Assembly (NCBI GenBank): GCA_937899725.1
Contig: CALCCA010000134.1
Span: 1-33,631 of the forward strand
Direction of reading: 5' to 3'
Length of the DNA: 33,631 nt
DNA from: an uncultured Halomicronema sp.
Lineage (GTDB): Bacteria; Cyanobacteriota; Cyanobacteriia; Phormidesmidales; Phormidesmidaceae
The notes under the pieces were generated by a model. That model made no database searches, was not told the DNA's origin, and saw nothing but the letters and a program-made list of their open reading frames with translations. Both the position numbers and the translations under genes were made by a program. This document shows positions 1 to 33,631 of the stretch, one piece after another. How positions within the stretch are numbered: the first letter of the stretch is position 1; each line of letters begins with the position of its first letter.

Positions 1-3
1 GAG

Positions 4-50
4 GGAGAAAGCCGACTTGTCTGTGTAGCTGTAATTCGTAGAACTGGTAT
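4..50. repeat. 47-bp dispersed repeat, copy 1 (inverted relative to 31792-31838)
   Basis: The reverse complement of this stretch matches 31792-31838 at 45 of 47 positions by eye. Neither copy lies in a recognisable gene. The copy near the right end sits next to a strong hairpin, so both are probably parts of a small dispersed intergenic element. The element's outer limits cannot be set from two copies. Confidence 0.75.
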
Positions 51-145
51 TACACAAGCATGCGATAGTTTTGCGCAAGCTTGGGGTCAATCTACCTTTG
101 GCCAATGCCTTCTCGGTGATGTTTTTAGAGCTGTTGCTAGAGCCT

Positions 146-258
146 GTCATCATTTAGCGGCTGAGTCCTTATGCTGAAAGCGGTTCAGCCGCTAGCCAGT
201 TTTACGGAACGGGTGCGGTAATGTCCAGAACGTAAGGCTTTCGGGCTTAATTGATGAC
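146..258. repeat. Possible small MITE-like element with imperfect terminal inverted repeats
   Basis: The left end GTCATCATTTAGC (146-158) matches the reverse complement of the right end GCTTAATTGATGAC (245-258) with about two differences. Inside it is a perfect 10-bp hairpin, TAGCGGCTGA (155-164) with TCAGCCGCTA (185-194). There is no transposase. This fits a non-autonomous intergenic repeat, but only one copy is visible here. Confidence 0.4.
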
Positions 259-508
259 GCACCCTAAGGTTGCCAGTTTACTAAAGGAAGAATCTACAGA
301 TCTCGCGCACTACCATTTCTCGAAGAAGACGGGTGATGTTTCAGAACCGTGGGCGGTGTGGGTGAGGGCGATCGCGGCTCTGCTTACGCTGCCGCCTCGC
401 TGGCTACCCCACAAGACGGGCTTGGACCCCGACAGAGAACGCCTGATTTTGACGTTTTTTGCTCCAGAATGGAGCGGTGCATTCGCTCTGTTGTTTGAAG
501 AAGTGTAA
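254..508 (+). CDS. Doubtful small hypothetical protein (84 aa)
   Basis: An open frame of 84 codons lies between repeat debris and apcD. I recognise no family, no signal peptide and no membrane segment; the product is mixed in charge, with an acidic C-terminus. The ATG falls in the right end of a MITE-like repeat (146-258) and has no Shine-Dalgarno sequence, which argues against a real start. Codon choice is not obviously non-coding, so this could be the remnant of a longer gene whose 5' part was replaced by the repeat. Treat it as doubtful. Confidence 0.25.
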   Translation: MTHPKVASLLKEESTDLAHYHFSKKTGDVSEPWAVWVRAIAALLTLPPRWLPHKTGLDPDRERLILTFFAPEWSGAFALLFEEV

Positions 509-640
509 ACGTCTGTGGGGGCAAATGCTCTGAAAACTCGCTAAAGACGTTACACAGACTACGAATTCCTTTCCTGAGAAGACTGGAATCTGTACACTAG
601 CAGTGATAAGCAGTCATCCATCCCTGTCTCTTATAAAAAT

Positions 641-1126
641 ATGTCTGTAGTTAGCCAAGTTATTTTGAACGCCGATGATGAGCTGCGCTATCCCACCGCT
701 GGCGAGCTTCAAAGCATTGAGGCTTACCTGTCCACAGGTGAGCAGCGCATGCAAATTGCTCAGACTCTGTCTGAGAATGAAAAAAAGATTGTTGATAAGG
801 CCAGCCAAGAGCTTTGGCGGCGACGGCCTGACTTTATTGCCCCCGGCGGTAATGCCTTTGGCCAAAAGCAACGGGCGCTCTGCCTGCGTGACTATGGCTG
901 GTATTTGCGCCTAATCACCTACGGCATCATTGCGGGCGACAAAGACCCGATTGAAAGCATTGGCCTTGTAGGCGTCCGTGAAATGTACAACGCGCTCGAC
1001 GTGCCGGTGCCGGGGATGGTCGAAGCCATTCGCTGCCTCAAAGAAGCGTCTTTAGGCTTGCTATCTAACGAAGAGGTCACCGAGGCTGAGCCTTACTTTG
1101 ATTACATCATTCAGGCGATGTCTTAA
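641..1126 (+). CDS. apcD: Allophycocyanin alpha-B subunit (phycobilisome terminal emitter)
   Basis: The 161-residue product is a full-length allophycocyanin subunit. It opens with [19 protein letters not shown], contains the chromophore site [12 protein letters not shown] with Cys81 for the phycocyanobilin thioether bond, and ends [14 protein letters not shown]; these match ApcD better than ApcA. In known phycobilisomes ApcD replaces one alpha subunit in a basal core cylinder. It acts as a red-shifted terminal emitter, passing energy to photosystem I and influencing state transitions. It stands alone here, away from apcABC, as is usual for apcD. No clear Shine-Dalgarno precedes the ATG, but the N-terminus fits the family exactly. 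Confidence 0.95.
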
Positions 1127-1170
1127 TTCAGGCATTGCTGAACCGAAGTATGAGTCCGGTGTTCGAGACT

Positions 1171-1187
1171 GCGGGCAAGATGCCCGC
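1171..1187. repeat. Short palindrome GCGGGC/GCCCGC
   Basis: GCGGGC (1171-1176) pairs with GCCCGC (1182-1187) around a 5-base loop, 44 bases after the apcD stop. There is no T-tract, so it is a stem-loop of unknown role, possibly a weak terminator or part of a dispersed repeat. Confidence 0.4.
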
Positions 1188-1270
1188 TCTCAGCGGTCAA
1201 TGGTGCATCAGCTCGTGTCATTTTTCTGTTTGGCGATTCAATTCATACCCAAAATCAGCAACGCCTTAAT

Positions 1271-1302
1271 TCACGGTGTCATTCTTGAGCGTGACACCGT
1301 GA
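1271..1302. repeat. Perfect 11-bp inverted repeat
   Basis: TCACGGTGTCA (1271-1281) and TGACACCGTGA (1292-1302) are perfect arms with a 10-base loop. Neither side has a T-run, so this is not a classical terminator. It lies between apcD and the convergent gene ending at 1571 and could stop or protect transcripts from either side. Confidence 0.6.
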
Positions 1303-1570
1303 GGGTCTCTAAAATTTGGGCATGGTTCGATTTATTAAGTGCTACTTGCACTGGATGATCGAGCCATGCCTATTTTGTTGGTGTGAGGTGGCTAGGGAAC
1401 TGCGATCGCCCTCGGCAAATTTGATCAAACAAAACTGACGCCGATCAACCAGTGCTGCTGAGGATGGCCGCTGTAGATAGCTCATGCGTCAGTTCTGTCA
1501 CAGGCAACTGCTCTGTTATCGTCGGTTCCACATGTTTAGGCCATGATGACTGGGCCTTGACAGGGGTAGC

Positions 1571-2314
1571 CTATGGCGACGTGACAGCATTGGTCGATGA
1601 TGTCAGTGGCCAATATCGACAGCGAGAGTTGAGGGGAAAACTCTGGCACAGCGTATCCAGATTGCTATCACCGACAAACGTGGCCTCTTGCTCTTCAAGC
1701 CTGAATATAACTGCCTTGATCAGGTCATTATCGGTGTACCCAAGGGCAAAGAACCCGGCTCGAATATCGACATCCTCGGGTAAGTTGACGGCACCATCGC
1801 CGATAATTGCACAATCGGCTTCTTGAAAGCCACGACCATTGGCGATCTGCGGTTCGCTCTGGCAGGCGTCGGGGGTAAATGACAGATATTCAGTCCGTTG
1901 CTCTTGAAAGTCATACAGTTGAACGATATCAATCGGAATCGGAATCGGGGAGGCGGCTCCTAAAGCCCCACCCAGTATCCGATCAAGGGCGCTGTCAAGT
2001 CTTGTGGAGTGATAGGCCGTTAGTTCGGTGCTCTGATTGACTTCATCTCTCTGCAGGCTGATCCAGATAAAGTCGTCATCAGAGCCGGTGGAATTTAGTT
2101 GAACCTGAATTAGTTGACGATCAGAGAGAGCGATGGATTCCCCTGAAGCAGGATTGCTAGATTCATAACTCCCACATCTAGAATTTTCAGGATATCTTGA
2201 GCAAAATTCGTCAAGCTCAACGGTTTGGGCCAGGGTCATTGGGCTGGTAGAAACTAACGCGATAAACGCCCCTGCAAAGCTTTTGAGAACGGTCTGGCTG
2301 ATGCTGAAGTTCAT
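1571..2314 (-). CDS. Secreted hypothetical protein with two CX8C (C-x-x-Y/F-P-x-N-S-R-C) motifs
   Basis: I place the start at the ATG at 2314, which has AAGGA about 9 bases upstream, rather than at the longer frame. The 247-residue product begins with a signal peptide, with a probable cut after residue 29 (TLA|Q). Near each end of the mature protein is the same ten-residue signature: CSRYPENSRC at about 38-47 and CQSFPLNSRC at about 223-232. The four cysteines probably form disulfides in the periplasm. The signature recurs, as far as I recall, in uncharacterised cyanobacterial secreted proteins. The middle is beta-rich, with no recognised fold. Function unknown. Confidence 0.75.
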   Translation of the reverse strand: MNFSISQTVLKSFAGAFIALVSTSPMTLAQTVELDEFCSRYPENSRCGSYESSNPASGESIALSDRQLIQVQLNSTGSDDDFIWISLQRDEVNQSTELTAYHSTRLDSALDRILGGALGAASPIPIPIDIVQLYDFQEQRTEYLSFTPDACQSEPQIANGRGFQEADCAIIGDGAVNLPEDVDIRAGFFALGYTDNDLIKAVIFRLEEQEATFVGDSNLDTLCQSFPLNSRCRYWPLTSSTNAVTSP

Positions 2315-3026
2315 TTCAGGCATTCCTTGAGGACGATGGCATCGAATCATGGCGTTATTCTCCAGGTGTGGGATGTTCGAGAATTTATTTGAGGAAAATC
2401 AAAGTGGCTGATGAGCCGACCCTGAGGGCTTAAGGCCTGACGAGCTGGTACAAAACTGAGCTGACCAGTGCGCTGATACCTAATCTCTAAAACAAGACAA
2501 AAAATCTGCTTTCCCTGCCCCTGTCGGCAGTGCCCACCAAAGGCAACGCCGGACTAGGAAGGAGTGCGATCGCGATTCAGAGATAGCGGTATCAGGAGTG
2601 TCACCCCCAACAGATGGCATGGGTTTAGAAATCATGAATCTGCCGGACACTTTTGCTCAACTAGTTTGTATTCAACTTGTTGCTTATTCTTTTAGAGGTT
2701 ATGTTCAACTTGTTGAGTATGTCAAGCAATTAGTTGGCCCGTTGATTTGTGGCCTTGGCGCACACGGTTTTGATCGTGTTCTCTGAGCCTCCGGCGGGTG
2801 GTTACGACATCAGCAAGTCGTTTTAAAGAAGCGGTAGCTGCTATTGGTAAGCAAGTCAGCAGCCGATTTGCCGCGAACTCAGCCCAATGAAGGGCTAACC
2901 TTTCTTCCCAAGGCTGCTGATTATCAATCGCTCGTGGAACCGCTCAAACAGTGCCTTGCCAAGATTGCATCGGGAGTCCGATCACCTAGATGTGGGATGA
3001 GTTGGCTGCAACTTAAGGAGGCATGC
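2315..3026. other. Long intergenic region, no gene recognised
   Basis: About 700 bases with no convincing gene. A 12-bp direct repeat, TTCAACTTGTTG, occurs at 2671-2682 and 2704-2715, and related CAACTAG/AATTAGTTG words surround it. Small frames at 2598-2786 and 2844-3047 resemble nothing known. The region may contain decayed sequence. Confidence 0.45.
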
Positions 3027-3689
3027 TCACCAAAAGGTGCTGGCTAAAAGAGCGGCCTGAGTGCGATCGCGCAGCTGCAGCTGGCTGAGAATGCTGGTCA
3101 CGTGATTACGTACAGTGCGCTCAGAAATAAAGAGCGTTTGAGCAATTTCGCGATTGCTGAGACCGCTGCTGATCAGCTTGAGCACCTCTTGCTCGCGGGG
3201 CGAAAGGGCCGCTAGGGCTGGCGGCATCAATATTTCTGGTGAGTTGATGGGGGTTGGGGTGAAGGTTTTTTCAAATAGTCCTGGCCCCATGTGGGTGTAG
3301 CCCTGGTGCACGGCTCGAATGGCCACCGCCAGATCGGCAATGGGCGTTTGTTTGAGCAGGTATCCTTTGGCCCCGTAGCGCATGGCTTGCTGCACGTAAT
3401 CGTCATCATCAAAGGTGGTGAGCACCAAGATTTTGATCCCCGGAAACTCTTCACAAATCTGGCGCGTCGCGGCGACCCCGTCGATCTCGGGCATGCGCAC
3501 ATCCATCAAAACGACGTCTGGCTGACGCGGCGTATTGTAGAGGCTGGCGACCTGCTCGACGGCCTGTTGGCCATTCTCGGCATCGCCGACCACAGTTAGA
3601 TCAGGCTGGGCAGCTAGCAGATTAGCCAACCCCTGGCGAATAATGGTTTGATCATCGACCAGTAAGATGCGAATCATTGGTTTACTCAT
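3027..3689 (-). CDS. NarL/FixJ-family two-component response regulator
   Basis: I start at the ATG at 3689 (MSKPMIRILLVDD), 8 bases after the stop of the kinase gene, rather than at the longer upstream frame. The 220-residue product has a receiver domain (about 5-120) with acidic pocket D12/D13, phospho-acceptor D63 in LMDVRMPE, the conserved Thr in VLTTFDDDD and Lys in KGYLLK. A LuxR-type helix-turn-helix follows (about 155-212: LSPREQEVLKLISSGLSNREIA). Such regulators dimerise on DNA when phosphorylated. The partner is almost certainly the kinase just upstream. Targets are not shown, but the divergent CpxP-like and exporter genes are the obvious candidates (inference). Confidence 0.92.
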   Translation of the reverse strand: MSKPMIRILLVDDQTIIRQGLANLLAAQPDLTVVGDAENGQQAVEQVASLYNTPRQPDVVLMDVRMPEIDGVAATRQICEEFPGIKILVLTTFDDDDYVQQAMRYGAKGYLLKQTPIADLAVAIRAVHQGYTHMGPGLFEKTFTPTPINSPEILMPPALAALSPREQEVLKLISSGLSNREIAQTLFISERTVRNHVTSILSQLQLRDRTQAALLASTFW

Positions 3690-3697
3690 CGATCTAC

Positions 3698-4966
3698 TCA
3701 AGCCAGGTGAACCAGGGCGGTGGGCAGGGGCAAAATGACGCTGATGCGGCAGCCTGCGCCAGGAGCACTCCAAATCTGGCAGGTGCCTTCTAGGGCGGTG
3801 GCTCGTTCGCGCATGCCTCGTAGGCCAAAACCAGTCGTGTTTTTGCTGGGGTCAAAGCCTTTGCCATTGTCGAGCACCTGCAGGTGGAGTCGATGCGATT
3901 TTGTGAGTAATCTGACCTGCACCAGCTGCGCTTGGCTGTGCTTAACGGTGTTGGTTAAGGCTTCTTGAACGATGCGGAAGAGAGCGAGGCAAACGTCTTC
4001 GGGGAGGGCGTCAGGGAGTTCTACTTGATAGTCTGGGACAATATTGGCGGGCTGGCAGATCTCTCTGATTAAGGTCGGAATGGCTTGGTTGAGGGGGGCA
4101 TCCTGCAAGGGGTCTGTGCGCAGGGCTGAGACCGATTTAGAGACGTCTCGCAGGGCGCGGTAGGCCGATTCGGTCGCTGTCGTCAAGTAGTCGCGAGCGC
4201 GGTGGGCCTGGGGTGGCAAGAAGAGCAAAGCATTTTCGAGCAAAATTGTCTGAGCCGTGAGGGAATGCCCCAGAGAATCGTGAATCTCTCGGGCGATACG
4301 GTTGCGCTCTTGCAGAGTCGCCTGGTTTTCGACTTTGACGGCATAGGCGCGCAACTGAGCGTGGGCGATCGCCAAGTCTTGCTGACTGCGATAAACCGAC
4401 AGCAGCGCATTGACCAGCAGCAATACGAATACCAGCACTAGCCCAAAAAAGATAATCAGATTCGTCTTAATGGCATTTATTTGCCAGTCGGTAGGTGGGG
4501 TCCCCAGCTTTTGCACGATGAGGGGGGGCACGGGGATGTCTCCTCGGGCAAAGACCACCATGCCGTGTAGGGTAAACACAATCACCACGACGGCTACTCG
4601 CCACCCGCCCTGTAGCATTTGGCAGCTCCGGATCACGATTACCATGCCGAGGAGTGGTAGCAGCGGCGTCACTGTGGACGATTGCCCCGTGTAGAGCGTC
4701 AATATGAGCAAGCTGCCTAACTCAATCACCGTGTAACTGAGCTTCGGTAACCATCGCTGCGGCAAGTGTAAGCCCATGACAGCGATTCCCAAAATCAGGC
4801 TAATTTCCACCCAAGCCACTCGTTGATCGGGGAAGAGCGCCATCGAAGATAGGGTGGCTAAGGCCGCCATCCCCAACAGAATCCACTCCACATAAAGGAG
4901 CTGTTTAAAGGGGGCATGCGATCGCCTGACATCTGACTTCACGAGAGGAACTCCGCAGTGCAACAT
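3698..4966 (-). CDS. Sensor histidine kinase, NarL-partner type (HisKA_3)
   Basis: The 422-residue product has an N-terminal membrane domain of about five or six helices (residues about 25-195). A short coiled linker follows, then a HisKA_3 dimerisation domain with H-box REIHDSLGHS (phospho-His about 229). The ATPase domain carries N-box QEALTNTVKHS (about 333-343), G1 box DNGKGF (about 365-370) and G2 box GFGLRGMRER. There is no separate periplasmic sensor domain, so, as in DesK- and LiaS-like kinases, the signal is probably sensed in or near the membrane. It is transcribed ahead of its response regulator with an 8-base gap, and is divergent from the CpxP-like gene across a hairpin-rich spacer. 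The stimulus is unknown. Confidence 0.92.
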   Translation of the reverse strand: MLHCGVPLVKSDVRRSHAPFKQLLYVEWILLGMAALATLSSMALFPDQRVAWVEISLILGIAVMGLHLPQRWLPKLSYTVIELGSLLILTLYTGQSSTVTPLLPLLGMVIVIRSCQMLQGGWRVAVVVIVFTLHGMVVFARGDIPVPPLIVQKLGTPPTDWQINAIKTNLIIFFGLVLVFVLLLVNALLSVYRSQQDLAIAHAQLRAYAVKVENQATLQERNRIAREIHDSLGHSLTAQTILLENALLFLPPQAHRARDYLTTATESAYRALRDVSKSVSALRTDPLQDAPLNQAIPTLIREICQPANIVPDYQVELPDALPEDVCLALFRIVQEALTNTVKHSQAQLVQVRLLTKSHRLHLQVLDNGKGFDPSKNTTGFGLRGMRERATALEGTCQIWSAPGAGCRISVILPLPTALVHLA

Positions 4967-5075
4967 CCGCCGGATATAGGCCAGCGGTCAATAAATGAGA
5001 ACCCGTGCCCCAGGGTTGAGCTGAACCGGCTTGAGACCGGTTGACGGGCGGCAAGACCCGTTATCCTCACCCAAA

Positions 5076-5100
5076 GTTCTCTCCCCAACTGGGAGAGAAC
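5076..5100. repeat. 10-bp perfect hairpin, common cyanobacterial intergenic repeat type
   Basis: GTTCTCTCCC (5076-5085) and GGGAGAGAAC (5091-5100) pair perfectly around a 5-base loop. No T-tract follows on either strand. Confidence 0.7.
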
Positions 5101-5108
5101 TGCGAGAA

Positions 5109-5160
5109 CGCTCGACTGCCCTCTGCCATTACGGGAGAAATGGCAGAGGGCAGTCGAGCG
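5109..5160. repeat. 22-bp perfect inverted repeat (long hairpin)
   Basis: The arms 5109-5130 and 5139-5160 are perfect reverse complements around an 8-base loop (5131-5138, ACGGGAGA). The stem includes CTGCCCTCTGCCATT and its partner. No T-tract adjoins either side, so it is not a simple terminator. It lies between divergent genes and may be a mobile palindrome or an RNA-processing or insulating element. Confidence 0.85.
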
Positions 5161-5479
5161 GGTCTCTTTGAGCATGGTGAGGTGACCAATTAGGCCGTCA
5201 TCTAGGGAACACATTTCAACTTTACTGGTTACTCCCTGCCGACAGCTAGCGGCGAATGTCCTATTCGCCCGGCTGCCGCTTAGGACAATTCTCCCAGTTT
5301 GAGTTGCGACATTTGGCCTACCGACTTTGGGAGATTTGCTTCAGGTGCGATCGCGGTCACGCCCCCTAGGATTGGCCTATCCCACAGGGTTCGATTCAAG
5401 TTTTTGAGTTCACACCCTGAAACTCAGGAGTCTACGTTCTATGGGAGTTTGCGTTCTATCCTCATTTTGGAGAAATCAA

Positions 5480-5914
5480 ATGAGCTTTAAAAAAGCTTTA
5501 ATGCGAACCACATCTAAAGTGTTGCTGGTCAGCGTTGGCGTGGGGGCTCTGCTCATCGCCACCCCGCGTTTGGCCGTGAGTCAATCCGCTGGAGCCAACC
5601 GTGAGGCCATTCGATCGCTGAACCTGAGCCGGTCGCAGATGCAGGAGCTGCGGGGCGTCATGCAGGGCTATCAGTCTGAACTCGAGGATATTTTGACCTC
5701 AGAGCAGCAGCAGCAGTTAGCCGATCTCAAGGAAGACATGCAGGATGAGTCTGCTACCGATGACCCCCCTGATCTCGTCACAGAGCTTGACCTCAGTGCA
5801 GATCAAGCCAGCCAGTTGGACAGTCTGCAGGTAGACATGACAGACGCTGTGCAAGGAATTTTATCGGCAGAACAGTTTGAAGAGGCGCAAGATCTCGGCT
5901 TGCTGGGCTTGTAG
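5480..5914 (+). CDS. Secreted CpxP/Spy-like (LTXXQ-type) helical protein
   Basis: The start is the ATG at 5480, with GGAG about 9 bases upstream; the frame opens earlier without a ribosome site. The 144-residue product has a signal peptide (hydrophobic core about 14-27, probable cut near 34-36). Two related helical units follow: about 47-83 (LNLSRSQMQELRG...ILTSEQQQQL) and 102-138 (LDLSADQASQLDS...ILSAEQFEEA). This L-x-L-S-x-x-Q plus I-L-[TS]-x-E-Q pattern is the signature of CpxP/Spy-type periplasmic proteins, which act as chaperones or stress sensors. The neighbouring two-component and exporter genes fit an envelope-stress locus. The assignment rests on pattern only. Confidence 0.7.
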   Translation: MSFKKALMRTTSKVLLVSVGVGALLIATPRLAVSQSAGANREAIRSLNLSRSQMQELRGVMQGYQSELEDILTSEQQQQLADLKEDMQDESATDDPPDLVTELDLSADQASQLDSLQVDMTDAVQGILSAEQFEEAQDLGLLGL

Positions 5915-5963
5915 CGAGTCCTCGTCACTCACCTCAGTTTCTTGCAGATGACACTCCCTCACG

Positions 5964-6004
5964 CTCCTCTGGATGCCTGGAAACTGGTGCCCAGAGGAGT
6001 TTTC
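5964..6004 (+). terminator. Rho-independent-type terminator of the CpxP-like gene
   Basis: CTCCTCTGG (5964-5972) pairs with CCAGAGGAG (5991-5999), followed at once by TTTTC. It lies 50 bases after the stop, so the CpxP-like gene is probably a separate transcript from the exporter genes. Confidence 0.75.
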
Positions 6005-6148
6005 TGAAAGCTAATCCAAATTCACTCTCTCCCTTTAGGGTGCATCAACCCAGAGCGAGGCGTTGCGGCAAAACGCTGCGCGATTGCTAACGTACCGCCA
6101 TCCATACTACCTTCCCGTATCTGAAATACTGTCTTTGATCGTTGTGAT

Positions 6149-7498
6149 ATGAAAACAGAGCACTCTTTGTCGCCACCCAGCCAGACCGAGGAGGCGATTG
6201 ACCTGCCCGAGCCCTTGCGCCCAACTCGCCGCCGTTTGCCGACCTGGGCGATCGTGTTGGGGGTGTTAGGGCTGATCTTGATGGGACTCATTGGGCTGCG
6301 GCTACTGCGGGGGCCGCGCGCCACCCGCGAACAGTCCTTGACTGCACTAACTCAGCCGGTAGAGACCTCGCCTCTCACGGTGCGAGTTGAGGGCACTGGT
6401 AGCGTGGTGGCGCAAGATACCGTTAACCTCAGTCCTAAAATCGCGGGTCGCCTAGAAAGTTTATACGGCGAGCAGGGCGATCCAGTGCAGGCAGGCGAGA
6501 TCCTCGCCCAGATGGAAGTGGGCACTTTGACCGACGAACTCAGGCAGGGTCAGGCCCAGCTCGCTCAGGCCGAAGCCGACTATGCCAAAGCGCTGGCGGG
6601 CAATCGCTCGGAAGACATTCGGCGGGCTGAGGCTGAGGTGACTGCGGCTCAATCTCAGGTGACTTTGGCCGCGACGCAACTGGTGCGCTACCGCGAGCTA
6701 GCCGCCCAAGGGGCGATTTCCCAGAGTGAGCTGGATCAGTACGTCACCGAAGCGGATAGCGCCGCCGCGAACTTCGAGCAGGCTCAGGCTCAACTAGAAG
6801 AAACGGCCAGCGGCTCTCGCCCTGAAGACATTACTGCTGCCGCCGCTGCCGTGGCGGCTGCCGCCGCTCAAGTGGCCGCGGTTGAAACGCAAATTGAAGA
6901 AGCGGTGATTCGCGCCCCCTTTGACGGCGTCATTACTCAAACTTACGCCACTATCGGGGCGATTGTGACTCCGACCACATCGGCTTCCGCGACCGCGTCG
7001 GCGACCTCGAGCTCAATTTTGGCGATTTCCTCCGGGCTGGAGGTCGAGGTGGATGTCTCGGAGGCCAACATCGCCCAAGTGCAGGTGGGCCAATCGGTCG
7101 AAATTGTCGCTGATGCCTTCTCTCAACAGGTGTTTAGTGGTGAGGTTAAGCGCATCGCTCCGGAGGCGGTGATTGAAAACAACGTGACCCTATTTCAAGT
7201 GGTGGTGACGCCTCTGACGGGTCTGGATCAGCTGAAATCGGGCATGACGGTCGATGCCACCTTTATCGGCGAAACGGTGGTCGATGCCTTGATGGTGCCG
7301 ACCGTGGCGATCGCCACCGAGGCCGGGCAATTGGGCATACAGATTGCGGATGACGAGGGCAATCCTACGTTTCAGCCCGTCACGGTCGGTCTTACCCAAG
7401 ATGGCAAGACTCAAATTTTGAGCGGGCTAGAGGCGGATGACCAGGTGTTCATTGATTTACCGGAAGTGGAGCGTGAGCGTCCTTCTTTCCCTCCCTAA
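6149..7498 (+). CDS. Periplasmic adaptor (membrane fusion protein) of a MacAB-type ABC exporter
   Basis: The 449-residue product has an N-terminal membrane anchor (about 29-50) after a short cytoplasmic segment. A lipoyl-like half motif (VNLSPKIAGRLESLYGEQGDPVQAG) comes next, followed by a long alanine/glutamine-rich coiled-coil hairpin (about 125-245, including an AAAAAVAAAAAQ run). The second lipoyl half contains IRAPFDGVITQ, and beta-barrel and membrane-proximal domains end the protein. This is the HlyD/MacA/DevB architecture. Such adaptors link an inner-membrane transporter to an outer-membrane TolC-like channel; no TolC gene is in the window. A stem-loop follows the stop, and the permease gene begins 345 bases on. 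Confidence 0.9.
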   Translation: MKTEHSLSPPSQTEEAIDLPEPLRPTRRRLPTWAIVLGVLGLILMGLIGLRLLRGPRATREQSLTALTQPVETSPLTVRVEGTGSVVAQDTVNLSPKIAGRLESLYGEQGDPVQAGEILAQMEVGTLTDELRQGQAQLAQAEADYAKALAGNRSEDIRRAEAEVTAAQSQVTLAATQLVRYRELAAQGAISQSELDQYVTEADSAAANFEQAQAQLEETASGSRPEDITAAAAAVAAAAAQVAAVETQIEEAVIRAPFDGVITQTYATIGAIVTPTTSASATASATSSSILAISSGLEVEVDVSEANIAQVQVGQSVEIVADAFSQQVFSGEVKRIAPEAVIENNVTLFQVVVTPLTGLDQLKSGMTVDATFIGETVVDALMVPTVAIATEAGQLGIQIADDEGNPTFQPVTVGLTQDGKTQILSGLEADDQVFIDLPEVERERPSFPP

Positions 7499-7544
7499 AT
7501 CTCAAGACTTCGGCGTTTGAGTAAGACTCAGAGCCGCCGAGATT
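7498..7544 (+). other. Stem-loop just after the adaptor gene
   Basis: Nested inverted words (AATCTC/GAGATT, CGGCG/CGCCG, GAGT/ACTC) can fold into an imperfect hairpin starting at the stop codon. No T-tract follows. It could lower read-through into the permease gene or protect the upstream mRNA. Confidence 0.4.
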
Positions 7545-7843
7545 CCTCCCCGGCTCTCGCCAGCCGCATACCAAGGGTGCAAGGGTGAACCCCAACAGCG
7601 CGGTGTCCATGTTTTGGAGAAAGTCGATCATGATGTTTAGACGACCTGACCAAAAGAAAAACCATGTTGGGTAGGCTTCCTAGCCTGCCCTGACCGACCG
7701 GTTTGTAGCTCCTCAACCGACCGGTTAAGAACGGCCAGGATGGCCATCAAACTTGCCCGTAACAAGCTTGAGTACAAGCATCCCGCAAATAGCCTCGTCC
7801 ACCCAAGGGTGTAGAGGAGCCTTGATTTTTACCCCTCAATACG
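7499..7843. other. Intergenic region between adaptor and permease with paired direct repeats
   Basis: The spacer is unusually long for genes of one transporter. It contains the post-adaptor stem-loop, an imperfect hairpin GGGTAGGC/GCCTGCCC (7669-7690) and two copies of ACCGACCGGTT (7693-7703, 7716-7726). No gene is seen. It probably carries a separate promoter for permease and ATPase. Confidence 0.5.
7693..7726. promoter_or_regulatory. Candidate operator: two ACCGACCGGTT direct repeats
   Basis: Identical 11-mers at 7693-7703 and 7716-7726 are 23 bases apart, about two helical turns. Each contains the palindromic core ACCGGT. This is a typical layout for cooperative binding by a dimeric regulator, 118 bases before the permease start. 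The binder is unknown; the nearby response regulator is one guess. Confidence 0.5.
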
Positions 7844-9073
7844 ATGGCCTATAACCTCTTTGAAAATGCCACGATGGCGATCAAAACCCTGGGCGCCAAC
7901 AAGCTCCGCAGTGGCTTGACCATGCTGGGCATTATTATCGGCAATGCTTCTGTGATTGCGATGGTGGCCGCCGGACAGGCGGCCCAGGGCTATGTCACCC
8001 GCCAATTTGAGTCATTGGGAACGAACGTCTTATTTGTCACCCCAGGCGATGCCCAACGCGGGCCCACAGCGGGAGTGAGTCGGGCTGATACCCTCACCCT
8101 GGCGGATGCTGCAGCGATCGCTGCCGAAGTGCTCGCCGTTAGCGAAGTTTCACCAGAAAAAAGCCAGCGTCTGCGGGTGACTCATGGCGCTGCCGAAACC
8201 CAGGCCAATGTGCTGGGTACGGTTCCCGAATATTTAACCGTGCGTCAGGTGACGCTGGCCCAGGGGCGGTTTCTGAGCCCCGTGGATGCTCAGAGCAATT
8301 TGCCGGTGGCGGTTTTAGGGAGTGAAACGGCCCAAACTTTATTTGGCGATCAGGATCCCATTAATCAAGGTATTCGAGTCGATAACGTCAGATTTATGGT
8401 GGTGGGGGTGATGACTCCTCGCGGCTCATCCTTTGGCCAAAACCAGGATGAGACAGTCTATATTCCGATTCAGGTCATGGTTAACCAGATTACGGGTCAG
8501 GGCGTCGGCAAAACTAGCCCGACGGTGCAAACCATTGCCGTGTCGGCCCGCGATGCCACCAGTGCGAGCGCGGCCATCTATCAAATTACGAACCTGCTGC
8601 GGCTGCGCCACGGCCTGTTAACTCAGGAAAACGACTTTACCGTACAAAGTCAGCAAGATTTGCTCGACACGGCGGCCAGCATTACCGACATTTTGATCCT
8701 GGTGCTGGGATTTACTGCCGGGATTTCGCTGCTAGTAGGGGGCATCGGCATCATGAACATCATGCTGGTGTCGGTGAGCGAGCGCACTCAGGAAATTGGC
8801 CTGCGCAAAGCCATTGGCGCGAAGGGGAGCGATATTTCGGCGCAATTCACGATCGAATCGATCATCTTGGCGGTGATTGGGGGTGTGATTGGCTCCAGCT
8901 TAGGCATTGTCTGCATTGTGATTTTGACTCTGACCACTCCTTTAAGTGCAGGTATTAGCCTGTCGGCGATCGCGATTTCATTCACGGTGTCGGGCAGCAC
9001 CGGGCTGATTTTTGGCCTGTTGCCGGCTCGCCGTGCTGCCAACCTTGACCCCATTGTGGCCTTACGGAGCTAA
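7844..9073 (+). CDS. MacB/FtsX-type ABC exporter permease
   Basis: The 409-residue product has the MacB layout. The first transmembrane helix follows the motif NKLRSGLTMLGIIIG (about 20-34), a large periplasmic domain spans about 50-280, and three C-terminal helices follow (about 287-312, 338-365, 375-395). Between the second and third helices is the coupling segment SVSERTQEIGLRKAIGA. It lacks a fused ATPase; that is the next gene, 4 bases downstream. Partnering with the upstream adaptor, it should move a substrate (peptide, lipid, drug or siderophore) outward from the periplasmic side. The adaptor-permease-ATPase order also resembles DevBCA, but the sequence is closer to MacB. Substrate unknown. 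Confidence 0.9.
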   Translation: MAYNLFENATMAIKTLGANKLRSGLTMLGIIIGNASVIAMVAAGQAAQGYVTRQFESLGTNVLFVTPGDAQRGPTAGVSRADTLTLADAAAIAAEVLAVSEVSPEKSQRLRVTHGAAETQANVLGTVPEYLTVRQVTLAQGRFLSPVDAQSNLPVAVLGSETAQTLFGDQDPINQGIRVDNVRFMVVGVMTPRGSSFGQNQDETVYIPIQVMVNQITGQGVGKTSPTVQTIAVSARDATSASAAIYQITNLLRLRHGLLTQENDFTVQSQQDLLDTAASITDILILVLGFTAGISLLVGGIGIMNIMLVSVSERTQEIGLRKAIGAKGSDISAQFTIESIILAVIGGVIGSSLGIVCIVILTLTTPLSAGISLSAIAISFTVSGSTGLIFGLLPARRAANLDPIVALRS

Positions 9074-9077
9074 ACCT

Positions 9078-9791
9078 ATGCCCCTGATTAAACTGCAACA
9101 CATCAGCAAAACCTACGGTGTTGGCGATCTCGAAGTGCACGCGCTGCAAGATGTCAGCCTGAGTATTGACGCCGGCGAGTATTGCGCCATTGTCGGGTCA
9201 TCGGGCTCCGGCAAATCGACTGCGATGAACCTGATCGGCTGCTTAGATCGCCCTTCTCAGGGGCACTATCGCATCGATGGCATTCCGGTCGATACGCTGG
9301 AGGCTGATGCCCTCGCCGACATTCGTAATCGCAAAATTGGCTTTGTGTTTCAGCAGTTTTATCTGCTGCCGCAACTCACCGCAGTCGAAAATGTGATGCT
9401 GCCGATGGTGTATGCCAATGTGCCCCTGCCGCAGCGGCGATCGCGGGCGATTAAGGCCTTACAAAAAGTGGGCTTGGGCAATCGCCTGGAGAATCGCCCC
9501 AATCAACTTTCGGGCGGGCAGCAACAGCGAGTGGCGATCGCGCGGGCCATTGTGAATCGTCCCAAACTGCTGTTGGCTGATGAACCTACCGGCGCGCTCG
9601 ACTCCCAGACCAGCCGGAGCATTTTGGAGATTTTCAAAAATCTCAACCGCGATGGGATGACGTTGGTGATGGTGACCCACGACGAGGCCGTGGCGCAGCA
9701 GTGCGATCGCGTCATTACCTTTCGCGATGGTGAAGTGCTGAGCGATCGCCCGACGGCACCAGTCGCTATCACCCCTGTGAATCAGAGATAA
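9078..9791 (+). CDS. ABC exporter ATP-binding protein (MacB/LolD type)
   Basis: The ATG at 9078 lies 4 bases after the permease stop; a longer frame overlapping the permease is not used. The 237-residue ATPase has Walker A GSSGSGKST (about 40-48), Q-loop FVFQQFYLLPQLTAVENV, signature LSGGQQQRVAIARAI, Walker B LLLADEPTGALDS and switch His in MVTHDE. This is the LolD/MacB/FtsE subfamily, which powers FtsX-fold permeases by mechanotransmission rather than by translocating substrate through the membrane. It is clearly co-transcribed with the permease. A long palindrome 45 bases downstream ends the unit. Confidence 0.95.
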   Translation: MPLIKLQHISKTYGVGDLEVHALQDVSLSIDAGEYCAIVGSSGSGKSTAMNLIGCLDRPSQGHYRIDGIPVDTLEADALADIRNRKIGFVFQQFYLLPQLTAVENVMLPMVYANVPLPQRRSRAIKALQKVGLGNRLENRPNQLSGGQQQRVAIARAIVNRPKLLLADEPTGALDSQTSRSILEIFKNLNRDGMTLVMVTHDEAVAQQCDRVITFRDGEVLSDRPTAPVAITPVNQR

Positions 9792-10216
9792 GGGATCTGC
9801 GCTTAAATAACATCCCATTTGTGGAAACGTTTTTTGTAGGGGTTTGGCATGCCAAACCCCTACGATCGGTACGTTATTTTCAAGCCAATCCCTAAGCATC
9901 CGTTTTGTTCACTGGGCGAGGGCGGCACGGCAGCGCTGGCTTTGCATCGACCACTGGGAGCCAGCGATTTGTTTAGAACAAAGCTACTATTGGGTGGCAG
10001 GTGTGACAACGTTGCGCTGGCTACTGGGCAGGACTGGGTTAACCTTGGCGATCGCTCGCTAGATTTAGCGTTCTGAGAATGCTGCTAACGCTCCTGGTGG
10101 ATGTTTTGCCCAAATCTCAAGCTGCTTTTAACCCGCTTGACTGCTAGTCTTGTGGCAGCATAACCCCGGTGGGTAGTCTGACCGCCGCAGTTACCCCATT
10201 GATGGAGTTCCAGAGC
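9792..10216. other. Intergenic region after the exporter genes
   Basis: Apart from the 28-bp palindrome I see nothing definite. Frames starting near 9844 begin inside the palindrome and resemble nothing known. The last part is the leader of the HAS-barrel-like gene. Confidence 0.4.
9836..9863. repeat. 28-bp perfect palindrome
   Basis: GTAGGGGTTTGGCA (9836-9849) is followed without any spacer by its exact reverse complement (9850-9863). A T-run precedes it but none follows on either strand, so it is not a classical terminator. It resembles short palindromes dispersed in cyanobacterial genomes. It follows the exporter genes and may still end or stabilise that mRNA. Confidence 0.8.
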
Positions 10217-10852
10217 ATGATGGATTTTTTGGATCGCGTCGAAACCTCGCAGCGCATTGGCAAAGTGGTGAAGTCGAATTCTCACTGCGACTACGTCATT
10301 CAGGTGGACGACAGCCATGATGTGGTGACGCCGCCGCAACCCGGCGACTATGGCTTTGGTCGCTTCGTCGCGCTAGAAGATGGCGATCGCCACTGGGCTG
10401 TGGGGCTGATTTATAACTCGCAGCTGGTCAATCCGATGTTTCTCAATAACGGGCCGCGGCTGTCGAGCGAGCCAGATCCGATCTTCACCCCCGACCTGAT
10501 TAGCGAAACCCGCACGCTGCTGGGTGTGGTGCTGGTCGGCAGTTTGGAGAATGAGGGCGATCGCGTCTACGGTCAGCACGGCATTCCTAAAGAAGTGGTG
10601 CCTGTCAACACCGATGTCTACAGCCTGGATACCGAAACGGTGCACCACTTTCACTGCAGCGCTGACGGTCAGCCTCAGTTTCGCTATTACAGCCATTTAC
10701 TACGCTCTGGCGGCTTCTTTGCCGCTCAGTTGACGCAGCAGGTGCTAGCCGAATTGATTGACAGCAACCTGTTTGTCGGGGCTGACCAGCGAGCCTTGAC
10801 GGTGCTGTGCAAAGAACTTTCCTGGAAAAATACGATGGGGGCGATGCGTTAA
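10217..10852 (+). CDS. Conserved cyanobacterial protein with probable HAS-barrel domain
   Basis: I start at the ATG at 10217 (MMDFLDRVETSQRIG), with GGAG 9 bases upstream, rather than at an in-frame upstream codon. The 211-residue product opens with a beta-rich segment (IGKVVKSNSHCDYVIQVDD, PPQPGDYGFGRFVALE, HWAVGLIYNSQL) resembling the HAS barrel of HerA-type ATPases and ATP synthase subunits. The second half is mixed alpha/beta, without a P-loop. I recall similar stand-alone proteins in cyanobacteria, but no function. It could be a partner of a HerA-like ATPase coded elsewhere. Domain assignment is tentative; that it is a real gene is fairly sure. Confidence 0.7.
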   Translation: MMDFLDRVETSQRIGKVVKSNSHCDYVIQVDDSHDVVTPPQPGDYGFGRFVALEDGDRHWAVGLIYNSQLVNPMFLNNGPRLSSEPDPIFTPDLISETRTLLGVVLVGSLENEGDRVYGQHGIPKEVVPVNTDVYSLDTETVHHFHCSADGQPQFRYYSHLLRSGGFFAAQLTQQVLAELIDSNLFVGADQRALTVLCKELSWKNTMGAMR

Positions 10853-10917
10853 CAGCCTAGATAAGTCGGTAGCCATCAATCAACATGGCTGGGGGTTTGT
10901 TGTGGCAATGGCCCAAC

Positions 10918-10942
10918 GCACCGCCAAAGATGGCTTTGGTGC
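10918..10942 (+). other. Imperfect hairpin after the HAS-barrel-like gene
   Basis: GCACCGCCAAAG can pair with CTTTGGTGC around ATGG, with a bulge of a few bases. It is not followed by a T-run. Confidence 0.3.
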
Positions 10943-11288
10943 GCAGGCTAGGCGATGCAACACCCACGATAATTAAGGCTGTCTACTGACCGTACGAATT
11001 TCCAGTGTCGCGACTGCGCCGGTCACTGGCGCTAATTGGCTGTCGATGCCAGCCTGCAGCCGGGCAACGGCATTTACGGATGGTTCAATGTAGCGCTGCT
11101 ATTGTACTTCCTGGCTCTATCGCCGCTTGAGAGAGCAACAGACGTCCCAAGCTCTGAAAAGGTTTCCTATGGGTTCTTACTGTCGATACGGAACCCTGTT
11201 CTGATACCGAGTAATTTTTCTATACTGAGAGTGTGAACGGGGCGCAAAATTGCTCAATACACTGTCAAGTGAGAGTTTTGCTCCCAAT

Positions 11289-11322
11289 AAAAAACCGACA
11301 GGACTCCCGTGTGTCTGTCGGT
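11289..11322 (-). terminator. Strong Rho-independent terminator on the minus strand
   Basis: Read on the minus strand, ACCGACAG (11322-11315) pairs with CTGTCGGT (11301-11294) around a 13-base loop and runs directly into six T residues (11294-11289). No T-run follows on the plus strand. No minus-strand gene lies upstream of it (11323-14086 is purL and its leader), so the transcript it ends is unidentified. Confidence 0.75.
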
Positions 11323-11429
11323 CTGTGTGTGTTCCCTGTAGATGACTCGGCTAGAGTTGAGTCAATATCAGTATGTTCAACTAAGTAGTTTTATCCAAGG
11401 ATCTCTGTCACCCGACAAAGTGAGAGTGA

Positions 11430-11466
11430 TCACACCAATTCTCCAGATAAGTCAAGGTTGGTGTGA
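11430..11466 (+). other. Stem-loop in the purL leader
   Basis: TCACACCAA (11430-11438) and TTGGTGTGA (11458-11466) are perfect arms around a 19-base loop. Further short stems follow: GCAGGG with CCCTGC near 11476-11496, and the palindrome CTGCTAGCAG. This could be a regulatory leader of purL or, read the other way, part of a small RNA. It is not a riboswitch class I recognise. Confidence 0.5.
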
Positions 11467-11575
11467 CCCATTTATGCAGGGGGAGTCCTACCCTGCCAGG
11501 GCGCTGCTAGCAGACCTGCTTTTACCCTGGAAATGGGCGGTAAAATAGGGCGGATTCTCAAGTTGGATACCCTGA

Positions 11576-13921
11576 ATGGCTGCACCTTTTTCCCCCGATG
11601 AGATTGCTTCAGAGGGCATCAAACCGGACGAGTACGAAGAGATTGTCAGACGACTGGGTCGTCACCCCAATCGGGCTGAGTTGGGCATGTTTGGGGTGAT
11701 GTGGTCAGAGCATTGCTGCTACAAAAACTCGCGACCGCTGCTGGGTCAGTTTCCGACGACGGGCGATCGCGTGCTGGTTGGCCCCGGCGAAAATGCCGGT
11801 GTGATTGACGCGGGCGATGGTCTGCGGGTGGCTTTTAAGATTGAATCGCACAATCATCCGTCGGCGATCGAGCCGTTTCAAGGAGCAGCGACCGGGGTCG
11901 GCGGCATATTGCGTGACATTTTTACGATGGGGGCGCGACCGATCGCCGTGCTGAACGCGCTGCGCTTTGGTGATTTGCAAGATGCGCGTACGCGGCGCAT
12001 TTTTAGCGGGGTGGTGTCGGGCATTGCCCACTATGGCAACTGTTTTGGTGTGCCCAACGTCGGCGGTGAAATTTATTTTGACCCGGCCTATGCGGGCAAT
12101 CCCCTCGTTAATGCGATGGCGATCGGCCTGATGGAAACGCCGGATATTGTGAAATCGGGCGCGTCGGGCATTGGTAACCCGGTGCTGTATGTGGGCTCGA
12201 CCACGGGCCGTGACGGCATGGGTGGGGCTAGCTTTGCCAGTGCCGAACTCAGCGATGCGTCTCAGGACGATCGCCCGGCGGTGCAGGTGGGTGACCCCTT
12301 TCTCGAAAAATCGTTGGTGGAAGCTTGTTTAGAGGCATTCAAAACCGGCGCGGTGGTGGCCGCTCAAGATATGGGGGCGGCGGGCATCACCTGCTCGACT
12401 TCAGAAATGGCGGCCAATGGCGGCGTGGGCGTCGATGTGGATCTCGACAAAGTGCCCAGCCGGGAAACGGGCATGGTGCCCTATGAATATCTGCTGTCAG
12501 AGTCGCAAGAACGCATGCTGTTTGTGGCGCATCAGGGGCGTGAGCAGGAGCTAATTGAGATTTTTGAACGCTGGGGACTGCATGCTGTGGTTGTGGGTGA
12601 GGTGATTGCCGAACCCATTGTGCGCATCCGCTTTCACGGCGAGATTGCGGCTGAGATTCCGGCGAATGCGCTGGCGGATGACACCCCCCTATATCACCGG
12701 CAACGGATGGCTGAGCTGCCCGACTATGTAAAGACGGCGCGGCAGTGGTCAGAGGCTGATTTGCCGTCGTGCGATCGCACCGGGCTGCACTGGAGCGACA
12801 TGCCACAATCCTGGACAGCAGTGCTCAAGACCCTGTTGGACAGTCCTAGCATTGCTTCCAAGCGTTGGGTCTATCGGCAATATGACCAACAAGTGCAGAA
12901 CAACACCGTGCAGCTGCCCGGTGGCGCGGATGCGGCAGTGATCCGCCTGCGGCCGCAGACGGGCGATCAGGCTCAGGCGTTTGTGAATACGCGCAAGGGG
13001 TTAGCCGCCACGGTCGATTGCAATGGTCGTCACGTGTATCTCGATCCTTACGAAGGGGCCAAGGGGGCGATCGCCGAGGCGGCGCGTAACCTCAGCTGTG
13101 TCGGGGCTGAACCCGTCGCCGTGACGGATAATTTGAATTTTGGCAGTCCGGAAAAGCCAGTGGGCTACTGGCAATTAGCGGAGGCGACCCGTGGCCTGGC
13201 CGATGGCTGCCGCGATTTTGCGACGCCCGTCACGGGGGGCAACGTCTCGCTCTATAACGAGACTCTCGACAGTGATGGCAACCCCACGCCAATTTATCCC
13301 ACGCCAGTAGTCGGTATGGTGGGGCTGCTCGCAGACGTCACCCAGGCTTGCGGTCAGGGCTGGCGACAGGCGGGCGACACGATCTATCTGCTCGGCTTGG
13401 GGCTGACGGAGGCGGTGGCGGCACCCGATCTCGTCACGCTGGGCGGGTCGGAATATTTAGCGGTGCTCCATGGCACAGTGGCAGGACGACCCCCGCGCAT
13501 TGAGGTGGAGCGAGAACAGCAAGTGCAGGCGGCTTGTCGTCACGGCATTCACCAGGGGTGGATTCAGTCGGCCCACGACTCTGCGGAGGGGGGCTTGGCT
13601 GTGGCCCTGGCAGAATCTTGCATCAGCGGTCAGGCGGGGGCGCAAATTGAGGGGGCGATCGCGGCTGACTCTATCCGTTGGGATCGGCTCTTGTTTGGTG
13701 AAGGCGGCGCGCGCATTATTGTTTCCGTCGCGCCGGAGGCGATCGCCGACTGGGAAGCCTACCTGGCCGAAAATCTGGCAGGCAACTGGCAAGCAATCGG
13801 CACGGTGGGCGAGGCGGACAGTCCGCTCCAAGTGGTCATCGATGAGCACACGATAATTGACGCGGATTTATCTGACATCACGTCAGTGTGGGCAACCGCG
13901 ATCGAGCGCCGCTTAGAATAA
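11576..13921 (+). CDS. purL: Phosphoribosylformylglycinamidine synthase subunit PurL
   Basis: The 781-residue product is the small-type PurL, the ATP-dependent subunit that converts formylglycinamide ribotide to its amidine in step four of purine synthesis. It works with PurQ (glutaminase) and PurS, which are not in the window. Diagnostic motifs are [18 protein letters not shown] near the N-terminus, [19 protein letters not shown], the sites [15 protein letters not shown] and [10 protein letters not shown], and, in the second half, [11 protein letters not shown] and [15 protein letters not shown]. Length is normal for the family. It has its own long leader and appears to be transcribed alone. 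The ribosome site is weak. Confidence 0.97.
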
Positions 13922-13946
13922 TCCAAAATAAAAAATACGCCATCTG

Positions 13947-14011
13947 AAGAACCCGGTTTCTGGAAACAGGTCAACAGTCTAGGGCAAGTTTTTCCTAGAA
14001 ACCGGGTTCTT
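13947..14011. repeat. 15-bp inverted repeat (dispersed cyanobacterial palindrome)
   Basis: AAGAACCCGGTTTCT (13947-13961) and AGAAACCGGGTTCTT (13997-14011) are perfect reverse complements separated by 35 bases. From memory, this word pair is frequent in intergenic DNA of filamentous cyanobacteria. It lies just after purL and may serve as its transcript end, but it lacks a T-tract. Confidence 0.75.
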
Positions 14012-14029
14012 GGCTAGGTGATTTCTTGG

Positions 14030-14050
14030 CATCATCTACAACAGATGATG
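14030..14050 (-). other. Small perfect hairpin downstream of the NTF2-like gene
   Basis: CATCATCT and AGATGATG pair around ACAAC. It sits 37 bases beyond the stop of the minus-strand gene ending at 14087. No T-run follows, so a terminator role is uncertain. Confidence 0.4.
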
Positions 14051-14086
14051 TGAGTCGACTGTCGCAACAGGAGTTGTCAGCAGGTA

Positions 14087-14866
14087 TTATTCTTCAACGC
14101 TGAGGCGGCGGGTGTCGATGAAGATGCCATCATCGCTGATCAAGACGGCAGAAACCCAGCGCTGATCAGGCTTGTCGGAGGCGGTACCAATTTTAAACAG
14201 GCCGCCCGCCGATAAGGCTTCGAGGTTAAGCGGGCGGGGCGTTAAAAAGTCTTCAGCAGTCACGCCTTCGTTGACGGCGACCCCCAGCAGCAGGCGATCG
14301 CCCAGTGGCTCTGCCACAATGGCGTCAAAGCTAAATGCCTCGCCCGGTGCGACCGTTTCGGCCAGTCTGACATCGACTGTCGGGGGCATGGTGCCTGACA
14401 TCAGTTGGGTTTGCTCTGACAAAATGGTTTGGGCCACAACTTGTCCGCCCGCATAGTTTTGGCGTGATTCCACCGTCGAGGTCAGGGCTAGGTCACGCCC
14501 GTCGATTGATTGCGTACCCGTGATGGTGGTGAGCGTTTCTGCGACCAAGATATCGCCGTTTGTTTCCCAAGAGAGCAGCTCAACATCGTAGGCCAGGGTC
14601 GAATACTGCGCCCAAAATTCACTGAGGGTCGTCTGATATTGGTCACGCGTAAAGTCATCTGGCCCGATGAAGTCACTGCCATAAAGGGCCATGAGCTGCT
14701 CAATATTTTGGGCATTGGCCGCTGCCTCAATGGCTGCGATTGCGCTCGTGAGTTCGGCGGGGGCGGTCTCAGCGGTCTCAGCTTGGGCTGACCCCGATAG
14801 GCTCAAACTGCCCAGCAAAGCACTCGCGCAAGCGACAGAAACGACCGATTTTTTGAACCCAATCAT
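14087..14866 (-). CDS. Secreted NTF2/SnoaL-like protein
   Basis: The 259-residue product has a clean signal peptide (MIGFKKSVVSVACASALLG..., cut probably after AQA at 29). The next ~120 residues (SAIAAIEAAANAQNIEQLMALYGSDFIGPDDFTRDQYQTTLSEFWAQYSTLAYDV...) follow the NTF2/SnoaL alpha+beta pattern, a cone-shaped fold that often binds small ligands. A second beta-rich half (about 165-259) is unassigned. It is exported to the periplasm, probably soluble. It stands alone between the convergent purL and a divergent gene-free stretch. Similar proteins occur in cyanobacteria without known function. Confidence 0.75.
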   Translation of the reverse strand: MIGFKKSVVSVACASALLGSLSLSGSAQAETAETAPAELTSAIAAIEAAANAQNIEQLMALYGSDFIGPDDFTRDQYQTTLSEFWAQYSTLAYDVELLSWETNGDILVAETLTTITGTQSIDGRDLALTSTVESRQNYAGGQVVAQTILSEQTQLMSGTMPPTVDVRLAETVAPGEAFSFDAIVAEPLGDRLLLGVAVNEGVTAEDFLTPRPLNLEALSAGGLFKIGTASDKPDQRWVSAVLISDDGIFIDTRRLSVEE

Positions 14867-15302
14867 CGACAGTACTCAACGTCTCGTTTTCGCCTCTTAC
14901 CTTAGCGCGGAATGGTAAGGCCAGTGGTTAACCAGTAGACAGTCAGTGAGCCGTCGTTATGCCGATTCTCCGGGATCAGACTCCGAAGGCAAGCTTGGCA
15001 GTGCAAGGGAGATCAGGGGCAAGGGGGCAGATTTATCGTGTTGTTTTAGAGCCTCAGCATGATGGGGCGATCAGGAGCAACAGCACATGGTTAGCTGATT
15101 TACAGACAGCTTGAAGGTTGCGGCGTGAACTTCGTTGAACGATGCAGACTCGCCTGCCGTGGCAAACGTGACGCCACCATGCCAGTGCGCCTGCTCCCTG
15201 GCCCTCTGGCCCCTTGCCCAAGACAAGGTGAGCCGCAGTCTCCTAGCCATCGAGCCATTTTGCGAACACGGTACAATAAGCACCTAGCGAATTTACGAAG
15301 CG
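14867..15302. other. Intergenic region, nothing recognised
   Basis: About 435 bases between divergent genes. I see no family resemblance in the short frames, no RNA gene and no strong repeat. It must hold the promoters for both neighbours. Confidence 0.4.
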
Positions 15303-15611
15303 ATGACGCAGCAACTCAAGCAAGAACTGGCGTCCATGATCGGCCCCGCCGAGTGGCAAACGCTATTGCCCCATGCGGCCCGCGACAGCGTTGTGTTGGT
15401 CAACCCTGGTTTAGACCTGGCGGATGTGGGTGTCGCTGTCGCCACCGACAACGTCAGTTCTGTGCAGCGGTGGATCAGTGAAGCGTTGATTACGAAGCCC
15501 ACGGTTGAGCAATTGGAATATTGGGAGCGCGATCGCAGTCGGGAGTTTCAAGCCTTAATTGTGCAGCCCTATGTGCTGATTCAAGGCACTGAGAGCGATG
15601 ATGCCGTCTAA
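15303..15611 (+). CDS. DUF2288 family protein
   Basis: A small soluble protein of 102 residues whose sequence (SMIGPAEWQTLLPHAARDSVVLVNPGLDLADVGVAVATDNVSSVQRWISEALI followed by QPYVLIQ) matches the DUF2288 family of cyanobacteria and proteobacteria. The family has no established function. There is no signal peptide or membrane helix. It lies 87 bases before homogentisate phytyltransferase on the same strand and may be co-transcribed with it, though nothing links the functions. Confidence 0.85.
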   Translation: MTQQLKQELASMIGPAEWQTLLPHAARDSVVLVNPGLDLADVGVAVATDNVSSVQRWISEALITKPTVEQLEYWERDRSREFQALIVQPYVLIQGTESDDAV

Positions 15612-15698
15612 CCGCAGCAAAGCTCGCATTTCCTTTCGTTTTGATCGGCACACGGCCCGATAAGCTGAAATAAATCTCGTTACGAGCGCACTATCCCT

Positions 15699-16688
15699 AT
15701 GGGTCATCGCGTGTCTTCGCAGGCCAAACCAGTTCGGCGACTGAGTTTCTTTCGCACGCCGCGGCCCTGGCTGGCTGCCTTCTGGAAGTTTTCTCGCCCC
15801 CATACGATTATTGGCACCAGCCTCAGTGTGATTGGGGTCTTTGTTATCGCTTGGACGGTGATGCCAGAGGGGGCACTGACGCCAACTCTGACTCTGTTTT
15901 CGCTGCTGCTGCCGTTGATTGCCTGCCTGGCGGGCAACGTTTATATCGTTGGGCTAAATCAGATCGAAGACGTCGAGATCGATCGCATCAACAAGCCGAG
16001 CTTGCCGATTGCCTCGGGTGAGTTTTCGCGCCAAGATGGCTGGGGCATTGTGCTGTTAGCTGGGGCGCTGAGCGTTTTTCTGGCGGTGTTGGGGGGCTGG
16101 TGGTTGCTGACGACGGTGCTGCTGAGCTTGATCATCGGTACTGCCTATTCTATGCCGCCGATTCGCCTCAAGCGGTTTCCCTTCTGGGCTTCGACCTGCA
16201 TTTTGACGGTGCGCGGTGCTGTGGTAAACCTGGGGCTGTTTTTGCACTACCGGGGCCAGCTGGGGTTGCCGCTGGGCATTCCAGGCAAGATGTGGGCGCT
16301 GGCCGCCTTTGTGGTGGTTTTCAGTATCGTGATTGCGATCTTCAAAGACATTCCTGATCTAGAGGGCGATCGTCGCTACAACATCACCACGTTTACCGTG
16401 CGGTTGGGGCAGACGCGCGTGTATGAGATGGCGCGGTTGATTTTGAGCCTGTGCTATCTCGGCATGATCGCCGCGACGCCTTGGATAGAAGGAGTGAACT
16501 GGCTGTTTGTGCTAATCACCCACGGGGCGCTATTGGGCCTGTTTTGGTGGCGTAGCTATCGCGTCGCCATGCCTAATCAGGCAGCGCCGGCCACGACGTC
16601 CATGTCTTTCCCGGACTTTTATCAGTTCATCTGGAAGCTCTTTTTTCTGGAATACATTTTGTACCCGATCGCCTGCCTGTTGGGTTGA
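15699..16688 (+). CDS. hpt: Homogentisate phytyltransferase
   Basis: The 329-residue integral membrane protein is a UbiA-superfamily prenyltransferase with about eight or nine helices. The two Mg-diphosphate-binding motifs are present: NQIEDVEID (about 87-95, with DRINKPSLPIASG after it) and KDIPDLEGD (about 216-224, then RRYNITTFTVRLGQ). The second motif with its ITTF tail and the WKFSRPHTIIGT entry are typical of the plant VTE2/cyanobacterial Slr1736 group. It attaches the phytyl chain to homogentisate, the committed step of tocopherol synthesis, at the inner or thylakoid membrane. The next pathway enzymes are not in the window. Confidence 0.93.
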   Translation: MGHRVSSQAKPVRRLSFFRTPRPWLAAFWKFSRPHTIIGTSLSVIGVFVIAWTVMPEGALTPTLTLFSLLLPLIACLAGNVYIVGLNQIEDVEIDRINKPSLPIASGEFSRQDGWGIVLLAGALSVFLAVLGGWWLLTTVLLSLIIGTAYSMPPIRLKRFPFWASTCILTVRGAVVNLGLFLHYRGQLGLPLGIPGKMWALAAFVVVFSIVIAIFKDIPDLEGDRRYNITTFTVRLGQTRVYEMARLILSLCYLGMIAATPWIEGVNWLFVLITHGALLGLFWWRSYRVAMPNQAAPATTSMSFPDFYQFIWKLFFLEYILYPIACLLG

Positions 16689-16807
16689 GGCGGAAACGCT
16701 GTCCTCGTTGCTGGCGGCCAGCTCAAACTTATGGTCTGTGGGCATTGCCCACCCTCCGGCTCCGGCATGTCCTTAATGTTGCCTGCCGACTCCCGCATTC
16801 CGCTGTC

Positions 16808-17227
16808 CTAGGTATCGGCTATGAGTCTCTTGCCAATACTGACAACATCATCTGTGGCGTAACCCAGACCCCGATAAAAGTCCAGTACCTGCCGATTGGA
16901 ACTGCGAATAACAATATTGAGTTTGGGACACCCCATTGAAGTTAAGAGACGTTCGACTTCGGTCATCAGGGCTTGGCCATACCCTCGCTGCTGAAACGCC
17001 GGGGCCACAGCCAGATAAAACACGGAACCGCGGTGGCCGTCGTAGCCTGCCATGGCTGAGGCGATGAGCTGTCTGTCTAGCTCCCCGACTAACAATAAGT
17101 CAGGCTGGATGGATATTTTCCGCGTGATGTCTTGATCCGGGTCATTCCAGGGGCGAGTCAGTTCGCAAGCTTGCCACAGAGCGATGAGTGATTGTCGATC
17201 TTGCTCCCGGAACTTTCTGATTTCCAT
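16808..17227 (-). CDS. GNAT-family acetyltransferase, YpeA-like
   Basis: I start at the ATG at 17227 (MEIRKFREQDRQSLIALW), where resemblance to E. coli YpeA begins, rather than at a longer frame that would overlap the Mrp operon. The 139-residue protein is a single GNAT domain. It has the substrate-side motif TRPWNDPDQDITRKI, the core AGYDGHRGSVFYLAVAPAFQQRGYGQALM with the acetyl-CoA loop QQRGYGQA (about 79-86), and the family-typical ending VVSIGKRLI. The acceptor is unknown even for E. coli YpeA. It follows the last Mrp gene on the same strand by 80 bases and could be read through from that operon. Confidence 0.88.
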   Translation of the reverse strand: MEIRKFREQDRQSLIALWQACELTRPWNDPDQDITRKISIQPDLLLVGELDRQLIASAMAGYDGHRGSVFYLAVAPAFQQRGYGQALMTEVERLLTSMGCPKLNIVIRSSNRQVLDFYRGLGYATDDVVSIGKRLIADT

Positions 17228-17307
17228 CGTTATTTTTGTCTGGTCAGATATCCACCGTCTGATGCCTCTGCTGCTGGGCGATCGCCGCCGGGCAGCCCTC
17301 TCCTGAT

Positions 17308-17970
17308 TTACAGCAGGCCGCGATGGCGAATAAAGACGAGAATCGTCGCCCAAGCGCCGAGGGCCACTTTGAGCGCAACCAGAATATTGAGCAGCGGAAT
17401 CCAGCCGCCGCTGACCAGTGTGCCCAGCTCACCGGTCGGCAATTCTAGGCCCATTAACGACAGCACTGCGATCACGATGAAAATCAGTACCGAAACTTTT
17501 TCTAGCGTGGCGGCGCGCCAACGTTTATAGATGGCTTCCATCCACTGCGACGAAGAGGTGATGGCCACTAGGCCGATCGCAGTGCCCCCCGCCACCCCGG
17601 CGGCAAACCCCCCACCCGGACTCAAATGGCCGCGAATGGCGAGTTCGATGCTGACCAAGGCGGCGATCGTGGCTCCGAGTCGGGCCAGCACAATTGAGGG
17701 GGCGTCGTCGAACTGATAAATCGTGCAAGACGGCTGCTCATCGGCGAGCAAAAACCGGACTCCCATGATGGCGATGGTGAAGACGACCACTTCAAAAATC
17801 GTGTCGTACAGCCGGTTGCGAAAGATAATGCCTGACACGGCATTGGCGACGCCGCTGTCTTGCACTACTAGCTCAACCATCGGCAGTTCAGCCGTGTCGA
17901 TCGCCGGGTTGGGGAACACCAGCATTTGTATATACAGCGCGATCGCGGCCGCGACATAAACCCATCTCAT
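17308..17970 (-). CDS. mrpB: Mrp antiporter subunit B-like protein with N-terminal MbhE-like part
   Basis: The start is the ATG at 17970, which overlaps the previous stop as ATGA and has GGGAG 7 bases upstream. The 220-residue membrane protein has two parts. Residues about 1-85 (VSGIIFRNRLYDTIFEVVVFTIAIMGVRFLL) match the segment found in MrpA C-termini and MbhE. Residues about 95-215 carry the MnhB/MrpB signature RGHLSPGGGFAAGVAGG. In known Mrp complexes this subunit is part of the multi-protein Na+/H+ exchanger of the plasma membrane. It is the last gene of the C-D-E-F-G-A'-B operon. Confidence 0.85.
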   Translation of the reverse strand: MRWVYVAAAIALYIQMLVFPNPAIDTAELPMVELVVQDSGVANAVSGIIFRNRLYDTIFEVVVFTIAIMGVRFLLADEQPSCTIYQFDDAPSIVLARLGATIAALVSIELAIRGHLSPGGGFAAGVAGGTAIGLVAITSSSQWMEAIYKRWRAATLEKVSVLIFIVIAVLSLMGLELPTGELGTLVSGGWIPLLNILVALKVALGAWATILVFIRHRGLL

Positions 17971-18620
17971 GGCTGACTCTCCCAAATATTGTGCCTAGCG
18001 TCTGGCGAGTCGCTAATATTAGCGGCGGTAATTTGTCGCGAGCGACAAAAACTGACGCTAGCCAGGGTAGGCGGCACACCGTTTTGCACAATTTCCAGGA
18101 GTCTCGGCAGTCGGACGCTGAGGTGGTAGGGCGCACTCGCTGTCGACTGAGCGGTTGTCGGGGTGAGGGTCTCGGTCACCGCTGTGCAGGTGGCATGAAT
18201 TTCTTTTTTTTCTAAGGCAAACTGGAGCGCCTGGGGGCTGGCATAGGGCACGATTTCGAGACGCAGATAATGGCGACTCAGGGCTTGACGGAGTGCTTTT
18301 GACAAGGGCTGAGCGAGGGGGGGCTCCTGTGAGGCGGGCTCGTCGGGGTTACAGGGCGCGGCGGCCAACAGGCCTAACCGTAGGCTCATGGACGATCGCA
18401 CCGCAATGGCATACAGCGTGATCGACAGCATCGTACCCACTAGGGCTTCCGTCAAGGCCACATCGGCGGCCCCAAACAGGGCGTACACGAGCGCCGCGAC
18501 GGCCCCCACGATGCCACGAATCACCAGGGCATGATACGGGTTTCTCTGGGCGACCAACATGCCCGCCGTTAAGGGCAGCAGCACCGCGATCACGACGATA
18601 TAAAAATCTTCAAACATCAT
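17967..18620 (-). CDS. MrpA C-terminal-like (MbhD/DUF4040) subunit with soluble tail
   Basis: The 217-residue product has three membrane helices (about 5-85) containing IVGAVAALVYALFGAADVALTEALVGT, the MbhD/DUF4040 motif also found near the end of full-length MrpA. About 130 further residues form a soluble tail with PYASPQALQFALEKKEIHATCT and YHLSVRLPRLLEIV; I do not recognise it. The large NuoL-like antiporter part of MrpA is missing, so this is the short MrpA of cyanobacterial operons, not a truncated pseudogene. It overlaps the MrpG gene by 11 bases and the next gene by ATGA. Confidence 0.82.
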   Translation of the reverse strand: MMFEDFYIVVIAVLLPLTAGMLVAQRNPYHALVIRGIVGAVAALVYALFGAADVALTEALVGTMLSITLYAIAVRSSMSLRLGLLAAAPCNPDEPASQEPPLAQPLSKALRQALSRHYLRLEIVPYASPQALQFALEKKEIHATCTAVTETLTPTTAQSTASAPYHLSVRLPRLLEIVQNGVPPTLASVSFCRSRQITAANISDSPDARHNIWESQP

Positions 18621-18888
18621 CCCCCCCGGTGCTGGAGCAGTAGGCCAACACGTATCCCAAGACCGTATTCCAAATGGCTAGAGAAATCAGGGCTAGCACC
18701 AGCAGCGGCCACTCACTGGGAATTTTGAGCAGCAACCCGACCACGATACTCATGGAGCCCAGCGTATCCGACACCGAGAGGCTGTGCAGCTTGAACAGGA
18801 CTGAGCGTTCTCCTAAAAGCGGCAAGGTGCCCCAAAACCAAAAGATAATGCCCGAAACAATCAGGCCATAGCTGAGAACATCAATCAT
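18610..18888 (-). CDS. mrpG: Mrp antiporter subunit G
   Basis: A 92-residue protein with three membrane helices and the MnhG/PhaG signature FKLHSLSVSDTLGSMSIVVGLL. It is a small accessory subunit of the Mrp Na+/H+ antiporter complex. Its ATG overlaps the MrpF stop (ATGA), indicating translational coupling, and its 3' end overlaps the MrpA-like gene. Length is slightly short for the family but complete. Confidence 0.88.
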   Translation of the reverse strand: MIDVLSYGLIVSGIIFWFWGTLPLLGERSVLFKLHSLSVSDTLGSMSIVVGLLLKIPSEWPLLVLALISLAIWNTVLGYVLAYCSSTGGDDV

Positions 18889-19136
18889 AGTTCGTTCATT
18901 CGTCTGAGGACGTGGGCTAACAGCATGAGGGAAGCATTGCCAACGCTTAAAATGAGCACCCCGACGAGGCCAATCATCCAGTCGTCACGTAACACTGAAA
19001 CGACCAAAATCATGATGGAAGTCTTGGTGGCAATGCTCGCAAAAGCGAGCATAGTTTGCCAAATATCCTCATCTTGCCAAGCTTCATAGATCGGAATAAG
19101 CAAAGCCAACGTCATGGCGATTAAGATTCCATTCAT
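18885..19136 (-). CDS. mrpF: Mrp antiporter subunit F
   Basis: An 83-residue protein with three predicted membrane helices (about 2-16, 30-50, 55-77) and the position and length of MrpF/PhaF. The sequence is divergent; the family's usual GPT.aDRv motif is replaced by QDEDIWQTMLAFASIATKTSIMILVV. Assignment rests on size, topology and its place between E and G. It follows the mrpE gene by 86 bases, the only real gap in the operon, and is ATGA-coupled to mrpG. Confidence 0.78.
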   Translation of the reverse strand: MNGILIAMTLALLIPIYEAWQDEDIWQTMLAFASIATKTSIMILVVSVLRDDWMIGLVGVLILSVGNASLMLLAHVLRRMNEL

Positions 19137-19222
19137 AGGGCCAGTGAAGCCTGCTGGCTAAAGGAAAAACGCATCTAAAAACCTCATTAATTAAAGACCA
19201 ACCAAAATTAAATTAGTGATGT

Positions 19223-19651
19223 TTAGCTGTTGATTCTCTTGACTTTTGCTCGTTTACCCTGCTTGGCTTGCTGCCGTCGCCGGACTCGATGAACTTCATA
19301 CAAACCGTTTTCGTGATATTTCAAAACAATGGTTTTGGGGGTAAACGTAATCAGAAAGATATCTAAAAAAATTAAACCTGGTGTGCGATTGGGTTTGACA
19401 TGCTCCATCACAATATCTTCTTTAGCGTGGGGGCGAAGCATGATTTCTACGGCTTCGAAATAAGCTTGGGGAATGGCCACTAAAATTTCCCATAAAACAT
19501 GTAGCCAATCCTTCAAAGCTGCCGTCAATGTCCGATTTCTGGGCAGCACGAGGGCGACGCAGACGCCAATGATGATATTGGCTGGGCGAAAATCAGCGGT
19601 CAGCAAAAACCAAATAACCAACCGTAAAACTAAATCGAGATAGCCAATCAT
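19223..19651 (-). CDS. mrpE: Mrp antiporter subunit E
   Basis: The 142-residue product has one or two N-terminal helices (LRLVIWFLLTADFRPANIIIGVCVALVLPR), typical of MnhE/MrpE. The conserved block follows (VLWEILVAIPQAYFEAVEIMLRP, TPKTIVLKYHENGLYEVH), and a basic tail rich in Lys/Arg ends it. MrpE is needed for full Mrp activity in studied species. Its start codon overlaps the MrpD stop as ATGA. The tail after about 125 is more basic than usual and probably cytoplasmic. Confidence 0.87.
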   Translation of the reverse strand: MIGYLDLVLRLVIWFLLTADFRPANIIIGVCVALVLPRNRTLTAALKDWLHVLWEILVAIPQAYFEAVEIMLRPHAKEDIVMEHVKPNRTPGLIFLDIFLITFTPKTIVLKYHENGLYEVHRVRRRQQAKQGKRAKVKRINS

Positions 19652-21090
19652 GCCGCCACCATGCCTAACAACAACAGCAGCATGAGGCTCATGCCGCCAA
19701 TTAAATGCTCAAATCGCTCGATGCCGGTGGGGAGTTTAGGGAGCCCTCGACGCAACCAGAGGCCGTAGATCGCCCAACCAGTGGCTAGGGTTGCCAAAGC
19801 CATCAACACCTTGCTGAGGCTATAGATTTCGAGGTGCTGACCACTGGCCAGCACCAGCCCACCCAACAGCAGCCCGATCGCGCACCCAAAGCCAACTTGA
19901 GCGCTCCGTTTTTCTGACTTGTCCGGGAGCTGAAAGGGGAGAAAAATAAACTTGGCAAAGGCGATCGCTGTGCCCAGAGCGGCCAGATTCATGACCCAGG
20001 TGATGGTCGGGGGCAGATCTTGCACGGTTAACGCTTTGGCCTCAAACCCCGATAGCAGCGGCATGCCCGAAATCGAGAGGGCCGCGATCGTGACGGCCAG
20101 CCACTGCCAGCGTGCCATCGGCGTCCGCTGCAGCATCTGAAATTTGCGACTGGGGAGGTTGCCCGCGAGCAAAAAGAGCACTGCCTTGGCCAACCCGTGG
20201 GTGAGGGCGTAAAAGCCTGCTACCGCTGGATTCGCCAAGACAAACCCCATTTGAGAAATCGTACTAGAGGCCAGCATACGCTTGGTATCTTTCTCAAAAA
20301 TGGCGTAGGTCACCCCCAAAAAGGCCGTGCCCATGCTAAATAGCTGCACCGCTGGAGCCACGTTATCAGCCATGAGCGCTAGGCGCACGAGGGGAAAGAC
20401 GCCGGTTTTGACAACGGCCCCTGACAGCATTGCCGAGACGGGGGTGTCGGCCTCGGCATGGGTCAGGGGTAACCACAGACCGGAGACAAAGATGCCGCCC
20501 TTGGTAAACAGGCCAATCATCAGCAGCGCGATCGCCGCCGGGGGGGCGTTTTGGACTGCCGTAAAGGCAAATACCCCTGTGGTCTGATATACCAGAGCCG
20601 CCCCCATGAGATAAAACAGCATGGCGGTGTTGCTGACAAACAGGTAGCGCAACCCCACCCAAATAGCGCGATCGCTGCGGGGGTAGGCCATCAGCAAAAA
20701 CGCGGCGATGCCGATGACCTCTAATGCCACGTAGAGGCTAATCAAGTCAGCGCAGATAAAGACGGCGTTAACGCTGCCGTGCAAAATCACCGTTTGCGTA
20801 TAGAAAAACTTTGATTTGTTTTTCTGCCAGCAGTAGAGCACTACGGCGGCGGTGACTAGGGCATTGGTTAAAACAAAGTAGCCGCTGAGCCCATCCACCA
20901 CCAGCGTGACGCCAAAATTGTCGATCAGTTCGATCGTCAGGGGGGTGGGAGCAACGATGTGCCAAAGACCGTAGGCCATCGACACGCAGGCCATGCCCAA
21001 GGCAAAAAACCGATTAGATCGGGGCAACAAATAGCTGCTGAAGCCGATGAAGAGGGGCAGGGCAATCCAAACAATGGTGGGTGTGTTCAT
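19648..21090 (-). CDS. mrpD: Mrp antiporter subunit D-like (NuoL/M/N family proton-translocating subunit)
   Basis: The 480-residue product has about 14 membrane helices and the NuoL/M/N antiporter-like core. There is a conserved Glu in LISLYVALEVIGIAAFLLMAYPRSD (TM5 region), Lys in FTKGGIFVSGLWLPLTHAEADTPVSAMLSGAVVKTGVFPLVRL, then AIFEKDTKRMLASSTISQMGFVLA and a further helix pair with GLAKAVLFLLAGNL. These are the usual ion-path residues. It is the only large antiporter-like subunit in this operon. It is ATGA-coupled to mrpC before it and mrpE after it. A role as a stray NDH-1 subunit is less likely given its neighbours. Confidence 0.9.
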   Translation of the reverse strand: MNTPTIVWIALPLFIGFSSYLLPRSNRFFALGMACVSMAYGLWHIVAPTPLTIELIDNFGVTLVVDGLSGYFVLTNALVTAAVVLYCWQKNKSKFFYTQTVILHGSVNAVFICADLISLYVALEVIGIAAFLLMAYPRSDRAIWVGLRYLFVSNTAMLFYLMGAALVYQTTGVFAFTAVQNAPPAAIALLMIGLFTKGGIFVSGLWLPLTHAEADTPVSAMLSGAVVKTGVFPLVRLALMADNVAPAVQLFSMGTAFLGVTYAIFEKDTKRMLASSTISQMGFVLANPAVAGFYALTHGLAKAVLFLLAGNLPSRKFQMLQRTPMARWQWLAVTIAALSISGMPLLSGFEAKALTVQDLPPTITWVMNLAALGTAIAFAKFIFLPFQLPDKSEKRSAQVGFGCAIGLLLGGLVLASGQHLEIYSLSKVLMALATLATGWAIYGLWLRRGLPKLPTGIERFEHLIGGMSLMLLLLLGMVAA

Positions 21091-21467
21091 GGTGTGTTGC
21101 TCTGCTCGATCTCGCTGGTCTCTAGCGTGGGATTATCGCGTGACAGCTTCATGACGCCCACCAGCATCAAAGCTTGAATCGAAAAGCCGATGACGATCGC
21201 CGTCAAAATTACCGCCTGAGGCACCGGATCCGCGTAGGCTCCCGCTTGGGTACCGGTCACAATCGGAGCCAAGAATCCGCCCCGCGCCGCCACCAGCACA
21301 TAAAACGCAATCACCCCAGTACTCATCACATCCATCGAGAGGATTTTCATGATCAGGTTGCGCTTCCAAATAATGCCGACAAAGCCAATGAGAACAGTGG
21401 CAAAGACCCAAGCCGCCAAAATTGCCTGGGCCGTCATCGGCAGGGTTAACGGGGGAGGAGTCGTCAT
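21087..21467 (-). CDS. mrpC: Mrp antiporter subunit C (NuoK-like)
   Basis: I choose the ATG at 21467; the frame is open further up with a TTG at 21533 and an ATG at 21524, so the start is uncertain. The 126-residue product has three helices and the NuoK/MnhC core (IGFVGIIWKRNLIMKILSMDVMSTGVIAFYVLVA, then DPVPQAVILTAIVIGFSIQALMLVGVMKL). DPVPQALILTAIVIG is the diagnostic block of MrpC. It is the first gene of the operon, and its stop overlaps the mrpD start. No clear promoter is visible in the ~200 bases upstream. Confidence 0.87.
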   Translation of the reverse strand: MTTPPPLTLPMTAQAILAAWVFATVLIGFVGIIWKRNLIMKILSMDVMSTGVIAFYVLVAARGGFLAPIVTGTQAGAYADPVPQAVILTAIVIGFSIQALMLVGVMKLSRDNPTLETSEIEQSNTP

Positions 21468-21683
21468 GAATAGCAGGCGATCGGTGAATAGGGGGATGGA
21501 AGCTAGAGAGCAAAGCTCAAACATAGGCCGCAATAATTCATAGACTAAATACTATCATGACCTTGTTTTCCATTAACTGAAGTCTAGTGAATTTTATTCG
21601 GCGGTAGGGCAATTCGCTCTCCTCTTTCCCAATCCTGCCATCCCTGGTTTGATAGAACTGTTCTGTCTGAGAGCTTGCAACCG

Positions 21684-22034
21684 ATGCCCCTGATTAAGGT
21701 TCAAACTTCGCTGCCCACCCCTGATAAAGCGGACGTTGAGGCTATGTTGAAGGCGCTATCCAGCAGCCTAGCTACTCACTTGGGTAAACCCGAAGCCTAC
21801 GTGATGACGGCGTTTGAAGGGGACGTGCCGATGACCTTTGGGGGCTCGACCGACCCCGTTTGCTACATCGAAATTAAAAGCGTCGGCACCATGGGCGCTA
21901 AAACTAAAACCATGAGTCAAGACTTTTGCGCCCAGGTAGAAGGAACCCTGGGCGTGCCCCAAAACCGCACTTATATCGAGTTTGCCGACGCCGCTGGTGC
22001 CATGTGGGGCTGGAACGGTAAGACCTTTGGTTAA
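21684..22034 (+). CDS. MIF-like tautomerase (phenylpyruvate tautomerase-related)
   Basis: I start at the ATG at 21684, so the mature protein begins with the catalytic N-terminal proline (MPLIKVQTS). The TTG nine bases upstream would destroy this. The 116-residue product is a full-length member of the macrophage migration inhibitory factor family. It shows the conserved segments LGKPEAYVMTAFEGDVPMTFGGSTDPVCYIEIKSVG and NRTYIEFADAAGAMWGWNGKTF. Family members form trimers and tautomerise phenylpyruvate or dopachrome-like compounds; the natural substrate in bacteria is unclear. The stop codon shares bases with the stop of convergent dnaX (TTAA, 22031-22034). Confidence 0.92.
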   Translation: MPLIKVQTSLPTPDKADVEAMLKALSSSLATHLGKPEAYVMTAFEGDVPMTFGGSTDPVCYIEIKSVGTMGAKTKTMSQDFCAQVEGTLGVPQNRTYIEFADAAGAMWGWNGKTFG

Positions 22035-24049
22035 AACGGCACGTCGCTGCCGGGAGACGAAGAGGGCTTGGGCTTATCCCCTTTCGGAGACTGACCGTTC
22101 TGCTCGCTGGCGGCCTCCTCATTTTCGTCATCATCTAGGTTGACGATTTGGCCGTTAAAAAACTCGGCAAAACTTTTGACCGCTCGATCTAAATCGGTGC
22201 TGGGCTGCCAATCGGCTGCCGGTGTGGCGGTGGGCGATGCGGCGGATGGCGCGGCGGCGGGCGGTGGGCTCGCTGCTGGACTGGTGGCAGGCCGATACGG
22301 TGCGGCTGGAGGTTGGTATGGGGCCGGTGTGGCTGCTGCCCCGCCACCCAGGGATGGCGGGGCCGGTGAGGGGCCAGAGCCGGCCCCAGACGATGGACTG
22401 TCTGGCGGGGCGTCGGCGACCTCTAACGTGACTTTGACCGGTTGGCTAAATAACTGCTCAAAGGCTGCTTCAATATTGGCCACGCGGCCCTGCGCCATTT
22501 TGAACAGCGGCTTGGATTTGATGCCAATGCGGGCCACGCGCCCGTCGTAGTGGATCAGGTGGCCCTGCTGCTGCAGTAGGGCTCGGGTACCCATGGGCTG
22601 CAGATGGGCGATCACCTGGGCCCAGGTGGCGACCAGTTCGGCGGGCGTGGTCGCTGTGTTGTCCGTTGTGGATACGTCAACGTTGGGTTCGGCGATCGCG
22701 GGCGGTTCCGCCGCCGGTTCACTCGATGGCGAGGTCTCGGGTGGCTGGGTCTCGGCCGCAGTGGGCGGTGCCTGGGGTGGTGTGGTCGGCACGGTCGGCG
22801 GCAGTGCTGGTGCAGCAGCAGCGGGCGGCGGTGTTGAGGTGGGTACCGCCGGTGCCACTGGTGGCGTGACTGGGGGTGACGTTGGGGCCGGCACCGGTGC
22901 TGCGGGTCGCGCTGGGATCGATGGCGCGGCAGCGATCGCCCCCACCCCGGCTGACACCTGCGCCGATGGCAGCAAATTCATCAAGGTCACCTCTAGCCAC
23001 AGTCGCGGCTGAGTCGTGTTGCGGAGTTGCGTTTCGGCTTCGCGCAGAGTCTTTTGGCCGGTCAGCAGCAGCGGCAGCGCCACCGCCTGGGCAAAGGTTC
23101 TCATGGCTTCCCAGGTGGGCGGCGTCACGGGGACGAGATCAGCGCGATTGCCCGCCGTTTTCGCAATGATCAGGTCGCGATAAAAGCCTGCCAGATTTTG
23201 TAGCACAATCATGGGTTCGCGACCCCGATCCATCAGGCGGCGCACGGTATCGAGGGTGGTGATGCTGTCGTCAGCGGCGATCGCCTGCACCAGCGCCAGC
23301 AAATCGCGCTCGGGTACTGCCCCCACCAAATCCCACACTTTTTCAGCCGTAATCGGCGGGGCGAGCAGACTCAATTGATCCAGCAGGCTTTCGGCATCGC
23401 GCAGTCCGCCTTGGGCCACCTGAGCCACGAGCCGGAGGGCATCGTCCGTAATGTCGATCGCCTCTTGCTGGGCGATCGTGGTTAAGTGGCTGACCATCGC
23501 TTCGAGGGGAATGCGGCGAAAATCGAACCGCTGACAGCGAGAGATGATCGTCGGCAAGACGCGCTGCGGATCGGTGGTGGCGAGGACGAAAATGACCCGA
23601 TCCGGGGGCTCTTCCAGCGTTTTCAGTAGGGCATTGAATGCGGCCGTGCTGAGCATGTGGCACTCATCCACCACATAGACTTTGTAGCGACATTGGACGG
23701 GCGCAAACTGGGCGCGTTCAATCAGTTCGCGAATGTTATCCACGCCGGTGTTGCTGGCGGCGTCGATTTCCACAATGTCGAGAATAGAGCCGTTGTTGAC
23801 GCCGCGACAGACCTCGCACTGGCCACAGGGCTGCGGGTTCGGCGTCTCGTAGGTCAAACAGTTCAGCGATTTCGCTAAGATCCGAGCGCTTGAAGTTTTG
23901 CCCGTGCCGCGCGGGCCACAGAATAGATAGGCTGGGGCAATGCGCTGCTGCTCTAACGCATGGCTCAACGTTTGGGCGATCGCATCCTGCCCCACCAGTT
24001 GCGTGAAGGTTTGCGGTCGATATTTGTGGTGCAGCGGCTCATATCCCAT
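22031..24049 (-). CDS. dnaX: DNA polymerase III subunit gamma/tau
   Basis: I start at the ATG at 24049 (MGYEPLHHKYRPQTFTQLVGQD), the family start. The 672-residue product is the clamp-loader ATPase. It has Walker A GPRGTGKT (about 45-52), a zinc module with PCGQCEVCRG, the Walker B region VYVVDECHMLS, and the sensor/arginine region ATTDPQRVLPTIISRCQRFDF. The AAA+ and oligomerisation domains (to about 370) are followed by a Pro/Ala/Thr-rich linker of about 110 residues, a conserved domain (VATWAQVIAHLQPMGTRALLQQQG...) and a second Pro/Ala-rich stretch with an acidic tail. No intein interrupts it, unlike dnaX of some cyanobacteria. I did not identify a gamma-producing frameshift site. Confidence 0.95.
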   Translation of the reverse strand: MGYEPLHHKYRPQTFTQLVGQDAIAQTLSHALEQQRIAPAYLFCGPRGTGKTSSARILAKSLNCLTYETPNPQPCGQCEVCRGVNNGSILDIVEIDAASNTGVDNIRELIERAQFAPVQCRYKVYVVDECHMLSTAAFNALLKTLEEPPDRVIFVLATTDPQRVLPTIISRCQRFDFRRIPLEAMVSHLTTIAQQEAIDITDDALRLVAQVAQGGLRDAESLLDQLSLLAPPITAEKVWDLVGAVPERDLLALVQAIAADDSITTLDTVRRLMDRGREPMIVLQNLAGFYRDLIIAKTAGNRADLVPVTPPTWEAMRTFAQAVALPLLLTGQKTLREAETQLRNTTQPRLWLEVTLMNLLPSAQVSAGVGAIAAAPSIPARPAAPVPAPTSPPVTPPVAPAVPTSTPPPAAAAPALPPTVPTTPPQAPPTAAETQPPETSPSSEPAAEPPAIAEPNVDVSTTDNTATTPAELVATWAQVIAHLQPMGTRALLQQQGHLIHYDGRVARIGIKSKPLFKMAQGRVANIEAAFEQLFSQPVKVTLEVADAPPDSPSSGAGSGPSPAPPSLGGGAAATPAPYQPPAAPYRPATSPAASPPPAAAPSAASPTATPAADWQPSTDLDRAVKSFAEFFNGQIVNLDDDENEEAASEQNGQSPKGDKPKPSSSPGSDVPF

Positions 24050-24251
24050 AGCTCTAAGATACCGGGGGGATGGGCAAGACGGGGTAATCCTCATTCTCAC
24101 TGATCGGACTCCCAATGCAAGCTGAGAAATGCGAGGGAGTAGCAGGGCGAAGGGGCAGGGGAGCAGAGGGGCTCGATATGTCGTCTGATTCCAGAGAATT
24201 GGGATAAAGACGCGGGGCTGGCATCAGTTAGTGACTTAATGGGTATACCGC

Positions 24252-24357
24252 AACGGTTTCAGCCCCTAACCGGCGTTTGTAGTGTGGGCGCGAGAAGGCT
24301 GGTTTCACCAGGGTTGGGAACTCACTGGTGACGGGCGCTATAGCGGCTGAAACGGTT
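24252..24357. repeat. Imperfect 13-bp inverted repeat flanking the 3' end of the DUF2079 gene
   Basis: AACGGTTTCAGCC (24252-24264) and GGCTGAAACGGTT (24345-24357) are inverted with one mismatch. The right arm lies inside the last codons of the DUF2079 gene. With the smaller CTGGT/ACCAG stem between them, they could form the transcript end. No T-run is seen. Confidence 0.4.
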
Positions 24358-25993
24358 CCTGTTCGGCGAGAAAGGCTTGCCAGTCTGTCGTCGCTTCGGG
24401 AGCAGATGCCACCCCGCGCTGCAGCAGAATGACACCATTGTCGGCGCGAATGAGGCCGTACTCGCCGCTGTCGATCCAACTGTTGACGGCGGGAATGAAC
24501 GTTTCAAACCGATCGCGATCGCGCCCAAAGGCCACCTGATAACGCCGCAGTCGCCAAAAGTCAGCGGCGACGTAATCCACTGTTTGGGCGGCTCCTTGAT
24601 CATCTTGATAAACCGTCATGGGCATCCGTAGCACGGCCCGTCGCCCCGACATATGGGGCACGAGGTAGGTTGTCGCTGTGACGCTCGCCTCGGGGGGAAT
24701 CTCTGCCAGCAGCTGGTTGATGGACTGCGATCGCTGCCACTGCAGCGGCAACGGCACATACACCCAGGGCTGAAACGAATCGGGCACGACCAAGGCAAAA
24801 GCCCGACTGGGGTTCGTTAGCGGTACCAGCACTAGGGAAATGATCAGGCAGGCGGTCCAAAAGCGGCGAAAATTGCGCGAGGGCGATCGCGGCGTGAGCG
24901 CATTTAAGGGCTGAGCAAAGCGGCGCCAGCCCTGGCCTGCCCACCAAATTATTGCTCCGTAAAACACGCCGGGCACGACATTGAGGGCATAGCGCAGGCT
25001 GATGTTTAACCCTGACGAGCCATCTGTCAGCGTTAGCTTGAGTAATGTAGGACCCGCCATGATCCACGCTGCTGGCGACAGTGCGGGAATCAATGCCAGG
25101 GGCAACCAGTGACCGGCCAAATAGGCCAGGGTGTCATCCGGTGGCGATACCAGCTCCCGCAGCAGCAGACCCGGCTGGCTGACCATGGCCCACAGCACCT
25201 GCAGAGTCGAAGCCTCGGTATCGTCTATATATTGACCAAACTCTTCAATCATGAAGCGCTTCGAAATATCGTCGGAAAAGATGGGCATAAAAATGTTCGT
25301 CACCAGCACAAAATAGCCGACGCTCGCCGTGCAGACGGCGGCGCCAATCCACGGATGGCGGCGACTCGCCAGTAGATAGGCCCCGACGCCAAACAGCACA
25401 ATTGAACTGTCTTCTCGCACGGCCAAAATCGTCAAGCACAGCAGACCAAACACCCACCAGCGCCGATATTCCATCGCGAGCAGCAGCCCAAAGACTAAAA
25501 GGGGAATCTGGCCCAAATCGTGAAAGTTGGCCAGGTAAGGATTCAAGACGGCGATCGCCCCATAAAAGCTGATCATGATCGCCAGCGACAGCCGATGTTC
25601 TAAATGCTGGCGGGCAATGAAATAGAGCAGCAGTCCAGCCACGGCGGCAAACGCGGCCTGCAGTACTGAGAGGGTGACCGGCGAGGGAAACGCGGCATAA
25701 ATTGGCCACCAGATCAGCAGCGCTGGGGTGAAATGCTGCCCCAGTCGGCGATAGTCGACCCGCGGTAGCTCTCCGGTATGAATCACGTCGGTGGAAAGCT
25801 GCGACGACAGCGTGCTTTGAAAGAAGTTGCCGTGGGTGTTGTTCCAAAAGACCTGGTTGAAAATGCCCTGGTCGTAGGAAGCGTAATAGGTGAAATAGCG
25901 ATGCAGCAGCAGCCCCGCGAGGAGGATGAAAAAGGCCACCGCGATCGCCACTACCCGCTTCCGATCTGGTTCCTTACGCCCATTCAGGATCAT
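24338..25993 (-). CDS. DUF2079 polytopic membrane protein
   Basis: The 551-residue product has about 11-13 membrane helices. Its N-terminal block (LHRYFTYYASYDQGIFNQVFWNNTHG... HFTPALLIWWPIYAAFPSP) is the signature of DUF2079, a family distantly like GT-C glycosyltransferases. The acidic motif YDQGIFNQ sits where GT-C enzymes have catalytic residues; VREDSSIVLFGVGAYLL is another conserved patch. The C-terminal ~120 residues are soluble and periplasm-like (PPEASVTATTYLVPHMSGRRAV). A role in transferring sugars from lipid carriers is plausible but unproven. It is divergent from rnhA. Confidence 0.87.
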   Translation of the reverse strand: MILNGRKEPDRKRVVAIAVAFFILLAGLLLHRYFTYYASYDQGIFNQVFWNNTHGNFFQSTLSSQLSTDVIHTGELPRVDYRRLGQHFTPALLIWWPIYAAFPSPVTLSVLQAAFAAVAGLLLYFIARQHLEHRLSLAIMISFYGAIAVLNPYLANFHDLGQIPLLVFGLLLAMEYRRWWVFGLLCLTILAVREDSSIVLFGVGAYLLASRRHPWIGAAVCTASVGYFVLVTNIFMPIFSDDISKRFMIEEFGQYIDDTEASTLQVLWAMVSQPGLLLRELVSPPDDTLAYLAGHWLPLALIPALSPAAWIMAGPTLLKLTLTDGSSGLNISLRYALNVVPGVFYGAIIWWAGQGWRRFAQPLNALTPRSPSRNFRRFWTACLIISLVLVPLTNPSRAFALVVPDSFQPWVYVPLPLQWQRSQSINQLLAEIPPEASVTATTYLVPHMSGRRAVLRMPMTVYQDDQGAAQTVDYVAADFWRLRRYQVAFGRDRDRFETFIPAVNSWIDSGEYGLIRADNGVILLQRGVASAPEATTDWQAFLAEQEPFQPL

Positions 25994-26195
25994 TGCCTAT
26001 CGTCCTTACCCGTCAGCCGTAAAACACTCTGCCCCGTAGAATACCGTCTCCCTGTTGCTCCAGGTAACTTTGGTCGAGTTCAGGATGGTGCGCCTCTCGG
26101 CCATGGTGTCTAGCTGCATGGTCTGCCCTAACTGAAAAGTGCTGGGTCGGTAATGAGCGCTTTAATGGAGAGAGCGACTGATCTGTAGGCTCCTG

Positions 26196-26903
26196 ATGAC
26201 CCCCAAAGACCAACTCATTCAAGAACTTGACGGCGTATCCGACTCGTTGACCGCCCAAGTCTTGGACTTTTTGAGATTTCTTAAAGCAAAACCGAGCACC
26301 GTGGTGACAACGTCATCTCAGCCTCAAGCGACGCCGGTGCCGCAGTCGGCGAAGACTGCGGATACGGCTAAATCAGCGAGCGGTTTACCCACGATCAAGG
26401 CGATTTATACCGATGGAGCCTGCTCGGGCAATCCGGGGCCGGGGGGCTGGGGCACTGTGCTGTATCTGGCCGATGGTTCGAAGCATGAGCTGGGTGGGGC
26501 CGATCGCGCCACCACTAATAACCGGATGGAAATGCAGGCGGCGATCGCCGGTCTGCAAGTCTTTTTGGCATCAGGACAAACGACTCCCGTCGAGCTGTAT
26601 ACCGACAGTGAATACGTCAAAAAAGGCATCACCCAGTGGATCGCCGGTTGGAAGCGACGCGGCTGGCAAACGGCGGCCAAAAAGCCGGTACTCAACAAAG
26701 ATTTATGGCAGCAACTGGATGAAGTGCACCAGGCAGTGGCGCAGCAAACCGGAGCCCCTGTGCAGTGGATTTATGTGCGCGGCCATGCCGGTAATGAAGG
26801 GAACGAACGCTGCGACACGATCGCCCGCGCGTTTTCTTTAAATCGAGACGTGGCTTTAACCGAGCATCCCGCCGCGATCGCGTGGGCAAAATCTGGCGCG
26901 TAG
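26196..26903 (+). CDS. rnhA: Ribonuclease HI with N-terminal DUF2281-like segment
   Basis: The 235-residue product has a type-1 RNase H domain at about 66-225. The catalytic set is complete: D73 ([11 protein letters not shown]), E112 ([10 protein letters not shown]), D137 ([11 protein letters not shown]), H197 ([10 protein letters not shown]) and D207. It cuts the RNA strand of RNA/DNA hybrids. Ahead of it is a helical segment of about 30 residues ([18 protein letters not shown], then [13 protein letters not shown]) resembling DUF2281-type antitoxin N-termini, and a Ser/Thr/Pro/Gln-rich linker of about 33. It is not the known hybrid-binding N-domain of eukaryotic-type RNase H1. The start at 26196 is the only ATG before the helix. 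Confidence 0.92.
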
Positions 26904-26921
26904 CCTGTTCAGCGATGCCAG

Positions 26922-26948
26922 TAGCGTTGGTGTTAGTCGCCAACGCTA
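26922..26948 (+). terminator. Possible terminator hairpin after rnhA
   Basis: TAGCGTTGG (26922-26930) and CCAACGCTA (26940-26948) form a perfect 9-bp stem with a 9-base loop, 18 bases after the stop. No T-tract follows, so termination efficiency is uncertain. Confidence 0.5.
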
Positions 26949-27172
26949 GCATTGAGCACTGTCCGCAACTTAGTCAAGGATTGCTCACAGCTTACAACTA
27001 AAGATAATTCACCCATTGCTGAAGAAAAATCATGATCACGGTAATTTAGGCTAGCAAGTAAATTCAAAGATAGAGATACGTCACTGGTTGCTCAAGAAAT
27101 GACTGATGCTCGACCTGTGGCCCCTTGCAATCAAAGACCTAGAATGAATTACAGACCTGTCTAAGGAATCCT

Positions 27173-27454
27173 ATGGCTGATTCAGGTGTGAGCGAGATAC
27201 TGGATACGACTGAAAACTTACCTCGAGAAGCGCGCGTCAATCAACTGCGAAATATGATTGATACCTTGAAGATTGCTGATGCGATCGCCAAAGAAGGGTA
27301 TCTGATTACGAGTTCAGAACTAGCCGATTTGATGGATGTTAACGCCAGTGCGGTGACCAGCCGGGGTGAATATTGGGCGTGGCGTAATTGGTCAGTGTCG
27401 CGGGTGCGACGCGAGGGTAATCAAATTCTTTGGCAGCTAGAGCGCATCGACTAG
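27173..27454 (+). CDS. Small conserved cyanobacterial protein with helix-turn-helix-like segment
   Basis: The ATG at 27173 has AAGGA 4 bases upstream. The 93-residue soluble product contains VNQLRNMIDTLKIADAIAKEGYLITSSELADLMDVNASAVTSRG, which reads like a helix-turn-helix (about 45-66). A conserved Trp-rich end follows (EYWAWRNWSVSRVRREGNQILWQLERI). I recall near-identical small proteins across cyanobacteria, but no function. DNA binding is inferred from the pattern only. Confidence 0.75.
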   Translation: MADSGVSEILDTTENLPREARVNQLRNMIDTLKIADAIAKEGYLITSSELADLMDVNASAVTSRGEYWAWRNWSVSRVRREGNQILWQLERID

Positions 27455-27918
27455 CCCGTCACGCCCGGCGGTTTTGATCGTGATTGCCAGCACACTTTTA
27501 AGACTTTGAACACTCTCTGAATGAAATATTATCCCCTTGCAGAATCTCGTTTCTGTAGGGGGATAGTTGTGTCAGCCTGCAGTCATTGATCTGTTATTTG
27601 TCAACCTCGTTGTGAGGCGCAATACCAGTTCTGCGAATTATTTATCAGCCAGCTTTGTTCCTCAGGAAGCAATTGCGCGAATGACTGCGCTCAGTCGATG
27701 TCGCTTGAGGGCAGTCCTGGCTGGGTTGGGCGCGATCGCTCCCGCAGCCATGGCTCTGGCAACTAAGTCTCTCCTGAGCTTTAGCACCGCCTGCTCGGAG
27801 GTCGGAGGCGCGGAGATCCGGCCCTTAGCTGGCTGATGCCAACCGATTGAACGGAGCAAAAAGGGAAGAGCCATGGCCCTTCCCTCCTCGTTTTTTTGGC
27901 TGGTATGAACAGTCAAAA
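27455..27918. other. Intergenic region with terminator, no secure gene
   Basis: Overlapping open frames on both strands (27567-27836 and 27662-27916) cover this gap. The minus-strand frame reads TSEQAVLKLRRDLVARAMAAGAIAPNPA, which I have a weak impression of having seen as translated repeat DNA in cyanobacteria rather than as a protein. The terminator at 27858-27896 lies within it. It may be a degenerate dispersed element. Confidence 0.4.
27858..27896. terminator. Bidirectional Rho-independent terminator
   Basis: GGGAAG (27863-27868) pairs with CTTCCC (27878-27883) around a GCCATGGC centre. On the minus strand it is followed by five T residues (27862-27858), fitting the end of the EF-hand gene. 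On the plus strand seven T residues begin at 27890 after a short gap. Confidence 0.7.
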
Positions 27919-28380
27919 CTACTGCAGACCGTGGTGGACAACGACGCCTAGAAGTTCCTCATAGGAGACTAACCCGTCTTGATCGCGATCGATTTTTTTG
28001 AGTTCGGCAGTCAGCTCAGCACGGTCTAGAGGAATGACTAATTTATCAATAATTTCAAACACTTCTTTGGTGGATAGCAGCCCATTATCATTCGCGTCAA
28101 ATTCGGCAAACTTTTTGAGCAAGACGTAATGGGGCACCGAAACGGCTAAAAACTCCTCAAACTCAATGACCCCGTCTTTGTCAGAGTCAATTGATTGAAA
28201 CCTCGACATCAAACGCTTGATTTCTTTAGCGAGAGCGAAGGCTAGAAATTCTTCCAGCTCAATTTTGCAATCTTTGTTGAGGTCAATGCTGGCAAAGTCT
28301 GCTTTGGCCACCTCTAGACGATGTTGGGGCAAGTGTCGAGCCGCTTTTGGCACACAGTTATTGAGATAGTCTTGGCTCAT
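27919..28380 (-). CDS. Calmodulin-like protein with four EF-hands
   Basis: The 153-residue soluble product carries four 12-residue EF-hand loops in calmodulin-like spacing: DLNKDCKIELEE (33-44), DSDKDGVIEFEE (65-76), DANDNGLLSTKE (95-106) and DRDQDGLVSYEE (131-142). All have acidic or polar residues at positions 1, 3, 5 and 9 and Glu at 12; loop 1 has Cys instead of Gly at position 6. They form two pairs joined by a helix, so it should bind Ca2+ and may expose a target-binding surface. There is no signal peptide, so it is cytoplasmic. It is a single-gene unit ended by the hairpin at 27858-27896. It may be a Ca2+ sensor or buffer; no target is evident nearby. Confidence 0.9.
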   Translation of the reverse strand: MSQDYLNNCVPKAARHLPQHRLEVAKADFASIDLNKDCKIELEEFLAFALAKEIKRLMSRFQSIDSDKDGVIEFEEFLAVSVPHYVLLKKFAEFDANDNGLLSTKEVFEIIDKLVIPLDRAELTAELKKIDRDQDGLVSYEELLGVVVHHGLQ

Positions 28381-28538
28381 GCCGGTTAGTTTCTCCTAGA
28401 CAAAATTGCTGGCTGGCTAGGAGTTTATCACTGGATTTCACTTCTGATGGTCTCAGGTTTGGCAGGTCTTAAGCCGATGGGGCTGATTGAGAATTCGCAA
28501 GCGAGTGTCAGCGTCATGATCCCACTGCCGTTGAGAGC

Positions 28539-29339
28539 TTAGTCCGCCGCCATGCCACCGTTGTGAGCGATCGCGGCGGCCGGTAAAGCCCGAGCTGCAA
28601 GATAGGGATTTTGATGATGTACGTCGTGGTTGAGGGTGGCGTTAGTGACGGTTGCCCCAAAGACAAGGGTGCTGAGCTGAACGGCCCATAACGGCCAGGG
28701 CAGGCTAAAGGTGCCGTATTCCCCGCGTTGATGATGCACCAACCGAAAGAAGGCGAGATCGCCTAACCCATAGACCAGTCGCAGCGACAGCCAAAACCAT
28801 ATAAATAGCGAGCCGCCGAGGACGGCGAGGGCGACTAAGACCATCAGCTTGATAGCGAGATCAAAAGCTAACTGTGGGGTCAGCCCGTGACGGTTAATCC
28901 ACCGTAGAGCACTTTGTTCGGGTGAGGTGAAGGCGTTGAAAATCGCTTGCCCCCAGTTGCCTTGAATGTGATACAAATCCGGGTCACTCGCATGGGCTGG
29001 TGCCGCATGGTGGGCAAAGTGCTGTGTGCGAATTTCACCATAGCTGAGAGAAATCACCGACAACGGTACCGGGCTCACCCCCATTAGACAAATAAACCGG
29101 TTGAGCTGCTGTTCGTCATAGATATGCAGCAGTTCGTGGACGTTGATCATCCAGCGGGGCAGCACCAGCAGCACCATGAGGGGCAGCGCGATGGGGGGAA
29201 TAATTTGGGCGATCGCGAGCGCATAGCCCCCTACTAAGACTGCTGTTCCCACCATGCAGCGGCGACTGTAGCCGAGGGCGTCGAACTCAGTCACCATATA
29301 TTCAGCCGGAAAGGGGCTAGTCAGCGGTTGCGTCGTCAT
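28539..29339 (-). CDS. Membrane fatty acid desaturase-like di-iron protein
   Basis: The 266-residue membrane protein has about four helices and the three histidine clusters of the desaturase/hydroxylase superfamily: HELLH (68-72), HFAHH (107-111) and HDVHH (238-242). Another HH pair occurs in RLVHHQRG. These bind a di-iron centre that oxidises an aliphatic chain. It is shorter than acyl-lipid desaturases such as DesA and DesC (about 320-350). A carotenoid oxygenase of the CrtR/CrtW kind or a specialised lipid desaturase is possible. No neighbour points to the substrate. Confidence 0.82.
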   Translation of the reverse strand: MTTQPLTSPFPAEYMVTEFDALGYSRRCMVGTAVLVGGYALAIAQIIPPIALPLMVLLVLPRWMINVHELLHIYDEQQLNRFICLMGVSPVPLSVISLSYGEIRTQHFAHHAAPAHASDPDLYHIQGNWGQAIFNAFTSPEQSALRWINRHGLTPQLAFDLAIKLMVLVALAVLGGSLFIWFWLSLRLVYGLGDLAFFRLVHHQRGEYGTFSLPWPLWAVQLSTLVFGATVTNATLNHDVHHQNPYLAARALPAAAIAHNGGMAAD

Positions 29340-29650
29340 CGGCTACAGCAGTCTAAAGCTTGATGTTACGTCATTTGCCGGGAGGATTGGCGCTGGGGGA
29401 TCGCGAATGGGCGGTGCCGCTCATTGCTTGACCATCGCGCTCGATCTCAGGCACTCCAAGTTGCTCACCCTGTGGGATAAGGCGGTGCGATCTGACAGCC
29501 CTGTGAAGATCGCGCCCCTGCACCGCATCGGTGTCTGATTGATCGCAAGACGGCAGACTCGAGATCGTAGAACAGCCTACAATCATGCCCGTAGCTTGGT
29601 TGACAGGATGGCTTGACCGATATGAAACATGCAAGGGGAGAGGGTGAAAC
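29340..29650. other. Intergenic region with 22-bp tandem duplication at its end
   Basis: Nothing gene-like is recognised apart from a shadow frame. The last bases (29624-29667) contain an imperfect tandem 22-bp repeat that runs into the next gene's start. Confidence 0.4.
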
Positions 29651-29667
29651 ATGAATGGGGAGAGTAT
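29624..29667 (+). repeat. Tandem 22-bp duplication covering a ribosome site and start codon
   Basis: GAAACATGCAAGGGGAGAGGGT (29624-29645) is followed by GAAACATGAATGGGGAGAGTAT (29646-29667). Each copy holds an ATG and a GGGGAG motif. The second GGGGAG lies just before the in-frame ATG at 29666, and the first lies before the ATG at 29651. The first copy's own ATG is out of frame. Confidence 0.7.
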
Positions 29668-30241
29668 GACGCCTGCACGCATTTTAGATACTGATAAACA
29701 GCAGGTCACAGCGGTGATTAAACACTTGGTCAAGCCGGGCAGCGAACCGGCCTACGAGCAGTGGTTGCGCCAGATTTCGCAGGTGGCTCGACAGTTTGCG
29801 GGCCATGCGGGCGTCACCTTTATGCGGCCTCAAGATTCTGTCTGTCCCGAATATGTCATCATCCTCAAGTTTGACTGCTATCGATATCTGCAGCAGTGGC
29901 TCGATTCACCTGAGCGTCAGCATTGCCTATCGCAGGCCAAACCGTTGATTCAAAAGGATGAAAAGGTAGAGGTACTCACCGGTTTTGAAACCTGGTTTAC
30001 CCTGCCTGGCAAACTTGTGCAAACCCCACCAAAACGCTACAAAATGGCTTGTTTGACGACTGGGGCCGTCTTTGTGGTCGTGCAGCTGCTCAATCGATTG
30101 CTCGCACCTGTTTTGACTGGGCTCCCCCCATTGCTCAGAGCGCTCATCGTCACGGCTATAACGGTCGCTTTGCTCACGTATGTGATCATGCCGCGCTTGA
30201 CTCGATTGTTTTATCGCTGGCTGTATCCCCAACGTGGGTAG
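29651..30241 (+). CDS. ABM-domain (antibiotic biosynthesis monooxygenase-like) protein with C-terminal membrane helices
   Basis: The 196-residue product begins with a dimeric alpha/beta-barrel ABM domain (about 15-110: VTAVIKHLVKPGSEPAYEQWLRQISQVARQFAGHAGVTFMRPQ, WLDSPERQHCLSQAKPLI). Two helices follow (about 132-150 and 160-180) and a basic tail. The fused ABM-plus-two-helices form is known in bacteria but uncharacterised; some ABM proteins are oxygenases of aromatic compounds. Starts at 29651 and 29666 are both preceded by GGGGAG because of the tandem 22-bp duplication, so the N-terminus is uncertain by five residues. It is convergent with ktrB. Confidence 0.85.
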   Translation: MNGESMTPARILDTDKQQVTAVIKHLVKPGSEPAYEQWLRQISQVARQFAGHAGVTFMRPQDSVCPEYVIILKFDCYRYLQQWLDSPERQHCLSQAKPLIQKDEKVEVLTGFETWFTLPGKLVQTPPKRYKMACLTTGAVFVVVQLLNRLLAPVLTGLPPLLRALIVTAITVALLTYVIMPRLTRLFYRWLYPQRG

Positions 30242-30305
30242 CAGGCCAGTCGCTAATTTGTGAGGTGTGCGCTCGTCTCAGTCAGCGTGCATCTGCATCA
30301 ACGGC

Positions 30306-31601
30306 TTACAGCGCGATATCCTCTTCATCAAGCTGTCTGTCTTGCACCGGCTGTTTAAACAAGGCTAAGCCAAAGGTCATAGGGCCGACCCGCCCGATAA
30401 ACATCAGCACGATCACGACTAACTTGCCTAAAGGCGTCAGGTCGCCGGTAATGCCTCGCGATAGCCCCACCGTCCCCAATGCCGAAGCGGCCTCAAACAG
30501 CACGTCTTCAAAGGCTTGTCCCTGCAGCATCAACAAGCAGAGACTACCTCCTAAAAACATTAAAAGGTAGAACATCACTGCCGCAAAGGCGCTCGTGAGA
30601 CTACTCACTGGAATCCGCCGCTGACTGATGGTGACGTTTGGTTGTCCTCGCAGTGTGGCCCAAACAGCTCCGATCGCCGCAGAGACAGAAGTGGTTTTTA
30701 AGCCGCCCCCGGTGCCTGACGGCGAAGCCCCGATAATCATCAGTATGAGCATGAGCAGAACCGAACTAGCCACCAGATTCTCAATGGGGTGCGTGTTGAA
30801 TCCCACTGTGGTCATAGCCGTCATCGACTGAAACCATGACGATAAGAGACGCTCGCCCAGCGGCAGCGCGGTCATGGAGGCATCCGCAAAGAAGAGATAG
30901 CCCCAGCCGAAAATCAAAACGCTGAATGTTGAGTAGAGAATAATCTTGGTGGTCAGCGTAATTTGTCGCTCAGAGTTTTTGAAGCTCAGCCAAATATCAG
31001 AGACGACAATAAACCCAATTGCGCCAAAGATACTTAAAACTGTCACTACAAAGTTGACAAGAAGATTACCTCTGAAGCCCATTAAGCTATCAGGAAAGAT
31101 ACTAAAACCCGCTGTACAGAAGGCTGAAATTGAATGAAAAATAGCGGCCCATAAAGAGTTGGGTACCTCTTGCTGCGAGAAAGCAATATACAAGCCTATG
31201 AATCCGGCAATCTCAATTAAAACAGTAAAGATAATCGTGTGCCGAATAAACGTTCTCAGGTTGAGGCTTTCAGGCAGAGAAAAGACCGTTTCGCCTACTT
31301 GTCGACGCATGGCTGAGAGTCTACGTTCTCTCGCTAACACAACGAATGACCCCAGGGTCATGTAGCCGAGTCCACCAACTTGAAAGGCGCAGGCAATCAC
31401 TAATTCGCCGAAAAAACTGTAGGCATCAGGCGTATTGACGGTAATCAAACCAGTGGTACTGATCGCTGAAGCCGCAATGAAGAGATTATCTAAGGGACTG
31501 ATAAAGCCGTCTTGCCAACTAATGGGCAAACACAGCAAAATCCAGGTCAATAAGATATAAGAAAGGTAGCCTAACAGCACCACGCGAGTGGGCCGTTTCA
31601 T
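30306..31601 (-). CDS. ktrB: Ktr/Trk-type potassium uptake channel subunit KtrB
   Basis: I use the ATG at 31601 (MKRPTRVVLLGYLSYILL); an in-frame TTG at 31637 would add 12 residues. The 431-residue product has four M1-P-M2 repeats with selectivity-filter segments ISTTGLITV, FCTAGFSIF, MTTVGFNTH and LGTVGLSRG, each with the key Gly. The third-repeat gate loop GASPSGTGGGLKTT is also present. In Synechocystis the KtrB homologue takes up K+ with Na+ dependence and is gated by the RCK subunit KtrA; no ktrA adjoins here. It is a plasma-membrane protein important for osmotic and pH adaptation. Confidence 0.93.
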   Translation of the reverse strand: MKRPTRVVLLGYLSYILLTWILLCLPISWQDGFISPLDNLFIAASAISTTGLITVNTPDAYSFFGELVIACAFQVGGLGYMTLGSFVVLARERRLSAMRRQVGETVFSLPESLNLRTFIRHTIIFTVLIEIAGFIGLYIAFSQQEVPNSLWAAIFHSISAFCTAGFSIFPDSLMGFRGNLLVNFVVTVLSIFGAIGFIVVSDIWLSFKNSERQITLTTKIILYSTFSVLIFGWGYLFFADASMTALPLGERLLSSWFQSMTAMTTVGFNTHPIENLVASSVLLMLILMIIGASPSGTGGGLKTTSVSAAIGAVWATLRGQPNVTISQRRIPVSSLTSAFAAVMFYLLMFLGGSLCLLMLQGQAFEDVLFEAASALGTVGLSRGITGDLTPLGKLVVIVLMFIGRVGPMTFGLALFKQPVQDRQLDEEDIAL

Positions 31602-31791
31602 AATCGATTGAATGATGCCCCGGTCAAGTTTTTTCAAAATCTTTTAACCAAGCTAATAAATATTTCAAAGCTTAGAGACAGGGTGCATTCCCTTACATCC
31701 TCCCTCTGGTAGATTGAAAAAATCTTGCTCAGTTGACACCATCGTCTCGGATGAGGTTGTCTGAATTGTGGCCCCAAGCCATTTGTAACTA

Positions 31792-31838
31792 ATACCAGCT
31801 CTACCAATTACAGCTACACAGACAAGTCGGCTTTCTCC
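31792..31838. repeat. 47-bp dispersed repeat, copy 2
   Basis: Reverse complement of 4-50 with two mismatches. It begins ATACCAG and ends CTTTCTCC. Confidence 0.75.
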
Positions 31839-31883
31839 CAGTAAGAGACACTGCGTGTTGGCCTGGCCTGCCCGTAGGGCTTA

Positions 31884-31919
31884 CGACTCCGCTCAGCCGA
31901 CGTTCCTTGAGCGGAGTCG
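31884..31919. repeat. 12-bp perfect hairpin (CGACTCCGCTCA / TGAGCGGAGTCG)
   Basis: Arms at 31884-31895 and 31908-31919 surround a 12-base loop. Palindromes of this GAGCGGAGTCG type are familiar in cyanobacterial intergenic DNA. No T-tract adjoins it. Confidence 0.75.
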
Positions 31920-31943
31920 AAAGGAAGATCTGTAGTCCAGTTT

Positions 31944-31960
31944 CAGAGAATTGGTATAAA
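31944..31960. repeat. Repeat word CAGAGAATTGGTATAAA
   Basis: This 17-mer recurs with one change at 24192-24208 (CAGAGAATTGGGATAAA). It is partly the inverse of the ATACCAGCTCT end at 31792, so it may be the right end of a small composite element. Confidence 0.5.
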
Positions 31961-32211
31961 ATGCTGGCCAACCGTTTGTGGTGAGCTTTAGGCCTAGTAA
32001 GAGCATCTATGAATTGAGTTCAAGTAGGTCTATACCTGACTCAGAGTGATGAGGATCATGAAGTTTTTGTTTTGGGTCAAGCAGTCTCAATTGGGCTCAT
32101 TATTGGCGTCAAGACAGCTCGACCCAAATCTGGTTGAACAGGTCTGAGCGTGAAGAGTGCATCACCCCTGCAAGTTTTTGGCCAGAGAATTAGCTGGAAC
32201 AGCTTAAAACC

Positions 32212-32245
32212 CATCTATAGCGCTATCTCGCAGACGCTATAGATG
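32212..32245 (-). terminator. Terminator of the adenylate kinase-thioredoxin gene
   Basis: CATCTATAGCG (32212-32222) and CGCTATAGATG (32235-32245) form a perfect 11-bp stem with a 12-base loop. It lies 29 bases beyond the stop of the minus-strand gene, and on that strand it is followed by GGTTTT. Confidence 0.6.
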
Positions 32246-32274
32246 CCCAGTAGCGATGAGTCAGGTCTGCCCGA

Positions 32275-33165
32275 TCACTCTAAAAAGCGAGTGACTGTCG
32301 CGCTGTAAATCTTGTAAGGTTGCACTCCGGTCAGCGTTTCCTGTAGTGCACCATCTTTAAAAAACATGACGGCGGGCAAGCCTTTGAGGCTAAACCGTTT
32401 GGGAATCTCCTTGTTGGTATCAAAATTGATCTTTCGTACATTAACGCGATCGCCATAGGCCTCGGCTAGCTGATCGATCAGGGGCGCGACCAGTTTGCAG
32501 GGGCCACACCAAGACGCCATGCAATCTACCACCAGCAGTGACTCTTCAGCCAGTAGGGCATCCAGTTCCGCTTCATCTTGAATCAATTGAGCTGCCCCTG
32601 TGGTCGCCTGACCCAACTTCGTGACGGCCCGAGTGACTTCCGCAAATGGCAGGCTGCCGTTGATGGTTTCTAACTGCGATCGCTGCTGATAATAGTCGAG
32701 CAAAGGGGCGATTTCGGCCTCATAGTGCTCTAAACGCTGGCGAATCGTCGAAATCGTCTCACCTTGTCCCGGCTCAGAGGAGAGCCGGTGAATCAACATT
32801 CCGGTCTTCGCCTTCAGATGAATCGCTGTCGCTGCTGCCTGTCCCAACCCCAGCCACCACTCATCAAACGCTTGGGCCTGAGCTACCGTGCGCGGGAATC
32901 CCGTCAAAATCCAGCCTTTTAACATGATGTCGGGCTGTTCAAACCGCCGCTTGATCAGCTTCATCACGAGCGGATCTGGCACCAGCGTTTCGGCTTCGAC
33001 GTAGGCGCGGGCCTCAATGCCGATATCAGATGCTTGATCAATGGCCTCACGAATCAGCTGCCCTGTCGAAACGTGGGGCACACACCAACGTTCCGCGACG
33101 GCGATCGCCTGTTTTTCCACCCCAACACCAGGCGGCCCGAGGAGAATAAATTGCTTTAACTTCAT
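32275..33165 (-). CDS. Adenylate kinase-like domain fused to thioredoxin
   Basis: The ATG at 33165 has AGGA about 10 bases upstream. The 296-residue product joins two domains. Residues about 1-185 follow adenylate kinase: a P-loop-like GPPGVGVEKQA (10-20), VSTGQLIREAI (32-42), GWILTGFPRTVAQAQAF (84-100) and the C-terminal RQRLEHYEAEIAPLLDYYQQ. In register with GxPGxGKGTQ, the catalytic Lys is Val16 and GlyThr is Glu-Lys; Asp of DGFPR is Thr88 and the lid is short. Phosphotransfer is therefore doubtful. Residues about 195-296 are a complete thioredoxin with WCGPCK (219-224) and cis-Pro in KGLPAV (about 264). Possibly a redox protein with a nucleotide-sensing domain (inference). It is a single-gene unit. 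Confidence 0.88.
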   Translation of the reverse strand: MKLKQFILLGPPGVGVEKQAIAVAERWCVPHVSTGQLIREAIDQASDIGIEARAYVEAETLVPDPLVMKLIKRRFEQPDIMLKGWILTGFPRTVAQAQAFDEWWLGLGQAAATAIHLKAKTGMLIHRLSSEPGQGETISTIRQRLEHYEAEIAPLLDYYQQRSQLETINGSLPFAEVTRAVTKLGQATTGAAQLIQDEAELDALLAEESLLVVDCMASWCGPCKLVAPLIDQLAEAYGDRVNVRKINFDTNKEIPKRFSLKGLPAVMFFKDGALQETLTGVQPYKIYSATVTRFLE

Positions 33166-33631
33166 CGCATTGATCCTAATGAATCATTTTGGGGCCACTG
33201 CATCCTAGTCTTCAACCGTCCGCAACCCCGCCTTTTGTGCTCTGGGAGCACGACGCAGACAGGGATGATAACAGGCTGTATTGAGCCCGACAGATCAGGT
33301 GCGCGCACTGTTGCACTGTATCTTTTGGGCGCTGGGATCAAGGCGTTTTTCGCGGATTCTTTTAGATTTGTCCCACAGTGTATGGGCCTGAACTAGCGGA
33401 AAGATATGGCCTGGCAACAATTGGGATCAATGCTTTTGCTCCCAGGTTTAAGGGATTAGCAAGGCAATAAAGTCCCCGTTTATGACTGCGAGAGGGGGGA
33501 TGGGTGAGAGGGTGGATGGGATGTTGTTTTTGCGCAATGCCCTAATCAGTAGGTAGGAGATCGCCGATCTAACTAATAACGCGATGTGCAATTAAGCGTT
33601 TTCCAAGTCAGGCCTTAATCAAATCCTCAAA
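33166..33631. other. Intergenic end of window, nothing recognised
   Basis: No gene, RNA or strong inverted repeat is seen. It includes the promoter side of the kinase-thioredoxin gene. A gene starting beyond the window cannot be excluded. Confidence 0.4.

Follow-up and report, generated by a model that had tools for sequence, protein, structure and literature searches.

The window, by which we mean the whole 33,631-nucleotide stretch analysed here (a complete contig of a cyanobacterial assembly, G000:C134), encodes an adenylate kinase-thioredoxin fusion, and this fusion is confirmed as a real, conserved gene family of some filamentous cyanobacteria. The pattern of residues retained and lost supports the view that its adenylate kinase (ADK) domain is a catalytically dead pseudo-kinase across the fused lineage, and its C-terminal thioredoxin (Trx) is apparently working. 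Our best explanation, to which we give roughly an even chance, is a clade-specific fusion of single origin in which a working thioredoxin is joined to a dead ADK serving as a docking module, derived from a gene cluster that encodes ADK and CBS-type proteins.

The fusion gene and its family

The gene is an unbroken 296-aa open reading frame with an ATG start at positions 32275-33165 of the minus strand, the strand on which all of its parts listed below also lie; direct reading of the sequence shows, at 33174-33177, the candidate ribosome-binding site AGGA, which precedes the ATG by 8 nt. The ADK half covers residues 5-184 (32614-33153), as delimited by a Pfam ADK match (residues 8-163, E = 2.3e-34) and by comparison of the predicted model with ADK structures (residues 2-189). 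It is followed by a linker of low pLDDT (residues 184-194, 32584-32616) and by the thioredoxin domain (residues 195-295, 32281-32583), recognized both by Pfam Thioredoxin (residues 199-283, E = 6e-21, 74.8 bits vs a gathering score of 23.5) and by phmmer sequence comparison with thioredoxins in the PDB (best E = 2.8e-21). The protein matches NCBIfam PRK02496 with an E-value of 4.2e-51, at 173.2 bits below the equivalog cut-off of 262, a cut-off that the intact cluster ADK of the same assembly also falls slightly under (250.4 bits), and it misses the thioredoxin equivalog cut-off of TIGR01068 (81.8 vs 96.8 bits). Among its 11 Pfam matches with E up to 1 there is neither an FAD/NADPH thioredoxin-reductase domain nor an NDPK domain.

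That both domains belong to one protein, as an earlier note on this DNA had proposed, is borne out by the Pfam matches to each domain and by the family itself. Among 41 distinct fused copies, 38 form a single continuous frame, two are broken (L001/L026 by a stop, L157 by a frameshift) and one is cut by a contig end (L048/L158); misassembly, or two separate proteins, is thereby ruled out. Our scan of genome contigs returned 24 loci, of which 23 match the query from residue 1 to 295 or 296 (22 in an unbroken frame, and L001 with its internal stop), and in L024 the match is confined to the thioredoxin half; the hosts of the fusion are Leptolyngbya, Nodosilinea, Adonisia, Halomicronema and relatives. 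The search for the same domain pair in other genomes that the note had suggested finds it, at E ≤ 1e-45, in 38 of 388 sampled Cyanobacteriia genomes, representing 10 of 159 genera and two families (36 genomes in the family of the window, 2 in the other). Three of the 38 carry damaged copies: G002 has the internal stop, G386 the frameshift, and the copy in G038 is ended by the contig edge. Because at least 20 genomes of the window's family are without a match at the same threshold, the gene appears to be dispensable. In a phylum-wide sample of 146 genomes, which evidently contains few relatives of the window organism, only the window assembly's own match, among the matches listed, spans both halves.

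The residue counts given below refer to 38 aligned fusions, these being the distinct fusions of more than 240 aa, selected by length from 46 distinct proteins; the eight left out are the fusions L001 (stop) and L048 (contig end) together with six unfused proteins. L157 from G386 also lies outside the 38, L156 duplicates L023 and L159 duplicates L020. At the domain junction (residues 184-198), 34 of the 38 have no ATG, and 17 have an ATG, GTG or TTG, so that internal initiation there is possible.

The nearest homologue of the window gene, L001/L026 from G002 (94% identity), reads an in-frame TAG at residue 120 where the window has AAG, and is either a pseudogene or the product of a sequencing or assembly error. 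In L157 the frame shifts just past a degenerate P-loop, GPPGIGVKSQ, which reflects either a genuine frameshift or an assembly error. Phage and plasmid genes are ruled out as the nature of the fusion: 0 of 90 matching phage records cover 80% of the query, and the 1 of 680 plasmid records that does so, a plasmid of Nodularia, carries the matches in two separate genes.

Nor does the fusion gene have a conserved neighbour: even the commonest neighbour families are present at only 8 of 22 loci. In the window, the next gene downstream encodes a TrkH-type transporter, and a perfect 12-base inverted repeat, CGACTCCGCTCA / TGAGCGGAGTCG (31884-31919), lies between the two genes. A Pfam scan of ten of the other open reading frames (1-31637) gives TrkH, RNase H, DUF2079, DnaX-type, Mrp/NADH-dehydrogenase-type, AIR-synthase-like (PurL-type), MacB/FtsX and HlyD efflux proteins among the products, and two frames are without a Pfam match.

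State of the two domains

The fold of the kinase half appears to be intact. An AlphaFold2 model of the window protein (23 family sequences) has a mean pLDDT of 86.3 and a pTM of 0.63, a value that makes the folds of the two domains more secure than their mutual arrangement; pLDDT drops below 50 at linker residues 187-189 and at residues 217-219 beside the thioredoxin active site. VIA-align, whose rows span only residues 2-189 and hence the ADK half, places residues 3-189 on human AK2 (2c9y; Z 23.7, rmsd 2.3, 186 aligned), and Foldseek ranks the adenylate kinase 4w5h first among matches to the model (E = 1.2e-16). The nucleotide fold that the earlier note thought retained is thus recovered by structure prediction.

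The catalytic residues are another matter. We take E. coli ADK numbering, and the residue roles that go with it, to apply to the columns of the family alignment, and assign the Lys13 position to Val16 of the window protein. The degenerate P-loop GPPGVGVEKQ (residues 10-19, 33109-33138), with Val in place of Lys, is present as first described. In the 38 aligned fusions the K13 column holds V in 28, L in 5, G in 3, A in 2 and K in none, so loss of the lysine is a constant of the family and its replacement by valine a majority form; G14 is kept in 1 and T15 in 2. The LID, of which the window protein has a remnant lacking RGRxDD (residues 128-140, 32746-32784), has fared no better, with R123 retained in 2, R156 in 0, D158 in 4 and D159 in 0 of 38, and all four missing from the window copy. 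By contrast, the 4 cluster ADKs in the alignment retain all of the catalytic residues considered, from K13 through R167, and 32 other unfused ADKs retain nearly all (K13 in 31, R156 in 30). The substitution of Thr for the Asp of DGFPR, to which the earlier note also drew attention, holds for the window protein (TGFPR, residues 88-92, 32890-32904) but not for the family, in which the position is D in 19, E in 16, T in 2 and A in 1, the window sharing its Thr with just one other member.

Conservation in 36 unfused ADKs defines 60 columns. Of these, the 11 ATP or catalytic columns are retained in the fusions at 0.30, vs 0.68 for the 42 columns that have neither this role nor an AMP contact (permutation P = 0.0016), which indicates that ATP chemistry has been lost selectively. 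All 40 fused copies in which the P-loop can be read (the 38, L001 and L157; L048/L158 ends before it) are without its lysine, and with no fused homologue carrying an intact Lys, the loss of catalysis that the earlier note had thought probable is supported for the lineage as a whole. An altered P-loop might instead serve some other reaction, or the role of Lys13 might have passed to a basic residue immediately after it. This we regard as highly improbable: a K or R does stand one position downstream of K13 in 21 of 38 fusions, and R119 (38 of 38) and R167 (31 of 38) are kept, but the downstream basic residue is not conserved, being Glu in 6 of 38, and hardly any fusion retains R123, R156 or either Asp of the LID pair.

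The same column test bears on the idea of a redox protein tuned by adenine nucleotides. Here the dead ADK would bind AMP or ADP in its NMP pocket and alter the activity or partner choice of the thioredoxin, coupling energy charge to redox state; we consider this rather unlikely. Nucleotide binding is possible, since several AMP-pocket residues remain (Q92 in 37, G85 in 36 and R88 in 34 of the 38 fusions), and above all in the window copy, which alone of the 38 has T31, keeps R36, L58, V59, G85, R88 and Q92 as well, and so looks more nucleotide-competent than the rest of the family. The family pattern, however, gives no positive support. The 7 AMP-contact columns are retained at 0.69, vs the background of 0.68 (P = 0.29 for higher retention), and therefore give no hint that the AMP site has been specially preserved. 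A residue other than Thr (Met in 32) stands at position 31 in 37 of 38 fusions, Arg36 is retained in 25 and lost in 13, and L022, L047 and L049 are missing a large part of the NMP-binding segment, deletions that fit a scaffold better than a nucleotide site. Adenine-nucleotide tuning, as the earlier note framed it, is accordingly possible but unsupported.

In the thioredoxin half, both active-site cysteines, a further cysteine at 215 and Pro264 (the cis-Pro position) are each present in 38 of 38 fusions. The intact WCGPCK reported for the window protein is there (residues 219-224, 32494-32511), but as a family form it is in the minority, the motif being WCGSCK in 29, WCGPCK in 6, and WCGACK, WCGSCQ and WCSSCK in one each.

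Codon comparisons show the ADK domain to be under purifying selection, though maintained less tightly than the thioredoxin. In divergence bins of 21, 62 and 125 pairs, median dN/dS is 0.089, 0.135 and 0.208 for ADK and 0.065, 0.069 and 0.101 for Trx, and for the one pair that falls in the lowest bin the values are 0.255 and 0.044 (the bins hold 209 of 703 pairs, the remainder being outside the limits of the script). Between the window copy and L001, with the stop codon omitted, dN and dS are 0.040 and 0.218 for ADK and 0.017 and 0.163 for Trx, and members of the family share on average 59% identity in the ADK and 71% in the Trx domain. Residues 63-92 are the most conserved ADK segment (mean entropy 0.67 bits, vs 0.80 for the Trx domain) and the LID is the most variable segment examined (2.02 bits).

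If the thioredoxin alone mattered and the ADK half were a slowly decaying passenger, then internal deletions in three members, the stop in L001/L026, the frameshift in L157 and an ADK dN/dS above that of Trx, reaching 0.255 in the lowest-dS pair, would all be expected. We nevertheless find this very unlikely, given median ADK ratios of 0.09-0.21 in the well-filled bins, a frame unbroken in 38 of 41 copies, a segment (residues 63-92) conserved at least as well as the thioredoxin, and a single strongly supported clade spanning 10 genera. An ADK dN/dS that can reach roughly double the Trx value, the existence of two broken copies and the apparent dispensability of the gene also count against the docking explanation that we prefer.

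According to that preferred explanation, the thioredoxin end would act as a dithiol-disulfide exchanger, and the dead ADK fold, held by selection, would be a docking or specificity module that, instead of transferring phosphate, guides the thioredoxin to a single partner or a small set of them. Docking is the simplest role for the ADK half because a dead ADK fold and an intact thioredoxin are found together under purifying selection; it is a role that we infer. The family would offer a clean natural example of a fold from a central metabolic enzyme that has gone dead across a whole fused lineage and is retained all the same. If the dead domain docks partners, they would define new cyanobacterial thioredoxin clients; if it senses nucleotides, a single protein would link energy charge to thiol redox control.

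ADK/CBS clusters and the likely origin of the fusion

At six loci an ADK with its P-loop lysine adjoins CBS-type genes: in G000, the assembly of the window (L055/L124), in G002 (L057), G012 (L058/L125), G020 (L059) and G353 (L119), and on a Nodularia spumigena plasmid (L123). In G000 the cluster (L124:11031-15990, on contig G000:C198) runs in the order ADK, plant-type [2Fe-2S] ferredoxin, Trx, an 86-aa open reading frame, CBS-CP12, then another CBS-like stretch; upstream of it, in divergent orientation, lie a gene for a four-CBS protein and a fragment of a recombinase. Clusters of this kind bring together an ADK, as a rule a related Trx, an 86-aa-type frame and CBS genes; of the six, five have the ferredoxin, which the Nodularia cluster is without, four have the divergent multi-CBS gene and recombinase fragment, and the order is rearranged in L119. 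The CP12 part is shown by Pfam in G000 (L124) only, the CBS genes of the other clusters having been found by similarity.

Five of the six cluster ADKs look intact. The sixth, on the Nodularia plasmid (L123:11998-12654), is a separate gene next to a Trx gene and keeps the P-loop lysine, but may be partly degenerate and impaired, because it reads DGFPS and RGHSDD. The plasmid that carries it is mobilizable.

The cluster ADKs are the nearest relatives that we found for the ADK domain of the fusion (47% identity), and the cluster thioredoxins are about 57-60% identical to its Trx domain. In the midpoint-rooted ADK tree, in which the Nodularia row is flagged for odd composition, the 38 fusions form a single clade (100/100), and the fusions and the six cluster ADKs stand opposite 32 other ADKs across one branch (100/96). 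Within this grouping the cluster ADKs form a grade around the fusions, with weak support (84/81) at the fork uniting the fusions and three cluster ADKs; because the fusion stem is long (0.95), the exact attachment of the fusions is uncertain. In a Trx tree of 110 columns the fusion thioredoxins are again one clade (100/99), and cluster thioredoxins were not recovered there as their specific sister. From these comparisons we consider it likely that the ADK half of the fusion derives from a cluster of the ADK/CBS type, and plausible that the Trx half derives from the same cluster. On our preferred explanation, then, the ADK half, and plausibly the Trx half, would have come from a cluster encoding ferredoxin, CBS and CBS-CP12 proteins, and after fusion both the kinase activity and the old gene neighbourhood would have been lost.

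The setting of the nearest ADK relatives, which adjoin CBS genes (CBS-CP12 in G000) and related thioredoxins, also gives some encouragement to adenylate gating. Against it, the related model in which CBSX proteins, proposed as Trx modulators, act on thioredoxins was unsupported for three targets tested (PMC7921703). A CBS-Trx-CP12 network is a matter of speculation in print (PMC3906501). That the dead ADK would be an AMP/ADP receptor on the thioredoxin, and moreover one derived from an ADK-ferredoxin-thioredoxin-CBS-CBS-CP12 cluster, we hold to be quite unlikely.

Relation to known proteins

A thioredoxin joined to a pseudo-enzyme is already known in kind, and it is the ADK/CBS cluster that is the unexpected genetic relative. 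Judged by title and the opening of the abstract, the papers that we found do not describe the fusion itself, in a search that has most subscription journals outside it. Adenylate kinase proper (PF00406; PRK02496) shares with the fusion its fold, the GxPG turn, the GFPR-xxxQ segment and R119, but has the P-loop lysine and the RGRxDD LID, both of which are missing from the fusion. Chlamydomonas ADK3 is an active kinase. Like the fusion, it is an adenylate kinase bearing a redox-related appendage, but the appendage is a CP12-type tail and not a thioredoxin, in the part of PMC9406205 that was available.

NTRC, as presented in the accessible part of the cyanobacterial thioredoxin review PMC9025218, resembles the fusion in having a C-terminal thioredoxin joined, in cyanobacteria, to another enzyme fold; its partner is a thioredoxin reductase, whereas that of the fusion is a dead ADK. 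The word 'adenylate' is absent from the main text of that review. NME8/NME9 (TXNDC3/TXNDC6) likewise combine Trx with a nucleotide-kinase fold that is mostly held inactive, but they are animal proteins with NDPK instead of ADK and with the Trx at the N-terminus, and intrinsic Trx-reducing activity is reported for neither in the available text (PMC13256974).

The cluster ADK and Trx of L124 differ from the fusion in being separate genes, with an intact GKGT loop and with CBS and CBS-CP12 genes adjoining. Across 194 sampled genomes, 63 have a relative of the Trx, 72 have a CBS or CBS-CP12 relative, and 14, counted by hand at the cut-offs used, have both within 3 kb; a strict ADK cut-off leaves 10 ADK matches, of which only those in G000 and G012 adjoin a Trx-CBS pair. 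Other arrangements were also seen. L061 and L081 are Trx-CBS versions without ADK within the stretch fetched, and L098 has a Trx, an 86-aa-type frame, a recombinase fragment and a multi-CBS protein. The 86-aa frame itself contains cysteine, lies between Trx and CBS-CP12 (L124:14388-14645) and has no Pfam match; of 376 Cyanobacteriia genomes, 238 have a relative of it at E ≤ 1e-8. Finally, at G126:C1:4793848-4796386 an ADK match and one of two CBS/CBS-CP12 matches are separated by less than 1 kb, so that ADK and CBS genes are linked in a different family as well.
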